60,191 nucleotides of DNA from Alphaproteobacteria bacterium. GTDB taxonomy: Bacteria; Pseudomonadota; Alphaproteobacteria; Micropepsales; Micropepsaceae. This document shows, piece after piece, positions 1 through 60,191 of the stretch (position 1 is the stretch's first letter; each line of letters begins with the position of its first letter). Position numbers and translations under genes: made by a program. Under the pieces are notes generated by a model. The model saw only the letters and a list, made by a program, of their open reading frames with translations, searched no databases and was not told the DNA's origin. The stretch is taken from the NCBI GenBank assembly GCA_028865545.1, contig JAGWJY010000016.1:1-60191 (forward strand). The letters are read 5' to 3'.

Positions 1-149
1 TCGCGCAGCGCCGACGACAAAGGTTCGAGCAGCGCCTCGCGCTTCTTCAGCAGCTCCAGCGTGGCGCGGCGCGCCGAGCGCGGACCGAAGCCCGGCAATT
101 TGGCGAGCAGTTGGATGAGACGCTCGATCTCGGGGCCGATGGTGGACAC
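1..149 (-). CDS. recR: recombination mediator RecR, N-terminal part (cut by window edge)
   Basis: RecR works with RecF/RecO to load RecA at gapped DNA. Only the first 49 or so codons are inside the window. They begin with a GTG codon and read [20 protein letters not shown], followed by [13 protein letters not shown]. This is the typical RecR N-terminus with its helix-hairpin-helix motif ([11 protein letters not shown]). The GTG lies 3 nt beyond the dnaX stop codon, so the two are probably co-transcribed. The zinc finger and Toprim domain would lie outside the window. In many bacteria a ybaB/ebfC gene sits between dnaX and recR, and here there is no room for one. Function is inferred from family resemblance of the N-terminus only. 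Confidence 0.85.
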
Positions 150-152
150 GCG

Positions 153-1892
153 CTAGTCTTCGTCTTTTTCCGGCAGCGGCGCGGCGACGTCCTCGAGGAC
201 GACGTCGCGCACCGCGACGATCTCGGCGCCGGGGAAACGATCCATGACGGCGCGCACCAGAGGTTCCTGCAGCACGCGTTCGTGGCGCGCCGCCTTGGCC
301 GCCTTCTTCTGCTCGGCCAGCGTCAGCTCGCCGCCTTCGCGCGCCACGCTCACCACCCAGCGCGTGCCGGTCCAGTCCTTCAGCTTCTGGCCGAGATCGG
401 CGGCGAGCGATTTGGGGGCGCGGGCGCTGGGGCGGAATTCGAGACGGCCCGGCTCGATGCCGACCAGATGCATGTCGTTTTCGATATGCACCTTGAGCAC
501 CGGCGCGCCTTTGGCCTGTGCCAGGGCGGCGAGATCTTCGAGGGAGCGCAGCGTGGGGGCGGATTGTGCGGCGGCCTGCGGCGCGGGCATCGCGGCGCTG
601 CGCGGTTCGCCGGCGATCTGCGCGCGCGCACCGCCGCCGGACGGCGAGGGAGACGGCGCACGTGGCGCCGGCGCGGCGCCGCCTTCCAGCAGATCGCGCA
701 CGAGTTTGTCCGTGGGCGGAAGATCGGCGGCATAAGCCAGGCGGATCAGCGCCATCTCGCAGGCGGCCACGGGGCGCGCGGCGTCGCGCACCTCGAACAG
801 GCCTTTCAACAGCAGCGACCAGGCGCGGGTCAGCGACGGCACGCTGAGCATCCCGGCCATGTCGGCGGCGCGCCTGGCTTCGCCCGAACCGCCGTCGAAG
901 AAGCCTTCGGCGGCGGGCGCCACCTTGATGCGGGTGAGAAAATGCACGGTCTCGAGCAGATCCTGCATCACCGCCATGGGATCGGCGCCGCGGTCGTAGA
1001 GTTCGTTCAGCTGGGCCAGCGCCTCGGCGATCTCGCCGCCCATCACCTTCTCGAACAGGTCGAGCACACGGCCGCGGTCGGCCAAGCCGAGCATGCCGCG
1101 GATGGTGTCGGCGGTGATGGTGCCGTCCTCGCCATGGGCGATGGCCTGATCGAGCAGCGACAGCGCATCGCGCACCGAGCCTTCGGCGGCGCGGGCGACC
1201 AGCGCCAGCGCGGCGTCCTCGATCTTGACGTTTTCCTTCTGCGCGATGCTCTGCAGATGGGCGACGAGTTCGCCGGTCTCGATGCGGCGCAGGTCGAAGC
1301 GCTGGCAGCGCGACAAGACCGTCACCGGCACTTTGCGGATCTCGGTGGTGGCGAAGACGAATTTCACATGCGGCGGCGGCTCTTCCAGCGTCTTGAGCAG
1401 GCCGTTGAAGGCCTGCTTCGACAACATGTGCACTTCGTCGATGATGTAGACCTTGTAGCGCGCCGAGGCCGGGGCGTAGCGCACGCCTTCGATGATCTCG
1501 CGCACGTCGTCGATGCCGGTGCGCGAGGCGGCGTCCATCTCCTGCACGTCGACATGGCGCGACTCGGCGATGGCGATGCAGGGATCGCAGACGCCGCAGG
1601 GCTGGATGGTGGGTTCGGTCCGCTTGCCGTCGGGGCCGATGCAGTTGAGCGCCCGGGCGATGATGCGCGCGGTGGTGGTCTTGCCCACGCCGCGCACGCC
1701 GGTGAGCATGAAGGCATGGGCGATGCGCCCGGTGGCGAAGGCGTTGGAGAGCGTGCGGACCAAGGCTTCCTGGCCGATCAGCCCGCTGAAATCGGAAGGC
1801 CGGTACTTGCGCGCCAGCACCTTGTATTCGCCCGCGCCTCCGGCGGAAGGCGTCGGCCCGAGGCCCAAGGATGGTTCCTGCGTCTCGTCCAT
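153..1892 (-). CDS. dnaX: DNA polymerase III subunit gamma/tau
   Basis: Clamp-loader ATPase of the replicative polymerase, about 579 aa. Visible motifs are the Walker A loop GVRGVGKTT (about residues 65-73), the clamp-loader zinc module (C84, C99, C102, C105), Walker B IDEVHML (about 151-157) and the SRC motif near 194-196. A Pro/Ala-rich linker starts near residue 420, followed by a C-terminal tau-like domain. I chose the ATG at 1892 (MDETQEPSLG). The open frame extends to 1934, but that would run into the SRP RNA gene ending near 1921. The gene lies directly downstream of ffs and 3 nt upstream of recR, suggesting one replication/recombination unit. No programmed-frameshift slippery run was identified, so whether a short gamma form is made is unknown. 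Confidence 0.95.
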   Translation of the reverse strand: MDETQEPSLGLGPTPSAGGAGEYKVLARKYRPSDFSGLIGQEALVRTLSNAFATGRIAHAFMLTGVRGVGKTTTARIIARALNCIGPDGKRTEPTIQPCGVCDPCIAIAESRHVDVQEMDAASRTGIDDVREIIEGVRYAPASARYKVYIIDEVHMLSKQAFNGLLKTLEEPPPHVKFVFATTEIRKVPVTVLSRCQRFDLRRIETGELVAHLQSIAQKENVKIEDAALALVARAAEGSVRDALSLLDQAIAHGEDGTITADTIRGMLGLADRGRVLDLFEKVMGGEIAEALAQLNELYDRGADPMAVMQDLLETVHFLTRIKVAPAAEGFFDGGSGEARRAADMAGMLSVPSLTRAWSLLLKGLFEVRDAARPVAACEMALIRLAYAADLPPTDKLVRDLLEGGAAPAPRAPSPSPSGGGARAQIAGEPRSAAMPAPQAAAQSAPTLRSLEDLAALAQAKGAPVLKVHIENDMHLVGIEPGRLEFRPSARAPKSLAADLGQKLKDWTGTRWVVSVAREGGELTLAEQKKAAKAARHERVLQEPLVRAVMDRFPGAEIVAVRDVVLEDVAAPLPEKDED

Positions 1893-1920
1893 GATAGCGG
1901 CCGGTCTGGGGCGGATGAGG

Positions 1921-2016
1921 TGGGAGGCTGGCAACGACCCGGGCCAAATTCGTTACGGCTGCTTCCTTCCGGACCTGACCGGGTTGGCGACAGGCCCGTC
2001 CGCCACCAACCTCCCG
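1921..2016 (-). ncRNA. ffs: signal recognition particle RNA (small, 4.5S type)
   Basis: Read on the minus strand, the segment contains the universal SRP domain IV core GGTCAGGTCCGGAAGGAAGC (about 1962-1981) with its GGAA tetraloop and asymmetric loop. The outer ends pair: GGGAGGTTGG (2014-2005) with CCAGCCTCCC (1931-1922), ten pairs with one G-U. The product of about 95 nt scaffolds Ffh for co-translational targeting of membrane proteins. The exact 5' and 3' ends are estimated from this closing helix. Placement immediately upstream of dnaX is a known alphaproteobacterial arrangement. Confidence 0.93.
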
Positions 2017-2115
2017 CAGGCAGTATAGCAAACCGAGGGCACGGCGTGGCAAGCGCCGATGATCGGCCGCGAAGTCCATGTCTGTGAATGGAAATCCGCG
2101 ATGCCGGCGAAGGCT

Positions 2116-3678
2116 TCAGGCGGCGGATTCCGCCGCTTCGTCCAGGATGCGGCTGGCGGGCAGCAGCACGGTCACCACCGTGCCGGCATTCTGGCGGCTC
2201 TCCAGCGTCATGCTACCGCCGTGCAATTCGATCAACTGCTTGGCCAGCGGCAGGCCCAGACCGGTTCCGGCATGCTCGCGTGCCAGCGTGGAATCGGCCT
2301 GATAGAAGGGCTGCAGCACATGCGCGATTTCGTCCGGCGGTATCCCGATCCCGGTGTCGGCGACGGTGATCTGCATGCCCTGCGGCAGGCGGCGGACCGA
2401 GACGGTGACCCGCCCGTCCGCCGGGGTGAATTTCACGGCGTTGGACAGAAGATTGATCAGCACCTGCTTGAGGCGCCGCTCGTCGGCCAGCAGGCGCGGC
2501 AGTTCGGCCGGGACGTCTTCGACCAGCGAAAGGCCGGTGGTCAGGGCCTGCGGCTCGACCATGCGCATCGCATCGCAGACGACAGCCCGCAGATCGACAT
2601 GCTCCTCGCGCAGCTCGCTCTTGCCCGCCTCCAGCCGCGACAAATCGAGAATATCGTTGATGAGAGCCAGCAGATGCCCGCCAGATTTGTTGATGTCGCA
2701 GGCATAGTCGCGATAGCGCACATCGCCGATCGGACCGAAGGGCTGCATCATGATCATCTCGGAAAAGCCGATGACGGCATTGAGCGGCGTGCGCAGCTCA
2801 TGGCTCATGCCCGCGAAGAAATCTGCCTTGGCCCGGCTGGCCTCGTCGGCCTTCGCCAGAGCCACGGCGCGCTCGTGCAGCGTCTCTTCCAGTTTCGCCC
2901 GCGTCGCTTCGAGCCGGGCGATATGGCTGCGCATCCGCACCGCTTCCTGTTCGGCGCGGCCCGCCAGATGATGGTCGACCATCGTCATGATCAGGCCCAG
3001 CCCGACGATCAGCGTCGCGATCGCCGCTACCGCGATCGCCAGCGTCGCCGGGTCCATGACACCCTGGGGCGCGGCGATCGTCGGATCATAGGTGAAGGCG
3101 ACCGCCGACATGCCGGTGAAATGCATGCCGCAAATGGCGATGGTGAAGATGACGGCCGCCGCCGCATAGGACGGCAACGCCCGGGCCCGGTCCGCGATCG
3201 CCATGCCGACCGCCATGACCACGACGCCGATGACCAGCGACGCCGTCACATAACCCATGTTCCAGGTTTCGACGGCCGGCGCGTGCAACGCGGCCATGCC
3301 GATATAATGCATGGCGCAAATGGCCGCGCCGACCACGGCGCCGCCGACGAGCGCGAAACGCGGCTTCAGCGCCAGCGCAAAGCCGAGACCCGACAACACG
3401 ATGGCGACGATGATCGACAACACCGTGCGCGAGATGTCGTAGGCGAAGGGAAAGCCCGCCTGATAGGCCAGCATGGCGACGAAATGGGTCGCCCAGATGC
3501 CGCTGCCGAAGACCACCCCGGCGCCGCTGACCCACAGCGCCCGCACATTGCCCGCGCCGGCGCGGGCGCGTTCGAGCGGACCGAGCGTCGTGGCGCTGGC
3601 GAACAGACACAGCACAGCCGCAAGGGCGACCAGGCGCAGGTCATGTTCTCCCGTGATGCATCCGACGACGTGCCACAT
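2116..3678 (-). CDS. MHYT-domain sensor histidine kinase
   Basis: A 520-residue membrane histidine kinase. The N-terminal 230 residues hold about seven hydrophobic segments with repeated MHYT-type motifs (THFVAML, MHYIGM, MHFTGM), a domain proposed to bind a metal and sense a diatomic gas or redox state. A short coiled linker leads to a HisKA domain with the phospho-acceptor in MSHELRTPLN (near residue 290), then a HATPase_c domain with the N box (LINLLSNAVKF), DTGIGI and GTGLGL. There is no receiver domain and no response-regulator gene beside it, so its partner is elsewhere. It is divergent from nudC across 166 bp. Family assignment is firm; the signal is unknown. Confidence 0.9.
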   Translation of the reverse strand: MWHVVGCITGEHDLRLVALAAVLCLFASATTLGPLERARAGAGNVRALWVSGAGVVFGSGIWATHFVAMLAYQAGFPFAYDISRTVLSIIVAIVLSGLGFALALKPRFALVGGAVVGAAICAMHYIGMAALHAPAVETWNMGYVTASLVIGVVVMAVGMAIADRARALPSYAAAAVIFTIAICGMHFTGMSAVAFTYDPTIAAPQGVMDPATLAIAVAAIATLIVGLGLIMTMVDHHLAGRAEQEAVRMRSHIARLEATRAKLEETLHERAVALAKADEASRAKADFFAGMSHELRTPLNAVIGFSEMIMMQPFGPIGDVRYRDYACDINKSGGHLLALINDILDLSRLEAGKSELREEHVDLRAVVCDAMRMVEPQALTTGLSLVEDVPAELPRLLADERRLKQVLINLLSNAVKFTPADGRVTVSVRRLPQGMQITVADTGIGIPPDEIAHVLQPFYQADSTLAREHAGTGLGLPLAKQLIELHGGSMTLESRQNAGTVVTVLLPASRILDEAAESAA

Positions 3679-3844
3679 CGGCTGAATGTGGCATCTCCGA
3701 TGTAAATTACGCCCTAAGCAATGACCCTTTTTTGCCGATAATCTGCATCATTGCGGCAACCTCGAGCTGCAAAATCGGCCGCTAACGCCTTGTATTTGCG
3801 CGGCCGGCGGATACGTATTGTTAAGCATTCCGCTCGAGCCCCCG

Positions 3845-4750
3845 ATGATCGCATTTGCCGGCAATCCGCTGAACCGCCTGAGCGAAAAGCGTCCCGACAC
3901 GGCGTGGATAGCCGAAAGGCTGCGCGATCCCGCTTCGCTGATCCTGCCGGTGTGGCGGCTACAGCCTTTCATGACCGGCGGCGATGCGGCGCTGCAAGCC
4001 GGCTTCCTGCGCCCCGGCGCGGCGGAGAGCCTGGCGGCACCGGACGCGCCTTGCATTTTCCTGGGACTGGAAGGCGCGCGCGCGATGTTCGCACGCGACA
4101 TCTCCGCCGCCGAGAATCCGCAGCACGGCGGACCGCTGGCCGGGCTCGGTGAATTCCGCGAACTGCGCGGTGCGGCGCCCCTGCTGCCGGCAAAGGATCT
4201 GGCGATCCTCGGTCAAGCCAAAGCGATGATCGACTGGCATCAGCGCCACGGCTTCTGCGCGCGCTGCGGGGCGCCGTCGGTCGCGGCCGACGCGGGATAC
4301 AAGCGTGTGTGTACGGTGTGCGGCACCGAACATTTTCCGCGCACCGATCCGGCAGTGATCATGCTGGCGACCCAAGGCGACGCCTGCCTGCTGGGGCGCA
4401 ACAAGAATTGGCCGCCGGATTTCTATTCGGCGCTGGCGGGATTTCTGGAACCCGGCGAAAGCATCGAGGAAGCGGTGTGCCGCGAGCTGTTCGAAGAGGC
4501 CGGCGTGCGCGCCGGCGCGGTGAGATATTACGCCTCGCAGCCCTGGCCGTTTCCCTCACAGCTGATGATCGGTTGCTTCGCGGAATGCGAGTCGCGCGAT
4601 CTGGTGCTGGATGCGAATGAGATCGCCGAGGCGGAATGGTTCACCCGTGAGAGAGCGCGTGCCTTGCTGGCGGGCGCGCTCGCCGGACGGCGCGGCCCGT
4701 TCTCCGTCGCCATCGCGCATCATCTGATAAGAGCGTGGATACAAGAGTAA
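3845..4750 (+). CDS. nudC: NAD(+)/NADH diphosphatase NudC (Nudix)
   Basis: About 301 aa. NudC cleaves NADH to NMNH and AMP and can remove NAD caps from RNA. The four-cysteine zinc ribbon is present (CARCGAP ... CTVCGTEHFPRTDPAVI), followed by the Nudix box GFLEPGESIEEAV...REL.EEAGV with its catalytic glutamates. The NudC-specific SQPWPFPSQLMIG signature follows the box. The N-terminal domain is present. I chose the ATG at 3845 (MIAFAGNPLN); the frame also opens at a TTG at 3818, which is less likely. The gene converges on pheA, with 48 bp between the stops. Confidence 0.93.
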   Translation: MIAFAGNPLNRLSEKRPDTAWIAERLRDPASLILPVWRLQPFMTGGDAALQAGFLRPGAAESLAAPDAPCIFLGLEGARAMFARDISAAENPQHGGPLAGLGEFRELRGAAPLLPAKDLAILGQAKAMIDWHQRHGFCARCGAPSVAADAGYKRVCTVCGTEHFPRTDPAVIMLATQGDACLLGRNKNWPPDFYSALAGFLEPGESIEEAVCRELFEEAGVRAGAVRYYASQPWPFPSQLMIGCFAECESRDLVLDANEIAEAEWFTRERARALLAGALAGRRGPFSVAIAHHLIRAWIQE

Positions 4751-4770
4751 GGGCGCGCAGGCGTGAATGT

Positions 4771-4798
4771 TTTCTGCCCCCGTACAGGGGGGAAGAAA
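4771..4798. terminator. hairpin between convergent nudC and pheA
   Basis: TTTCT pairs with AGAAA and CCCCC with GGGGG around a six-base loop, giving ten pairs with one internal mismatch. It lies between two convergent stop codons. There is no U-tract after the stem on either strand, so it is a possible bidirectional transcription stop rather than a classical one. Confidence 0.4.
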
Positions 4799-5701
4799 CT
4801 ACGGCATCTCGGCTCTGAAGGGATGCGCGGGATAGATGCCGAGCATCACCACCTTGCTGGAGAAGAACTGCAGCTCCTCCAGCGCCAGGCGGACGTTTTT
4901 CGAATCCGGATGGCCTTCGATGTCGGCGTAGAACTCGGTGGCGTTGAACGAACCGCCGAGCTGATAGCTTTCCAGCTTGGTCATGTTGACGCCGTTGGTG
5001 GCGAAACCGCCCATCGCCTTGTAGAGCGCCGCCGGCACGTTACGCACGCCGAACAGGAAGGTGGTGATGACCGGACTGCCGTCGTTGGGCGCGTCGTCCG
5101 GCTCGCCGCCGATGATGAGGAAGCGCGTCATGTTGTGCGGCTCGTCTTCCACGTCGGCGCGCAGCACGTCGAGGCCGTAGATCTCGCCGGCCAGAGACGA
5201 GGCGATGGCCGAAGCGCTGGGATCCTTCAGCTCGGCGATATGGCGCGCGGCGCCCGCCGTGTCCGACCATTGCTTGTCGGCGAGGTTCAGCTCCCTGATG
5301 ACCTTGCGGCATTGGCCGAGCGCGGGGCCCTGGCTGTAAACCGTCTTCACACCGGAAAGCCTGGCGCCCTTCATCCCCAGCAGCTGATGGCGCACGCGAT
5401 GGAAATGCTCGCCGAGGATGAAGAGGTTGCGCGGCCCTTCGGAGACGTGACCTTTGATCGCCCGGCCGAAATAGCGCACCAGGAAATGCACGTCGGCGAT
5501 GCGGCCATAAACCGAATTCTCCACCGGGATGATGGCCAGATCGGCGTCGCCGCTGCGCACCGCTTCCAACGCCGCTTCGAAGGTCGGCTTGCCCACCGCC
5601 TCGGCATGCGGCACCGCCTCGCGCGCGGCGAGATTGGCATAGGCGCCGGGTTCGCCCTGGAAGGCGACCCGCTTGGCGCTGGCGATCAACGTCGAACTCA
5701 T
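4799..5701 (-). CDS. pheA: prephenate dehydratase
   Basis: About 300 aa, monofunctional. It converts prephenate to phenylpyruvate in phenylalanine synthesis. The start MSSTLIASAKRVAFQGEPGA matches the family's opening; the frame extends further 5' but would enter kdsB. The catalytic region is recognisable in IPVENSVYGRIADVHF and in TVYSQGPALGQCR, and the C-terminal ACT regulatory domain begins near residue 205 (FLFGVRNVPAALYKAMG) with the LESYQLGGSFN motif that binds phenylalanine for feedback control. No chorismate mutase domain is fused. The gene starts 10 nt after kdsB, and kdsB-pheA is a known alphaproteobacterial pairing. Confidence 0.94.
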   Translation of the reverse strand: MSSTLIASAKRVAFQGEPGAYANLAAREAVPHAEAVGKPTFEAALEAVRSGDADLAIIPVENSVYGRIADVHFLVRYFGRAIKGHVSEGPRNLFILGEHFHRVRHQLLGMKGARLSGVKTVYSQGPALGQCRKVIRELNLADKQWSDTAGAARHIAELKDPSASAIASSLAGEIYGLDVLRADVEDEPHNMTRFLIIGGEPDDAPNDGSPVITTFLFGVRNVPAALYKAMGGFATNGVNMTKLESYQLGGSFNATEFYADIEGHPDSKNVRLALEELQFFSSKVVMLGIYPAHPFRAEMP

Positions 5702-5711
5702 CTCTAAACCT

Positions 5712-6452
5712 TCATGCCCTGTCGCGCACCACGGCGGCGCGCGCCTTTTCCAGATCGGCCTGGGTGTCGACAGATAGCGGTACCGCATCCACCTTGGCCA
5801 CCCCGATCTTCATGCCCGCTTCGAGGGCGCGCAACTGTTCCAGCTTTTCGCGCTTTTCCAGAACCGAGGGCTGCATGCCGACGAACCGCGCCAGCGCCTC
5901 GCGCGTGTAGGCGTAGATGCCGACATGGACATAGACCGGTCCCTTGCCCCAGGGGGCGCGCGCCCGGGTGAAATAATGCGCGTTGCCGCGCGTGCCGCCC
6001 ACGTCCCATGTCACCACCGCCTTGGTCACGTTGGGGTTGTCGGCGTCGGCATCATCGTCACTTTCGGCCGCCGCCGTGGCGATGTCGGCGCCGGTGGTGG
6101 CCAGGGCATCGAGGCAGGCCCGGATCACCAAGGGATCGATGGTCGGCAAATCGCCTTGCAAGTTGACGATCACGTCGTGCTCGAAGCCGCGGTCCACAGC
6201 GTTAAGAGCGGCGAAAACCCTGTCCGAGCCGGACGGAAGATCGGGCGCCGTCAGCACCGCCCGGCCGCCAGCCTCCTCCACCGCCTGCGCGATCTCACGC
6301 TCCGCAGCGGCAACAACGACAGGCCCCACCTTGGCCGCCACGGCCTGGCGCCAGACACGGACGATCATCGGGACGCCTTCGATATCGGCGAGCGGCTTGC
6401 CGGGGAGGCGCGTGGACGCCATCCGCGCCGGGATAAGGATGATCGGTTTCAT
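5712..6452 (-). CDS. kdsB: 3-deoxy-manno-octulosonate cytidylyltransferase
   Basis: About 246 aa. It makes CMP-Kdo for the inner core of lipopolysaccharide, in the cytoplasm. The nucleotidyltransferase signature IPARMASTRLPGKPLADI is at the N-terminus, with VNLQGDLPTI in the middle and the family's HVGIYAYTREALARF further on. The ATG at 6452 gives MKPIILIPARM; a GTG two codons earlier is possible. It shares a 135-bp divergent promoter region with the cytochrome c gene on the other strand and runs into pheA. The presence of kdsB shows that the cell is Gram-negative and makes Kdo. Confidence 0.95.
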   Translation of the reverse strand: MKPIILIPARMASTRLPGKPLADIEGVPMIVRVWRQAVAAKVGPVVVAAAEREIAQAVEEAGGRAVLTAPDLPSGSDRVFAALNAVDRGFEHDVIVNLQGDLPTIDPLVIRACLDALATTGADIATAAAESDDDADADNPNVTKAVVTWDVGGTRGNAHYFTRARAPWGKGPVYVHVGIYAYTREALARFVGMQPSVLEKREKLEQLRALEAGMKIGVAKVDAVPLSVDTQADLEKARAAVVRDRA

Positions 6453-6587
6453 GGGCACACCCTTGATTTATGCGACGCCACGCCGCAATAACGACTCCGG
6501 AGGGGCTGTCAGCCACAGCGGGGCGGACATCTTTCTTGTCCTAGTGTTCTCACGGCGCAAGGCCACAAAACTGCGGAGCCTGACCAT

Positions 6588-7190
6588 ATGGATTCCTGGG
6601 AATGGAACAAGATCGCCGGCGCGATCCTCGGCACATTGATCTTCGTTCTCGTCGTCAAATTCACGGCAGACGCGTTCTTCGAACCAACCCCGCCAGCCAA
6701 GCCAGGTTATGTGGTCGCAGGCGTTCCTGACGAGCAGTCCACCAGCACCGCCACAACGGCACCTACCGAAGAGCCTTTGCCCGATTTCGGCAGCGTTTTG
6801 CCGACGGCGGACGTCGCGGCCGGCAAAGAGATTTCGCATCGCTGCGAACAGTGCCACGACCTCTCCAAGGGCGGCCCGAACAAGATCGGTCCGAACCTCT
6901 GGGGCGTGGTGGGACGCGACAGAGCCACGCACCCCGGCTTCGACTATTCGAGCGCCATGTCGGGCAGCCACAATCCGTGGACCTTCGACGAATTGTTCCG
7001 CTTCCTGAAGTCGCCGCAGGCTTATGTTCCGGGCACCAAGATGACCTTTGCCGGTCTGCGGAGCGCACAGGATCGCATCAACCTCCTGGCCTATCTGCGC
7101 ACGCAGAGCGACAGCCCGGTGCCGATCCCGCCGCCCGCCGCCAAAGGCGCCGCGGCCGCACCGGCCGCGAAGCCCGCGGAGAAGAAGTAA
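6588..7190 (+). CDS. membrane-anchored class I cytochrome c (CycM type)
   Basis: 200 aa. One membrane segment (about residues 10-24) acts as an uncleaved anchor, followed by a Thr/Pro-rich linker and a class I cytochrome domain. Haem is attached at C86-E-Q-C89-H90, with M152 (GTKMTFAG) as the likely sixth ligand. The tail from about 175 is Ala/Pro/Lys-rich and probably disordered. In rhizobia the CycM-type cytochrome sits in the same position, divergent from kdsB-pheA, and carries electrons from the bc1 complex to the aa3 oxidase. That role is inferred here. A GCGGAG ribosome site precedes the ATG. Confidence 0.88.
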   Translation: MDSWEWNKIAGAILGTLIFVLVVKFTADAFFEPTPPAKPGYVVAGVPDEQSTSTATTAPTEEPLPDFGSVLPTADVAAGKEISHRCEQCHDLSKGGPNKIGPNLWGVVGRDRATHPGFDYSSAMSGSHNPWTFDELFRFLKSPQAYVPGTKMTFAGLRSAQDRINLLAYLRTQSDSPVPIPPPAAKGAAAAPAAKPAEKK

Positions 7191-7251
7191 ACGCAGGACT
7201 GCGTGAGCCTCGTCTCTTGAAACCGGTCGCAAGACCGGCGAGCGTTCGGTC

Positions 7252-8190
7252 ATGACAAAGCCGAACCTTCTGATGATCGTGCCCGAGAAGTGGTCCAGCT
7301 TGTGGACCGCCGGGCTGGACAACAGTCCCGTCCGCCCTCTGGTGCACGGGCAAGACCGCTACACGCCCGGCAGCATCGATTATGTGCTGAGCTTCCGCCC
7401 ACCGCCGGGATTGCTGAAGACGCTGCCGAACCTGAAGGCGGTGTTCTCGCTGGGCGCCGGCGTCGACGGGTTCCTGGCGGACCCGGATTATCCCAAGCAG
7501 GTGCCGCTGGTGCGCTTCGTCGACAATACGTTGTCGGCGGAGATGGCGCAGTTCGTCCTTCTGCATGTGCTGATGCATCACCGCCACCAGCGCCTGTTCG
7601 ACGCGGCACAGGCACAGCGCAAATGGCGACAGATGGTGCTGCCGCGCCGCACCGAAGACACGCGCATCGGATTTCTCGGCTTCGGCGAGATCGGCCGCGT
7701 CACGGCACGGCATTTCGTCGACCTTGGCTTTCCGGTCTCGGCGTGGAGCCGCACGCGCAAGGATGCGCCCGGGCTGAAAAGCTTTGCCGGCGAAGGCGAA
7801 TTGGAAACCTTCCTCGCTCAGACGGACATTCTGGTTTGCCTGCTGTCGCTGACGCGCCAGACCGCCGGCATTCTCAACGCCAAGACCTTCGCGGCCCTGC
7901 CCAAGAACGCTTTCGTCATCAATGTGGCGCGCGGCGGACATCTGATCGAAAAGGATCTGATCGCGGCGCTCGACGCGGGCCATCTATGCGGCGCCGTGCT
8001 CGACGTCTTCGAGATCGAGCCGCTGCCGGATAGCAGTCCCTTATGGCGGCATCCCAAGGTGACGGTGACGCCGCACATCGCGGCGATCTCCCAGCCGGCC
8101 GTCGCGGTGCAATACGTGATCGACGGCATCGCCAAATTCGAGCGCGGCGAGAAACCGGACAACATCGTGGACGTCGAGACGGCGTATTAG
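7252..8190 (+). CDS. glyoxylate/hydroxypyruvate reductase A-type 2-hydroxyacid dehydrogenase
   Basis: 312 aa. An NAD(P)H-dependent reductase of 2-oxoacids, of the GhrA branch. The Rossmann loop is GFLGFGEIGRVTARHF (about residues 139-154); SRTRKD after it favours NADP binding. The catalytic set is visible: R in VINVARGGHL, E in DVFEIEPLP and H in VTPHIAA. It lies 61 bp downstream of the cytochrome c gene and converges on the aminopeptidase with 15 bp between the stops. The substrate (glyoxylate, hydroxypyruvate or another 2-oxoacid) cannot be told from sequence. Confidence 0.87.
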   Translation: MTKPNLLMIVPEKWSSLWTAGLDNSPVRPLVHGQDRYTPGSIDYVLSFRPPPGLLKTLPNLKAVFSLGAGVDGFLADPDYPKQVPLVRFVDNTLSAEMAQFVLLHVLMHHRHQRLFDAAQAQRKWRQMVLPRRTEDTRIGFLGFGEIGRVTARHFVDLGFPVSAWSRTRKDAPGLKSFAGEGELETFLAQTDILVCLLSLTRQTAGILNAKTFAALPKNAFVINVARGGHLIEKDLIAALDAGHLCGAVLDVFEIEPLPDSSPLWRHPKVTVTPHIAAISQPAVAVQYVIDGIAKFERGEKPDNIVDVETAY

Positions 8191-8205
8191 GCGCCGGCGG
8201 AAGGT

Positions 8206-9582
8206 CTATTTCTTCTTTCCGTACCGGGCCTTCAGCATCGCATAGATCGCACGCGCGGCGGTGGCTTCGGCACCGCGGCGGCGGCCGGGACGCGGACGAT
8301 CGACCCAGGCGGCAATGTCGAAATGCGCCCAGACCTTCGCCTTGGTGACGAAGCGGTTGAGGAACAGCGCCGCGGTGATGGCGCCGGCATAGGGATAATC
8401 GGGCGCGTTGTTGAGATCGGCCACGGCACTGGCCAGCGTCGCTTCATACCCGCGCCACAAGGGCAGACGCCACAAAGGATCGTGCGTATCCTTCGCCTGG
8501 CGCATCAGCTCGGCGGCCAGAGTTTCGTCGTCGGTGAAGAAAGGCGGTAATTCCATGCCGGTGGCGACACGCGCCGCGCCGGTCAGCGTGGCGATGTCGA
8601 GCAGCAGTTCCGGCGCTTCGCGATCGGCTTCGGTGAGCGCATCGGCGAGCACCAGACGGCCTTCGGCATCGGTGTTGCCGATCTCCACCGTCAGACCTTT
8701 GCGGCTATGCAGCACGTCCGACGGACGATAAGCGCTGCCCGAGACGGAATTCTCCACCGCCGGAATCAAGACGCGCAGACGGACATCGAGCCTGGCGTCC
8801 ATCACCATCGAGGCGACGGCGAGCGACACGGCCGCGCCGCCCATGTCCTTCTTCATCGTCGCCATGCCGGCGGCGGTCTTCAGATCGTAACCACCGGTGT
8901 CGAAGACGACGCCCTTGCCCACCAGCGTCACCTTGGGCGCACTGGGACGGCCCCAGACGAGTTCAACGAGACGCGGCGGACGCGCTGAGCCTTTGCCCAC
9001 GGCATGGATCAGCGGATAGTTCTTCTTCAGCAGCGCGTCGCCGACAATCTCGGAAAATTTGGCGCCATGCCGTTTGGCGAGATCGCGGACTGCGGCAGAA
9101 AGCTCCGCCGGCCCCATATCGTTGGGCGGCGTGTTGATGAGATCGCGCGCCAGGAAAACGCCTTCGGCGATGCGGCTGATCTCGGCGGCATCGACGCCAT
9201 CGGGCACCACCAGCTTCGGCGCCGGCTTGCCGTCCTTGCGATAGCGCGCGAAGCGATAGGCGCCGAGCGCCCAACCGAGCGTCGCCAGCGCCGGCGAGGC
9301 CGGCAGCGTCTCGAAACGATAGACACCCGCGGGCAGATGTTCGCAGAAGGCGGCGGCGGTCAGCGGATCCTTGCCGTCGCCCAATCCCAGGACCGCGAAG
9401 GCGATGCCGCCCGCAGCGTTGGGCACGAGTTTCAATTCGCCTTCCTTCGCCGCGAAGCCGGCAGCTTTCAGGAACGCCGCCTCGCGCTTGTCGCGCGCGG
9501 CGAGAAAGGCCTTGAGGCCGCTGGCGGCGACGGCGTGCAGCGCCACGGCACCCTTTGCGCTTCGGACAAGGCTGGAATGCAT
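8206..9582 (-). CDS. leucyl aminopeptidase (M17 family)
   Basis: About 458 aa. A cytosolic two-metal aminopeptidase that removes N-terminal residues from peptides. The family signature NTDAEGRLVLADAL is present and supplies metal and catalytic residues. Upstream, VGKGVVFDTGGYDLK holds the metal-binding lysine and aspartate. The N-terminal half is the variable macro-like domain. The start MHSSLVRSAKGAV (9582) is chosen because longer starts add an Arg-rich stretch unlike the family. It is divergent from the glutathione transferase gene, with 70 bp between the start codons. Confidence 0.9.
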   Translation of the reverse strand: MHSSLVRSAKGAVALHAVAASGLKAFLAARDKREAAFLKAAGFAAKEGELKLVPNAAGGIAFAVLGLGDGKDPLTAAAFCEHLPAGVYRFETLPASPALATLGWALGAYRFARYRKDGKPAPKLVVPDGVDAAEISRIAEGVFLARDLINTPPNDMGPAELSAAVRDLAKRHGAKFSEIVGDALLKKNYPLIHAVGKGSARPPRLVELVWGRPSAPKVTLVGKGVVFDTGGYDLKTAAGMATMKKDMGGAAVSLAVASMVMDARLDVRLRVLIPAVENSVSGSAYRPSDVLHSRKGLTVEIGNTDAEGRLVLADALTEADREAPELLLDIATLTGAARVATGMELPPFFTDDETLAAELMRQAKDTHDPLWRLPLWRGYEATLASAVADLNNAPDYPYAGAITAALFLNRFVTKAKVWAHFDIAAWVDRPRPGRRRGAEATAARAIYAMLKARYGKKK

Positions 9583-9652
9583 GAGAGGACCTTTGAGTCT
9601 GCCGCGCCGCACTCTAGAAATGGCGGCTTCCGCCCGCAACCGGAGAAAAGCC

Positions 9653-10330
9653 ATGGCCGCGCAATACACCCTCGTTCTCGGCACCAGGACCTGGTCGAGC
9701 TGGAGCCTGCGCCCTTACGTGGCGATGCGGGCAACGGGCGCGCCCTTCGAGGAAGTGGTGATCCGCCTGCGCCGTCACGAAGCGCCGAGCACGCGCGACG
9801 AGATTTTGAAGCATTCGCCGGCGGGCCGCGTGCCGGTGCTCAAGATCACGGAGCATGGGCGCACCACGACGGTGTGGGACAGCCTGGCCATCTGCGAGAC
9901 GCTGGCCGACCGCCATCCGGACGCGAAATTGTGGCCGGACGATGCGAATGCCCGCGCCATCGCGCGCTCCTATGCCGCCGAGATGCATTCCGGCTTTCCC
10001 GATCTGCGCGACCAGATGACGATGGAATTCGGCCGCACCCTGCCGACACCGGACTTGCGCGACGCCACCAAACAGCAGATCGCGCGCATCCTCGAAGCCT
10101 GGACGCAGGCGCTCGACAACTATCGCGGCGATTTCCTCTTTGGCGGGTTCTCCGTCGCCGACTGCATGTATGCGCCGGTGGTGTCGCGCTTTCTCACCTA
10201 TGGCGTGGCATTGCCGCCAAAGGTGAAAGCCTATTGCGAGCGGATGATGGCGCTGCCGGCGATGCAGGACTGGGGACGCGCGGCGAAAGCCGAAGTGGAT
10301 GCCGGCCTGCCGGAATACGCCAGCCTCTAA
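9653..10330 (+). CDS. glutathione S-transferase family protein
   Basis: 225 aa. The N-terminal thioredoxin-like domain has the TRTWSSWSLRPYVAMRA motif, where a serine is the probable catalytic residue, and GRVPVLKI with the cis-proline. The helical C-terminal domain carries the FSVADCMYAPV N-capping region. The start follows a GGAGAAA ribosome site. The stop overlaps the stop of the opposite-strand TAXI gene by 4 bp. It resembles maleylacetoacetate-isomerase-like or YfcF-like transferases, but the substrate is not determinable. Confidence 0.85.
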   Translation: MAAQYTLVLGTRTWSSWSLRPYVAMRATGAPFEEVVIRLRRHEAPSTRDEILKHSPAGRVPVLKITEHGRTTTVWDSLAICETLADRHPDAKLWPDDANARAIARSYAAEMHSGFPDLRDQMTMEFGRTLPTPDLRDATKQQIARILEAWTQALDNYRGDFLFGGFSVADCMYAPVVSRFLTYGVALPPKVKAYCERMMALPAMQDWGRAAKAEVDAGLPEYASL

Positions 10331-11379
10331 TGATGCTGTGCCGGCTGCGGATCGGGGAGTTTGCCCGTCTCGCGGTAGAAGCGCTCGGCACCGGGATGCA
10401 GCGGCGCGGTCAGACCGTTCGCCGCGTCGTCCAGACGGATGTAGCGGCCCGCCGGCGGACCCGCGTCGAGCAAAACACGATTGGCCGGATTAAACAGTGC
10501 GCGCAGGATGCCGTAGACGATGTCGGGCGAGGCCGTGTCCTTCACCACCCACAAGGTGCGGCTGCTGACAGTGCCGATCGCGTCGGTGTGCGGATAGAGA
10601 CCGGCGGAAATCGAGTCGGCGTAAAGATCGGGCACGTGCAGCAACAGGCGGCGGCGCGCCTTGCCGTCGATGGGCACCAATCGCGCCGCGCCACGCGCCA
10701 GAAGATCGTGAATCAGGGGCGACGGCGTGACGCCCTCGAAGAAGAAGGCGTCGATCTTGCCCTGCTGCAGCAGATCGGCGCTGACGTCATAGGATTCGTG
10801 GCGGAGCCTCAGGCGACGTTCGGAGATGCGATAGGCCGACAGGATCTCGCGCGCTACGACACTGGCACCGGAGCCGTCGGTGCCGACCGAAACCCGCTTG
10901 CCGGACAGGTCGGCGACTTTGCGGATCGGCGACTTGACGGCCGCCACCAGCTGGATGGTCTCGGGAAACAGGTCGGCGATGACCCGGATATGCTTCAGCC
11001 GGCCTGTCTTGCGGAAGGCGCCGCGGCCGGCAACCGCATCGGCGACCACGTTGGCCTGCGAGAAAGCGGAATCGACCTGCCCCGCCTCGACCGCCAGGAC
11101 ATTGGCGACGGCACCGTCGCTGGTGCGGGCAGAGACGATCAGACCGGAGGGGCCGCAGACCGCGCGCGCATCACAGCGCGCCAGTCCCGGCGGATGACTG
11201 ACGATGCCGGCGATCAATTCGCCCATGGGGAAATAGGTGCCCGCCGTGGCCCCGGTCGCCACCTGGAAAGAGAGACGCGGCGGTTGTGCTTGTCCCGGGC
11301 CAGCCGCCAGGATCGCCAGGGCCGCAGCGCCTAGAGCCGACCCCGCAAAAACGGCCAAAGCGGCCTTGTGACGTCCCAT
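10327..11379 (-). CDS. TAXI-family TRAP transporter solute-binding protein
   Basis: 350 aa, periplasmic. A hydrophobic signal region (residues 8-31, ending near GQAQ) precedes a TAXI domain beginning SFQVATGATAGTYFPMGE, with ADLSGKRVSVGTDGSGA in the middle, typical of the family. Such proteins pass their ligand to a fused DctQM-type (4TM-12TM) permease. No permease gene is next to it in this window, so it is either an orphan receptor or works with a distant permease. The ligand is unknown; glutamate and other carboxylates are known for relatives. Confidence 0.87.
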   Translation of the reverse strand: MGRHKAALAVFAGSALGAAALAILAAGPGQAQPPRLSFQVATGATAGTYFPMGELIAGIVSHPPGLARCDARAVCGPSGLIVSARTSDGAVANVLAVEAGQVDSAFSQANVVADAVAGRGAFRKTGRLKHIRVIADLFPETIQLVAAVKSPIRKVADLSGKRVSVGTDGSGASVVAREILSAYRISERRLRLRHESYDVSADLLQQGKIDAFFFEGVTPSPLIHDLLARGAARLVPIDGKARRRLLLHVPDLYADSISAGLYPHTDAIGTVSSRTLWVVKDTASPDIVYGILRALFNPANRVLLDAGPPAGRYIRLDDAANGLTAPLHPGAERFYRETGKLPDPQPAQHH

Positions 11380-11452
11380 GGGATATCAGTCCCACACCTT
11401 TGCGTCAGGAATTGGACGCAAGCGCCTATTTCTCAACAGTACTCCGCGGGAT

Positions 11453-11467
11453 TTAAGAGTTTATTGA
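11453..11467. promoter_or_regulatory. candidate CtrA box upstream of tadD
   Basis: TTAA-GAGTTTA-TTGA: seven of eight half-site bases match TTAA-N7-TTAA. It ends 46 bp before the tadD ATG. The assignment rests on the other boxes in the same cluster. Confidence 0.45.
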
Positions 11468-11512
11468 CCGCGGCCGAGCATGCTGTGCAGTGGACAGAAT
11501 TCAGGGCTCCCC

Positions 11513-12412
11513 ATGCACAAATCGCTCGCCCGCATCGCAGCGCTCGCTTTGTCGAGTGTGGCCATCGTCGCCTGTTCCTCCACGCCGGACCAGCCGGCCG
11601 CGCCCGATCAGACGCAGGCCGCCGCCGACAGCAGCGCGCTGCCGGCCGACCTGAACAACGGTGTGCGCCAGGCCCAGCTGATGCGCTCCCAAGGCGACCT
11701 GAACGGCGCCATCCATACGCTGAGTCAGCTGATGCTGGTCTCGCCGGACGACCCGCGCGTCGTGGGCGAATACGGCAAGACGCTTGCCGAACAGGGCCGC
11801 AACACCGAAGCCATCGCCTTCCTCAAACGCGCCGTCGAACTGCAGTCCAACGACTGGACGCTCTACTCCGCTCTCGGCGTCGCCTATGACCAGAAGGGCG
11901 ACACTGCCAGCGCCCAGGCGGCCTACCAGCATGCTCTGACGCTGAAGCCGGACGAGCCGGTGGTGCTCAATAATTTCGCCATGTCGCGGATGCTGGCGGG
12001 CGATCTTTCCGGCGCCCACGAGCTGCTGACGCAGGCCGCCGCCAAGGACGCGAACAATCCCAAGATCGCGACCAACCTGGCGATGGTCGACAAGCTTGAG
12101 AAGGACCAGCCGCACACAGCGGTCGCTGCGAACACGCCCAAGAAGCCAGCCGTCGAACCCGACAAGCCCGCGGCCATTGCCGCCGCGCCCAAGCCGCGCA
12201 CGGCGCCCGCCAAGCTCGCCACGACCAAGCCGGATCACCCGACAGTCATCATGCAGGCCATCCCTGTCGACCCGCTGGCCGGGCCGGTGTCGCGCCACCG
12301 CACGGAAGTCGCCAAGGCGCCGCCGCACAAGCTCGTCGCGCCGCACAAGGACAAGGTCGAGACCGCAAAGAATGCGATCCCGGCGCTCCGCCTGGCAAAC
12401 GATCAGCCGTAA
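11513..12412 (+). CDS. tadD: TadD-like TPR lipoprotein of the Tad pilus
   Basis: 299 aa. The N-terminus is a lipoprotein signal ending IVAC (C21). Tetratricopeptide repeats span about residues 40-200 (for example WTLYSALGVAYDQKGDTASAQ), followed by a Lys/Ala/Pro-rich tail. TadD-type lipoproteins act as outer-membrane pilotins or assembly factors for the Tad secretin. It stands at the end of the pilus cluster, pointing towards tadC (72 bp between the stops). I chose the ATG at 11513 because it opens directly on the signal peptide. Confidence 0.85.
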   Translation: MHKSLARIAALALSSVAIVACSSTPDQPAAPDQTQAAADSSALPADLNNGVRQAQLMRSQGDLNGAIHTLSQLMLVSPDDPRVVGEYGKTLAEQGRNTEAIAFLKRAVELQSNDWTLYSALGVAYDQKGDTASAQAAYQHALTLKPDEPVVLNNFAMSRMLAGDLSGAHELLTQAAAKDANNPKIATNLAMVDKLEKDQPHTAVAANTPKKPAVEPDKPAAIAAAPKPRTAPAKLATTKPDHPTVIMQAIPVDPLAGPVSRHRTEVAKAPPHKLVAPHKDKVETAKNAIPALRLANDQP

Positions 12413-12484
12413 TCGAAAAAGAAGATCCAACGTCTGTGACCTGCGCAGCGACGTGCGTCCGGACGTCTGCGTCCGGATTCCGGG

Positions 12485-13468
12485 TCAGATCATGTGCATG
12501 ACCTTCAGGATGGCCGGACCCATAATGACGATGAAGAGGGCCGGCAGGAAAAAGAGGATCATCGGGACCGTCAACTTGGCAGGGAGCGCCGCCGCCTTCT
12601 TCTCGGCCTCGGACATCCGCATCTCGCGATTTTCCTGCGCACAGACACGCAGCGCCTGCCCCATCGGCGTGCCGTAGCGCTCCGCTTGATTGAGCGCGGT
12701 CGCCACCTGCTTCACACCGGGATGGCCGCAGCGTTTGGCAAGATTCTCGAAGGCCTGCTTGCGGTCGGGCAGATAGCTGAGTTCGGCAGTGGTCAGCGCG
12801 AATTCCTCCGCCAACTCCGCGGACGACTGTCCGATTTCGGCGGCGACCTTGGAGAAAGCCGATTCCACCGACATGCCGGACTCGACGCAGATCAAGAGCA
12901 GATCGAGCGCGTCGGGAAAGGCGCCCATGATCGATTCCTGACGCTTGGCGATGAGATTGGAGACGAAGAGATCGGGCACATAGAAGCCGACAAGGGCGGC
13001 CGCAACCGATGCGCCGAGCTTCATCGTGCCCGACCAGGCGAAATGCGTCACCAGGAAAAGATAGAAAAGCGCCGCCCCAAACAGAATGAAGGGCATTACG
13101 AAGCGGAAGAACATGAAGACGATGGCCGGCGTCGGTCCGCGCATGCCGGCGCGCGCCAGCTTGTCGCGCGAATCATCGGACTCCACCAGCTTGGCGAGAT
13201 TGAAGCGCTCGACGATCTGCTTGATCACCTTGGTGGAGCCGACGGCCTCGCCGCGCAGCGCGCCGCGCTTGGCGTTAAGCGCAGCGTGGTGGCGGGCCCG
13301 CAATTCTTCGCGTCGCTCCGAAACGGATTTCAGGCGGCGTCCAAGCGTGTCGCGTTCCAACAGCGGCATGCCCAGCGTGACGATCGTGGCAAAGGCGAAG
13401 ATCGCGACGAACAACGTCACCAGGAAGCGCGGATCGAACAGGACGTCAAAGAGGTCAATGCCGAACAT
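12485..13468 (-). CDS. tadC: Tad pilus inner-membrane platform protein TadC
   Basis: About 327 aa. A T2SSF-domain platform protein with hydrophobic segments near the N-terminus and in the middle (FFRFVMPFILFGAALFYLFL) and a C-terminal pair ending MILFFLPALFIVIMGPAILK. The characteristic ICVESGMSVESAFSKVAAE lies in the cytoplasmic loop. With TadB it forms the membrane base on which the TadA ATPase drives pilus assembly. The ATG at 13468 (MFGIDLFDVLF) starts 8 nt after the tadB stop. It is the last gene of the cpaB-tadC run. Confidence 0.92.
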   Translation of the reverse strand: MFGIDLFDVLFDPRFLVTLFVAIFAFATIVTLGMPLLERDTLGRRLKSVSERREELRARHHAALNAKRGALRGEAVGSTKVIKQIVERFNLAKLVESDDSRDKLARAGMRGPTPAIVFMFFRFVMPFILFGAALFYLFLVTHFAWSGTMKLGASVAAALVGFYVPDLFVSNLIAKRQESIMGAFPDALDLLLICVESGMSVESAFSKVAAEIGQSSAELAEEFALTTAELSYLPDRKQAFENLAKRCGHPGVKQVATALNQAERYGTPMGQALRVCAQENREMRMSEAEKKAAALPAKLTVPMILFFLPALFIVIMGPAILKVMHMI

Positions 13469-13476
13469 GCGCGCTC

Positions 13477-14448
13477 CTAATGCTTGAAGTTGATCATCTT
13501 GCGCATGACGAAAATTCCCACCGCCATCCACAGGATGGCGCCTGCAAGCATCAGGTTTCCCATCCGCTCGGTGAACAGTACGGAGATGTAGTTGGGCGTG
13601 GTGAGATAGACGATGCCCATCACCGCCGGCGGCAGCGAGCCGATGATGCCGGCGGATGCCTTCGCCTCCGACGACATCGCCTTGATCTTGCCCTGCAGCC
13701 GCTTGCGATCGCGCAGCACGCCGGCGAGATTGCCCAGGGCTTCGGAGAGATTGCCGCCGGACTTCTGCTGGATGGTCATGACGACCATGAAGAATCCGAC
13801 CTCGGTGGTGGGCATGTTTTCGTACATGCGCTTGAGGCCCTGCTCCAGCGTGACGCCGACCTTGGCGCCCTCGCACAGCCGCTTGAATTCGCTTCCCACC
13901 GGATCGCGGAACTCGCCAGCCACGATCTTGAGCGCGTCGTTGGTGGGCAGGCCGGATTTCACGCTGCGCACGATCACGTCGATGGCGCCGGCAAAATCAT
14001 CGGTGAACCGCTTCTCGCGGCGCGCCTTCAGGAAGCTGAGGGTCCAGCGCGGCAGACCAAGGCCGGTGCTCAAGGCCGCACCGGCGGCCACCAGCAAAGA
14101 CTGCTGCGCCATGAGGCAGGCGATGGCGGTGGCGGCGGCGATGACGCCGGAGACGATCCAAAACGTGCGCGGCGAGACGTCGATAAATCCCGCCTGGTCG
14201 AGCCGGCGTTGTATCGTCAGCTTGGGTTTCTTCTCCGCCTGCCTGCTCTCGAAGTCCTTGAGCATGGTCTGGACATTTTTGCGCCGCAGGGCATTGGCCT
14301 CGGCGCCGCGCGCCATGCGGGCGACGGGCGTGGTCTTGGCGACGGCGGCGACGCGCTTTTGCGAGCGGCCGCCGGCATCGCCCGCAAAGGCGAACGCCGC
14401 GCCCCCCAAAGCCAGCACCAGCAAGGCTGCGACCAGAGCGATCACCAT
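13477..14448 (-). CDS. tadB: Tad pilus inner-membrane platform protein TadB
   Basis: 323 aa. A T2SSF-domain protein. It has an N-terminal membrane segment (residues 1-22), a pair near 95-130 and C-terminal segments ending VGIFVMRKMINFKH. The conserved loop SVKSGLPTNDALKIVAGEF is present. It starts 2 nt after tadA/cpaF ends and is followed 8 nt later by tadC, so the three are translationally linked. Confidence 0.93.
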   Translation of the reverse strand: MVIALVAALLVLALGGAAFAFAGDAGGRSQKRVAAVAKTTPVARMARGAEANALRRKNVQTMLKDFESRQAEKKPKLTIQRRLDQAGFIDVSPRTFWIVSGVIAAATAIACLMAQQSLLVAAGAALSTGLGLPRWTLSFLKARREKRFTDDFAGAIDVIVRSVKSGLPTNDALKIVAGEFRDPVGSEFKRLCEGAKVGVTLEQGLKRMYENMPTTEVGFFMVVMTIQQKSGGNLSEALGNLAGVLRDRKRLQGKIKAMSSEAKASAGIIGSLPPAVMGIVYLTTPNYISVLFTERMGNLMLAGAILWMAVGIFVMRKMINFKH

Positions 14449-14450
14449 CG

Positions 14451-15923
14451 CTACACCTGCAGCTTGTCGAGCGCGTCCGCCAGATCGCGATCCAGACCGA
14501 AATAGCGCGCGCGCTCCCAGAATGTGGGCCGCACGATGCCGGTGCCGATATGACGACCTTTGATGCGGCCGCTGTCGTCTTCGCCCGACATTTCATAGGT
14601 GAGCAGATCCTGGGTGATGACGACATCGCCCTCGGTGCCGACCACTTCGGTGATATTGGTGATGCGCCGTGTACCATCGCGCAGACGTTCGGCCTGCACG
14701 ATGACGTCGATCGAACCGACGATCATCTCGCGGATGGTCCGGGTGGGAAGCTGGAAGCCGCCCATGGTGATCATCGATTCCAGGCGGTTCATCGCCTCGC
14801 GCGGCGAGTTGGCGTGCAGCGTGCCCATCGAGCCGTCATGGCCGGTGTTCATGGCCTGCAAGAGGTCGAACGCTTCCGGTCCGCGCACTTCGCCGACGAT
14901 GATGCGTTCGGGCCGCATACGAAGGCAGTTTCTCACCAGATCGCGCATGGTGATCTGGCCCTGGCCTTCCAGGTTGGGCGGACGGGTTTCCAGCCGCACC
15001 ACATGGGGCTGCTGCAACTGCAGTTCGGCGGCGTCTTCGCAGGTGATGATGCGTTCTTCCGCGTCGATGAACGCAGTCATGGTGTTGAGCAGCGTGGTCT
15101 TGCCCGAGCCCGTACCGCCGGAGATCAGCACGTTGCACCGCGCCCGTCCGATGATGGCCAGCAGCTTGGCGCCCGCTTCATTGATCGAGCCGAAGCGGAC
15201 GAGATCGTCCATCTTCAGCTTGTCCTTCTTGAACTTACGGATGGTCAGCGTCGGTCCGTCGAGCGACAGCGGCGGCGCGATGACGTTGACACGCGAGCCG
15301 TCGAGCAGGCGTGCGTCGCAGATCGGCGAGGATTCGTCGACCCGGCGGCCTACCTGCGAGACGATGCGCTGGCAAATGTTCATCAGCTGCGCGTTGTCGC
15401 GGAAACGGATCGAAGTCAACTGCACCTTGCCGCCGACTTCGATGAAGACCCGGCCGGCACCGTTGACCATGATGTCGGCGATGTCATCGCGCGCCAGGAG
15501 CGGTTCGAGCGGACCATAGCCGAGCACGTCGTTGCAGATGTCCTGCAGCAGGTGTTCCTGCTCGGCAATCGACATCACAACGGCTTTGATCGAGATGATC
15601 TCGTTGACGATGTCGCGGATTTCCTCGCGCGCGGAATCCGGATCGAGCTGGGCGAGCTGCGCCAGATCAATGCTGTCGATCAGAGCGCTGAAGATCGTCG
15701 TCTTGACCTGATAATAATCTTCGGAGCGGCTGTCCGGCACGAAGACCGGCGTCTTGGCAGACGGCTGAAGGCCGGCCGGCGCAGCCGATGCCACACCATC
15801 CACTTTCGGCGGCTGGCGCGATGCAGCGCCCTCAACCTTCGGCGACAACCGCGCAACATCGGCCGGCGCGCCAGGATGCGGCGGCTTGGCTGTAGGCTCG
15901 AGTGCTGCGCGCTTTCCAAACAT
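14451..15923 (-). CDS. cpaF: Tad pilus assembly ATPase CpaF/TadA
   Basis: 490 aa. A secretion ATPase of the VirB11/PilT superfamily that powers both extension and retraction of Tad pili. The Walker A loop is ISGGTGSGKTTLLNTM (about residues 267-282), the Asp box lies in EERIITCEDAAELQLQ, and Walker B in RPERIIVGEVRGPEAFDLL, followed by the His box GHDGSMGTLHANSP. The first 60 residues are a Pro/Ala-rich disordered region. It sits between cpaE and tadB with 2-3 nt gaps. Confidence 0.95.
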   Translation of the reverse strand: MFGKRAALEPTAKPPHPGAPADVARLSPKVEGAASRQPPKVDGVASAAPAGLQPSAKTPVFVPDSRSEDYYQVKTTIFSALIDSIDLAQLAQLDPDSAREEIRDIVNEIISIKAVVMSIAEQEHLLQDICNDVLGYGPLEPLLARDDIADIMVNGAGRVFIEVGGKVQLTSIRFRDNAQLMNICQRIVSQVGRRVDESSPICDARLLDGSRVNVIAPPLSLDGPTLTIRKFKKDKLKMDDLVRFGSINEAGAKLLAIIGRARCNVLISGGTGSGKTTLLNTMTAFIDAEERIITCEDAAELQLQQPHVVRLETRPPNLEGQGQITMRDLVRNCLRMRPERIIVGEVRGPEAFDLLQAMNTGHDGSMGTLHANSPREAMNRLESMITMGGFQLPTRTIREMIVGSIDVIVQAERLRDGTRRITNITEVVGTEGDVVITQDLLTYEMSGEDDSGRIKGRHIGTGIVRPTFWERARYFGLDRDLADALDKLQV

Positions 15924-15926
15924 CGC

Positions 15927-17177
15927 TTATGCCCGTTTCTTTCCCTTCAACAGGGAGAGAAGCGGCGAGGATTGCTTCTCGCTCACCTGCTTGCGGCCGG
16001 TAAGCAGACCCGCAAGGCGACGCACGGCGTCGACCGAGGCCGATTTCTGCCCCAGCTCCGCCAGCATCTGTCCGTTGTTCGCCGCCTGTCCGAACAACAG
16101 CGGGTCGAAGGGCAGCAACGCGGCGGGCTCGACGCCGACCGTTTCGGCGAAGTCCTTGACGGGAATCTCCGGCCGTTTGGGCTGTCCCATCTGGTTCAGG
16201 ACCAGTTTGGGGGCGGTGTCGTTGGGCCGCTGCTGCCGCAGCATGTCGAACATGTTCTTGGCGTTGCGCAGCGACGCGAGATCCGGCGTCGCCACGACGA
16301 CAATCTCGTCGGCAGCAATCAGCGTCGCCTTAACCCATGGATCCCAGGAATGCGGCAGGTCGACCACCACGCAGGGCGTCATGTGGCGGACGGCATCGAG
16401 CACGGATTCATAGGCGTCATGGCCGGCGTCGTAATCGCGCTCCAGAACGGCCGGGGCGATGAACAGCGACAGGTAATCGCCGCGCTTGACCAGCAGGCGC
16501 TCAAGCAGCATGTCGTCCAACCGCTCCGGCGCAGTCAGCGCATCGGCAATGCTCTGGCCCGCTTCGTCGTTGAAATCGAGACCAAGGGTCCCGAACGGCA
16601 GGTCGAAATCGATGATCGTCGTGTTGATGTGCTGCTCTTCGGCGACGCACCAGCCGACATTGTGAGCAAGCGTCGACGAACCGGCGCCGCCGCGCGCGCC
16701 GACAAAGGCGACGACGCGGCCGATGGGGCGGCCAGCCGGATCGGCGTAAAGACCTGCGACCACTTCGATCAGATGCAGCGGATCGAGCGGCGCCACGAGA
16801 TATTCGGAAGCGCCGCGGCGCATCAGTTCGCGGTAAAGCTCGACATCATTGTGGCGGCCGACCACGACGACCTTGGTCGCCGGATCACAGACCTCGGCGA
16901 GACGGTCGAGTTCGTCCAAGGCCTGCTTGCCGGCGAGTCTGGTCTCGACGATCAGCAGGTTGGGCGTAATCTGTCCGTTGTAGTGCTCAATCGCGGCATT
17001 GATGCCACCGAGCTGGACGTTGAGATTGGTCTTGGCCAGACGGCGGTCCGCGCCCGCGCGCTGCAGGGCGGCGCCGGTGTCGGGAAATTCGCAGAACGCA
17101 TGGATGGAAATGCGCGGCACCGGACGTTCGTGCGCTGCCGCTCCGAAGGGTTCCTGGCTTTCCTCATGTCTGACCAT
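15927..17177 (-). CDS. cpaE: Tad pilus localisation ATPase CpaE/TadZ
   Basis: 416 aa. A MinD/ParA-like P-loop protein with an N-terminal receiver-like domain. The receiver-like part (about residues 25-135) lacks a complete acidic phosphorylation pocket. The deviant Walker A is VGARGGAGSSTLAHN, followed by IIDFDLPFGTLG and VVVDLPHSWDPW. In Caulobacter CpaE places the pilus machine at the cell pole. It begins 13 nt after cpaD and ends 3 nt before cpaF. Confidence 0.93.
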   Translation of the reverse strand: MVRHEESQEPFGAAAHERPVPRISIHAFCEFPDTGAALQRAGADRRLAKTNLNVQLGGINAAIEHYNGQITPNLLIVETRLAGKQALDELDRLAEVCDPATKVVVVGRHNDVELYRELMRRGASEYLVAPLDPLHLIEVVAGLYADPAGRPIGRVVAFVGARGGAGSSTLAHNVGWCVAEEQHINTTIIDFDLPFGTLGLDFNDEAGQSIADALTAPERLDDMLLERLLVKRGDYLSLFIAPAVLERDYDAGHDAYESVLDAVRHMTPCVVVDLPHSWDPWVKATLIAADEIVVVATPDLASLRNAKNMFDMLRQQRPNDTAPKLVLNQMGQPKRPEIPVKDFAETVGVEPAALLPFDPLLFGQAANNGQMLAELGQKSASVDAVRRLAGLLTGRKQVSEKQSSPLLSLLKGKKRA

Positions 17178-17190
17178 CTTACGCGTATCC

Positions 17191-17871
17191 CTATTGACCG
17201 CCCACGTCGGACACCTTGGCCGACTGATCGGCCGTCTTGTCGGCCGACGTCACTTTGCCCTTCTCGTAATTGTCGAGCACGGCGTTGCGGCGAACTGCGT
17301 CGGCCGCCGTCATCGGGCGCGGTTGCAGGAGATCGCGCGGATCGGCGACCATCGCGGCGATGTTCTGCTGCACGGCGCAACCGAAATTCGGCGACGACTC
17401 GTTTGACGCCGTATTGGCAAGATTCGTCGACCAGTCGCCGCAGGGCGTCGTGTGGGCGACATAGGTGATGTAGTTGACGTCCACGCGCGCATCGCCATTC
17501 GTGACGTCATGCGTTCCTACCAGAATGCGCGAGCGCGGCACGCCCATCGACGCCAGCCTTTCGCCGAAATAGCTGATGGCAGCCGGCGAGTTCGAGCCAG
17601 CCGGCACCGAGACGGAGATCGAACCGTTGCCGTGCTGCAGATAGTCGGCGACGAATTGGTTCAGCTGTGCGGCGTCTTCGGGCAGCAGTCCCGCGTCTGG
17701 CGCCGAGAAAGACAGTTTGAGATCGACGGACTGCGGCGCCACGCTGATCGGGTGGTTGACTGCGCCGTCGTTCGACAAGGCGCTGCCGTCGTTGAACGGC
17801 GCCGCACAGCTGCCCGCCAGCAACACGGCGCCGATCGAGGCATAACGCAGAATATTGATCATCTTCGACAT
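17191..17871 (-). CDS. cpaD: Tad pilus assembly lipoprotein CpaD
   Basis: 226 aa. The signal ends VLLAGSC, so it is a probable lipoprotein, although the lipobox is slightly atypical. The CpaD signature is clear: CGDWSTN, then ESSPNFGCAVQQNIAAM and ADPRDLLQPRP. CpaD is thought to help the CpaC secretin in the outer membrane. It lies 9 nt downstream of cpaC. The C-terminal 20 residues are Lys/Asp/Ser-rich and probably disordered. Confidence 0.92.
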   Translation of the reverse strand: MSKMINILRYASIGAVLLAGSCAAPFNDGSALSNDGAVNHPISVAPQSVDLKLSFSAPDAGLLPEDAAQLNQFVADYLQHGNGSISVSVPAGSNSPAAISYFGERLASMGVPRSRILVGTHDVTNGDARVDVNYITYVAHTTPCGDWSTNLANTASNESSPNFGCAVQQNIAAMVADPRDLLQPRPMTAADAVRRNAVLDNYEKGKVTSADKTADQSAKVSDVGGQ

Positions 17872-17880
17872 GTCCGCGTC

Positions 17881-19365
17881 CTATTGCACGATGAAGCCAA
17901 ACTTGCCCTGAGCCTCGGTGATCGGCTGCTTGCCGCGGTCGTAGACCGCGTTCATCCGGCCGAGCAGAATGGCTTCGACGTCGGCAGCCGGAACGAAGCC
18001 GTCCGTCGGCAGGGCCAGCTTGGCTTCCGCCGTCGGACTGACGAGGTACGCCGTTACGGTCACGACGAGTTCGGTCTCGTTGTTCTGGAAATCGCGGCTG
18101 CGGAACAGCGCGCCGAGAATGGGCATGTCCTTGAGGCCGGGAAAGGCATCAAGCTGCTGCTTGGTGGTGTGCTGCATCAACCCGGCGACGGCAAAGCTGC
18201 CGCCCGACGGCAGTTCGACCGTGGTTTCGGCACGGCGCACCGACAAGGCCGGGATGGTCAGCCCCGGCGTGGTCACGATCTGGCCGTTCTGGTTCAGCGA
18301 GCTGCCGCCCTGCATGGTGAAGGCGCCGGTGTTGGTGAGCTCGCTCACCTCCGTCGACAATTGCAGCGAGATGCGTCCGTCGCTCAGCACCACCGGCGTG
18401 AACGACAGCCCGACGCCGAACTGCTTGAAGGTGACCGAGACGTTGCCCTGGGCGTCGCGGCCCGACGGCACGGGGAATTCGCCACCGGCGAGGAACTTCG
18501 CGGTCTCGCCCGACACGGCGACGAGGTTCGGTTCGGCAAGCGTGTGGACCAGACCGACCGTCTCCAACGCCTTCATCTTGGCTTGCAGATTGTTGGCGCC
18601 GCCGGTGCAGGTTCCCAGCGTCGTGGGCGTACACACCTGGCCGAACTGCGCACCGGAAAGATCGCTCAAGGCCTGGCCGACGAGACCATAAGGATTGGCG
18701 GTCGAGGCAACGATCGGCACGCCATTCACCACCGCCGCACTGGCCAAGTCGATACCGAGCTGTTTGGCGACCTGACGCTGCACTTCAGCGATACGCACCT
18801 TCAGCATCACCTGCTGGCTGCCGGCGATCTGCAGCATGTTGACGACCTTGGAGGGATCGCCGGCAAAACGCGCCGCGATATCCTGCGCGCGCGACGACTC
18901 CAGCGCGCTGCCGACCGTGCCGGCGAGCACGACGTTGTCGTTCATCGACGACACCTTGATCTCGGAGCCGGGCATATCCTTCCGGATCATGGCGGCGAGA
19001 TCGGTGACGTCTTTTTCGACCCGGATGTCGATCGACAAGATCTGGTGGCCGGATGCGTCGAAGAAGAAGGCGTTGGTCTGCCCGGTCTTCTGCGCCAGCA
19101 GATAGATCCGCCGCGGCGTCCGCACGACGGCGTCGACGATGTCAGGATTGGCGACCAGCACATCGCGCGCATCCGCGTCGATCTGGATGATCGCCGCCTT
19201 GTTCAAACCGAGTGTCAGGTGCTTGTGGATGGCGTCGCCGGACCGGGTCGAAACGGAGATGACGCGCGGTACGTCGCTGCCATCATCCTGTGCCGCAACT
19301 GCGCCGCATGCCGCGAACAGCAATGCGCCCGCGGCAGCCAAAGCGAAGAGGAAATTGCTGCGCAT
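17881..19365 (-). CDS. cpaC: Tad pilus outer-membrane secretin CpaC/RcpA
   Basis: 494 aa. The signal peptide is residues 1-26. A pilus N-terminal domain follows (LTLGLNKAAIIQIDADARDV ... NPDIVDAVV), then a BON domain near 105-165 and the secretin channel domain. In the channel, VPSGRDAQGNVSVTFKQFG and VELPSGGSFAVAGLM are the usual signatures. It forms the ring through which the pilus leaves the cell. It abuts cpaB exactly, with its start codon next to the cpaB stop. Confidence 0.94.
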   Translation of the reverse strand: MRSNFLFALAAAGALLFAACGAVAAQDDGSDVPRVISVSTRSGDAIHKHLTLGLNKAAIIQIDADARDVLVANPDIVDAVVRTPRRIYLLAQKTGQTNAFFFDASGHQILSIDIRVEKDVTDLAAMIRKDMPGSEIKVSSMNDNVVLAGTVGSALESSRAQDIAARFAGDPSKVVNMLQIAGSQQVMLKVRIAEVQRQVAKQLGIDLASAAVVNGVPIVASTANPYGLVGQALSDLSGAQFGQVCTPTTLGTCTGGANNLQAKMKALETVGLVHTLAEPNLVAVSGETAKFLAGGEFPVPSGRDAQGNVSVTFKQFGVGLSFTPVVLSDGRISLQLSTEVSELTNTGAFTMQGGSSLNQNGQIVTTPGLTIPALSVRRAETTVELPSGGSFAVAGLMQHTTKQQLDAFPGLKDMPILGALFRSRDFQNNETELVVTVTAYLVSPTAEAKLALPTDGFVPAADVEAILLGRMNAVYDRGKQPITEAQGKFGFIVQ

Positions 19366-20169
19366 CTAGTCTCCTCCACCGCCGCTGGTATGCGCGATGC
19401 CGTAGCGTATGATCGAAACAGGACCGACGTCGGAATCACTGCGCGCCGCGGCCAGTTGTCCGCCATTGCGCGTAGCGGTGTTGTCGCCCAGCGCGCGCAG
19501 CGCCAGAGACAATGTTCCAGAAGCCTGCGCCCGCGCCAAATTTTCCGCCTGATCGGACGTCAATTCGAGCGTCGCCGTTCGGGCGTCCGAAACCGATTTC
19601 TTGTTCTGGCCGTCCGTCGTCTGATCGATCGCCAGAACGCGTACATCCGACAACACGATGGTGGAGCGCGCCATCTTGGAACTGCCGTTGGGCGACTGGG
19701 TGAGAATGACGTCAACGCGGTCGTCGGGCAGAATGAATCCGCCAGCGACCGACGCCAGCGTCACGTTGATGGAAGCGGCCCGCATGCCCGGCTGCAGTCT
19801 TGCCGCCATGAAGCCGGCGGCGTCGCCCTTGACGATCTTGGCGTAGGTGATCGGCTCGCCCTTGACGATCTGCGTGCGCACCACGGTGCCCGTCACGGCC
19901 GCCTGCAATGAGACGCCGCTCGATTGCCTGATGAAACTCGGATCGACGCCGGTTGCCGGCCATTGCTGCCAGCGAACCTGGCTCGCCTGCAGCGGTTCGC
20001 CCGGCTGCAGATTGTCCGCAGCGACGAGCACGTTGGCGATGGCAACGGTGGGCTCAAGGCGCGCATCGGCCTTCGGCGTGCCACCGCCGAGCAGTCCTCG
20101 TACGAGCAGAGCTGCACCTCCCGCGGCCACTGCAGCCAGCAAAAGGACAACGAGACGCCGCGTGTTCAT
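19366..20169 (-). CDS. cpaB: Tad pilus assembly protein CpaB/RcpC
   Basis: 267 aa. An N-terminal membrane segment (residues 5-28) is followed by an SAF domain (IANVLVAADNLQPGEPL, then SQVRWQQWP) and an RcpC-type domain with GFILPDDRVDVILTQS. CpaB supports secretin assembly in the periplasm. It is the first gene of the cpaB-cpaC-cpaD-cpaE-cpaF-tadB-tadC run. A candidate CtrA box lies 40 bp upstream of its start. Confidence 0.92.
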   Translation of the reverse strand: MNTRRLVVLLLAAVAAGGAALLVRGLLGGGTPKADARLEPTVAIANVLVAADNLQPGEPLQASQVRWQQWPATGVDPSFIRQSSGVSLQAAVTGTVVRTQIVKGEPITYAKIVKGDAAGFMAARLQPGMRAASINVTLASVAGGFILPDDRVDVILTQSPNGSSKMARSTIVLSDVRVLAIDQTTDGQNKKSVSDARTATLELTSDQAENLARAQASGTLSLALRALGDNTATRNGGQLAAARSDSDVGPVSIIRYGIAHTSGGGGD

Positions 20170-20208
20170 GAGAGCAGCTCCTTTGCCCCAATCCGAGCAC
20201 GGAACCCT

Positions 20209-20223
20209 TTAGAGAATGCTTAA
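20209..20223. promoter_or_regulatory. candidate CtrA box upstream of cpaB
   Basis: On the plus strand TTAG-AGAATGC-TTAA; read towards cpaB it is TTAA-GCATTCT-CTAA. It has one mismatch in the half-sites and differs by one base from the box at 23931-23945, spacer included. It lies 40 bp from the cpaB start. Confidence 0.5.
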
Positions 20224-20267
20224 CAGGGGGCCGTCGGACCGGACACTGCGTACATTACTTTTCCGTC

Positions 20268-20777
20268 TTAAAGTCCTGCCGCGAGACGGAAAATCTCCGT
20301 CTGCGGAAGAATAACAAAAGCACCCGCGGCAAGTGCCGCGCCGTACGGAATGCCCGCCCGTTCGTCATGCAGACGGAGCAGCCAATGCTGACGCGCCAGC
20401 GGTGCGGGCAGCGGCACGCGCCTCAACCCGAGCAGCACCAGAGTCAGCGCGCCGCCCAAGACCGAAGCCACCAGCGCGTAACTGACCAGGTCGTGAAACC
20501 CGAACCACAGCACGACACAGGCAAAGAGCTTGGCATCACCGCCGCCGATATAACCGAGCGCGAACAACGTAAAGCCGACAACAAGCCCCAGAAATCCCGC
20601 CAGCAGATGGTCGGCGACCATTCCCGGCGTCATGCCGGAGGCAAATACGAAAACCAGGAAGGCCGCGATCAGAGCAACCTGGAGAAAGTTCGGAATCGTA
20701 TAGCTGCCGAGATCCCAACCGGCGGCGAGCGCCAGCAGGGCAGGAAGGACGATGATGACAAACAGTTCTGCGGCCAT
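20268..20777 (-). CDS. cpaA: prepilin peptidase CpaA/TadV
   Basis: 169 aa, about five membrane segments. An aspartic prepilin peptidase (A24 family) that cleaves the Flp and TadE-type pseudopilin leaders. The catalytic aspartates are in AAGWDLGSYTIPN and in YIGGGDAKLFAC (the GxGD-type motif). It lies downstream of flp1, separated from it by a strong hairpin (20799-20825), and 98 bp upstream of cpaB. Confidence 0.92.
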   Translation of the reverse strand: MAAELFVIIVLPALLALAAGWDLGSYTIPNFLQVALIAAFLVFVFASGMTPGMVADHLLAGFLGLVVGFTLFALGYIGGGDAKLFACVVLWFGFHDLVSYALVASVLGGALTLVLLGLRRVPLPAPLARQHWLLRLHDERAGIPYGAALAAGAFVILPQTEIFRLAAGL

Positions 20778-20798
20778 GTTCCGTTATGCCCAACATGC

Positions 20799-20825
20799 GA
20801 GCGGCCGCCTTTGTGGCGGCCGCTC
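20799..20825 (-). terminator. strong hairpin after flp1
   Basis: GAGCGGCCGCC pairs perfectly with GGCGGCCGCTC (11 bp) around a 5-base loop, between the flp1 stop and the cpaA start. There is no U-tract, so it may be an attenuator or an mRNA 3'-end stabiliser that keeps pilin mRNA more abundant than downstream assembly mRNA. Confidence 0.6.
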
Positions 20826-20848
20826 AATCTGCGCTATCGATCCGCCGC

Positions 20849-21010
20849 TTACAGTTTCGTCGAGACGGAATTGAATGTCGCGCTCAGGCTCGTACCGACA
20901 GCCTGCAACGTTCCAATGATCACGACCGCAATCAACGCCGCGATCAGACCGTATTCGATGGCCGTCGCGCCGGACTCGTCGCGAACAAACCGCGAAAAAA
21001 GGTTGTTCAT
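20849..21010 (-). CDS. Flp/Fap-type pilin (copy 1)
   Basis: 53 aa: a short basic/acidic leader, then the Flp core GATAIEYGLIAALIAVVIIG with the conserved E and Y after the cleavage site. CpaA is expected to cut before the hydrophobic helix, and the mature pilin polymerises into the Tad fibre. It is identical to copy 2 for the first 49 residues; only the last four differ (STKL against ATNL). The many base differences inside those 49 codons are silent, so both copies appear to be under selection. A perfect TTAA-N7-TTAA box lies 93 bp upstream. Confidence 0.95.
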   Translation of the reverse strand: MNNLFSRFVRDESGATAIEYGLIAALIAVVIIGTLQAVGTSLSATFNSVSTKL

Positions 21011-21102
21011 ACTGACCTCCACTTGTGGACACCCTAGGATATCCGGCGCGCTCCGCTTGCCGCGGCTCTTTGCCAGGACCGGGTCAGCTTAGGCGGAAGC
21101 GC

Positions 21103-21117
21103 TTAATGCGTTCTTAA
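21103..21117. promoter_or_regulatory. CtrA-type box upstream of flp1
   Basis: A perfect TTAA-TGCGTTC-TTAA. This matches the TTAA-N7-TTAA site bound by the cell-cycle regulator CtrA, which activates the pilA pilin gene in Caulobacter. It is 93 bp upstream of the flp1 ATG and duplicated at flp2. CtrA binding is inferred. Confidence 0.75.
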
Positions 21118-21352
21118 ATCGGTTTGTTGCGCGAGGGGCGTTTTGTACCGCCGTGATACAGAAATGGGGTCGCGGAGGGGGTGGTTGTACTTAATGTTTG
21201 AACTTCATTCACCAATCCGCAAGATCGCCCTAGGCAGGACAAGGAAAAGCCGCCTGCATATCGACGCGACTTTCGGCTTCGAAAACGTCGAACATCTTTT
21301 GCAGCATCAGCGTGCCATAGCTCCGCAGTCATATTGCTTCGCGCCAAATATG

Positions 21353-21382
21353 CGAACGGCCACCCTTGAGGGCGGCCGTTCG
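21353..21382 (-). terminator. hairpin after flp2
   Basis: CGAACGGCC pairs with GGCCGTTCG (9 bp), with an inner CCC-TTGA-GGG stem after one mismatch. It lies just beyond the flp2 stop, at the same position as the hairpin after flp1. It has no U-tract. It probably marks the 3' end of the pilin message. Confidence 0.55.
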
Positions 21383-21404
21383 ATCTGCGTTTTCGTCTGC
21401 TTGC

Positions 21405-21566
21405 TCAGAGGTTGGTCGCGACTGAGTTGAACGTCGCACTCAAACTCGTACCGACCGCCTGCAACGTTCCAATGATCACGACCGCGATCAACGCCGCGAT
21501 CAAACCATATTCGATGGCCGTCGCGCCGGATTCGTCGCGAACAAACCGCGAAAAAAGGTTGTTCAT
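21405..21566 (-). CDS. Flp/Fap-type pilin (copy 2)
   Basis: 53 aa, the first 49 identical to copy 1, ending NSVATNL. I chose the ATG at 21566 because it opens MNNLFSRFVRDESG exactly as in copy 1 and follows the same leader. The longer open frame upstream would consume the duplicated regulatory region. The gene is divergent from the secretin-N-domain gene at 21899. It has its own hairpin downstream and its own perfect CtrA-type box upstream, so it can be transcribed independently of copy 1. Confidence 0.95.
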   Translation of the reverse strand: MNNLFSRFVRDESGATAIEYGLIAALIAVVIIGTLQAVGTSLSATFNSVATNL

Positions 21567-21657
21567 ACTAACCTCCACTTGTGGACACCCTAGAAACTCC
21601 GGCGTGTTCCGCTTGCCGCGGGTTTCGCTCGGACGCACAAGGCTGAGGTTACGGCGA

Positions 21658-21672
21658 TTAACGGGTTCTTAA
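21658..21672. promoter_or_regulatory. CtrA-type box upstream of flp2
   Basis: A perfect TTAA-CGGGTTC-TTAA, 92 bp upstream of the flp2 ATG, at the same position as the flp1 box. The spacer differs from copy 1 while the half-sites are kept, which suggests the half-sites are selected. Confidence 0.75.
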
Positions 21673-21898
21673 ATCGGTTTGTTGCGCAAAGGGCGTTTTG
21701 TGCCGCTGCGGTACAGAAAAGGCGTCGCGGAGGGCATGGTTGTACTTAACATTTAGATTCCGTTCACCTCTCCGCAGAAATGTACAAGGTGGAACAACAC
21801 GAGAAGATGCGCGGCGGTGCCTTTCGGTCCGCCAGAACTTAAAACTTCTTTTACAGCGCACGCGTAACGTGACAGGGAACCTTCAACGGATTCCGCCC

Positions 21899-22369
21899 AT
21901 GCGCCGCCTCACAGCTTGCCTTGCAACCGCCTTGCTGATGACCAGCGCCGCAGCGGCGCATGAAGCCTCCGCTCGTGACGCCTCCGTTTCCGTGCCGCTC
22001 GACGAAGTCCGCGTCGTCACCTTCTCCAAGCCCATCTCGACCTTGTACGTCGGCAACCCGGTGATCGCTGACGTCACCATGATCGACAAGCGCCACGCCT
22101 TTGTCCTCGGAAAGGCGTATGGCGCGACCAATGTCATCGCGCTCGACGCGGCCGGCAACGAGATCAACAACCGTCAGGTCGTGGTGTTTGGCGCCAGCAG
22201 TTCGCTGGTCACCCTGCAGAAGGGCCGCGCGCAGGTGACCTATTCATGCGTCAGTTCGCGCTGCGAGCCTTCCCCGCAGCTGGGCGACGACAACACAGCT
22301 TTCGGTGCGGCCATGGGCCAGATCCAACAGCACCAGGACCTGCTGGCCAAGACGGCGTCCGCCCAGTAG
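21899..22369 (+). CDS. exported protein with pilus/secretin N-terminal domain
   Basis: 156 aa. Signal peptide to about residue 25 (ALLMTSAAAAHEA). The body resembles the N-terminal domain of CpaC-type secretins: VPLDEVRVVTFSKPISTLYV, NPVIADVTMIDKRHAFVLG, then KAYGATNVIALDAAGNEI. There is no channel domain. The C-terminal part has a cysteine pair (YSCVSSRCEP) and a Gln-rich helix. It is divergent from flp2. It could bind the CpaC ring or CpaB in the periplasm. Related stand-alone proteins occur in other alphaproteobacterial tad loci, but the role is inferred from position. Confidence 0.8.
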   Translation: MRRLTACLATALLMTSAAAAHEASARDASVSVPLDEVRVVTFSKPISTLYVGNPVIADVTMIDKRHAFVLGKAYGATNVIALDAAGNEINNRQVVVFGASSSLVTLQKGRAQVTYSCVSSRCEPSPQLGDDNTAFGAAMGQIQQHQDLLAKTASAQ

Positions 22370-22406
22370 GGATCGATCCATCCGATCTATTTGATGAAGT
22401 CCGACG

Positions 22407-23798
22407 CTACTGCGCCACCCGCAGGTTCGTGATCTGCTGACCGATCGTGTTGAACGTGGACACGATCGCACCCGCCGTCGTCAGGTCGAAATATTTGCTG
22501 GGATCGGAGGCGCAGTTCTGCAGTGCCGTCGAATTACCCTGCGTGCCATTGAGATCAACGAATATCGTGTAGATCGTAATGCCTGCGGCCTTGGCGTTGG
22601 TGCAGGCCAGCTGTTCGCGCGCGTCGATGTAAGACTGGCTGCTGCTCCAGCGATCCTGCGTGTTGAGGCCGTCGCTGAGCAGAATGATAACCTGTTGGGT
22701 GTTGGCCGGAAGCGTGGGCGGACTGAGCGGCGCGCCCTGGCTGAGCGCTTGCCAACCCAGCGCCAAGCCGATCGTCTGATTGGTGTTGCCGCTGGCATAC
22801 ATGCCGTCGACTTCGTTGCTGAGCGTCGTCCAGTTGTAGCCGAGCGGCAGTAGCGCCTCGGGACAGTTGCCGTACTGCTCTGGGACGAAATAGCTGTTGG
22901 TATCGGAACTTGTCGGCGTCGTGTTGTTGACGTCGTAGTTCTGCGACGCCGGACCGCTGTCCGTACCGCGGTCAGTTACACAGCCGTTCCAGGAACTATG
23001 GCTGGAAGGCGTCCAAGTTCCCGAACAGCTGCTGCTGCTTCCGCCACCCCAGCCTCCCCAACCTCCCCAACCGCCCCAGCCGCCGCCACCACCGCCAGCG
23101 CAGCTGCCGTTGGCAGAGTCCCAGTCCGTCCAATTCAGCCATGTGGAGTTATAATAGCTTGATCCAAGATTGACGTCCTTGGTGAAAGGAACGATGGCCA
23201 CCTGCACATCGCCCGCCGTGGCTGACGCGTTCTGCAACATGGTGAGCAGCTGATGTGACGCGTTCTTGAGCGCCGTAATCTTGCTGGTGCCGGTCGAGTC
23301 TGTTTCGGTCATCGAGCCCGTATTGTCGAGCACCAGCGATACCCAGAGCTTCAACTGCCCCCATACCACTTTCGTCGATGCCGTGATCGTCAAGGAATGA
23401 ACACCGGCGGCGCTGAGAAGCGTGGTGGGCATCTGATCCGTCGCCGTGATGATGACCTGCTGGCCCGACGGCGTTACCGAGATCGCGGCCGGTGTGCCGT
23501 ATGACGGATCCGCTTTGTAATTCGCGCTGAAATATTGCTGCGCCATCGTCTGCTGCTGCTGGGTCGTCAAACCGGAGGTGCTGCCGATGGCAAGGGCCGC
23601 GGCGTCAATCGCATCTTCCATGCTGGCATGAACGACGACGGCGCGCGCATAGTCGAGGCCGGCGCCGGTCGCCAGAGCGAGCGGAACCAGAGACAGCGCA
23701 AAGATCATGGCAACATTGCCGCGCTTGGCGCCGGCAAAAGCGCGCACATGGCGCGACACGCACCTGATCAGTCCGCGGAACCCGTTGCTTGTCACCAT
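22407..23798 (-). CDS. tadG: TadG-like pilus protein with von Willebrand A domain
   Basis: About 463 aa. An N-terminal TadE-like membrane segment (GNVAMIFALSLVPLALATGAG) anchors a large periplasmic part. The vWA domain starts with SLVLDNTGSMTETD, an intact MIDAS metal site, and continues to VIILLSDGLNTQDRW. Inside the vWA domain is a low-complexity insert of GGW repeats flanked by cysteines (about 23035-23105). The ATG at 23798 is preferred to a GTG at 23819. TadG is a minor pilin-like or tip/adhesion component of Tad systems. It converges on the gene at 21899. Confidence 0.88.
   Translation of the reverse strand: MVTSNGFRGLIRCVSRHVRAFAGAKRGNVAMIFALSLVPLALATGAGLDYARAVVVHASMEDAIDAAALAIGSTSGLTTQQQQTMAQQYFSANYKADPSYGTPAAISVTPSGQQVIITATDQMPTTLLSAAGVHSLTITASTKVVWGQLKLWVSLVLDNTGSMTETDSTGTSKITALKNASHQLLTMLQNASATAGDVQVAIVPFTKDVNLGSSYYNSTWLNWTDWDSANGSCAGGGGGGWGGWGGWGGWGGGSSSSCSGTWTPSSHSSWNGCVTDRGTDSGPASQNYDVNNTTPTSSDTNSYFVPEQYGNCPEALLPLGYNWTTLSNEVDGMYASGNTNQTIGLALGWQALSQGAPLSPPTLPANTQQVIILLSDGLNTQDRWSSSQSYIDAREQLACTNAKAAGITIYTIFVDLNGTQGNSTALQNCASDPSKYFDLTTAGAIVSTFNTIGQQITNLRVAQ
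23035..23105 (-). repeat. GGW low-complexity repeat inside tadG
   Basis: The DNA encodes a run of glycines followed by WGG four times and a Ser4 stretch, bounded by cysteines. Part of the tadG coding sequence. Confidence 0.8.
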
Positions 23799-23930
23799 CG
23801 CCGATACGCCCCAACGCACGGCGCGATTATCGCGACACCGGCGTGAAAATACCGTTGCAACCTCGCACCGTGGTTAGCCAATAGTTAGCGCAGAATGGAG
23901 AACTGCGTCTTACGAACGATACCGTGGCCG

Positions 23931-23945
23931 TTAAGCGTTCTCTAA
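23931..23945. promoter_or_regulatory. candidate CtrA box between tadG and the GT87 gene
   Basis: TTAA-GCGTTCT-CTAA, one half-site mismatch. It differs by one base from the cpaB box read in the same orientation. It lies 40 bp before the glycosyltransferase ATG and about 132 bp from the tadG ATG, so it could serve either. Confidence 0.5.
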
Positions 23946-23984
23946 GCGACCCGCGACAATATTCGGGCCAGCAACGGGGACACG

Positions 23985-25172
23985 ATGAACTCCTTCTCCA
24001 AAAAGACGCTGGCGGTTGTTGGCGCGGGCGGTATTGTGTTCGGATTGGCCGCCTGGGACTTCTATTTTCGTGTCCTGTCGGGTGTGAATGGCGGCGACTG
24101 GATGGTTTATTACAGCGCCATCCGCACCGTTCTCGAAGGCCATCCCCACCTGCTTTATGATGGTACCCGCTTCACCGCGGCCTTGAATGTGCGATTCGCC
24201 AGCTGGCTTGCCGAACCTTACAAACTGCACCCCTGGCTCTACCCGCCTCACTTTCTGCTGCTGTTATGGCCCTTTGGCCTGCTGTCGGCCGCCACGTCGC
24301 TGGCCGCATTTGTTTTGACGAGCTTCGCGCTGGCCGCTGCCGCGCTCTGGGCGCTGACCGACAGGCCACACGAACGGGCGCTATACATTCTTTCAGCGCT
24401 GCTGAACCCGGCCGCCGCGATTGTCGTGCGGCTCGGCCAGGATACGTTCCTGACCCTGGCACTGCTGGTTGGCGGCTTTGTGTTGACGAAAAAACGCCCC
24501 GTTCTGGCCGGCGTGCTGTTCGGCGTCCTGACCTACAAGCCGCAATTCTGTCTCATGGTGCCGGTGGCGCTGATCGCTTCGCGGCAATGGAAAGCCCTGG
24601 CCGCGACAGCCGCCAGCGCCGGCATCCTGGTGCTTGTCAGCCTGCTGACCTTCGGCCCCGGGCCGTGGGAGGACTGGCTTCGACTCATGGTCGCGCCGAC
24701 ACATATGTTCAACGAATGGCAGACCGGCGCACGGGACAGCGGCATGAATCTTTTCGCTTGCGCCAGACTGCTGGGCGCCAGCGCCCCCTTCGCCAATGCC
24801 ATTCAACTTGTCGGCGCAATTCTGGCCGCCCTAGCCGTCTGGCGCTGTTTCAGCCGGCCCTTTTCAAACGAATTGCGCGTAGCCGTCCTGCTTGCCGCAA
24901 CGGCGTTCGCCGCCCCCCACATCATGAATTACGATGCCGTCCTGATCGGCGTGGCCGCCACGCTTTTCCTGGCCCATAACCTGCGCAACCACGCCCATCG
25001 CGGCGAGACCGTGCTGGCTGCCATCCTGTGGCTTTGCCCGCTGATGAATCCGCCCAGCGTGTTCTTTATCGGCATCATGACGCCCATCCTCATCGCCCTG
25101 TTTGCTTCGCGGATACTTGACCACCGTCCCAGCCCATATACCCCCATGGCGGGCGAAGGCGCTGGCGCCTGA
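23985..25172 (+). CDS. polytopic GT87-type glycosyltransferase (DUF2029)
   Basis: 395 aa with about nine hydrophobic segments. The first periplasmic loop holds GGDWMVYYSAIRTVLEGHP and the later LYPPHFLLLLWPFG. This is the layout of family 87 polyprenyl-phosphate-dependent mannosyl/arabinosyl-type transferases, where an acidic residue in the first loop is catalytic. It acts on the outer face of the inner membrane. Its position between tadG and the tadE genes suggests it modifies a pilus or surface component, but that is inference. The start follows an AACGGGGAC ribosome site. Confidence 0.8.
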   Translation: MNSFSKKTLAVVGAGGIVFGLAAWDFYFRVLSGVNGGDWMVYYSAIRTVLEGHPHLLYDGTRFTAALNVRFASWLAEPYKLHPWLYPPHFLLLLWPFGLLSAATSLAAFVLTSFALAAAALWALTDRPHERALYILSALLNPAAAIVVRLGQDTFLTLALLVGGFVLTKKRPVLAGVLFGVLTYKPQFCLMVPVALIASRQWKALAATAASAGILVLVSLLTFGPGPWEDWLRLMVAPTHMFNEWQTGARDSGMNLFACARLLGASAPFANAIQLVGAILAALAVWRCFSRPFSNELRVAVLLAATAFAAPHIMNYDAVLIGVAATLFLAHNLRNHAHRGETVLAAILWLCPLMNPPSVFFIGIMTPILIALFASRILDHRPSPYTPMAGEGAGA

Positions 25173-25279
25173 GCAGTAAGGATTTGTTCAGCATGTCGGC
25201 GACTTTCCGTTCGCCAGACCGGCTTTGCAATTTATTGAAAAGACACAAGGGATAGAACGGTCGGAGAAAAGGCGAAGCC

Positions 25280-25867
25280 GTGAACCCTGTCGCCCAAACC
25301 TGGATTACCAAGACGAATGTGCGGCTGCGGCGCACTGCGCAGCGCATGCGCGAAGGCGCACGCGCGGGATCGGCGGCGATCGAATTCGCGCTTATTGCAC
25401 CTATCTTCTTCGTGCTGCTGATGGGCACGATGGAAGTTGGCATCATGTTCTTCGCGCAATTCACTCTGCAGAACGCGGTAATGAGCGCCGCCCGAATGAT
25501 CCGTACCGGTCAGGTCGCCACCGCGAACATGACCGCGGCGCAATTCCGTACGAGCATCTGCAACAACATCAGCCCCATTCTGGCGTGCGACGGCAATCTG
25601 CAGATCGATGTGGAATCTTACGCAAATTTCTCTTCGGTAAATTTTGCCAACCCGCTTACGGCGAGCAACACGCTGGACCCCAGTCTGAACAATTTCTCGA
25701 CCGGGAATGTGTGCAGCGTCGTTCTGGTGCGCGCCTTCTATACCTGGTCGGTGGTCACTCCACTGCTGACGCCGTTCATGGTCAACATGGCGAACAATGA
25801 GCACCTGCTGACCGCGACCGCCGCCTTCCGCAACGAACCATACAATACGAGTGTCGCCGGATGCTGA
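25280..25867 (+). CDS. TadE-like pseudopilin
   Basis: 195 aa from a GTG start preceded by a purine-rich ribosome site (GGAGAAAAGG). The TadE core is ARAGSAAIEFALIAPIFFVL, with a glutamate at the expected place in the hydrophobic helix, followed by LMGTMEVGIMFFAQ. CpaA is expected to process it. TadE-type minor pilins are needed for Tad pilus assembly. It overlaps the next TadE-like gene by 7 bp, so the two are translationally coupled. Confidence 0.9.
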   Translation: MNPVAQTWITKTNVRLRRTAQRMREGARAGSAAIEFALIAPIFFVLLMGTMEVGIMFFAQFTLQNAVMSAARMIRTGQVATANMTAAQFRTSICNNISPILACDGNLQIDVESYANFSSVNFANPLTASNTLDPSLNNFSTGNVCSVVLVRAFYTWSVVTPLLTPFMVNMANNEHLLTATAAFRNEPYNTSVAGC

Positions 25868-26388
25868 AGCGCTTTTTCGCCATGCTGAAGGCGCGCGACG
25901 GCCTCGCCGCTGTTGAATTCGCCTTTCTCGCGCCGGTCATGGTTCTGATGTTCTTCGGAACGGTCGAAGTGTCGGCAGCGGTCGACTGCAATACGCGCGT
26001 TACCAATGTCGCTTCCACGGCCGCCGATCTCGTCGCCCAGGAGACCTCCGTCAGTTCGGCGGACATGGCCAACGTCTTCTCGGCCCTCAATGCGATCATC
26101 TATCCGTATTCCGCAGCAGGCGCGAAGATCGTCATCTCCAGCCTAGTGGACGACGGACATGGCGGTGCCAAGGTGGCCTGGAGCGACGCCCAGAACGCCA
26201 CGCCGCTCACGGTCGGATCCGCGGTTATCGTCCCGACCGGGCTCATCACTTCGGGCGGCAGCGTCATCTACGCCCAGGTCACCTATAATTATAATTCATC
26301 GCCTGCAGTCTATCTGACCGGAACGCTGACAATGACCAGCACATTTTATGCGCGCCCGCGGCGCAGCGCGACGGTCAGCCACACCTAA
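25861..26388 (+). CDS. TadE/TadF-like pseudopilin
   Basis: 175 aa. The prepilin-like core DGLAAVEFAFLAPVMVLMFF has the conserved glutamate. The rest is a periplasmic domain with one cysteine and ends with an Arg-rich tail. It probably corresponds to TadF, the second minor pseudopilin. Its start overlaps the end of the preceding gene, and its stop interlocks with the tesB stop on the other strand (4 bp). It closes the pilus island. Confidence 0.88.
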   Translation: MLKRFFAMLKARDGLAAVEFAFLAPVMVLMFFGTVEVSAAVDCNTRVTNVASTAADLVAQETSVSSADMANVFSALNAIIYPYSAAGAKIVISSLVDDGHGGAKVAWSDAQNATPLTVGSAVIVPTGLITSGGSVIYAQVTYNYNSSPAVYLTGTLTMTSTFYARPRRSATVSHT

Positions 26389-27260
26389 CTCTTCTTCTCG
26401 CCGCGCGGACGCATCAGGCCCTCCTGGGCAACCGATGCGACGAGTTTGCCGTCACGGGTATACATCAGACCACGATTGAAGCTGCGCGCACCGGAGGCGC
26501 TGGGGCTGTCCTGCACATAGAGAAGCCACTCGTCGACGCGGAACGGCCGGTGGAACCACATGGCGTGATCCAGACTCGCCATCTGTACCTTGTTGTCGAA
26601 CCAGCCGATGCCATGCGGCAGAAGGCCGGTGTCGAGCAGCGACATGTCGGAGGCATAGGCGAGCACGCATTGATGGAGCGGCAGATCGTCGGGCAGCGCG
26701 CCTGTGGCCCGAATCCACAGCATCTCATGTGGCGGACGCTTGTCCGGTGAGAAATATTCCCGCGGATCGACCGGCCGCGTCTCAATTGGGCGCGGCCGCG
26801 AGAACCAGGCGCGCACCTCCTCGGGCAGTCTGTCGATCACCTTGGCGCGCAGTTCTTCTTCGGTCGGAAGCGTTTCCGGTGCCGGCACAACCGGCATGGG
26901 GAATTCATGCTCGTAACCCGGTTCGTCGAGCTGGAAGGACGCGGCGAGATTGAAGATTTGACGGCCGTGCTGGATCGCCACAACCCGGCGCGCGGTGAAG
27001 CTGGCACCGTCGCGGGACCGATCGACCTCGTAGAGAATGGGCACTTTGGGATCGCCCGCGCGCAAAAAATAGGCGTGCAGAGAGTGACAGAGGCGGCCTT
27101 CCACCGTGCGGGCGGCCGCCACCAATGCCTGACCCAGAACCTGACCGCCGAAAACCCGCTGCACGCGGTCCTTGGGGCTGGCGCCGCGAAAAATGTTCTC
27201 CTCGATCTTTTCCAGATTGAGCAGATCGAGGACTTCTTGAATCGGTGCTTTATCGTTCAT
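26385..27260 (-). CDS. tesB: acyl-CoA thioesterase II
   Basis: 291 aa. Hydrolyses acyl-CoAs to free fatty acid and CoA. It has a double hotdog fold, with FGGQVLGQALVAAARTV in the first half and the catalytic region ASLDHAMWFHRPFRVDEWLL in the second, where the aspartate of LDHAMWFH is the TesB active-site residue. The start MNDKAPIQEVLDLLN (27260) is chosen because the upstream extension is not family-like. It is divergent from btaA across 137 bp. Confidence 0.93.
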   Translation of the reverse strand: MNDKAPIQEVLDLLNLEKIEENIFRGASPKDRVQRVFGGQVLGQALVAAARTVEGRLCHSLHAYFLRAGDPKVPILYEVDRSRDGASFTARRVVAIQHGRQIFNLAASFQLDEPGYEHEFPMPVVPAPETLPTEEELRAKVIDRLPEEVRAWFSRPRPIETRPVDPREYFSPDKRPPHEMLWIRATGALPDDLPLHQCVLAYASDMSLLDTGLLPHGIGWFDNKVQMASLDHAMWFHRPFRVDEWLLYVQDSPSASGARSFNRGLMYTRDGKLVASVAQEGLMRPRGEKKS

Positions 27261-27357
27261 GGCGCATCCCTTAATAAGGCCGCAAATGCGGCGCAAGATA
27301 AGCGGATGAAGAATTCCCTTTGCTTGGGCAGGGCATTCCATCCTAGATAAGCGGCCT

Positions 27358-27373
27358 TTCGTCAGGTGACGAA
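27358..27373. promoter_or_regulatory. inverted repeat in front of btaA
   Basis: TTCGTCA-GG-TGACGAA: 7-bp perfect arms with a 2-bp centre, ending 24 bp before the btaA ATG. It may be a repressor operator for btaAB or for the divergent tesB. It does not match the Pho box I would have expected. Confidence 0.4.
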
Positions 27374-27397
27374 TAAGGGGCATTTCTAAAGAAAGAC

Positions 27398-28621
27398 ATG
27401 GCCAACCAGCTTCTCGAGCGCGCCGCTCATCAACGGCCAGCGAACACCAAGCGCGGCGTTTTGGAGCGCCTATTCACCCTTATGTTCCAAGGGTTTGTAT
27501 ACAACCAGATCTGGGAAGACCCCGATGTCGATCTGGAAGCGCTGGCTTTGTTGCCCCACCACCGGCTGATCACCATCGCATCGGGCGGCTGCAACGTGCT
27601 GAATTATCTGGCTGCCGATCCGGCCAAGATCATTGCCGTCGATCTCAATCCCAACCATGTGGCGCTGACGCGTCTGAAGCTTTCGGCCCTCGCCAATCTT
27701 CCCGACTATGAAGCGTTTTTCCGCTTCTTCGGTGAGGCCAACCTCAAGTCCAACCGCTCGGCTTACGACAACTTTCTCTCCGCGCGGCTCGATCAGGAAA
27801 CGCGGCGCTACTGGGAGAAACATATCCCGCTGCACGGGCGCCGCATCAACATGTTCGCGCGCAATCTCTACCGCTACGGCCTGCTCGGGCGTTTCATCGG
27901 CATTCTGCACGCGGTGGCGAAATTGCACGGCAAGAAGCTGGAGCACATTCTCAAGGCCCGCACACCGGCCGAACAGCGCGCCGCCTTCGATCGGCTGATC
28001 GCGCCGCTTTTCAACTATCGTTCCGTGCGCCTGCTCTCGAAAAGCCCTGTGTCGCTTTACGCTTTGGGCATTCCGCCGGCCCAGTATGACGAACTGGTCG
28101 CAGGGACCGGCGGCAACGCCATCGCCGTTCTGCGCGAGCGCGTCGAACGGCTGGCGTGCGATTTTCCGATCCACGAAAATTATTTTGCCTGGCAGGCCTT
28201 TGGGCGCGGCTACGACGTTACCAACCGCGAAGCCGTTCCCGCCTATCTACGCCGCGACGTCTACGACGTAATCCGTACACGGATCGACAAGGTGGAGGTG
28301 CACCACGCTTCGGTCACGGATTTCCTGTCGCACCAAGGCGCTCAGTCGCTGCACCGCTACGTGTTGCTCGACGCGCAGGACTGGATGAACCCCACGCAGC
28401 TTACTTCGCTATGGGCCGAGATCGATCGCACGGCCGACGCCCGCGATGCCCGCGTAATCTTCCGTACAGCCGGCGCCGATTCGCCCTTGCCGCGAAAACT
28501 GCCGGCCGAGCTTCTGGCGCCATGGCAATATCTGGAAGAGGAAAGCCGCGCCTTCCACGCCAAGGACCGCTCGTCGATCTATGGCGGCTTCCATGTTTAC
28601 GCCCGCCGGCCGCTGTCCTGA
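27398..28621 (+). CDS. btaA: BtaA, S-adenosylmethionine:diacylglycerol 3-amino-3-carboxypropyltransferase
   Basis: 407 aa, DUF3419 family. BtaA moves the aminocarboxypropyl group of SAM to diacylglycerol, the first step to the phosphorus-free lipid DGTS. Family signatures are FVYNQIWEDPDVDLEAL, ITIASGGCNVLNYLAADPAKI (SAM-binding loop), AVDLNPNHVALTRLKL and, near the end, VLLDAQDWM. The SAM motif here is variant, as is usual for this family. btaB follows 7 bp later. In Rhodobacter and Sinorhizobium these lipids replace phospholipids under phosphate limitation. Confidence 0.92.
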   Translation: MANQLLERAAHQRPANTKRGVLERLFTLMFQGFVYNQIWEDPDVDLEALALLPHHRLITIASGGCNVLNYLAADPAKIIAVDLNPNHVALTRLKLSALANLPDYEAFFRFFGEANLKSNRSAYDNFLSARLDQETRRYWEKHIPLHGRRINMFARNLYRYGLLGRFIGILHAVAKLHGKKLEHILKARTPAEQRAAFDRLIAPLFNYRSVRLLSKSPVSLYALGIPPAQYDELVAGTGGNAIAVLRERVERLACDFPIHENYFAWQAFGRGYDVTNREAVPAYLRRDVYDVIRTRIDKVEVHHASVTDFLSHQGAQSLHRYVLLDAQDWMNPTQLTSLWAEIDRTADARDARVIFRTAGADSPLPRKLPAELLAPWQYLEEESRAFHAKDRSSIYGGFHVYARRPLS

Positions 28622-28628
28622 GGCGCGC

Positions 28629-29282
28629 GTGAACGCCGAGCCCGTAAAAGACCATGCCTCGCTGATGGACAAGGTCTATCGGCGTCAGCGCTATATATAT
28701 GATTTTACACGAAAATATTACTTATTTGGCCGTGACCGACTGATCCGTGAGCTCGATCTGCGCCCCGGCGACCGCGTGGTCGAAATCGGCTGTGGAACGG
28801 CCCGCAACCTGATCCGCATCGCCGAGCGCTACCCCGAGGCCCGCCTCTTCGGCATGGACGCCTCCCACGAGATGTTGAAGACGGCCGCGGAATCCGTCCG
28901 CAGGGCCGGGCTCGAGACACGAATTTGTTTGGCACATGGCTACGCCGAAGATCTGTCGCCGGCCATGTTCGGCGAGCATGAAGCCTTCGACGCCTGTATA
29001 TTTTCCTACAGCCTTTCCATGATTCCGCAATGGAAACAGGCCCTTAGGCAAGCGGCGGCCACTCTTTCACCAGATGGCCGCATTCATGTGGTCGATTTCG
29101 GCGATCTGACCGGGCTTGGTCGGACCGGCCAGACAGCGCTCCTCGCTTGGCTAAGATTGTTTCATGTCACGCCCCGCGCGGAACTTTTGCACGACCTGGA
29201 GCGCAGCACCTCGGCCTCTCTGCGCGTTCTACCTGGCCGGTACGCATTCCTTTTGACCGCCAGTAAGACATTGTCGTTCTAA
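28629..29282 (+). CDS. btaB: BtaB, diacylglyceryl-homoserine N-methyltransferase
   Basis: 217 aa from a GTG start 7 bp after btaA; an ATG at 28593 inside btaA and one at 28665 are alternatives. A class I SAM methyltransferase with motif I VVEIGCGTARNLIRIAERYP and the acidic LFGMDASHEML. BtaB adds three methyl groups to diacylglycerylhomoserine to complete the betaine lipid DGTS. The N-terminus YRRQRYIYDFTRKYYLFGRD is characteristic of BtaB. Pairing with btaA makes the assignment firm. Confidence 0.9.
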   Translation: MNAEPVKDHASLMDKVYRRQRYIYDFTRKYYLFGRDRLIRELDLRPGDRVVEIGCGTARNLIRIAERYPEARLFGMDASHEMLKTAAESVRRAGLETRICLAHGYAEDLSPAMFGEHEAFDACIFSYSLSMIPQWKQALRQAAATLSPDGRIHVVDFGDLTGLGRTGQTALLAWLRLFHVTPRAELLHDLERSTSASLRVLPGRYAFLLTASKTLSF

Positions 29283-29466
29283 ATTTGCGTGCGTGTTGCC
29301 GGTTGGTCACAGAACTCTGCCAATTCCTACGCTTGACGGATTAAGGCTAACCCTGCGGATGGACAAACCAGCACAAAATCCGCCATTATAAGCTGTATAG
29401 CGTTATGTTGTCCGACATTGCGGTGGGGGGTTCCCGCCCATCGGTATTTTGAAGCGAGGGTGGAAA

Positions 29467-30534
29467 ATGAAACTTCGTTCTATCGCCTTGGCAGGCGCCG
29501 CGGTCCTGGCACTTTCCGTGTCGGCATCCGCCAGTGACACGACAGGCTGGTATGTCGGCTTGGGTGCTGGCTGGGACAGCATGACCAATTTCAATCAGGT
29601 CTATACGCCGGGTCCGGTCACGTTCAAGGCAAACACACAAGATTCGGGGTTGTTCATCGGCAGCTTCGGCTATCGCTTCGACAACCACTTCCGGCTCGAA
29701 GACGAGATCGGCTACGACAGCCATAGCGTGAGTGGTGGCTCGATGGCATTCAAAGGCCACGCCGCCGTCACGTCGGATATGCTCAACCTCCTTTACGATT
29801 ACCCGCTCTCCTCCAAGTGGAACTTGACCATTGGTGGCGGCTTGGGCCTCGCGAAAGAGAACATCCACACCTACATCACGCCGTTTGATTATCTGACGGG
29901 AACGCAGACGAGCTTCATCTATCAGGGCATCGTCGGCGTGAGCTATTCGGTGGACGATTACACCGACATCGGCTTGGATTATCGCTTCCGCACGTTGCCG
30001 AGCGACAACAGCTACGGAACGAGCTTCACGTTCTATACGGATGCGAAGGCGACGGACGTCAGCGATCAGGCGATCATGTTCAGTGTGCGGTTCTTCCTGG
30101 CGCCGCCGCCGCCTCCCCCGCCGCCGCCGCCTCCCCCGCCGCCGCCGCCGCCTCCCCCGCCGCCGCCGCCGCCGCCTCCCCCACCGCCGCCGCCTCCGCC
30201 GGTCAAGACGTATATCGTCTTCTTCGACTTCAATAAGTCGAACCTGACCGAAGCTGCAGAGGCTGTCGTTGCGGAAGCCGTGAAGACGGCGAAGGCGAAC
30301 GGCTTTGTGAAGGTTGAAGTCACCGGCCACACGGATACGGTCGGCTCGGACAAGTACAACATGAAGCTGTCGGTGCGCCGCGCCGAAGCCGTCAAGGACG
30401 AAATGGTCCGCGAAGGCATGGACGGCTCGACGATCTCGATCGAAGGCAAGGGCTTCCACGACCTGCTCGTTCCGACGGGCCCGGGCGTGCGCGAACCCCA
30501 GAACCGCCGTGCGGTTATCGATCTGGGAAGCTGA
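29467..30534 (+). CDS. OmpA-family protein with polyproline linker
   Basis: 355 aa. Signal peptide 1-23 (ALSVSASAS). Residues about 25-210 form an OmpA-like 8-strand barrel of alternating polar and aromatic residues (GWYVGLGAGWD ... SVRFFLAP). Residues 213-245 are 33 consecutive prolines. The C-terminal OmpA domain follows, with the peptidoglycan-binding motif VTGHTDTVGSDKYNMKLSVR and NRRAVIDLGS at the end. It ties the outer membrane to the cell wall. It is monocistronic, with a strong terminator directly downstream. Confidence 0.93.
   Translation: MKLRSIALAGAAVLALSVSASASDTTGWYVGLGAGWDSMTNFNQVYTPGPVTFKANTQDSGLFIGSFGYRFDNHFRLEDEIGYDSHSVSGGSMAFKGHAAVTSDMLNLLYDYPLSSKWNLTIGGGLGLAKENIHTYITPFDYLTGTQTSFIYQGIVGVSYSVDDYTDIGLDYRFRTLPSDNSYGTSFTFYTDAKATDVSDQAIMFSVRFFLAPPPPPPPPPPPPPPPPPPPPPPPPPPPPPPPPPVKTYIVFFDFNKSNLTEAAEAVVAEAVKTAKANGFVKVEVTGHTDTVGSDKYNMKLSVRRAEAVKDEMVREGMDGSTISIEGKGFHDLLVPTGPGVREPQNRRAVIDLGS
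30103..30201 (+). repeat. CCN tandem run encoding 33 prolines
   Basis: 99 bp of CCG/CCT/CCC/CCA codons without interruption, with an internal period of about 15-18 bp (a CCG run then CCTCCC). Part of the OmpA-family gene; prone to length change by slippage. Confidence 0.95.
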
Positions 30535-30560
30535 TCAGCCGACTGAATGAAAATGTAGAA

Positions 30561-30588
30561 AGGGCGGGCCGAAAGGCCCGCCCTTTTT
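30561..30588 (+). terminator. rho-independent terminator after the OmpA-family gene
   Basis: AGGGCGGGCC pairs with GGCCCGCCCT (10 bp) across a GAAA tetraloop, followed by TTTTT. Confidence 0.95.
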
Positions 30589-30641
30589 GTTTGTACTAAC
30601 CGCTGACGCAAAGCGGATTGATTGATGGCCGCAGCGTCAAA

Positions 30642-31379
30642 TCAGTTGAAGATGCCCGAGAACCAGCCGGATTTCTTCTCCTTCGGCTCTTCCTTAGCGG
30701 GCTCCACGGAGGGCGGCACCACTGCGGCGGGCGTCGCCGTCGGTGGAGCGACAGGCGCTGGCGGCGGCATTACCGGGGGAGCCGGCGGCGGAACCAGCGC
30801 GGCGACCCGCAAAGGATTCGGCTTGGGAACGATATCTGGGCCGGCCATGGCACCCTGCATGGTGACGGCCAGCTGCAACTGGCAGCTCTGAACCGGACTG
30901 CCCAGATCACCGTTGGCATCCCCACCCACGTCGGTGACCGGAACGCCGCTGACGAAATCGTCCAAGCTGGGTTTTTGAGGCGCCAGCGCGGCGGAAACGA
31001 CAAGATTGGCTGCCGTACAAAAATCCTGACTGCCATGGACGCGACGAAGCTCCGCCTTTGCCGCTAGGTCAGTCTTGAACCTGTTGTAGGCGGCGTCGCC
31101 TTTCGACCAGCCCATGGCCCGATGGAACATCAGCAGCAACGTCTTGTCTGAGCGCCGCAGCTCGGGCCCGAACGTTGTCTGAAAGGCGTTGTAGTTGACT
31201 CGGGCCTGTTCGCCGCAGGTCAACGCCGCGTCCATCAGCTCCTGCTGGACCGCGGCGGCCTGCATCGCCGTCACTTCGGCAGGCTGGGCGCATCTCAAAG
31301 GCTTGCGCGCCTCGGCGCCACTCGTAATCACCACGCTCAAGGCCAGCACACACGTACCAGCCATCAATTTCTTGCCCAT
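30642..31379 (-). CDS. secreted protein of unknown function
   Basis: 245 aa. Signal peptide MGKKLMAGTCVLALSVVITS, cleaved near GAEA. The mature domain (to about residue 170) is helical and has four cysteines (RCAQPAE, LTCGEQA, DFCTAAN, QSCQLQL) that may pair in the periplasm. The last 75 residues are Pro/Ala-rich and end in the acidic/basic EEPKEKKSGWFSGIFN. I do not recognise a family. It converges on the OmpA-family gene and is 262 bp upstream (divergent) of asd. Confidence 0.7.
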   Translation of the reverse strand: MGKKLMAGTCVLALSVVITSGAEARKPLRCAQPAEVTAMQAAAVQQELMDAALTCGEQARVNYNAFQTTFGPELRRSDKTLLLMFHRAMGWSKGDAAYNRFKTDLAAKAELRRVHGSQDFCTAANLVVSAALAPQKPSLDDFVSGVPVTDVGGDANGDLGSPVQSCQLQLAVTMQGAMAGPDIVPKPNPLRVAALVPPPAPPVMPPPAPVAPPTATPAAVVPPSVEPAKEEPKEKKSGWFSGIFN

Positions 31380-31666
31380 GCCCAATCCCTTTGCCTTATC
31401 CGGCTGCCGCGACGACCTTAACATCGCCGCCCCGAATTTCACCATTTCTTCCCTGCCGCATTATTAAGAAGGAACTCCGCGCGGTCTCAACGATGCGTTC
31501 AGCTTATACGCCCAGGCTGTCCGCAGGCGAGGCATCATGCGCCCATATGCGCTGGAACCCTGACGAATGGCACCTGCGCCTTTGCGACCCTTTCCAGTCC
31601 CCATCTGTTCTTGTATTGGTGCCCGCCCCGGCGAACTGCGCCGGGTTGGTTAAGGACCGAGGTGTC

Positions 31667-32689
31667 ATGTCGTACAAAGTCGCCGTTGTCGGCGCGACCG
31701 GAAATGTCGGGCGCGAGATGCTGAACGTGCTGGCCCAGCGCCAGTTCCCCGTGAGCGAAGTCGTGGCGCTGGCTTCGACGAAGTCCATCGGTACGGAAGT
31801 TTCGTTTGGCGACAAGACGCTCAAGGTGAAGGCCCTCGACTATTACGACTTCAAAGGCACCGACGTCGTCCTTATGAGCGCCGGCGGCAAGGTCTCCAAG
31901 GAGTGGTCGCCCAAGATCGCGGCCCAGGGCGCCATTGTCATCGATAATTCCTCGACCTGGCGCATGGACCGCGAAGTGCCGCTGGTGGTTCCGGAAGTGA
32001 ACGCCGCAGCGCTCGACGGCATCAAGAAAGGCATCATCGCCAATCCCAACTGCTCGACCGCGCAACTCGTGGTGGCGCTGAAGCCGTTGCACGATGAAGC
32101 AACGATCAAGCGCGTGGTCGTCGCCACCTATCAATCGGTTTCGGGCGCCGGCAAGGACGCGATGGACGAATTATTCCGTCAGACTCGCGCGGTCTTCGTC
32201 ACCGATCCGATCGAGACGGTGAAGTTCACCAAGCAGATCGCTTTCAACGTCATCCCGCACATCGATGTGTTCCTCGATTCCGGCTACACCAAGGAAGAGT
32301 GGAAGATGATGGTCGAGGTGCAGAAGATTCTCGACCCCGACATCCAGGTGACCGCCACCTGCGTGCGCGTGCCGGTGTTTGTCGGTCATTCAGAAGCCGT
32401 CACCGTCGAATTCGAAAAACCGATCACGGCACAAAGGGCGCGTGCGATCCTGCGTGAGGCGCCCGGCGTGCTCGTTGTCGACAAGCACGAGGATGGCGGC
32501 TACATCACGCCCATCGAATGCGCCGGCGAAGACGCGACCTATGTCAGTCGCATCCGCAAAGATCCGACGGTTGAACACGGCTTATCGCTGTGGGTCGTCT
32601 CCGACAATTTGCGCAAAGGCGCGGCATTGAACGCGGTGCAGATCGCGGAATGCCTCATCAACCGCAAGCTGCTGAAGAACGCCGCCTGA
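31667..32689 (+). CDS. asd: aspartate-semialdehyde dehydrogenase
   Basis: 340 aa. Reduces aspartyl phosphate to the semialdehyde for lysine/DAP, threonine and methionine synthesis. The NADP loop VVGATGNVGREML is at the N-terminus, the catalytic cysteine C129 lies in ANPNCSTAQLV, and the active-site region continues with QSVSGAGKDAMDEL and VRVPVFVGHSEAV. The start MSYKVAVVGATG (31667) follows GGACCGAGG, a reasonable ribosome site; earlier in-frame starts add an unrelated stretch. Confidence 0.96.
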   Translation: MSYKVAVVGATGNVGREMLNVLAQRQFPVSEVVALASTKSIGTEVSFGDKTLKVKALDYYDFKGTDVVLMSAGGKVSKEWSPKIAAQGAIVIDNSSTWRMDREVPLVVPEVNAAALDGIKKGIIANPNCSTAQLVVALKPLHDEATIKRVVVATYQSVSGAGKDAMDELFRQTRAVFVTDPIETVKFTKQIAFNVIPHIDVFLDSGYTKEEWKMMVEVQKILDPDIQVTATCVRVPVFVGHSEAVTVEFEKPITAQRARAILREAPGVLVVDKHEDGGYITPIECAGEDATYVSRIRKDPTVEHGLSLWVVSDNLRKGAALNAVQIAECLINRKLLKNAA

Positions 32690-32791
32690 CGGGCCCTGTG
32701 GCGCTTTGATCCTTTCGTAAGGCGGGAAACCGCACTATTTTTGCGTGGCCAAACCGGTTCACGCGTCGCCGGTTTGCAGCTGGGGGGCGCG

Positions 32792-33346
32792 ATGAATTTT
32801 TCGCTGAAGCCGGTATTCGTGGGCTGGATTACGCTGCTTGCACAATTGCCGCTGCAATTGTTCCTGACCTTCTGGGCCGCTGCGTTCTTCGGCGGAATCA
32901 CTTCGGCGCTCCTGCAGAATTTCGGCGAGGACTTCGAGCCCGAGACATTCTTCACCGGCACGCCGTTCGCGTTCTTCGGGGCTCTCGCGTTCTTTGGCGT
33001 GCCGTTTATCGCTTATGTCGGAAAGCGGTTGAATTACAGCCATACCGAATACCGTTTCTTCGACGACCATCTCGAGCTCGAAGAGGGGTTCTTCTCGATC
33101 AACAAGAAAGTGGTCCGTTACAGCGATGTGAAGGAGATCACCCTGCACAAGGGGTTTCTGCAGAGAAGCTGCGGACTGGGCACCGTCTATCTGGCGACCC
33201 TGGCGACTGGTTCGTCGCCGGAGTCAAATTCCTTCCGCGCCTTCGGCTTCGGCAATATCTCGGCAAGCGGTGTCAGCATCCGTGACATCCGCGAACCCGA
33301 CACCGAATATGGCAAGATTCGCCGCGTCGTGAATCCGCGGTCCTGA
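32792..33346 (+). CDS. membrane protein with bacterial PH-like domain
   Basis: 184 aa. Two hydrophobic segments (about residues 8-33 and 55-75) precede a PH_2/DUF304-like domain: NYSHTEYRFFDDHLELEEGF, then KKVVRYSDVKEITLHKGFLQ and GLGTVYLATLATG. Proteins of this type are small inner-membrane proteins of unclear function. The start MNFSLKPVFV was chosen for its GGGGGGCG leader and for opening at the membrane segment. It converges on the Rieske gene with 13 bp between the stops. Confidence 0.75.
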   Translation: MNFSLKPVFVGWITLLAQLPLQLFLTFWAAAFFGGITSALLQNFGEDFEPETFFTGTPFAFFGALAFFGVPFIAYVGKRLNYSHTEYRFFDDHLELEEGFFSINKKVVRYSDVKEITLHKGFLQRSCGLGTVYLATLATGSSPESNSFRAFGFGNISASGVSIRDIREPDTEYGKIRRVVNPRS

Positions 33347-33359
33347 ACGCACGGCACCT

Positions 33360-34010
33360 CTAGATCTGCTCGACCGAACCCAGCGCGAAGGTCGAACCCT
33401 CCGGATTTTCGCCGATTACCAGCGAAGTGTCGCTGGCGAAATGATAGGGCGGAACCGGAAGATTGAGTGGCGCCGGAACACCTTGAAACACGCGCCCCGC
33501 AAGATCGTAGCGGGAGCCGTGACAGGGGCAGAGATAGCCACCCGGCCAGGTCGGCCCCAATTGCGGATCACCGGGCTGCGGCTTGTATCCGGGGATGCAT
33601 CCCAGATGGGTGCAGATCCCGACGAGCACGAGATATTCCGGCTTGATCGATCGCGACCAGTTATCGGCGTAGGTTGGCTGCTGGTCTTCCTGCGAGTTGG
33701 GATCGCGCAAGCGCGACAACAGCGACGGCTGCTTCAGCTCCTGAAGTGCCGTGGGCGTGCGATTCACGATGAAGATCGGCTTCGATCGCCACCGCACGAC
33801 GATCTGCTGGCCGGGCGCGACATGGGTGAGATCGACGGTGAGCGGACCGCCTGCCGCCAGAACATCTGCCGCCGGTTCCATCTGATCAATGAATGGCCAA
33901 GCCGAAAATGCGGCACCGATGCCGAGAACGGCACTCGTCGCAATGTAGAGGAAGTCGCGCCTTTTGACTTTGGGTAAATCGGACGTTGGAGCTGGATCGG
34001 CATAGGTCAT
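33360..34010 (-). CDS. petA: Rieske iron-sulfur protein of a cytochrome bc1-type complex
   Basis: 216 aa. The Tat-type N-terminus KRRDFLYIATSAVLGIG and its single membrane helix anchor the protein. The Rieske centre is complete: C133-T-H135-L-G-C138 and C161-P-C163-H164-G-S, with the disulfide cysteines C138 and C163. The intervening DPQLGPTWPGGYLCPCHG is typical of ubiquinol-cytochrome c reductases. A GGAGG ribosome site precedes the ATG. Unusually, no cytochrome b or c1 gene flanks it: downstream is a convergent membrane protein, upstream the divergent lyase gene. Confidence 0.93.
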   Translation of the reverse strand: MTYADPAPTSDLPKVKRRDFLYIATSAVLGIGAAFSAWPFIDQMEPAADVLAAGGPLTVDLTHVAPGQQIVVRWRSKPIFIVNRTPTALQELKQPSLLSRLRDPNSQEDQQPTYADNWSRSIKPEYLVLVGICTHLGCIPGYKPQPGDPQLGPTWPGGYLCPCHGSRYDLAGRVFQGVPAPLNLPVPPYHFASDTSLVIGENPEGSTFALGSVEQI

Positions 34011-34185
34011 CGGACCTCCGCGAGTTGGAGTATACCACACGGCTCTCGTCGCATCGAATGCGCGAGGCCGCTCCTGGTTCGGCACTCCAAACGCGACGCG
34101 CCGCCATGGCCGTCTGCCTGCGCGGCAAGCTTGGCGCGCGCGCGCCGATAAGGTACCTCTCTTAGCGGCGAAATTTGGGGAAAAT

Positions 34186-35043
34186 ATGACGAGACCGCGC
34201 CGCTCCGTTCTTTATATACCAGGCTCGAACGCACGCGCATTGGAGAAAGCGCGCACGTTGCCCGCCGACACACTCATCCTTGATCTTGAGGATGCCGTCG
34301 CGCCAGACGCAAAGGACCTGGCGCGAACACAGGTCTGCGATGCAGTGAAGTCCAAGATGTTCGGCAAGCGGGAAGTCGTCGTGCGCATCAATGCGCTATC
34401 AACGCCGTGGGGTGACGCAGACCTTGCGGCAACAGCCGCGGCCAGCCCCGACGCCATCCTGGTGCCAAAAGTTTCTGGCCCACAGGATCTGCAGGAAATC
34501 GAACGCCGCTCGGGCAATGGATCGGCGAGGTTGTGGGCAATGGTGGAAACTCCATCCGCGATTTTGAACATCGCAGATCTTGCTGGCGCCGGTGGTCGGC
34601 TGTGTTGTCTGGTGATGGGCACCAACGATCTGATCAAGGAACTGCGTGGCGTCCATACCCAAGACCGGCGCAATCTCACGGCGGCATTGGGATTGTCGGT
34701 GCTGGCCGCACGTGCGCATGGGCTCGCGATAATCGACGGTGTCTATAACGACATCCAGAATGCCGACGGATTCGCGGACGCCTGCATGCAAGGAAAAAGC
34801 TTCGGTTTCGACGGCAAGACCCTGATCCATCCAAGCCAGATTGCGCCCTGCAACGCGATCTTTGCGCCGTCGGCCGACGAAGTGGAAAGCGCGCGCAAAA
34901 TAATCGCCGCTTTCGAACTGCCCGAGAACCGGGGCAAAGGCGCCATCAAGCTCGACGGGCGAATGGTCGAGTTGCTGCATGCCGAGAGCGCTCGACGGAC
35001 CGTCGCATTGGCGGACGCGATCACGCAGCTTGAGAGGCCGTAA
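34186..35043 (+). CDS. HpcH/HpaI-family CoA-ester lyase or malyl-CoA thioesterase
   Basis: 285 aa. A CitE/Mcl-type TIM barrel. RRSVLYIPGSNARALEKA opens the family, LILDLEDAVAP supplies metal and CoA contacts, RINALSTPWG holds a conserved arginine, and ETPSAILNIADLA and GTNDLIKEL follow. The gene lies 10 bp before a mesaconyl-CoA hydratase gene, which points to the ethylmalonyl-CoA pathway: malyl/methylmalyl-CoA lyase (Mcl1) or (S)-malyl-CoA thioesterase (Mcl2). The length is closer to Mcl2. CitE-like is a further alternative. Confidence 0.82.
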   Translation: MTRPRRSVLYIPGSNARALEKARTLPADTLILDLEDAVAPDAKDLARTQVCDAVKSKMFGKREVVVRINALSTPWGDADLAATAAASPDAILVPKVSGPQDLQEIERRSGNGSARLWAMVETPSAILNIADLAGAGGRLCCLVMGTNDLIKELRGVHTQDRRNLTAALGLSVLAARAHGLAIIDGVYNDIQNADGFADACMQGKSFGFDGKTLIHPSQIAPCNAIFAPSADEVESARKIIAAFELPENRGKGAIKLDGRMVELLHAESARRTVALADAITQLERP

Positions 35044-35053
35044 TCGGGTCCTT

Positions 35054-36091
35054 ATGAAAACGCATGGCGACAATTTCTTCGAGGATTTTCAGCTGGGACG
35101 AAAGATTGCGCACGCTTCGCCGCGCACGCTGACCGAAGGCGATGCCGCGCTCTACGGTGCGCTGACCGGCTCGCGGTTCATCCTTCAGGCGAGTGCGCCG
35201 TTTGCGCGGCGGCTCGGCTATCACACGCGGCCGCTCGACGATTTCCTGGTGTTCAACACGGTGTTCGGCCAATCCGTTGCCGATATTTCGCTCAACGCCG
35301 TTGCCAATCTCGGTTATGCCGAAGGACGGTTCGTGAAACCTGTTCACGCGGGGGAAACACTTTCGGCCATATCCGAAATCATCGGTCTGCGGGAGACTTC
35401 TCGCGGAGATAGTGGCGTCGTTTATGTGCGCACCGATGGGCTGAACGAACGTGGCGAGCAGGTCTTAACCTATATACGCTGGGTTCTGGTGAAGAAGCGC
35501 GACGCGAAATCCCCCGCACCAGTCGCGCATGTTCCTGAACTCGTTGGCACGGTTAGCGCAGACGACTTGGCATTACCCCATCATGTCGATTTCGGCGTGT
35601 TCTTCGACACCGCTCAGTCCGGTTCGCCCCTGCTGTGGGACGACTATGCCATCGGCGACAGAATTGATCACAACGACGGAGTCGCGGTGGAAGAGGCCGA
35701 ACATATGACGGCGACGCGCCTCTACCGGAATACCGCGCGCGTGCACTTCGACCCGCAGGCGGGAGGGTTTGGCAAAAGGTTGGTCTATGGCGGCCACATT
35801 CTCAGCCTGGCTCGCGCTTTGTCATTCAACGGACTGGCCAATGCCGTGCAGATTCTGGCGATCAACAACGGGCGGCATGTGGCTCCTGTGTTCGCCGGCG
35901 ATATGCTGTTCGCCTGGAGCGAGGTGCTGGACAAGAAGCCATTGCGCAAGGACTGTGGTGCGTTGCGCCTGCGTCTGATCACGGCTAAGAACCGTGCTTG
36001 CGGCAATTTTCCGGACAAAGATGTGCACGGCAAATATCCCGATAACATCGTGCTCGATTTCGACTATTGGGCGTTGATGCCACGCGGATGA
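35054..36091 (+). CDS. mch: mesaconyl-C1-CoA hydratase (beta-methylmalyl-CoA dehydratase)
   Basis: 345 aa with two MaoC-like hotdog domains. GDNFFEDFQLGRKIAHASPR opens the first, and VYGGHILSLARALSFNG in the second carries the hydratase motif. This length and opening match Mch of the ethylmalonyl-CoA pathway, which interconverts mesaconyl-CoA and beta-methylmalyl-CoA during growth on acetyl units. It is followed by zapE with an ATGA overlap. The start ATG (35054) is preferred over an upstream in-frame codon inside the lyase gene. Confidence 0.85.
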   Translation: MKTHGDNFFEDFQLGRKIAHASPRTLTEGDAALYGALTGSRFILQASAPFARRLGYHTRPLDDFLVFNTVFGQSVADISLNAVANLGYAEGRFVKPVHAGETLSAISEIIGLRETSRGDSGVVYVRTDGLNERGEQVLTYIRWVLVKKRDAKSPAPVAHVPELVGTVSADDLALPHHVDFGVFFDTAQSGSPLLWDDYAIGDRIDHNDGVAVEEAEHMTATRLYRNTARVHFDPQAGGFGKRLVYGGHILSLARALSFNGLANAVQILAINNGRHVAPVFAGDMLFAWSEVLDKKPLRKDCGALRLRLITAKNRACGNFPDKDVHGKYPDNIVLDFDYWALMPRG

Positions 36092-37164
36092 GTTTCCTCG
36101 AGCGCTTCAAACAAGCCGTTGCCACGGGTGCCTTGCAAGCCGACGCTGGACAAGCGGCCGCTGCGAAAAAATTGCATGCGCTGTCGCACGCCCTCGCCGC
36201 GTACCGGCGGCCGCGCACCTTCTCTTTCATTCGTCAGACGCCGCCACGCGGCCTTTACCTGTGGGGTGAAGTCGGGCGCGGAAAGTCCATGCTGATGGAC
36301 ATGTTTTTTGAAAGCGTCGCGGTGGCTGCCAGGCGACGGGTACATTTCAACGCGTTCATGGGCGAAATCCACGCCCGGTTGAACGAGGAGCGCAGAGAGG
36401 GCCACGAGCGTGATCCCATCCGACCTGTGGCGCGGCGCATCGCGCAGGACGCGACGCTGCTCTGCTTCGACGAGTTCCAGGTGAACGACGTGGCCGATGC
36501 GATGATCCTGGGGCGGCTGTTCGAGCAATTGTTCGCGCATGGTGTCGTGGTGGTGGCGACCTCGAACACGGAACCGGATCGGCTTTATGAAGGCGGTCTC
36601 AACCGCCAGCTCTTCCTGCCCTTCGTAACGATGATCAAGGAGCGGATGAATGTCGTTTCGCTGAACGGAAGCCGCGATTACCGCCGCGACCTGGACAGCT
36701 CGGATGTGGCCTATTTCACTCCACTGGGGCCCGAAGCCGATTTGGCGATGAACGACGCTTGGCGAGCCCTTACGGGTGGTGCGGCAGGAAAGACAACCTG
36801 CCTTTCGGTGCTCGGGCGCGGTCTACCGGTGCCGCACGCGGCGGGCGGCGTGGCACGCTTCTCCTTCACCGATCTGTGCGCCGAAGCGCTTGGCGCGACG
36901 GATTATCTGGCGGTGGCGCATGCCTTTCATACCGTGATGATCGACCGAATCCCGGCTATGGCGGCGGACCAACGCGACCAGGCGCGGCGTTTCATCCTGC
37001 TGATCGACACGCTCTACGATGAAGGTGTGCGGCTAGTCTGCTCGGCGGCTGCGCCCGCCGAGGACCTTTATGTCGCCGGAGACGGTGCCGAGGCCTTCCG
37101 GCGTACAGCCTCGCGCCTACTCGAAATGCAAAGCCGCGGCTATATTGCCAAGGCCAAAAGCTAG
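36088..37164 (+). CDS. zapE: AFG1-like ATPase ZapE
   Basis: About 358 aa. An AAA-type P-loop ATPase. Walker A is WGEVGRGKSMLMDMFF, followed by VHFNAFMGEIHARLN and Walker B LLCFDEFQVNDVADAM, then VATSNTEPDRLYEGGLNRQL with the sensor residues. In E. coli ZapE associates with the division ring; mitochondrial AFG1 helps degrade respiratory subunits. Its ATG overlaps the mch stop codon, so it is translated from the same message, although a shared function is not obvious. Confidence 0.93.
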   Translation: MSFLERFKQAVATGALQADAGQAAAAKKLHALSHALAAYRRPRTFSFIRQTPPRGLYLWGEVGRGKSMLMDMFFESVAVAARRRVHFNAFMGEIHARLNEERREGHERDPIRPVARRIAQDATLLCFDEFQVNDVADAMILGRLFEQLFAHGVVVVATSNTEPDRLYEGGLNRQLFLPFVTMIKERMNVVSLNGSRDYRRDLDSSDVAYFTPLGPEADLAMNDAWRALTGGAAGKTTCLSVLGRGLPVPHAAGGVARFSFTDLCAEALGATDYLAVAHAFHTVMIDRIPAMAADQRDQARRFILLIDTLYDEGVRLVCSAAAPAEDLYVAGDGAEAFRRTASRLLEMQSRGYIAKAKS

Positions 37165-37171
37165 AGCTCGC

Positions 37172-37573
37172 ATGTTCTGGAACCTCTTCACCACTACCGC
37201 CTTCATCATCGCAGGCATCCTGTTCTACCGCTTCTGGCCGGTGGTTTTCGCACGCCTAAAACGCTTTGACGCTGAGAACCATGCGCGGATTGAAGGCGAA
37301 ATACGCGATCGCGGCGACAGCCTCGCCCATTTTCGGCATACCTTGCGCGTTGCCGAGGAACAGATCGAAGCCATCGGCGAGATCGAAGAATCTGACCCGC
37401 GTACGGGTGTGCCGGTCAAGCGCTATGTATTCGAAGGGGAGTGGTTTGCGTCGCGGCGCGAGGCCGAACGCGCGCGCGAGGAGAAGGTGCGCACGCTGGC
37501 ACGCAAGTTCTATATGGAGCTTCCGGCGGCGCTATCCGCGCGCAAAGGCGACGACCGTCTCGGAAGAGACTAA
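37172..37573 (+). CDS. small membrane-anchored protein of unknown function
   Basis: 133 aa. One N-terminal membrane helix (residues 5-25), then a charged cytoplasmic helix (about 30-70; many Arg/Glu) and a segment VPVKRYVFEGEWFASRREAE. No family is recognised. It begins 7 bp after zapE and ends in a 4-bp stop interlock with ubiH on the other strand, so it is probably the last gene of the lyase-mch-zapE unit. Confidence 0.65.
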   Translation: MFWNLFTTTAFIIAGILFYRFWPVVFARLKRFDAENHARIEGEIRDRGDSLAHFRHTLRVAEEQIEAIGEIEESDPRTGVPVKRYVFEGEWFASRREAERAREEKVRTLARKFYMELPAALSARKGDDRLGRD

Positions 37574-38793
37574 GCCGCTTCCTCCCGCATCAGACGCGGC
37601 AGACGGCCGACATCGCCACCGGCATGGCGCATGAAAAACCGCCGCATCGGGCCGATGCGGTCGACGATTCCCATGCCGAGATCGCGGGCCAAGCGCAGCG
37701 GCGCGATATCGTTGGAGAACAGGCGGTTCAAGCCGTCCATGGCCATTGCCATGGTGAAGGAATCGAAGCGCCGCCAGCGCTCGTAACGCGACAACACGTC
37801 GATGCCGCCCGGATCAAGACCAAGCGAAGCCGCCTCCAGCGCGACATCGGCGAGCGCGGCCGCATCCTTGAGGCCAAGATTGAGGCCCTGCCCCGCGATG
37901 GGATGGATGCCGTGCGCCGCGTCCCCGGCCAATGCAAAGCGCGGCTTCACATAGGCGCGCGCCAAATGAAAGCGCAGCGGATAGGACCAGCGCAGTTCCT
38001 CCGCGTGCGTTTTGCCCAGATGCGCTCCGAACCGGCGCGCGATTTCGGCGTCGAACTCGAGTTGCGGCAATTCCATCATGCCGGGCGCGACCACATCGCG
38101 TTCGGTCCATACAAGTGACGAGCGGTTGCCGGTCAGCGGCAGGATGGCGAATGGCCCGGATGGTAGAAAATGCTCATAGGCCACACCGCCATGCGGCCGC
38201 TCGTGATGGACGGTCGCCACGATACCCCATTGCGGATAGGACCAGCTGACGACACCAATGCCCATGCTGGCGCGTATGGGTGACTCGCGCCCATCTGCGG
38301 CGACAGCTAAACGCGCCGGCACGACCGTCCCATCACCGAGATGGGCGTCGATACTGTTCGCCGTTGTTTCGAGATCAACCAGCGCCGCCGGTGAAAACAG
38401 CTTCAGATTCGTCACGCCGCGCGCGGCAGCGAACAAGGCGGACCGGATGTGGCGATTTTCGGCGATATAGCCCAGCGGCGCGCCAAGCTCGCGATGGTCG
38501 AAATGAAGGGAGAAGGGCGACGGCGGCGCGCCGAGCTTGGCGTCGGTGACAAGAATGTCCTCAATCGGCTGGGCATGCGGTGCCAAATACTCCCAAATGC
38601 CGAGCGCCTTGAACATCCGAACCGAGGCGAAGGCCAGCGCGGATACCCGTCCGTCAAAGCCGGCGGCCAGCGCCTGGGCCTCGGGAACCGGGTCCGCGAC
38701 CACGACGTCCAGGCCACACCGCGCCAGGGCGATCCCGAGCGTGAGGCCCACCATCCCGCCACCGCCAATGACCGCATCAACGATTTTCGTCAT
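37570..38793 (-). CDS. UbiH/UbiF/COQ6-family FAD monooxygenase
   Basis: About 407 aa. The FAD-binding GXGXXG motif is AVIGGGGMVGLTLGIALARC at the N-terminus, LAVAADGRESPIR is the DG motif in the middle, and the second FAD motif GDAAHGIHPIAGQGLNLGLKD is near residue 280. Proteins of this family hydroxylate the ring of ubiquinone precursors; which position cannot be told. I chose the ATG at 38793, which opens MTKIVDAVIGG. It is divergent from glnK across an AT-rich intergenic region of 219 bp. Confidence 0.88.
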   Translation of the reverse strand: MTKIVDAVIGGGGMVGLTLGIALARCGLDVVVADPVPEAQALAAGFDGRVSALAFASVRMFKALGIWEYLAPHAQPIEDILVTDAKLGAPPSPFSLHFDHRELGAPLGYIAENRHIRSALFAAARGVTNLKLFSPAALVDLETTANSIDAHLGDGTVVPARLAVAADGRESPIRASMGIGVVSWSYPQWGIVATVHHERPHGGVAYEHFLPSGPFAILPLTGNRSSLVWTERDVVAPGMMELPQLEFDAEIARRFGAHLGKTHAEELRWSYPLRFHLARAYVKPRFALAGDAAHGIHPIAGQGLNLGLKDAAALADVALEAASLGLDPGGIDVLSRYERWRRFDSFTMAMAMDGLNRLFSNDIAPLRLARDLGMGIVDRIGPMRRFFMRHAGGDVGRLPRLMREEAA

Positions 38794-38946
38794 GCCCTGG
38801 ATTCCCACGCAAAAGACGAACGGTCAATGCCTAAAATATATGCAAATAAGGAAGAATGCATAAATTTCACGCAAGTATATCCCCTTATCCACATGTCAGC
38901 TCACCGATTTTTCAAAAAACACAAATAAGAACAATGCATTAGATAA

Positions 38947-39351
<405 letters not shown>

Positions 39352-39395
39352 AGGACGCGTCCGAAGCGTTCTTGGGATCAACAAGGGGAAATAGG

Positions 39396-40727
39396 ATGAA
39401 TATCTCGAATTTGAAAAAAGCGGCGCTGGTGGCGCTTACAAGTGTCGGCGCGCTCGTCGCGACCGCAGGGAGCGCCTTTGCGGCGGCTCCCAAGATCGAC
39501 TCTGGCGATACAGCCTGGATGATCACATCCAGCGCGCTGGTGCTGATGATGACCATTCCTGGCCTGGCGCTGTTCTACGGAGGCATGGTGCGCCGGAAAA
39601 ACGTTCTGGCCACAATGGCGCAAAGCTTCGGGGCAACCTGCGTCATCACCGTGTTGTGGATGATCATCGGTTACTCCATCGCCTTCACGCCGAACCCGGA
39701 CGCCAGCTGGAACCAGTTCATCGGCGGTTTCGGCTATCTGTTCCTTAAGCCTATGGGTCTCAACGCGGTCAGCTCGCTGGCACCGACGATTCCTGAATCG
39801 GTTTATATGTTCTTCCAGATGACCTTTGCGATCATCACCCCAGCGCTGATCGCCGGCGCACTGGCCGATCGCATGAAGTTCTCTGCGTTCCTTTGGTTCA
39901 TGGCGTTGTGGCTGTTGCTTGTCTATTGCCCGATCGCCCATTGGGTCTGGGGCGGCGGCTGGCTCGGCTCCGCAGGCGCGCTTGACTACGCTGGCGGCAC
40001 TGTCGTGCATCTGAACGCGGGTACTGCGGGTTTGATCACCTGTCTCGTGCTCGGCAAGCGTACCGGTTACGGCACCGAGAACATGGCACCGCATAACCTA
40101 GTGCTCAGCATAATCGGCGCCTCGCTGTTGTGGGTCGGCTGGTTCGGCTTCAACGCCGGATCCGCTGTGACTGCCAACGTCAACGCCGGCATGGCGGCGG
40201 CCGCGACGCAGATCGCGACAGCAGCGGCATCGCTGGGCTGGATGGTTGCCGAGTGGATCATCGCCAAGAAACCCTCAGTACTCGGTATGATCTCGGGTGC
40301 GGTGGCTGGACTGGTGGCGATCACGCCGGCATCCGGCTTCGTCGATCCGACCGGCGCGCTGATCATCGGCGTGGCTGCGGGCGTCGTCTGCTACATCTCG
40401 GCGGTGTGGATGAAGAGGCTCTTCGGTTACGACGATGCGCTCGATGCTTGGGGCGTACACGGCGTGGGCGGAGCGCTCGGCGCGCTGCTCACCGGCGCAT
40501 TCGCCTCCAACGCCATCAATTCTGCGGCGCATGGTTGGTTGATCGACGGAAATTTCGGACAGATGTGGATTCAGCTCGAAGACGTTGGCGGCACCTTCAT
40601 CTACTGCGCCGTCGTGACCTTCATTATCCTGAAAGTCATCGACATGATCCTTGGCCTGCGTGTCTCTCCGGAGGTCGAAGTGGAGGGTTTGGATATCAAC
40701 CTCCATGGCGAAACGGTACACGGCTGA
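39396..40727 (+). CDS. amtB: ammonium transporter AmtB
   Basis: 443 aa. A cleavable signal peptide (to about AFA, residue 30) precedes eleven membrane helices. The family motifs are PGLALFYGGMVRRKNVL, the twin-histidine region VVHLNAG and WGVHGVGGALGALL. The ATG follows AAGGGGAA. It forms a trimeric channel for ammonium/ammonia and is controlled by the GlnK encoded just upstream. A rho-independent terminator follows 29 bp after the stop. Confidence 0.95.
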   Translation: MNISNLKKAALVALTSVGALVATAGSAFAAAPKIDSGDTAWMITSSALVLMMTIPGLALFYGGMVRRKNVLATMAQSFGATCVITVLWMIIGYSIAFTPNPDASWNQFIGGFGYLFLKPMGLNAVSSLAPTIPESVYMFFQMTFAIITPALIAGALADRMKFSAFLWFMALWLLLVYCPIAHWVWGGGWLGSAGALDYAGGTVVHLNAGTAGLITCLVLGKRTGYGTENMAPHNLVLSIIGASLLWVGWFGFNAGSAVTANVNAGMAAAATQIATAAASLGWMVAEWIIAKKPSVLGMISGAVAGLVAITPASGFVDPTGALIIGVAAGVVCYISAVWMKRLFGYDDALDAWGVHGVGGALGALLTGAFASNAINSAAHGWLIDGNFGQMWIQLEDVGGTFIYCAVVTFIILKVIDMILGLRVSPEVEVEGLDINLHGETVHG

Positions 40728-40756
40728 TCCCACCGTTACCGCCTCTTCCTAGAACT

Positions 40757-40784
40757 GGGGCGCTCCGAAGGGAGCGCCCCTTTT
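40757..40784 (+). terminator. rho-independent terminator after amtB
   Basis: GGGGCGCTCC pairs with GGAGCGCCCC (10 bp) around GAAG, followed by TTTT. Confidence 0.93.
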
Positions 40785-40806
40785 GTTTGGGGCGGGCAGG
40801 CGACTA

Positions 40807-42030
40807 ATGTTCCAGCTGATCCGTCGGATGTCGCTCATGCTCCCAGGCCGCCTTGCACAACTCCCCCCCTCATCCTTCGCCATGCTGGCGACGCTGCTGG
40901 ACGATGTCGCCCCCGGCCAAGCGCCGATCAGCCTGGCGATCGGCGATCCGCAAGGTGAGGTGCCCGATTTTGTAACCGAGACGATCGCACGCCACGCCAA
41001 GTCCTTCGGAACCTACCCGCCGATCAATGGTACCGCCGAATGGCGCACGGCTGCGTCCCGCTGGTTGATGCGTCGCTTCGCCTTGAAGGGCGTTGACCCG
41101 GACAAGGAGGTGCTGCCGCTCAACGGCACACGCGAGGGTCTGTTTCTGGCTCCTTTCATTGTGACACCCGAGAGCAAGGCGGGCGGGCGCCCCATCGTCC
41201 TGCTGCCGAACCCGTTCTACCAATGCTACGCGGCGGCTGCGTTGTCGTGCGGCGCCGAACCGGTGTTCGTGCGCGCCGATGCCGCAACCGGCTTCCTGCC
41301 GGACTTCGCAGCCTTGCCCAAAACGATCCTGGAACGCGCCGCGGTGGCGTACATCTGCTCGCCATCAAACCCGGAAGGGGCGTGTGCCTCCGAAGAATAT
41401 TGGCGAACACTGTTCGCGCTGGCGGATCATTATGATTTTACAGTGTTCGCCGACGAATGTTATGCTGACATCTATCGGGAAAAGCCGCCGATCGGAGCGC
41501 TGACTGTGCGCGGCGCGCCGTTCGAGCGCCTTCTCAGCTTCCATTCGCTGTCGAAGCGGTCGGGCTTGCCCGGCTTGCGCTCTGGAATCGTCGCCGGCGA
41601 TGCGAAGTTGATGGCGAAGTTTCGCGCCTTGCGCAATTATGCGGGACCGCAGGTACCGGCGCCGATCATCGCGGCATCGGTGGCGGCTTGGAGCGATGAA
41701 GCCCATGTTGCGGCCAATCGTGCGCGCTATGTCGAACGTTTCGCGCTGTCGCAGCGCCTGCTGGGCAATCGCGCGGGATTTCGGCTCCCGGACGGAGGTT
41801 TCTTCCTCTGGCTTGAGGTTGGCGACGGCGAGCAGACAGCGCTCAATTTATGGCGCAGGGCCGGCGTGCGGGTGCTGCCCGGCGCCTATATGGGGCGAGA
41901 AAGTGAAGCCGGCAAACCCCGCACAAATCCTGGGTTTCCTTATATCCGCGTGGCGCTCGTCAACGATTTATCAACCATTATGGCGGCACTCGAAAGGATG
42001 GGCGAAATTTTGAGCGCAGGGTCCCAATGA
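40807..42030 (+). CDS. class I aminotransferase, DapC-like
   Basis: 407 aa. A PLP-dependent fold-type I aminotransferase. Visible parts are ISLAIGDPQGEVPDFV, YPPINGTAEWRTAASRWL, the NP motif in CSPSNPEGA, the FADECYADIY aspartate that contacts the PLP ring, and the PLP lysine in LLSFHSLSKRSGLPGLRSG. The sequence resembles succinyldiaminopimelate aminotransferase (DapC), needed for lysine and murein. The ATG at 40807 is the first beyond the terminator; 40828 is also possible. Its stop overlaps ftsK (ATGA). Confidence 0.85.
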   Translation: MFQLIRRMSLMLPGRLAQLPPSSFAMLATLLDDVAPGQAPISLAIGDPQGEVPDFVTETIARHAKSFGTYPPINGTAEWRTAASRWLMRRFALKGVDPDKEVLPLNGTREGLFLAPFIVTPESKAGGRPIVLLPNPFYQCYAAAALSCGAEPVFVRADAATGFLPDFAALPKTILERAAVAYICSPSNPEGACASEEYWRTLFALADHYDFTVFADECYADIYREKPPIGALTVRGAPFERLLSFHSLSKRSGLPGLRSGIVAGDAKLMAKFRALRNYAGPQVPAPIIAASVAAWSDEAHVAANRARYVERFALSQRLLGNRAGFRLPDGGFFLWLEVGDGEQTALNLWRRAGVRVLPGAYMGRESEAGKPRTNPGFPYIRVALVNDLSTIMAALERMGEILSAGSQ

Positions 42031-44411
42031 ACACGGCGACGCGGCGGATGATCGGCGGGGTCTACCAGCCTCGCTCGCGCGGCGCGGCGATGGCAGACGC
42101 CATGGCGGACGCGCGGCGCGCGCTCGGCCGTCTGATGCGCATCCTCGTGATGCGCGGTGCGGGAGCGCTGCTGCTGCTCGGCACGGCCGCGGTGCTTTTG
42201 GCGCTCGTCAGCTACAGCTCCGGTGACGCCAGCCTGGACAATGCCACCGGGCGTGAGGTGGCCAACTGGCTGGGCCCGATCGGTGCAACGGCCGCGGACC
42301 TGCTGCTACAAGCCTTCGGCTTCGCCGCGCTCGCCTTCCTAATTCCTCCCGTCGCCTGGGGCACACGCGCTCTAATGGGCCAGTCGCTGCGCCACGGCGT
42401 GCCACGCGCGTTCGCCTGGCCGTTGGGCACGATCTTTCTGGCGGCTGGCCTGGGAATCCTGCCGCGTCCCGAAACCCTGCCGGCTGGCGCCGGCGGTATG
42501 ATCGGCATCGCTGTATCTGCGCTCTCTGCGAAAGCGGGACTAGCCCACCACCAGGATTGGATCGGCTGGGCCGTACCGGTCACGTTGTTTGCAGTTGGCT
42601 TGACGCTTGCCCTGCTGGCCGCGGATTTGCGCGTCAAGCCGTTCCTTCGCGCCGCCACCAATGTGCCGGTGTTCCTCTATTGGCTCACCTCGCTTCTCAA
42701 GATGCCGGAACGCCGCCCCTATGAAGACGATACCGACGTTGAGCCCGATATCGAGGACGACCACGACTTCGGTCTCGACATCGCTCCGGAGCCTCTTGCG
42801 GCGGATACGCGCCAGAATCGCGTCAAGCGCGAGGAGTTGCGTAAGACCGCGGCGCCGCCGAAGCGTGCGCGTCAACCAGCGCTCGCTTTGGAGTCCAGCG
42901 AGTATCAATTGCCGGCCCTAGGACTGCTGGCAGAGGCTAGGCACGTCAACGACGGCACGACGCTCTCCGACGAGTCGCTGGAGGAAAACGCGCGTATGCT
43001 GGAGGCGGTGCTGTCCGACTTTGGCGTCAAAGGCCGCATTGTTGCCGTCCGTCCCGGCCCTGTGGTGACGCTGTACGAATTCGAACCGGCGGCCGGCGTG
43101 AAATCCTCCCGCGTCATCTCCCTGTCCGACGACGTGGCGCGTTCGATGTCGGCGGTGGCGGCGCGCGTTGCGGTGATCCCCGGACGCAATGTGCTGGGCA
43201 TCGAACTTCCCAACCAGACGCGCGAAACCGTGTATCTGCGCGAGCTGCTGGCTTCGACCGAATACGAGAAGGCGCGCGCGCCGCTGATTCTGGCGCTTGG
43301 CAAAACCATCGGCGGTGAGCCGGTTATGGCCGATCTTGCCAAGATGCCCCACCTCCTGATCGCGGGCACGACGGGCTCCGGCAAGTCCGTCGCGCTCAAC
43401 ACCATGATCCTGTCGCTGCTCTACCGCATGCCGCCGGAGCAATGTCGGATGATCATGATCGATCCCAAGATGCTGGAGCTGTCGACCTATGACGGTATCC
43501 CGCATTTGCTGGCCGCTGTCGTCACTGATCCGCGCAAAGCCGTCGTAGCCCTCAAATGGGCGGTGCGCGAGATGGAAGAGCGCTACCGCAAGATGTCCAA
43601 GCTTGGCGTGCGCGGCGTGGAAGCGTTCAACGAACGTGTTCGCAAGGCCAAGGACAAGGGCGAAGTCCTGAAACGTACCGTGCAGACGGGTTTCGACCGC
43701 GAAACGGGCAAGCCGATCTACGAGGACGAGACACTCGATCTGGAGCCGATGCCCTACATCGTCGTCGTGGTCGACGAAATGGCCGACCTGATGATGATCT
43801 CCGGCAAGGAGATCGAAGGCGCAGTACAGCGCTTGGCACAAATGGCGCGTGCCGCCGGCATTCATCTTATCGCGGCCACGCAGCGCCCATCGGTCGACGT
43901 CATCACGGGAACCATCAAGGCCAACTTCCCGACGCGTATCTCCTTCCAGGTGACGAGCAAGATCGACAGCCGCACGATCCTGGGCGAACAAGGCGCCGAG
44001 CAGCTGCTCGGCCAGGGCGATATGCTTTACATGATGGCGGGCGGACGCATCCGCCGCGTGCATGGCCCCTTCGTCTCCGACCGCGAAGTGGAAGACGTGG
44101 TGAAGTTCCTCAAGACCCAGGGCACGCCGGAATATCTGGATGCGGTGACCGAGGAGCCGGACGAACCCGGCGACGATCCCTATGGGCTTTACGGCGAGGG
44201 CAACGGCCAGTCCGGCGACGAACTCTACGACAAGGCGCTCGCCATCGTGGCGCGCGAACGCAAGGCCACCACCAGCTACATCCAGCGCCGTCTGCAGATC
44301 GGTTACAACCGCTCCGCCCGCCTTATCGAGCGGATGGAAGAGGAAGGCGTGATCTCCAAGCCCAACCACAAGGGCGTACGCGAAGTTCTGCTGCCGGAGC
44401 ACGGGGAATAG
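42027..44411 (+). CDS. ftsK: DNA translocase FtsK
   Basis: 794 aa. About four N-terminal membrane helices (within residues 38-210) and a short acidic/Arg linker lead to the alpha/beta/gamma motor. Walker A is GTTGSGKS (residues 447-454) and Walker B is PYIVVVVDEMADLM. HLIAATQRPSVDVITGTIKAN is the FtsK/SpoIIIE signature. The C-terminal gamma winged helix (SYIQRRLQIGYNRSARLIER) reads KOPS sites. It clears chromosome ends from the closing septum and activates dimer resolution. The linker is shorter than in E. coli, as in most alphaproteobacteria. Confidence 0.96.
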   Translation: MNTATRRMIGGVYQPRSRGAAMADAMADARRALGRLMRILVMRGAGALLLLGTAAVLLALVSYSSGDASLDNATGREVANWLGPIGATAADLLLQAFGFAALAFLIPPVAWGTRALMGQSLRHGVPRAFAWPLGTIFLAAGLGILPRPETLPAGAGGMIGIAVSALSAKAGLAHHQDWIGWAVPVTLFAVGLTLALLAADLRVKPFLRAATNVPVFLYWLTSLLKMPERRPYEDDTDVEPDIEDDHDFGLDIAPEPLAADTRQNRVKREELRKTAAPPKRARQPALALESSEYQLPALGLLAEARHVNDGTTLSDESLEENARMLEAVLSDFGVKGRIVAVRPGPVVTLYEFEPAAGVKSSRVISLSDDVARSMSAVAARVAVIPGRNVLGIELPNQTRETVYLRELLASTEYEKARAPLILALGKTIGGEPVMADLAKMPHLLIAGTTGSGKSVALNTMILSLLYRMPPEQCRMIMIDPKMLELSTYDGIPHLLAAVVTDPRKAVVALKWAVREMEERYRKMSKLGVRGVEAFNERVRKAKDKGEVLKRTVQTGFDRETGKPIYEDETLDLEPMPYIVVVVDEMADLMMISGKEIEGAVQRLAQMARAAGIHLIAATQRPSVDVITGTIKANFPTRISFQVTSKIDSRTILGEQGAEQLLGQGDMLYMMAGGRIRRVHGPFVSDREVEDVVKFLKTQGTPEYLDAVTEEPDEPGDDPYGLYGEGNGQSGDELYDKALAIVARERKATTSYIQRRLQIGYNRSARLIERMEEEGVISKPNHKGVREVLLPEHGE

Positions 44412-44767
44412 CGGGGGCGCGGCCTTTAGGTACAGTCAGCTGCATGCGTCGGAGCAACAGACGCCGAGGCGCTGACCACGCGCGATGCGGATTGTTCAAT
44501 CGTATCCGGTGAGGCGCCGTCAGCGGCGAACGGCGATCCGATCAGTCTCAAATCGCCTGCACATATGTACGACTGCAGCTCGTTGTCCCATTTGGCCGTA
44601 TGTGACGCACTGTCGCGGCGAAGGTGTGCACAACCGAACTGCTGCTAAGCCTAGAATTCCTATAACTAAATCAGCACGTCCGCGGTTATGTCCGGTAAAT
44701 TACTTACTTTATAGTTCGGTATGCGTCTTATAATTGTTCACACGCGAATAGATACTCAATAAAGTTG
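44412..44767. other. gene-free stretch upstream of the HiPIP gene
   Basis: 356 bp between ftsK and the HiPIP gene. The second half is AT-rich compared with its surroundings. It contains TATAAT at 44729-44734, with a weak -35-like TTACTT at 44704-44709 (19-bp spacing), which could be the HiPIP promoter. No RNA gene, repeat or convincing ORF was seen. Confidence 0.5.
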
Positions 44768-45103
44768 ATGAGCGAAACCATGAGGCCTCAACCAATGTCT
44801 GTTGACAAAAATTGCACGAAGACAACCGTCGATGAAACACACCAGCACGGAGATGTGTCGCGCCGCAGTTTACTGCGCGGCGCCACGATCACTGCCGGCG
44901 GCGCGGTGTTGCTGGCCGCGGCCATGACAACCCAACCCGCCGAAGCAAAAATGGCCCAGACGGCTGCTGCTTACGTCCCGACCGCCAAGGGCGGACAGCA
45001 TTGCTCGGAATGCGCGCTCTTTATCGCACCGTCGTCGTGCCGTCTGGTGGATGGAGCGATCAGCCCCACGGGCTATTGCAGGTTCTTCGTCAAAAAAGGT
45101 TGA
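44768..45103 (+). CDS. high-potential iron-sulfur protein (HiPIP), Tat-exported
   Basis: 111 aa. A small periplasmic [4Fe-4S] electron carrier. The Tat signal is SRRSLLRGATITAGGAVLL (RR at residues 32-33), with cleavage near AEA (about residue 60). The cluster cysteines are C79, C82, C91 and C104 (CSEC ... SSCRL ... TGYCRFF), the HiPIP spacing C-x2-C-x8-C-x12-C. C16 lies before the Tat motif and is removed. In Acidithiobacillus ferrooxidans the HiPIP Iro was proposed to be an iron oxidase; others donate electrons to photosynthetic or respiratory complexes. It starts the unit with a cytochrome-porin fusion and cytochrome c4. Confidence 0.9.
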   Translation: MSETMRPQPMSVDKNCTKTTVDETHQHGDVSRRSLLRGATITAGGAVLLAAAMTTQPAEAKMAQTAAAYVPTAKGGQHCSECALFIAPSSCRLVDGAISPTGYCRFFVKKG

Positions 45104-45156
45104 GCCCCGTGCTGAAGGGCTGGTGGTAGCTGGTTTACACATCTTGAGGTAGTGCA

Positions 45157-46524
45157 ATGCCGGGTCGTCGCATACGAACGCAGTCATCTTTTGCAGTTAT
45201 TCTCGGTTTCCTAACGCTGTCAGCACTTCCTCAATCGGCGCAGGCCGTACCGAGTTACGCGCGACAGACAGGTCTGGCCTGCGAAGCCTGTCACACCGTG
45301 TTCCCCCAGCTCACCCCGTTCGGTCGCGTCTTCAAGGCGAGCGGCTACACGCTCTTCAATACACGCAAGGTCCAGGATATTGATCAGCAGAAGCAGTCTA
45401 CCCTGTCGCTGTCTGATCTACCGCCCGTCTCCGCTATGGTGATGGCGTCGACCAGCATGGCCGCCAAGGCCAACGATTCCACGTCAAGCAAGACGTCCAC
45501 CGACTTTCCGCAGCAACTGAGCCTGTTCTACGCGGGGCGCATCTCGGACAACGTCGGCGCGTTCGTTCAGCTGACCTATGACGACCAAAGCGGCAGTTTC
45601 GGTATCGACAATACTGACATCCGCTTCGCTGACGTGGCCAACGTTGACGGTCACAACGTCATTTACGGCATCAGTCTGAACAACAATCCAACCGTCCAGG
45701 ATCTGTGGAACAGCGTGCCGGCTTGGGAGCAGCCGTTCATCGCATCACCGGCCCTGCAGGGGCCCGCCGCGGGGTCGCAGATTGAAGGCGCGATGGCGCA
45801 GAATGTTGCTGGATTGTCGGCGTATACGTTGGTCGATGAGTCGCTGTACGCGGAGGTTGGCGTCTACCGGTCGGCGCTCCAAGGTGCTTCCGTGGCGAAC
45901 AATGGGGATGCCAACAACCAAATCATTTCCGGCGTCGCCCCATATTGGCGCGTTGCCTACGAAAAAGACTGGGGAAAGAACTCATGGGAGTTCGGCGTGG
46001 TCGGCCTCTACGCGGCACTTCAAAATCCGACGACTCCTGCCGGAGCAGCCATTAACGGACCGCTGCAAAATGCGCCGACCGATCGTTTCCTCGATACCGG
46101 CTTGGATACCCAATATCAATATATCGATGACCACGACCAGGTGACCGTCACCTCAAGCTGGGTGCATGAAAACCAGGATCTCAATGCGAGCTATGCCGCG
46201 GGCTTTGCATCGATGTCGAGCAATAGTGTCGATACGTTCAATCTTAACGGCAGCTATTTCTGGCTTCGTAAAGTTGGAGGCAGTCTGGGATTCACCAGCG
46301 TGTCAAGTTCCAATGATCCGCTTTACTTCGGCACACCAGTTGGCAATTCCAACAGCAGTTGGGGGACCGTCGAGGTCAATTATCTGCCGTGGCTGAATGT
46401 CAAGCTGGGCCTGCAATACACCGCCTTCTTCAAGTTCAATGGCGCGTCTTCCAATTACGACGGCGCCGGCCGCAACGCATCCGACAACAACATGCTGTTC
46501 GGATATTTGTGGATCGCGTATTAG
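45157..46524 (+). CDS. monohaem cytochrome c fused to an outer-membrane beta-barrel (Cyc2-like)
   Basis: 455 aa. The signal peptide ends AQA at residue 30. A short N-terminal cytochrome segment has one haem site, C42-E-A-C45-H46, in the block PSYARQTGLACEACHTVFPQ, followed by LTPFGRVFKASGYTLFN. The other 380 residues or so are alternating polar/aromatic strands with many Tyr, Asn and Ser, typical of a porin barrel, and the last residue is Tyr (GYLWIAY), as expected for an outer-membrane signal. This is the architecture of Cyc2, the fused cytochrome-porin that accepts electrons from outside the cell in iron oxidisers. The substrate here is inferred, not shown. It lies 53 bp after the HiPIP gene. 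Confidence 0.82.
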   Translation: MPGRRIRTQSSFAVILGFLTLSALPQSAQAVPSYARQTGLACEACHTVFPQLTPFGRVFKASGYTLFNTRKVQDIDQQKQSTLSLSDLPPVSAMVMASTSMAAKANDSTSSKTSTDFPQQLSLFYAGRISDNVGAFVQLTYDDQSGSFGIDNTDIRFADVANVDGHNVIYGISLNNNPTVQDLWNSVPAWEQPFIASPALQGPAAGSQIEGAMAQNVAGLSAYTLVDESLYAEVGVYRSALQGASVANNGDANNQIISGVAPYWRVAYEKDWGKNSWEFGVVGLYAALQNPTTPAGAAINGPLQNAPTDRFLDTGLDTQYQYIDDHDQVTVTSSWVHENQDLNASYAAGFASMSSNSVDTFNLNGSYFWLRKVGGSLGFTSVSSSNDPLYFGTPVGNSNSSWGTVEVNYLPWLNVKLGLQYTAFFKFNGASSNYDGAGRNASDNNMLFGYLWIAY

Positions 46525-46554
46525 CCAACCCTATAACAAATAGGACAGAGCGTC

Positions 46555-47169
46555 GTGAAAATTGTCTTCGTTGTGACTTTGGCGACTTGTGCAAGCGTGG
46601 CAAGTACATTGGCAATGGCGGAAGGCTCAAGCACGATCCCGCCGGCCGCGGTAGCCGAGGCGACATCCGTATGTCAGGACTGCCACGGGCCACAGGGTAA
46701 CAGCGTGTCATCAACCTTTCCTCGCTTAAACGGCCAACAAGCCGATTATATTGAGGCCCAGCTCAAGAATTTCCGCGACCACAGCCGAAGCGATCCGCAT
46801 GCGCGTGCCTACATGTGGGGCATGGCTTCCCAACTCGACGACGCCACCATCGCCGGACTGGCAAAATACTACTCCGGCCAAACACCGACACAGCCCCAAA
46901 AGGGAGGTGCGCTCGCCGCCGAGGGCAAGAATATCTTCATGAACGGTGTTGAGGCCCAGAACGTGCCGGCGTGCCAAGCGTGCCATGGCGAGCATGGAGA
47001 AGGTAACAGCGTGATTCCGCGGATTGCCGGTCAGCATGCCAATTACCTAAAAACCCAGCTGGAAGCGTTTCGTTCGACCCTGCGCGAGAGCGACGTGATG
47101 CATGCCAACACCAAAGACATGACTGACAGCCAAATCGAGGCGTTGGTATCGTATCTCGCCAACGACTGA
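46555..47169 (+). CDS. dihaem cytochrome c4
   Basis: 204 aa from a GTG start (MKIVFVVTLATCASVAS), with signal cleavage near AMA. It has two cytochrome c domains with haem sites C40-Q-D-C43-H44 and C140-Q-A-C143-H144. M87 and M182 are the likely axial methionines. The repeats FPRLNGQQADYIEAQLKNFR and IPRIAGQHANYLKTQLEAFR are classic c4 halves. In A. ferrooxidans the c4-type Cyc1 passes electrons from the Cyc2/rusticyanin path to the aa3 oxidase. Here it lies 30 bp after the cytochrome-porin gene, so the two are probably one operon. Confidence 0.92.
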   Translation: MKIVFVVTLATCASVASTLAMAEGSSTIPPAAVAEATSVCQDCHGPQGNSVSSTFPRLNGQQADYIEAQLKNFRDHSRSDPHARAYMWGMASQLDDATIAGLAKYYSGQTPTQPQKGGALAAEGKNIFMNGVEAQNVPACQACHGEHGEGNSVIPRIAGQHANYLKTQLEAFRSTLRESDVMHANTKDMTDSQIEALVSYLAND

Positions 47170-47209
47170 CCACCGGCTGTCTATTGATGCGCGCTATTCG
47201 TGAGGCGTG

Positions 47210-47722
47210 CTACCAGGAGCAGCCATAGGCGGTGCATTTGGCCTTGAGGTGCGTCTCATTGGTTTGTGGACGCACCGCCGAGGACTGCACATCCGGTGCA
47301 GCCGCCGAGTTGTCTGACGTGCCCGCGCCGCTCGGTATGCTGCCGACACCAATGTTTACGGCATCCCAAACGCCGGGATTTTGTGGATCAATCTCGCCTT
47401 CCCGATAGACCTCAATCGTCACCGTAGTGCCCGGCGCAATCGATAGAGCACCACCACGGCTCGACGCGTACGGTGTGCCGATAATTCTGAAATATCGAAA
47501 TCCATGACCCAGCGTCGTGCGGGCGGCGATGGTCAATATTTTTTGCGTGGCACTGCGATCGCTGTCGCCAACGGTTTCCTTTCCAGAAATCACAATGACA
47601 TGATCATTGCGCATCGGCGGCACCGGATGTGCGCAGGCCGAAAGCGCGAGCCCGCAAAGCGCAGCGAAGAGAAGTGGCCGGCCAATGCCTTTCATGGCGG
47701 CGGCGTGGTTACGGGTGCTCAT
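47210..47722 (-). CDS. putative lipoprotein of unknown function
   Basis: 170 aa. The signal ends GLALSAC (C30), a good lipobox. The mature part has VIVISGKETVGDSDRSATQK and ILTIAARTTLGHGFRYFRII, which recalls a group of small Caulobacter-type lipoproteins of unknown function (CC0125-like), then a Ser/Ala-rich tail ending KCTAYGCSW. An AAGGAG ribosome site precedes the ATG. It converges on the c4 gene (40 bp), so it belongs to a different transcript. Confidence 0.65.
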   Translation of the reverse strand: MSTRNHAAAMKGIGRPLLFAALCGLALSACAHPVPPMRNDHVIVISGKETVGDSDRSATQKILTIAARTTLGHGFRYFRIIGTPYASSRGGALSIAPGTTVTIEVYREGEIDPQNPGVWDAVNIGVGSIPSGAGTSDNSAAAPDVQSSAVRPQTNETHLKAKCTAYGCSW

Positions 47723-48306
47723 CGGCTCCTTGTGTCATCGCAGAATCCAAGCTCATGGTAACACCCTCCCCCATATTGCGACCAATGCTAGCAAGTCCGA
47801 TAGGCACAGGCCTCTGCCGACCTGCACATTTGCCTTGCGCCACGCCTTAGATGAGGGACGGGCCCATCTATACCTGCTCTCCGACGCGGGAAGAGAACAG
47901 ATATCGCGAACAAACGTCCCCGACACGCCGACGTCCAAGGGCATAGAACCTGCGTAAACAAATGGCTGAAGGTCTGTATACCGGGCCAAGCCCCGCAGGT
48001 TTGTGGGACTTGAATGTTGTTCTGCGAACAGCCGGATCAACTCGCCGATCCCCATCAAAAAAAATATACGCCCGCGGCTTAATGACGCACCATTTAATAT
48101 ATTGTATTTAAAAGGTAATTCTTCATCGGGAGGGAGCTTATACGGCATATGAGCCCACACTGCCGCTTCGTTGACATCGATGCGAAGCCGGGCCTAGTTT
48201 TTGCGCCGCACAAAGACCGGGCGGCTTAAACAGCGCATCCACGGCATTGCGGATGCTGAGAGAAACTGTTCATTCCGGCCTGCCCACCCAGGGAATTTCG
48301 GACGCC
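47723..48306. other. gene-poor stretch upstream of etfB
   Basis: 584 bp. The middle (about 48050-48125) is AT-rich, with runs such as AAAAAAAATATA and TTAATATATTG. An open frame on the minus strand (47753-48148; MPYKLPPDEELPFKYN) has no clear ribosome site and no recognised family; it may be a small orphan gene or chance. No RNA gene or repeat was recognised. The etfB promoter should lie at the right-hand end. Confidence 0.5.
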
Positions 48307-49053
48307 ATGAAGGTTCTTGTCCCCGTCAAGCGGGTGATCGATTACAACGTCAAGGTTCGCGTCAAAGCGGATCAGAGCGGCGTGGATTTGGCCAACGTCA
48401 AAATGTCCATGAACCCCTTCGACGAAATCGGTGTCGAGGAAGCGGTCCGCCTGAAGGAAAGAGGCAAGGCGAGCGAAGTGATCGCCGTTTCCATCGGCCC
48501 CGCACAGGCCTCAGAGACCATCCGCACGGCGCTCGCCATGGGTGCAGACCGAGGCATTCTGGTCAAGACAGACGGAGAGGTAGAGCCTTTGGCGGTCGCC
48601 AAAATTCTCAAGGCCATTTGCGATGCCGAGAAGCCGGATCTGGTCATCACCGGCAAGCAAGCCATCGACGACGATTCCAATCAGACTGGGCAGATGCTGG
48701 CGGCGCTGCTCGGCTGGCCCCAAGCCACTTTCGCGCACAAGCTGGAACTGGGTGACGGCAAGGCCAACATCGAACGTGAAATCGATGGCGGCCTTCAGAT
48801 TGTCGAAGTCAAACTACCCGCCGTGATGACGACCGACCTGCGCCTTAACGAACCGCGCTACGCCTCTCTGCCCAACATCATGAAGGCGAAGAAGAAGCCC
48901 ATCGACGAAAAGACGCCTGCTGATTACGGCGTCGATACGACGCCGCGCCTGAAGGTGTTGAAGGTCAGCGAACCGCCCAAACGTCAAGCCGGCGCCAAGG
49001 TGAAGACCGTGGCCGAATTTCTCGGCAAGCTCAAAGAAGCGGGAGTGCTGTGA
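48307..49053 (+). CDS. etfB: electron transfer flavoprotein beta subunit
   Basis: 248 aa. With EtfA it accepts electrons from acyl-CoA dehydrogenases and passes them to ETF-ubiquinone oxidoreductase. [19 protein letters not shown] opens the family, with [18 protein letters not shown], the AMP-binding region [12 protein letters not shown] and [20 protein letters not shown]. The etfA start overlaps its stop (TGATG), so the two subunits are translationally coupled. Confidence 0.95.
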
Positions 49054-49994
49054 TGGTCTCGCTCGTTATTGCCGAACACGACAACAAGACTTTGAAGGAT
49101 GCCACGGCCAAGACGGTCGCGGCCGCTGTCCAGCTGGGCGCACCCGTGCATGTACTGGTCGCTGGCCAGGGTTGCGGTGCGGTCGCCGACGCTGCCGCCA
49201 AGCTGACTGGCGTGGAAAAAGTACTGGTCGCCGATGACCTGCTATATGCCAAGCCAATTGCCGAGACGATGGCCACGCTCATCCTCTCACTGGCGGACAA
49301 GTACGACACCATCCTCGCACCCGCGACAACCAGCGGAAAAAATTATCTGCCGCGCGTGGCTGCCGAGCTCGACGTCCCGCAGATTTCGGAAATCCTGAAA
49401 GTGGTAAGCGCCGACACCTTCGAGCGCCCCATCTACGCCGGCAATGCCATCCAGACGGTTCAGGCGGGTGCGGGCAAGAAAGTCATCACCGTGCGCACGA
49501 CAGCGTTCAAACCGGCGGAGGTCACAGGTTCTGCGACGATCGAGGCCGTGGCTGCAGCGACCGATCCTGGCACATCGAAGTTCGTCAGCGAAGCTCTGTC
49601 CAAATCGGAACGCCCAGAACTGACCTCGGCGAAAATCGTCATTTCAGGCGGACGCGGCCTACAGTCGGGCGAGAATTTCAAGATGCTGGAGAAAGTGGCC
49701 GACAAGCTACATGCTGCTGTCGGCGCCAGCCGAGCCGCCGTCGACGCGGGCTTTGTGCCCAACGACTATCAGGTGGGCCAGACCGGCAAGGTGGTCGCCC
49801 CGGATCTTTACATCGCGGTGGGCATATCCGGCGCGATCCAGCATCTGGCGGGAATGAAGGACTCAAAAGTCATCGCCGCTATAAACAAGGACGAGGAAGC
49901 GCCTATTTTCCAAATCGCCGATGTCGGCCTAGTGGCCGACCTGTTCAGGGCCGTGCCGGAAATGGAAGAAGAGCTGTCAAAGCTTGGGTACTGA
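49053..49994 (+). CDS. etfA: electron transfer flavoprotein alpha subunit
   Basis: 313 aa. The N-terminal half pairs with EtfB; the C-terminal half binds FAD. The signature near the end is clear: [20 protein letters not shown], then [38 protein letters not shown] carries the FAD-binding region. The 3-hydroxybutyryl-CoA dehydrogenase gene follows 31 bp later, so the operon serves acyl-CoA oxidation or C4 metabolism. Confidence 0.95.
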
Positions 49995-50025
49995 TGCAGT
50001 AGGGGACAACACAAAGGCATTACGT

Positions 50026-50901
50026 ATGAGCATCGAGCGGATTGGGGTAATCGGGGCGGGACAGATGGGCAGCGGCATCGCCCATGTCTTGTCGCTGGCG
50101 AAATACGACGTCGTCTTGGAAGATATCAACGCCGAACAACTGAACCGCGCGACAGCGTTGATCCAGAAGAACATGCAGCGCCAAGCCGGGCGCGGCTTGA
50201 TCAAAGACGAAGATATCGAACCGGCGATCAAGCGCATCCATACGTCTCAGAACCTCGAGGCGATGCGCGATCGCGATCTGGTCATCGAGGCGGCAACGGA
50301 AGACGAAGCCGTCAAAAAGAAAATCTTCCAAGACCTTTGCCCGCACCTTTCCGACAAGGCAATGATCGCGACGAACACCTCGTCGATCTCGGTGACCCGC
50401 CTCGCTTCCACGACCGACCGACCCGAACGCTTCATCGGCCTGCATTTCATGAATCCGGTGCCGCTGATGCAGCTGGTCGAAGTCATTCGCGGCATCGCCA
50501 CCGATGACTCGACGTTCCAGGCGGTGTTGGAGATCGTCAAACGGGTCGGCAAAACCGCCGCCTACGCCGAGGACTTCCCCGCCTTCATCGTCAACCGCAT
50601 CCTGCTGCCGATGATCAACGAGGCGGTCTATACGCTGTACGAAGGCGTCGGGAACGTCGAGGCCATCGACACGGCCATGCGACTGGGCGCCAACCACCCG
50701 ATGGGGCCGTTGCAACTGGCCGATTTCATCGGCCTGGATACCTGTCTGTCGGTGATGCAGGTACTGTACGAAGGCTTGGCGGACTCCAAATATCGGCCTT
50801 GCCCTCTGCTGGTGAAATATGTCGAAGCCGGTTGGCTGGGGCGCAAGACCGGTCGCGGCTTCTACGACTACCGCGGCGAACACCCCGTACCAACGCGCTA
50901 G
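50026..50901 (+). CDS. 3-hydroxybutyryl-CoA dehydrogenase
   Basis: 291 aa. An NAD(P)-dependent enzyme interconverting acetoacetyl-CoA and 3-hydroxybutyryl-CoA. The Rossmann loop is [33 protein letters not shown] and [19 protein letters not shown] hold the catalytic serine and histidine, with the C-terminal domain opening [18 protein letters not shown]. It closes the etfBA unit and shares an interlocked 4-bp stop with tlpA on the other strand. Confidence 0.94.
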
Positions 50902-51464
50902 CGCATAGCCAGCTGTTTCAGATAGCGGACGGAATCCGGCGCGCTCCAGTCCGCGGGGCCTTCGGCGTGTGCGATCTCGCGCCCTTCAGCATCAATCAGG
51001 ATGCTGGCTGGCAGGCCATAGGCGCCGAAAGCGCGCAACATAGCGATATCGGTGTCGACGTAGACACCGAGGTTCTTCGCATTGTGCGCGGCCAGAAAGG
51101 CCTGCGCTTCGGCAGGCTTGTCGCGCCCGACGTCGACGGCCACGACCACAAATCGGTCGGCCGGCAGCGCTTTTTGCAGTGCCGCGAGGGCGGGCAGCTC
51201 CTTTACGCAGGGCGCGCACCACGTCGCCCACAGATTGAGAAGCACCAAACGGCCGCGAAATTCCGCCAGGGTGTGGCGTTTGCCATCAAGGCCGGTAAAG
51301 GCCGGTAACGGCGCGGCTTTGGCCGGATGAATCAGCTCCAACGGCTGGAGCGATGTCGGTGGTGCGTGGACAGAAAGCGTCGTGATCCCATATAGAACGG
51401 CGAGCAGCACGACTGCGGCGATCGCAACCACAATGGTGAGGGGGCGAAAGCGGGTCAGCGTCAT
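50898..51464 (-). CDS. tlpA: TlpA-family thiol:disulfide oxidoreductase
   Basis: 188 aa. An N-terminal membrane helix (residues 8-28) places a thioredoxin fold in the periplasm. The active site is [17 protein letters not shown], and the cis-proline is in [16 protein letters not shown]. TlpA-type proteins reduce copper-binding partners during cytochrome oxidase assembly. The ATG (51464) lies only 10 bp from the argH ATG on the other strand; this tlpA/argH divergence is common in alphaproteobacteria. Confidence 0.9.
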
Positions 51465-51474
51465 TGAGCGTCTC

Positions 51475-52857
51475 ATGGTTGCGAACAAGATGTGGGGCGG
51501 CCGCTTTGAGGGCGGACCCGCCAAGATCATGGAGGAAATAACGCCTTCCATCGATTTCGACAAACGCCTGGCCGACCAGGACCTGGCCGGTTCGCGGGCG
51601 CATGCACGCATGCTGGCAACCCAAGGGATTATTGCCAAGGACGACGCGGAGGCCATCCTCCGGGGGCTCGACGCCATCGGCAGAGAGATTACCGATGGTA
51701 AGTTCGTCTTCAGGCGCGCTTTGGAGGACATCCACCTCAATATCGAGGCGCGGCTGGCGGAGATTGTCGGACCCGTGGCGGGGCGCCTACACACCGCGCG
51801 GTCGCGCAACGACCAAGTCGTTACGGATTTTCGGCTGTGGATTCGCGAAGCCTGCGACCGAGCTGAGCAAGCATTGAAGGCCCTGCAGGGCGCCCTGCTG
51901 GGACAGGCGGAGGGCCACACCGCCACGGTCATGCCCGGCTTCACCCATATGCAGAGCGCCCAGCCCATCACCTTCGCGCATCATTGCCTTGCCTATGTCG
52001 AGATGTTCGCGCGGGACGCGGGACGCTTCGCCGATGCGCGCAAGCGGTTGAACGAATGTCCGTTGGGCGCCGCCGCACTGGCAGGGACCTCCTTTCCTAT
52101 CGATCGCGATGTGACAGCCAAGGCGCTCGGCTTCGCACGTCCGATGCGGAACTCGCTCGACGCCGTTTCTGCACGCGACTTCGCGCTCGAATATCTAGCG
52201 GCGGCGACCATCGCAGCGACACATCTCTCGCGACTGGCTGGTGAGCTGGTGCAATGGTGTTCGCCGGGATTCGGGTTTGTGCGTCTGTCGGATGCCTTCA
52301 CCACCGGCTCGTCGATCATGCCGCAGAAGCGCAACCCCGACGCTGCCGAACTGATCCGTGGCAAGACGGGCCGCGTGCTGGGTGATTTCGTGTCGCTGAC
52401 CACGGTCGTCAAGGGGCTGGTACTGGCCTATGGCAGCGACCTGCAGGAAGACAAGGAACGCGTCTTCGACGCCGCCGACACGCTGGAACTTTCGTTGGCC
52501 GCCATGGCCGCGATGATCACCGACCTCAAAGCCAATCCGGAGATCATGCGCGCGGCCGCGACCGCCGGCTACCCGACGGCCACGGATCTGGCGGACTGGC
52601 TGGTCCGCGTGCTGAAAAAGCCGTTCCGTGAGGCCCACCACATCGCCGGTTCCATCGTCAAACGGGCCGAGGATCTGAAGATCGATCTGGACAAGCTGCC
52701 ACTTGCCGAGATGCAGAAGATCGAACCCGCAATCACGCTGGACGTAATCGCCGTTCTGAGCCTGGATGCCAGCGTTGCGTCGCGCATGAGCTATGGCGGT
52801 ACGGCACCGCATCGTGTGCGCGAACAGATCGTTTTCTGGCGGGAGAAATTGAAATGA
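51475..52857 (+). CDS. argH: argininosuccinate lyase
   Basis: 460 aa. The last step of arginine synthesis: argininosuccinate to arginine and fumarate. [19 protein letters not shown] is the canonical start, followed by [15 protein letters not shown], and the fumarase/aspartase signature [12 protein letters not shown] carries the catalytic serine. The ATG at 51475 fits both the family and the position next to tlpA. The stop overlaps the following small lipoprotein gene (ATGA). Confidence 0.96.
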
Positions 52858-53015
52858 GAAACGCTCTGCGTCTGGCGCTTGCGTTTGCATTTGCGCTTTC
52901 CGCTTCCGGATGCGGCGTGAAGAACGAACTGGTCAAGCCCGGCGATCAACAGCAACAGACAACGCACAAGGGCGAGAAGGATCCATCCCAGCCGCCCTCG
53001 CCGATCGGCCGATGA
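52854..53015 (+). CDS. lptM: LptM-like small lipoprotein
   Basis: 53 aa. The signal [20 protein letters not shown] gives a lipidated C20, and the mature part begins [12 protein letters not shown], matching the LptM (YifL) pattern of a cysteine, glycine and a short hydrophobic/Pro motif. LptM helps the LptDE translocon fold in the outer membrane. It overlaps argH upstream and lysA downstream by ATGA, so all three are coupled. The rest is Gln/Lys/Pro-rich and disordered. Confidence 0.85.
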
Positions 53016-54280
53016 ACCATTTTTTCTATCAGGACGGCACGCTCCATGCCGAGGATGTCGACCTAGTGGCGCTGGCCGATGCGGTCGGCACACCGTTCTA
53101 TTGCTATTCGACGGCGACGCTTGAGCGTCATTACCGGGTCTTCGCCGAGGCATTCCCAGGGGGCACTCTGATCGCTTTCGCGGTGAAGGCCAACGGCAAT
53201 CTCGCCGTCCTGAAGACGCTGGCAAGGCTAGGTGCGGGCGCCGATGTTGTTTCCGGCGGCGAATTGAAGAAGGCTCTGGCGGCCGGTGTCCCGGCGAACA
53301 AGATTGTGTTCTCAGGTGTCGGCAAGACCAAAGCGGAGATGCGGCTTGGTCTCGACGCCGGTATCTATCAGTTCAATGTCGAGAGCGAGCCGGAGCTTGA
53401 GGCCCTAAATGAGGCGGCCGCTTCCGCGGGCACGCGGGCGCCCATCTCCATCCGCGTCAACCCGGACGTCGACGCCAAGACACATGCGAAAATCTCTACC
53501 GGCAAAGCGGAGACAAAATTTGGAATCCCCTGGAGCCGGGCACAGCAGGCCTACGCGCTGGCGGCACGCCTGAAGAACATCGAGATCACCGGCATCGACG
53601 TGCATATCGGCAGCCAGATCACGCAACTGGATCCCTTCGAGGCGGCGTTCACGCGCGTGGTCGAGCTTATCGGCGTGTTGCGCGGCGCAGGCCATGCCAT
53701 TACGCGCGTCGATCTGGGCGGCGGATTGGGCGTACCCTATCGCACCGACAACGAGCCGCCACCCGAGCCGGCGGCCTATGGCGCCATGGCTGCCAAGCTC
53801 ACCAAGGGGCTGAACGCGCAGCTGATCCTGGAACCGGGGCGCCTGATCGCGGCCAATGCCGGCGTGCTGGTGACGCGTGTGATCTACGTCAAGGAAGGCG
53901 AGCGCAAGAATTTCCTGATCGTTGATGCAGGCATGAACGACCTGCTCAGGCCGGCGCTTTATGACGCGCATCACGACATCGTACCTGTCAGCGAAGCGCT
54001 GCCGAGCGACCCGCGCGAACGCTACGACGTCGTCGGTCCGGTTTGCGAAACCTCAGACGTTTTCGCGACGGATCGCGATATGCCACGGTTAAAGTCGGGT
54101 GATCTGGTCGCGATTTTGACGGCTGGCGCCTATGGCGCAGTGATGTCCTCGGTCTACAATGTTCGTCCGCCTGCACCAGAAGTGCTAGTAAAAGGCGGCG
54201 AATGGGCGGTCGTGCGACCGCGAATGGATGATGACGCGCTACTCGCAACCGACCGAATTCCCAGCTGGCTCGAAGCCTAG
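53012..54280 (+). CDS. lysA: diaminopimelate decarboxylase
   Basis: 422 aa. The last step of lysine synthesis, a fold-type III PLP enzyme. The PLP lysine is K59 in LIAFAVKANGNLAVLKTL. VHIGSQI, VDLGGGLGVPYR and LEPGRLIAANAGVLV supply PLP-phosphate and substrate contacts, and GPVCETSDVFATDRD holds the catalytic cysteine. The start [16 protein letters not shown] overlaps the lptM stop. The downstream DUF4175 gene overlaps its end. Confidence 0.96.
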   Translation: MNHFFYQDGTLHAEDVDLVALADAVGTPFYCYSTATLERHYRVFAEAFPGGTLIAFAVKANGNLAVLKTLARLGAGADVVSGGELKKALAAGVPANKIVFSGVGKTKAEMRLGLDAGIYQFNVESEPELEALNEAAASAGTRAPISIRVNPDVDAKTHAKISTGKAETKFGIPWSRAQQAYALAARLKNIEITGIDVHIGSQITQLDPFEAAFTRVVELIGVLRGAGHAITRVDLGGGLGVPYRTDNEPPPEPAAYGAMAAKLTKGLNAQLILEPGRLIAANAGVLVTRVIYVKEGERKNFLIVDAGMNDLLRPALYDAHHDIVPVSEALPSDPRERYDVVGPVCETSDVFATDRDMPRLKSGDLVAILTAGAYGAVMSSVYNVRPPAPEVLVKGGEWAVVRPRMDDDALLATDRIPSWLEA

Positions 54281-56570
54281 GCGCTTCGAACGATTGATAC
54301 TGGCCGCGCGCGCCACCCTGGCGTGGGAACGGCTATGGCCGAAGCTGTGGCCGGCCAGTGGTATCTTCGGGCTCGGCGTCGCCACGGCGCTGTTCGGTGT
54401 ACTTCCGCCGCTGCCCTGGCCCCTGCACGCTTTGATCTTGGCCGGCTTCGTCACTGTAATCGGGCTCGCACTGTATTTTAATCTGACGAAATTCTCCTGG
54501 CCGAGCTGGCAGGATGCCGCCCGCCGGCTCGAACGTGACAACGCCCTGGTGCACCGGCCGATTTCAGAAGCACAGGACTCCCTTGCCGTGGGCGCCGGAG
54601 ATGTCTTTGCTGAGGAGCTGTGGCGCGCGCATCTCTTGGCGCGGCTGCAAAGCTTCGGACGAATCCGCTTGTCTTGGCCGCGATCCGATCTGGGGCGACG
54701 AGACCCCCGGGCTCTGCGCTTCGTTGTTCTGCTGCTGATCGTCTTCGGCGTATTCGTCGCCGGCTCTGATTGGAGTCGCAGGTTGACCGCGGCCTTAGGC
54801 CCGGCCGCCGGGACCAACGCGACGCTCGATGCCTGGATCGATCCACCCGTCTACACTGGAGAAGCGCCGATTTATCTGTCGAAGAGCGGATCGCGCACCA
54901 TTTCTGTGCCGCAAGGGTCGATCTTGAATCTCAGGGTTCACGGTGCAGACCATCTGCCGTCGGTCACTGTGTCCGGAGCGCGCTTCGACGGCACCGATGG
55001 CGAGTACTCCAGTCAGGCTGTGCTAACAGCTCCCATTCATCTGCGCGTACGCGCCAGCGGGCGGACGATCGGCAACTGGAAGGTCACGATCATCGCGGAT
55101 CAAAAGCCTACCATCGCCTTCGCGTCACCGCCGGCCGTGACAAACCGCCAAGCACTTCAGTTGTCTTATAGAGCAAGCGACGATTATGGCGTTGTGGCCG
55201 CACGCGCTGTGATCCGTCCGCACGGACGCAAAGGCGCACCTATTGTCATAGACCTGCAATTGCCTGCGCGTTCGGCAAAGACAGTTTCGGAAACGATTTA
55301 TCGCGATTTAACCGAACATCCCTATGCCGGCCTTGACGTCGACATCACACTGCTGGCCGTCGATGCGGCTGGGCAGACCGCGACGAGCAATACTGTCCGT
55401 TTCAAACTGCCCGAACGGATTTTCACCGACCCTCTGGCCCGCGCCTTGATTGAACAGCGCCAGCTTCTTGCCAGCATGGGAGCTGCAGCACGTGGTCATG
55501 TCGTTACGACGCTCGGCGCACTTTCGATCGCACCCGATAAATTTTACGCCGGACAGGACGGTACCTATCTGGCGTTGCGCGCCGCATATTGGGGAACCAA
55601 ATACGCCGATCGCCGCGAAGATTTCGAACGCATCGAGGATTTGCTATGGCAGACCGCGGTCGGTTTGGAGCAAAGCGGCCTTCTCAAGATGGCCGAACAA
55701 CTGCGGCAGATGCAGCAGCAGATCGCCCAGATGATGGCGCAAGGCGCGCCGCAGAGCGAAATCGACGCGATGCTGCAGCGCTACAACGATCTGATGCAAC
55801 GCTATCTTCAGGCAATGGCACAGAACGCGCAGCAGAATGGCGTAGCGCCACCGGATGCGAATGCGAAGGTTCTCGGAGAACAGGATCTCGCTGCGTTATT
55901 GAAGGCCATCCAGCAACTCTCCCAGAGCGGAGACCGATTGAAAGCGATGCAGCTTCTCGCCTTCCTGCAAGGACTGGTTGAGAATATGCAGGTAGCCAAC
56001 GGATCAGGTTCCGGTGGCAGCCCCAGCGACAACCAAGCGCTGCGCAATCTCGGCGAATTGATGGGCAAGCAACGCATGCTGATGGACAAGACATTCCGTC
56101 AGAGCCAGGGCACCGGCGATCCCAAGGATGGCGGCCCGAAAGGATTGGCGCGACAGCAGGGGCAACTGCATGACCAGCTCGGCACCATCCTCAAAGATGG
56201 TGCAAAAGTACCCGGCGCGCGCGATCTTGAGGAAGCTGGCAGGATCATGGGGGACGCACAGCAGGCGCTGGCTCTTGGCGATCTGGGCCGCGCCGGCACA
56301 TTGCAGAAGGACGCTCTCGACGCGCTGCGTAAGGGTGCTAATGCGATCGCCGGGACGCGACAAGGCATGGGATCGCAGAGCGGTCAGGATCCCTTCGGGC
56401 GCGCCGTCGGGAACCGCGGCGCCGGTCCCGGCGGCAATCTAAAAATCCCGGACGCGTCGGTGCTGCAGCGCGCGCGCGACATCCTCAAAGAGCTGCGCAA
56501 GCGTGCGGGCCAACTTGGGCGACCCAAGGAAGAACTCGACTACATCGATCGTCTGCTGCAGCAATTTTAA
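54228..56570 (+). CDS. large membrane protein of DUF4175/TIGR02302 family
   Basis: 780 aa. Two or three membrane helices near the N-terminus (about residues 45-85 and 165-185) are followed by a periplasmic region. An immunoglobulin-like part (LDAWIDPPVYTGEAPIYLSK ...) occupies residues 200-400, then long Gln/Met-rich helices (LRQMQQQIAQMMAQGAPQSE ...) to about 640 and a Gly/Gln-rich tail. Its function is unknown in general. Members are conserved in alphaproteobacteria next to lysA. It overlaps lysA by 53 bp if it starts at 54228; the true start may be 54231. Confidence 0.87.
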   Translation: MMTRYSQPTEFPAGSKPRRFERLILAARATLAWERLWPKLWPASGIFGLGVATALFGVLPPLPWPLHALILAGFVTVIGLALYFNLTKFSWPSWQDAARRLERDNALVHRPISEAQDSLAVGAGDVFAEELWRAHLLARLQSFGRIRLSWPRSDLGRRDPRALRFVVLLLIVFGVFVAGSDWSRRLTAALGPAAGTNATLDAWIDPPVYTGEAPIYLSKSGSRTISVPQGSILNLRVHGADHLPSVTVSGARFDGTDGEYSSQAVLTAPIHLRVRASGRTIGNWKVTIIADQKPTIAFASPPAVTNRQALQLSYRASDDYGVVAARAVIRPHGRKGAPIVIDLQLPARSAKTVSETIYRDLTEHPYAGLDVDITLLAVDAAGQTATSNTVRFKLPERIFTDPLARALIEQRQLLASMGAAARGHVVTTLGALSIAPDKFYAGQDGTYLALRAAYWGTKYADRREDFERIEDLLWQTAVGLEQSGLLKMAEQLRQMQQQIAQMMAQGAPQSEIDAMLQRYNDLMQRYLQAMAQNAQQNGVAPPDANAKVLGEQDLAALLKAIQQLSQSGDRLKAMQLLAFLQGLVENMQVANGSGSGGSPSDNQALRNLGELMGKQRMLMDKTFRQSQGTGDPKDGGPKGLARQQGQLHDQLGTILKDGAKVPGARDLEEAGRIMGDAQQALALGDLGRAGTLQKDALDALRKGANAIAGTRQGMGSQSGQDPFGRAVGNRGAGPGGNLKIPDASVLQRARDILKELRKRAGQLGRPKEELDYIDRLLQQF

Positions 56571-56579
56571 GCTGTGAGG

Positions 56580-57107
56580 TTAAATACCCAAACCAGCTTT
56601 GGCGATGAACGGTAATGCGCGGTCCTTGCCAGCGTCGTCCATGCCGTAACCGACTATAAATTCCGCGACGCCGACGAACGCCGCATAATCGGCTTTTGCC
56701 ACCGCGTCTTTGCGGGCCTTGTCCACAACAACGGCCGATTGAACCGATGCCGCACCCGCTGCCAGCGACAATTCGCGCGCCTTCATAATCGTGTGGCCGC
56801 CATCCAACACGCCGTCGATCAACAATACATTCTTGCCGCGGAAATTCTCCGACGGACCGATCAGCACGGCGACGTCCCGTGTCGCGGCACGCCCCACATA
56901 GCTTCTGAGCCAGAGAAACTCCGTCGGCAGCGAGATTCCTTCACGCGCCAGCGCCCGCAGAAGATCGCTGGCAAAGACGTAAGCGCCGACCAGAATCGGC
57001 GCTGCTATCTGCGGCCTGACCGGCGCGGCAACAATCTCGCGTGCCATGACCTTCAGACGCTCGGCGATACGATTCTCCGAAAACAGAATCTCATGCTCCA
57101 TATCCAT
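56580..57107 (-). CDS. hypoxanthine phosphoribosyltransferase-like protein
   Basis: 175 aa. It resembles hypoxanthine/guanine phosphoribosyltransferases in length and in VLFSENRIAER-type opening (here ILFSENRIAERLKVMAREI), LVGAYVFASDLLRAL, and the end AEFIVGYGMDD with the nucleobase-contact region. The PRPP loop is altered: LLIDGVLDGGHT (about residues 96-107) where the family has VEDIVDTG, so D102 (the probable catalytic base) is kept but the preceding ED pair is changed to DG. It starts 4 nt after the stop of the zinc-ribbon gene. Activity cannot be assumed. Confidence 0.8.
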   Translation of the reverse strand: MDMEHEILFSENRIAERLKVMAREIVAAPVRPQIAAPILVGAYVFASDLLRALAREGISLPTEFLWLRSYVGRAATRDVAVLIGPSENFRGKNVLLIDGVLDGGHTIMKARELSLAAGAASVQSAVVVDKARKDAVAKADYAAFVGVAEFIVGYGMDDAGKDRALPFIAKAGLGI

Positions 57108-57111
57108 TCTT

Positions 57112-57822
57112 TCACTCACTCGCCTTGGCAAGACGTAGATCGAGATGTCGTGCTGCAGATGGCGGGCTCGAAAGGCGCGTCACGAAGCGTGTGGATTGGC
57201 CCGGGCTCAACGTCAAAACGCTTGGCGCAAAGGTCCAGTGGTACAGTTCGTGGCCATCATCATCGGTGAGCGCTACCCGAACTTGCGGCACGGACAATGC
57301 GCGGTCGCTGACATTCACAAGGGCGCCGCTCACCGACAGTACCGGCTGTCCATCTTCGGTTTGCATGCGATATTTCACGTTGTCGAATTTGAAGCCGCTT
57401 GCGTCCGTCTTCAACCCAAGCGTCGAATACAGCGAGGCCGACTGTGGCCAGGCGCCGACGATCTGCTGTCGATAAATGGCCGCCATCCAGCCGATCAAGA
57501 TTACGATAGCCGCAAGCACGACCCAGCCGGCGCCCAGCAGGACGCGGCGGGGCCACAGCGGCCGCGATTTCGGAGCGTCTTCCCGCGCACCAACGCTAAA
57601 AGACGGCGTCTGCACATAGGCCCGTGCGCGCGGCTCCGGCTCGGGCGGCGGCGCGGCCGGTTCTGACTCAACAACAAGCGGCTCGGCCTCGGTGACGGCC
57701 TCCGAAGGTGCCTGGTGCCACACATGGCCGCATTTGGCGCAACGAACCGTACGGCCGGCGGGCAAAAAATTTGCCTCGTCGGCTTGATAACGCGTGGAGC
57801 ATTCTGGACAAGTAAGGATCAT
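57112..57822 (-). CDS. zinc-ribbon (MJ0042-type) membrane protein with DUF3426 domain
   Basis: 236 aa. The N-terminal zinc ribbon is MILTCPECSTRYQADEANF ... CAKCGHVW, with cysteines at 5, 8, 28 and 31. A Pro/Glu-rich linker follows, then one membrane helix (about 93-115) and a C-terminal domain VRVALTDDDGHELYHWTF with LTLSPGQSTRFVTRL, typical of DUF3426. Such proteins sit with ftsE/ftsX in alphaproteobacteria and are of unknown function. It is divergent from ftsE (187 bp apart) and adjacent to hpt. Confidence 0.85.
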   Translation of the reverse strand: MILTCPECSTRYQADEANFLPAGRTVRCAKCGHVWHQAPSEAVTEAEPLVVESEPAAPPPEPEPRARAYVQTPSFSVGAREDAPKSRPLWPRRVLLGAGWVVLAAIVILIGWMAAIYRQQIVGAWPQSASLYSTLGLKTDASGFKFDNVKYRMQTEDGQPVLSVSGALVNVSDRALSVPQVRVALTDDDGHELYHWTFAPSVLTLSPGQSTRFVTRLSSPPSAARHLDLRLAKASE

Positions 57823-58008
57823 GCGTGCGCGATCTGTTCTGTCGGGCGAAAATAGGCGTGATGGCAAGCCGCCGCAAGGCTCGAAACTGCGGCCTTGTCC
57901 CGCTGGCGTGAAGGTGCCGTCAAGCCATTCCGGCGCTTTGAACCAATCGCATTTTTCTGCGGCGCGGTGCTCCACACATCTGCCGAAAATGCTCTAAGGT
58001 CCGGCCCC

Positions 58009-58680
58009 ATGGTTCGCTTCGAAAATGTCGGCATGCGCTACGGCGCGGGACCGGAAGTGCTGCGCGACGTGACCTTCGTTCTGGAGGCCGGTTCGTTCAC
58101 CTTCCTGACCGGGCTTTCCGGCGCCGGCAAGACGACCCTTCTGAAGTTGATTGATGTCGCTGAACCGCCGTCGCGGGGCCTCATCACCCTGTTCGGACAC
58201 GATTTGGCGACGACCAAGCGTGCCACCTTTCCGGCGCTGCGCCGCCGTATCGGGGTCGTGTTCCAGGACTTCCGCCTGCTCGACCATCTCTCGGCCTTCG
58301 ACAACGTGGCGTTGCCGTTGATGATCGCGGGCCGGCGTGAGGCCGACTATGCCCACGACGTGGAAGAGCTCTTGGCGTGGGTGGGTCTGGGCGATCGCAT
58401 GAAGGCAAAACCTCCGACTTTGTCAGGCGGCGAACAGCAACGCGTCGCCATCGCCCGTGCGGTTGTGGCGAGGCCAGACCTGCTGATTGCCGATGAGCCG
58501 ACCGGCAATGTCGATCCGGAAATCGGCGCACGCCTGATCCGTCTCTTTGCTGAATTAAACCGGCTCGGCACAACGGTGCTTATCGCCACACACGACCGTT
58601 CACTCGTCGAATCAACTCGTGCACGTGAAATGCGGTTGGTCGATGGAAGGCTGGTCGAATTGAGGACGCCACGAACATGA
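58009..58680 (+). CDS. ftsE: cell division ATP-binding protein FtsE
   Basis: 223 aa. ABC ATPase of the FtsEX complex, which controls peptidoglycan hydrolases at the septum. Walker A is [17 protein letters not shown] (about residues 34-48), the Q loop [10 protein letters not shown], the ABC signature [14 protein letters not shown] and Walker [13 protein letters not shown]; the His loop is in [10 protein letters not shown]. The ATG at 58009 ([12 protein letters not shown]) is the family opening. ftsX overlaps by ATGA. Confidence 0.95.
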
Positions 58681-59567
58681 GCACCAACAGTCAAATCATG
58701 CCGCGCGAAAAAGGCGCCGCGCCGCTCGATGTGGTGATTGGAGTGATGGCGTTCCTGGCGGCACTCGCACTTGGCGCCTCGCTGGTGGCCAACCGCACAG
58801 CCGACACCTGGCGTGGCGGGCTCGCCGGAAAGCTGACCGTGCAAATCGTTCCGCCGGCGCAGGGACTGGCACAGCAAGGTCTGCAGCGCGAAACCGACGC
58901 GGCCCTCGCCGTACTGCGTACGACGCCAGGCATCGCCTATGCGGCCCCTCTGTCGCAGGAAGAGCAACTGAAACTGGTTCAACCTTGGCTTGGTCAGGGT
59001 AACCTGGTTGCCGATCTGCCATTGCCGCAATTAATCGACGCCGAAATCTCGCCGGGATCTGCAGTCGACCTTCCCGGGCTTGCGGCACGGTTGAAGCAGG
59101 CGGCCCCCGATTCTTTTCTCGACGACCATAGCCACTGGATCAGTCGGCTGCGCGACCTCGCAGAATCCGTCGTGTGGTCCGCTTATGGCATTCTGCTGCT
59201 GATCGCCATTGCCACGGCTGCTGCCGTTTCGTTTGCGACGCGCGCCGGACTCGATGCCCATCACGAGATGGTGGCGCTGCTGCATCAGATGGGCGCACAG
59301 TCCAAGTTCATCGCGCGCGCCTTCGAGTGGCATTATTTCCGCGCAGCGTTGTTTGCCGCGGCTGGCGGCGCAGGATTCGCCGCTATTTTCTTCATCGCGG
59401 CGGGCGGGCTGCAATTCGCCGGCGTCGAAGCGGTTCCGTTTCTCCCACCGATGGCGCTCAAGCCTTTTGAGCTGCCATGGTTGTTCGCCGTGCCGGCCGT
59501 CACCAGTCTTATCGCTCTGGCCACCGCGCGCCTTTCAGTGTTAGCCGCGCTTCGAAAGATTTACTGA
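58677..59567 (+). CDS. ftsX: cell division protein FtsX
   Basis: 296 aa. Membrane partner of FtsE. A first helix (about residues 19-38) is followed by a periplasmic domain (40-160), and three C-terminal helices begin at [19 protein letters not shown]. The motif [20 protein letters not shown] is the coupling region seen in FtsX proteins. It opens directly on the ftsE stop codon. The periplasmic loop contacts the hydrolase activator in other species; which hydrolase is used here is unknown. Confidence 0.94.
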
Positions 59568-59670
59568 AGGCAACATCCGGGCGTTTCTGGGTTTTTTTGG
59601 TCTATTGCCGTCCGACGTGCGAAATTAACTACCTTATTCTAAACTAGGCGGGAATCGAGGAGCCTTAACG

Positions 59671-60191
59671 TTGCTGAGACGCACCGCCATATTCGTCGTT
59701 GGTCTCTACGTCCTGGGCTTCGTCATCTTCGTCACCAAACTGCCGAAGACGCCGAACGATTTGCACCACATCGACGGGATCGTCGCGCTGACTGGCGGCG
59801 ATACTCGCCTGGACGCCGCCGTTGTGCTGTTTGAAAAGGGCGTAGGCAAAAGGCTGCTCATCTCCGGCGTAAACCCACAGACCACGAAGGCCGAATTGAA
59901 AAAATTGGTGCATGGTGGACCCCGGTTCGACTGCTGCGCCGATCTTGGTTATGCGGCCGAGGATACACACGGCAACGCCCGGGAGGCGGCGGCTTGGGCG
60001 CGGTTCTATCACTTCCGGAAGTTGCTCATCGTCACGGCGCGTTATCACATGCCAAGAAGCCTAACCGAGTTCCAAGCGGCCATGCCCGGCATGAAGTTTG
60101 CCGCCTATCCGGTCGAACCGGAGAGCATCAATCTGGAGGGTTGGTGGCACAATCCACGCGCTCTTTTCGTACTGCATGCGGAATATGCGAA
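59671..60191 (+). CDS. YdcF/DUF218-family protein, truncated by window end
   Basis: At least 173 residues, running off the window end. The most likely start is a TTG at 59671, 9 bp after a GAGGAG-like ribosome site; no in-frame ATG is present nearby. One membrane helix (AIFVVGLYVLGFVIFV) is followed by HHIDGIVALTGGDTRLDAAVV, KRLLISGVNPQTTKAEL and GNAREAAAWARF, then LLIVTARYHMPRSL, which is the DUF218 (YdcF/SanA-type) pattern. Relatives are of unknown or SAM-binding function, some linked to envelope metabolism. It lies 103 bp after ftsX. Confidence 0.8.
   Translation, partial: MLRRTAIFVVGLYVLGFVIFVTKLPKTPNDLHHIDGIVALTGGDTRLDAAVVLFEKGVGKRLLISGVNPQTTKAELKKLVHGGPRFDCCADLGYAAEDTHGNAREAAAWARFYHFRKLLIVTARYHMPRSLTEFQAAMPGMKFAAYPVEPESINLEGWWHNPRALFVLHAEYA

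Follow-up and report, generated by a model that had tools for sequence, protein, structure and literature searches.

Iron oxidation through Cyc2 is known mainly from specialists. The rus operon of Acidithiobacillus ferrooxidans encodes Cyc2, Cyc1, cox and rusticyanin, with Cyc1 described as the product of its second gene, after Cyc2 (PMC10654088). Ferrovum strain JA12 is described as being without rusticyanin and as having a HiPIP, a protein like Cyc2 and a cytochrome that occurs together with Cyc1; by locus tag, its HiPIP gene FERRO_02670 lies near the cytochrome gene FERRO_02680, and its Cyc2 gene FERRO_13930 lies elsewhere (PMC4725956). In the Acetobacteraceae, cyc2 is reported often to adjoin a gene for a mono- or dihaem cytochrome, and HiPIP to occur in acidophilic members (PMC10715153); Cyc2 homologues are also recorded in Hyphomicrobiales and Acidiphilium (PMC10654088). 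The phototrophic pioABC system of the alphaproteobacterium Rhodopseudomonas palustris is built otherwise, with a decahaem cytochrome, PioA, in a separate porin, PioB (PMC10654088), and with a HiPIP, PioC, serving this outer-membrane iron oxidase.

The stretch of DNA analysed here (the window, 60,191 nucleotides) is the whole of contig C56 of an alphaproteobacterial genome of 3.4 Mb in 101 contigs, which is 95.7% complete. The following features were assigned, each with the evidence used.

44768-45103, plus strand: HiPIP-like, putatively periplasmic iron-sulfur protein, 111 aa, twin-arginine signal (Iro and TAT_signal_seq models; solved structures; four Cys)
45002-45079, plus strand: codons of the four [4Fe-4S] cysteines of the HiPIP (sequence)
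45157-46524, plus strand: Cyc2-family cytochrome-porin, predicted to lie in the outer membrane, 455 aa (predicted barrel, structural matches, family conservation)
45244-45294, plus strand: cytochrome signature AVPSYARQT-GLA-CEACH (sequence, alignment)
45436-45438, plus strand: codon of Met94, candidate distal haem ligand (Met kept in 95 of the 100 Cyc2 proteins aligned)
46555-47169, plus strand: dihaem cytochrome c4, 204 aa, Cyc1-like (PF00034; solved structure 1h1o)
46672-46686, plus strand: c4 haem site 1, CQDCH (sequence)
46972-46986, plus strand: c4 haem site 2, CQACH (sequence)
47210-47722, minus strand: lipoprotein gene, convergent with c4 (linkage to the module in relatives)

An earlier reading made from the DNA letters (the sequence-only reading) had described a three-gene module here. 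On recheck its three codirectional reading frames were exact in coordinates, in plus-strand orientation and in the intergenic gaps of 53 bp (HiPIP to porin) and 30 bp (porin to c4); what it had overlooked was the neighbouring lipoprotein gene on the minus strand. Promoter-like sites (three found, 1.4 expected) and terminator-like sites (three found, 2.7 expected) were near chance in number, with one of the former at 44737-44765, directly before the HiPIP gene, and one of the latter at 47231-47255, past c4; none of the terminator-like kind was found on the plus strand between the HiPIP, Cyc2 and c4 genes. One weak inverted repeat was seen upstream of the module.

As in the rus operon, a gene for a Cyc2-type cytochrome-porin is followed directly by one for a c4, and the host has an aa3 oxidase. 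Unlike that operon, the window carries no rusticyanin or cox genes at the cluster, and has a HiPIP gene upstream and a linked lipoprotein gene. The different gene order claimed previously therefore stands in part, since c4 after Cyc2 mirrors the Cyc2-Cyc1 order of the rus operon (PMC10654088). The claim that rusticyanin is missing agreed with the host genome, which gave no match at E 0.001, and across 398 genomes of the phylum 51 gave weak matches and none scored over the cut-off. Identity with the rus operon was rejected, with rusticyanin unmatched in the genome and the COX1 matches on other contigs. The gene complement resembles that of Ferrovum JA12 (PMC4725956), where the Cyc2 gene lies apart from the other two; those of the window form one cluster. 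Like the Acetobacteraceae loci, the window is alphaproteobacterial with cyc2 beside a c-type cytochrome gene, but the available text of that account (PMC10715153) does not state that HiPIP lies in the same cluster, as it does here. The window also resembles pioABC in that a HiPIP of an alphaproteobacterium would serve an iron oxidase of the outer membrane, and differs from it in having one haem fused to the porin and a host genome without a photosystem match. Cyc2 beside cytochromes in alphaproteobacteria has already been published (PMC10715153), and the kind of locus is thus known; what looks new, as far as a partial literature search goes, is that HiPIP joins the cluster and that a lipoprotein gene is linked to it. 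No statement of a joint HiPIP-Cyc2-c4 cluster was found in that search.

The cluster is, in our judgement, rather probably a Cyc2-type electron-uptake module that feeds the respiratory chain, as an accessory route, with electrons taken from dissolved Fe(II), with HiPIP in the place of rusticyanin. Cyc2 would be an outer-membrane porin of 16 strands with one haem c near its N-terminus, and a dissolved reductant, most likely Fe(II), would donate an electron to that haem. The dihaem c4 and the HiPIP, the latter substituting for the rusticyanin of Acidithiobacillus, would ferry the electron to the inner membrane, where either the aa3 cytochrome c oxidase (downhill) or bc1 (uphill) could take it up, and the lipoprotein would probably be an accessory at the membrane. 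Judged from its genes, the module is in its working the predicted outer half of a Cyc2 pathway.

Proteins encoded by the cluster

The 455-residue protein, found in one copy by a search of the host genome, has the single CxxCH at residues 42-46 and the C-terminal tyrosine that had been read from its sequence. It gave no match in Pfam or NCBIfam, and none at E 1 against solved structures, whether searched as a single sequence or as a profile; the barrel rests on predicted structure because these solved-structure searches gave nothing. A model built from 22 family sequences (pLDDT 71.1) led in Foldseek to porins, with OmpT of Vibrio cholerae as the best match (E 1.0e-10), and a model built from 100 sequences (pLDDT 89.7, pTM 0.86) had 16 long strands from residue 91 onward. 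The five top rows in VIA-align included OprO (4rjx, Z 22.9, rmsd 3.4 over 320 aligned residues; 4rjw, Z 22.6) and OprP (2o4v, Z 22.5), which tied with porins of the OmpC/OmpF type at Z 21-23; both have been published as modelling templates for Cyc2, OprO as well as OprP (PMC8406198). Of the fold check proposed in the sequence-only reading, the barrel was thus borne out, as a prediction of 16 strands, and this barrel, the OprO/OprP matches and the haem site support its description of a cytochrome-porin with a Cyc2-like fold.

Keffer et al. (PMC8406198) assign proteins to Cyc2 by a length of at least 365 aa together with a haem-binding CXXCH, and give a signature of AXPXFAR[Q/K][T/Y] upstream of CXXCH, with five residues between, and PXL downstream. 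The window protein has 455 aa and one CxxCH; its AVPSYARQT agrees at six of the seven fixed positions (Tyr for Phe), three residues separate it from CXXCH against the published five, and PQL is present. The full motif was found in the orthologues L003-L005, the strict motif with three-residue spacing in 57 of 110 loci, and a relaxed form of our own definition in 93 of the 110. Its length, its haem site and the predicted fold support placing the protein in the Cyc2 family, and the motif is complete but for the differences just given. The haem cysteines, His46, Pro50, Leu52, Gly56, Arg57, Phe59 and Lys60 were invariant in the 100 aligned proteins. Besides His46, Met94 is the sole Met or His of the window protein conserved above 90%, and in the Cyc2 family it may act as distal haem ligand; no statement on an axial methionine of Cyc2 was found in the part of the literature searched.

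The Tat-exported HiPIP of the sequence-only reading was confirmed in its cysteine pattern, C-x2-C-x8-C-x12-C, and in its twin-arginine signal, VSRRSLLRGA, for which TAT_signal_seq scored 20.8 bits (cut-off 16.7). Its best solved match in phmmer was PioC (6xyv, E 4.5e-6), with 1isu also matched (E 9.3e-5), and these two matches and the four cysteines support a HiPIP fold. The name HiPIP-like is used because the score for Pfam PF01355, 18.2 bits, is below the gathering score of 22. The cysteine spacing is that reported for Iro, whose cysteines are placed at 24/27/36/49 (PMC10654088), and the NCBIfam Iro model NF041615 matched at 59.7 bits (E 2.5e-16), under its equivalog cut-off of 100. The protein can accordingly be described as Iro/PioC-like from its spacing, its best solved match and this sub-threshold score, and identity as an Iro equivalog was rejected by the score. 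The role of HiPIP in acidithiobacilli has been called unresolved (PMC10715153); in the present cluster the two genes, for HiPIP and Cyc2, are physically linked, in a small set amenable to testing in a laboratory host.

The third protein matched PF00034 in two stretches (65.9 bits, cut-off 21.3) and has two haem c domains in one, putatively periplasmic, chain, as a cytochrome c4 should. Its two CxxCH sites agree with the dihaem c4 read earlier, and it is Cyc1-like by its best solved match, 1h1o (cytochrome c-552, E 2.4e-37), a structure named Cyc41 of A. ferrooxidans (PMC10879576). The c4 relatives 1etp and 6q2u were also matched.

Distribution, linkage and chromosomal site

Ninety-six genomes of the host's family were sampled, and loci outside the family were taken from the best 80 of at least 555 relatives in a contig scan. 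A Cyc2 match was present in 36 of the 96, in G003 only as two short fragments. The best 80 of at least 555 Cyc2 relatives came from Pseudomonadota, Bacteroidota, Acidobacteriota, Gemmatimonadota and other groups; they include Ralstonia pickettii, Acidipila and Paraburkholderia, which are known as heterotrophs, a point that weighs against the electron-uptake reading, and none carried Acidithiobacillus, Mariprofundus or Leptospirillum in its title. A quick tree of 100 rows held 26 from the family; 19 of these fell in one group and seven elsewhere, among them the window clade of five.

Outside the family, c4 directly followed Cyc2 at 35 of 75 loci (from the best 80 of at least 555 relatives), with two CxxCH in 33; the 75 are the loci with 700 bases of room after removal of two repeat contigs (37 of 77 with them). 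Divergence of Cyc2 correlated with that of c4 (r 0.82 over 43 loci with a two-haem c4, family included), and 0 of 2000 permutations reached this value. Exclusive pairing of c4 with Cyc2 was rejected: c4 homologues at E 1e-15 occurred in 26 of the 96 family genomes, 13 with a Cyc2 match and 13 without (p 0.16).

HiPIP and Cyc2 co-occur. Across the 96 genomes both were found in 19, HiPIP only in 3, Cyc2 only in 17 and neither in 57 (Fisher p 1.2e-7, phylogeny ignored), so that 19 of 22 HiPIP genomes hold Cyc2 against 36 of 96 overall; the corresponding counts within the genus were 16, 3, 13 and 37 (p 1.8e-5, phylogeny ignored). A HiPIP match was seen at 12 of 30 family loci and, among 78 loci from the best 80 of at least 555 relatives outside the family, in L032 alone, weakly (E 6e-5); the profile was made from family members and the family loci had shorter flanks, so that distant HiPIPs may be missed. 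The HiPIP, Cyc2 and c4 genes also sit together in the relatives G022, G023, G033 and G071 (Cyc2 66-76% identical; HiPIP gene on the opposite strand in G071 and G033), and because of this recurrence the grouping exceeds chance.

In two further relatives, G050 and G051, an inverted Cyc2-c4 pair (Cyc2 49% identical) is flanked by ftsK and etfB, as the module of the window is, and a gene for a monohaem cytochrome occupies the place of the HiPIP gene. The carriers would seem swappable because these two relatives have that gene at the HiPIP site, and for the same reason, and because 17 of the 36 Cyc2 genomes have no HiPIP match, HiPIP is not obligatory. A tree in which the window clade and L007/L010 were held together was not rejected (p-AU 0.789), and its likelihood was above that of the free quick tree. 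Our reading is that the ftsK-etfB site is one old locus at which carriers were exchanged; it may instead have received repeated insertions.

The lipoprotein had no match in Pfam or NCBIfam at E<=1, and relatives were found in six of the 96 family genomes, host included. In the host (G000) and in G022, G023, G033 and G071 the distance between its gene and a module gene is 25 to 331 bases, and these five are all the genomes with a window-clade Cyc2 on a contig long enough to judge. The other window flanks searched for were absent at the module sites of G022, G023, G033 and G071. A sixth genome, G053 (88% complete), also has a window-clade Cyc2; there the module reaches the edge of a contig of 4.3 kb, and the genome gave no match to the lipoprotein. 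From this linkage the lipoprotein is a probable fourth member of the module. In G022 a readable lipobox is missing from the copy beside the module and present in a second copy at a distance of 13 kb. The match in the sixth genome, G045, is weak (E 4.2e-9) and does not share a contig with the Cyc2 of that genome. Both the linked lipoprotein and Met94, which is near-invariant, add something concrete and testable to the Cyc2 picture.

Electron sinks, donor and role in the host

The host has respiratory-chain genes able to accept electrons from c-type cytochromes. An aa3 oxidase (CoxA 728 bits, CoxB 202 bits), a bo3 quinol oxidase (CyoA, CyoB) and a Rieske protein scored over NCBIfam cut-offs, and cytochrome b over its Pfam cut-off. 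The aa3, bo3 and bc1 genes are on contigs other than that of the module, which holds no oxidase or bc1 gene; the complete path proposed in the sequence-only reading therefore stood for the Cyc2-like porin, c4 and HiPIP carriers and not for the terminal steps. A third COX1 match in the host, L126, was also recorded.

The module could in principle work outward, as a wire for ferric reduction. For A. ferrooxidans, it has been proposed that Cyc2, Cyc2B/Cyc1B and Hip serve in the anaerobic reduction of Fe(III) (PMC8790237), and Acidiphilium and Acidocella are reported to reduce Fe(III) (PMC10715153). The high-potential carriers HiPIP and c4 and the aa3 oxidase would, however, fit inward flow better, and outward flow is considered very unlikely. 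A donor other than Fe(II) was also considered, either a different reductant in solution, for example Mn(II), or a surface resembling an electrode, given that Cyc2 homologues have been hypothesised for Mn(II) lithotrophy (PMC9040806) and that one is present in the electrode-oxidising Tenderia electrophaga (PMC7029218). The Cyc2 proteins of verified function nevertheless act on Fe(II) (PMC8406198), and c4 and HiPIP both resemble the partners found in iron oxidisers, so that we regard another donor as quite unlikely.

Uptake of electrons from Fe(II) would serve the host as a supplement to organic substrates, because its genome gave no photosystem match and its RuBisCO-family protein was not recognised as a carboxylase. 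The single RuBisCO_large match scored 74.9 bits (Pfam cut-off 30.1) and lay below the cut-offs of all NCBIfam models that it matched, the best being the methionine-salvage enolase model with 140.4 of 409 bits; it was not taken as a carbon-fixation gene, being under the carboxylase equivalog cut-offs. The host would thus appear to be without Calvin-cycle carbon fixation, in an assembly that may lack about 4% of the genome. A compact Cyc2 module in probable heterotrophs would widen the range of participants in iron cycling. A fuller version, in which a lineage-specific Cyc2 pathway has HiPIP replacing rusticyanin, the lipoprotein as fourth part, swappable carriers, Met94 as distal ligand and use as an iron-fuelled supplement in heterotrophic alphaproteobacteria, is put forward tentatively and as doubtful in its entirety.

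It was also considered that the module might protect against iron, with Fe(II) oxidised at the surface to exclude the metal or limit Fenton chemistry and any energy gain incidental. The missing photosystem match and the sub-threshold RuBisCO-family protein are consistent with this, as are the VIT1 and FTR1 genes described below and the presence of some Cyc2 relatives in taxa that are not known as iron oxidisers. The dihaem c4 and HiPIP genes beside the porin gene, however, suggest delivery to the respiratory chain, and VIT1, an iron-related neighbour of the module in some relatives, had no match in the host assembly; protection or homeostasis as the main role is therefore judged unlikely, and electron uptake from Fe(II) is preferred. 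In G023 and G071 the module has a gene of the VIT1 family next to it, an iron context that speaks for uptake from Fe(II) as well; in the host, the second HiPIP match overlaps an FTR1 permease gene at its end. Among the 14 genomes searched, VIT1 was found once each in eight, including G022, G023, G033, G053 and G071. Under random placement (3300 genes assumed), two of five within four slots has p ~1.5e-5, in a test chosen post hoc. Outside the family, VIT1 was found at one of 80 loci (the best 80 of at least 555 relatives), L078, about 3 kb from Cyc2.

Arrangements of the Cyc2 and c4 genes in relatives

Other arrangements of the genes for the outer-membrane cytochrome-porin Cyc2 and the dihaem cytochrome c4 were found in relatives. 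At two of the loci compared (L154 and L155), the Cyc2-c4 pair lies between ftsK and etfB, as it does in the window, but in inverted orientation, and a divergent gene for a monohaem cytochrome c stands in place of that for the HiPIP. At a third locus (L143, contig G041:C95), a HiPIP gene was observed about 1 kb beyond Cyc2-c4 on the shared strand; further out lie a transposase of the IS110 type and an ORF in which CxxCH occurs four times.

The Cyc2 gene itself was seen to be divided into two ORFs by a stop at locus L060 (3150-4541), and a second Cyc2-like gene was found near the first, on the same strand, at the Gemmatimonadetes loci L084 and L076.

A four-CxxCH ORF at acidobacterial loci

In five of the seven loci titled Acidobacteria, Acidobacteriaceae or Acidipila (L094, L096, L097, L100 and L104), an ORF of about 900 aa with four CxxCH sites was present on the same strand, some 0.5-0.6 kb 3' of Cyc2. 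Part of this ORF was matched by the c4 profile in each of the five.

Further redox and RuBisCO-family genes of the host

The host genome carries a RuBisCO-family protein gene (L123, contig G000:C83, 1420-2544), for which the top NCBIfam score was that of the methionine-salvage enolase model, under the model's cut-off. A long ORF (L126, contig G000:C80, 1402-4131) gave the host's third COX1-family match, at 189.9 bits and above the Pfam cut-off; an NCBIfam search of this ORF at 1e-10 returned no match. The window contains a second c-type cytochrome (6588-7190), with weak likeness to cytochrome c-550 CycA (77.7 bits, cut-off 240). On contig G000:C38 (L152, 949-1797 and about 1766-1996), the host's second HiPIP-like match and a gene for an FTR1 iron permease lie on opposite strands, the match overlapping the gene's end.
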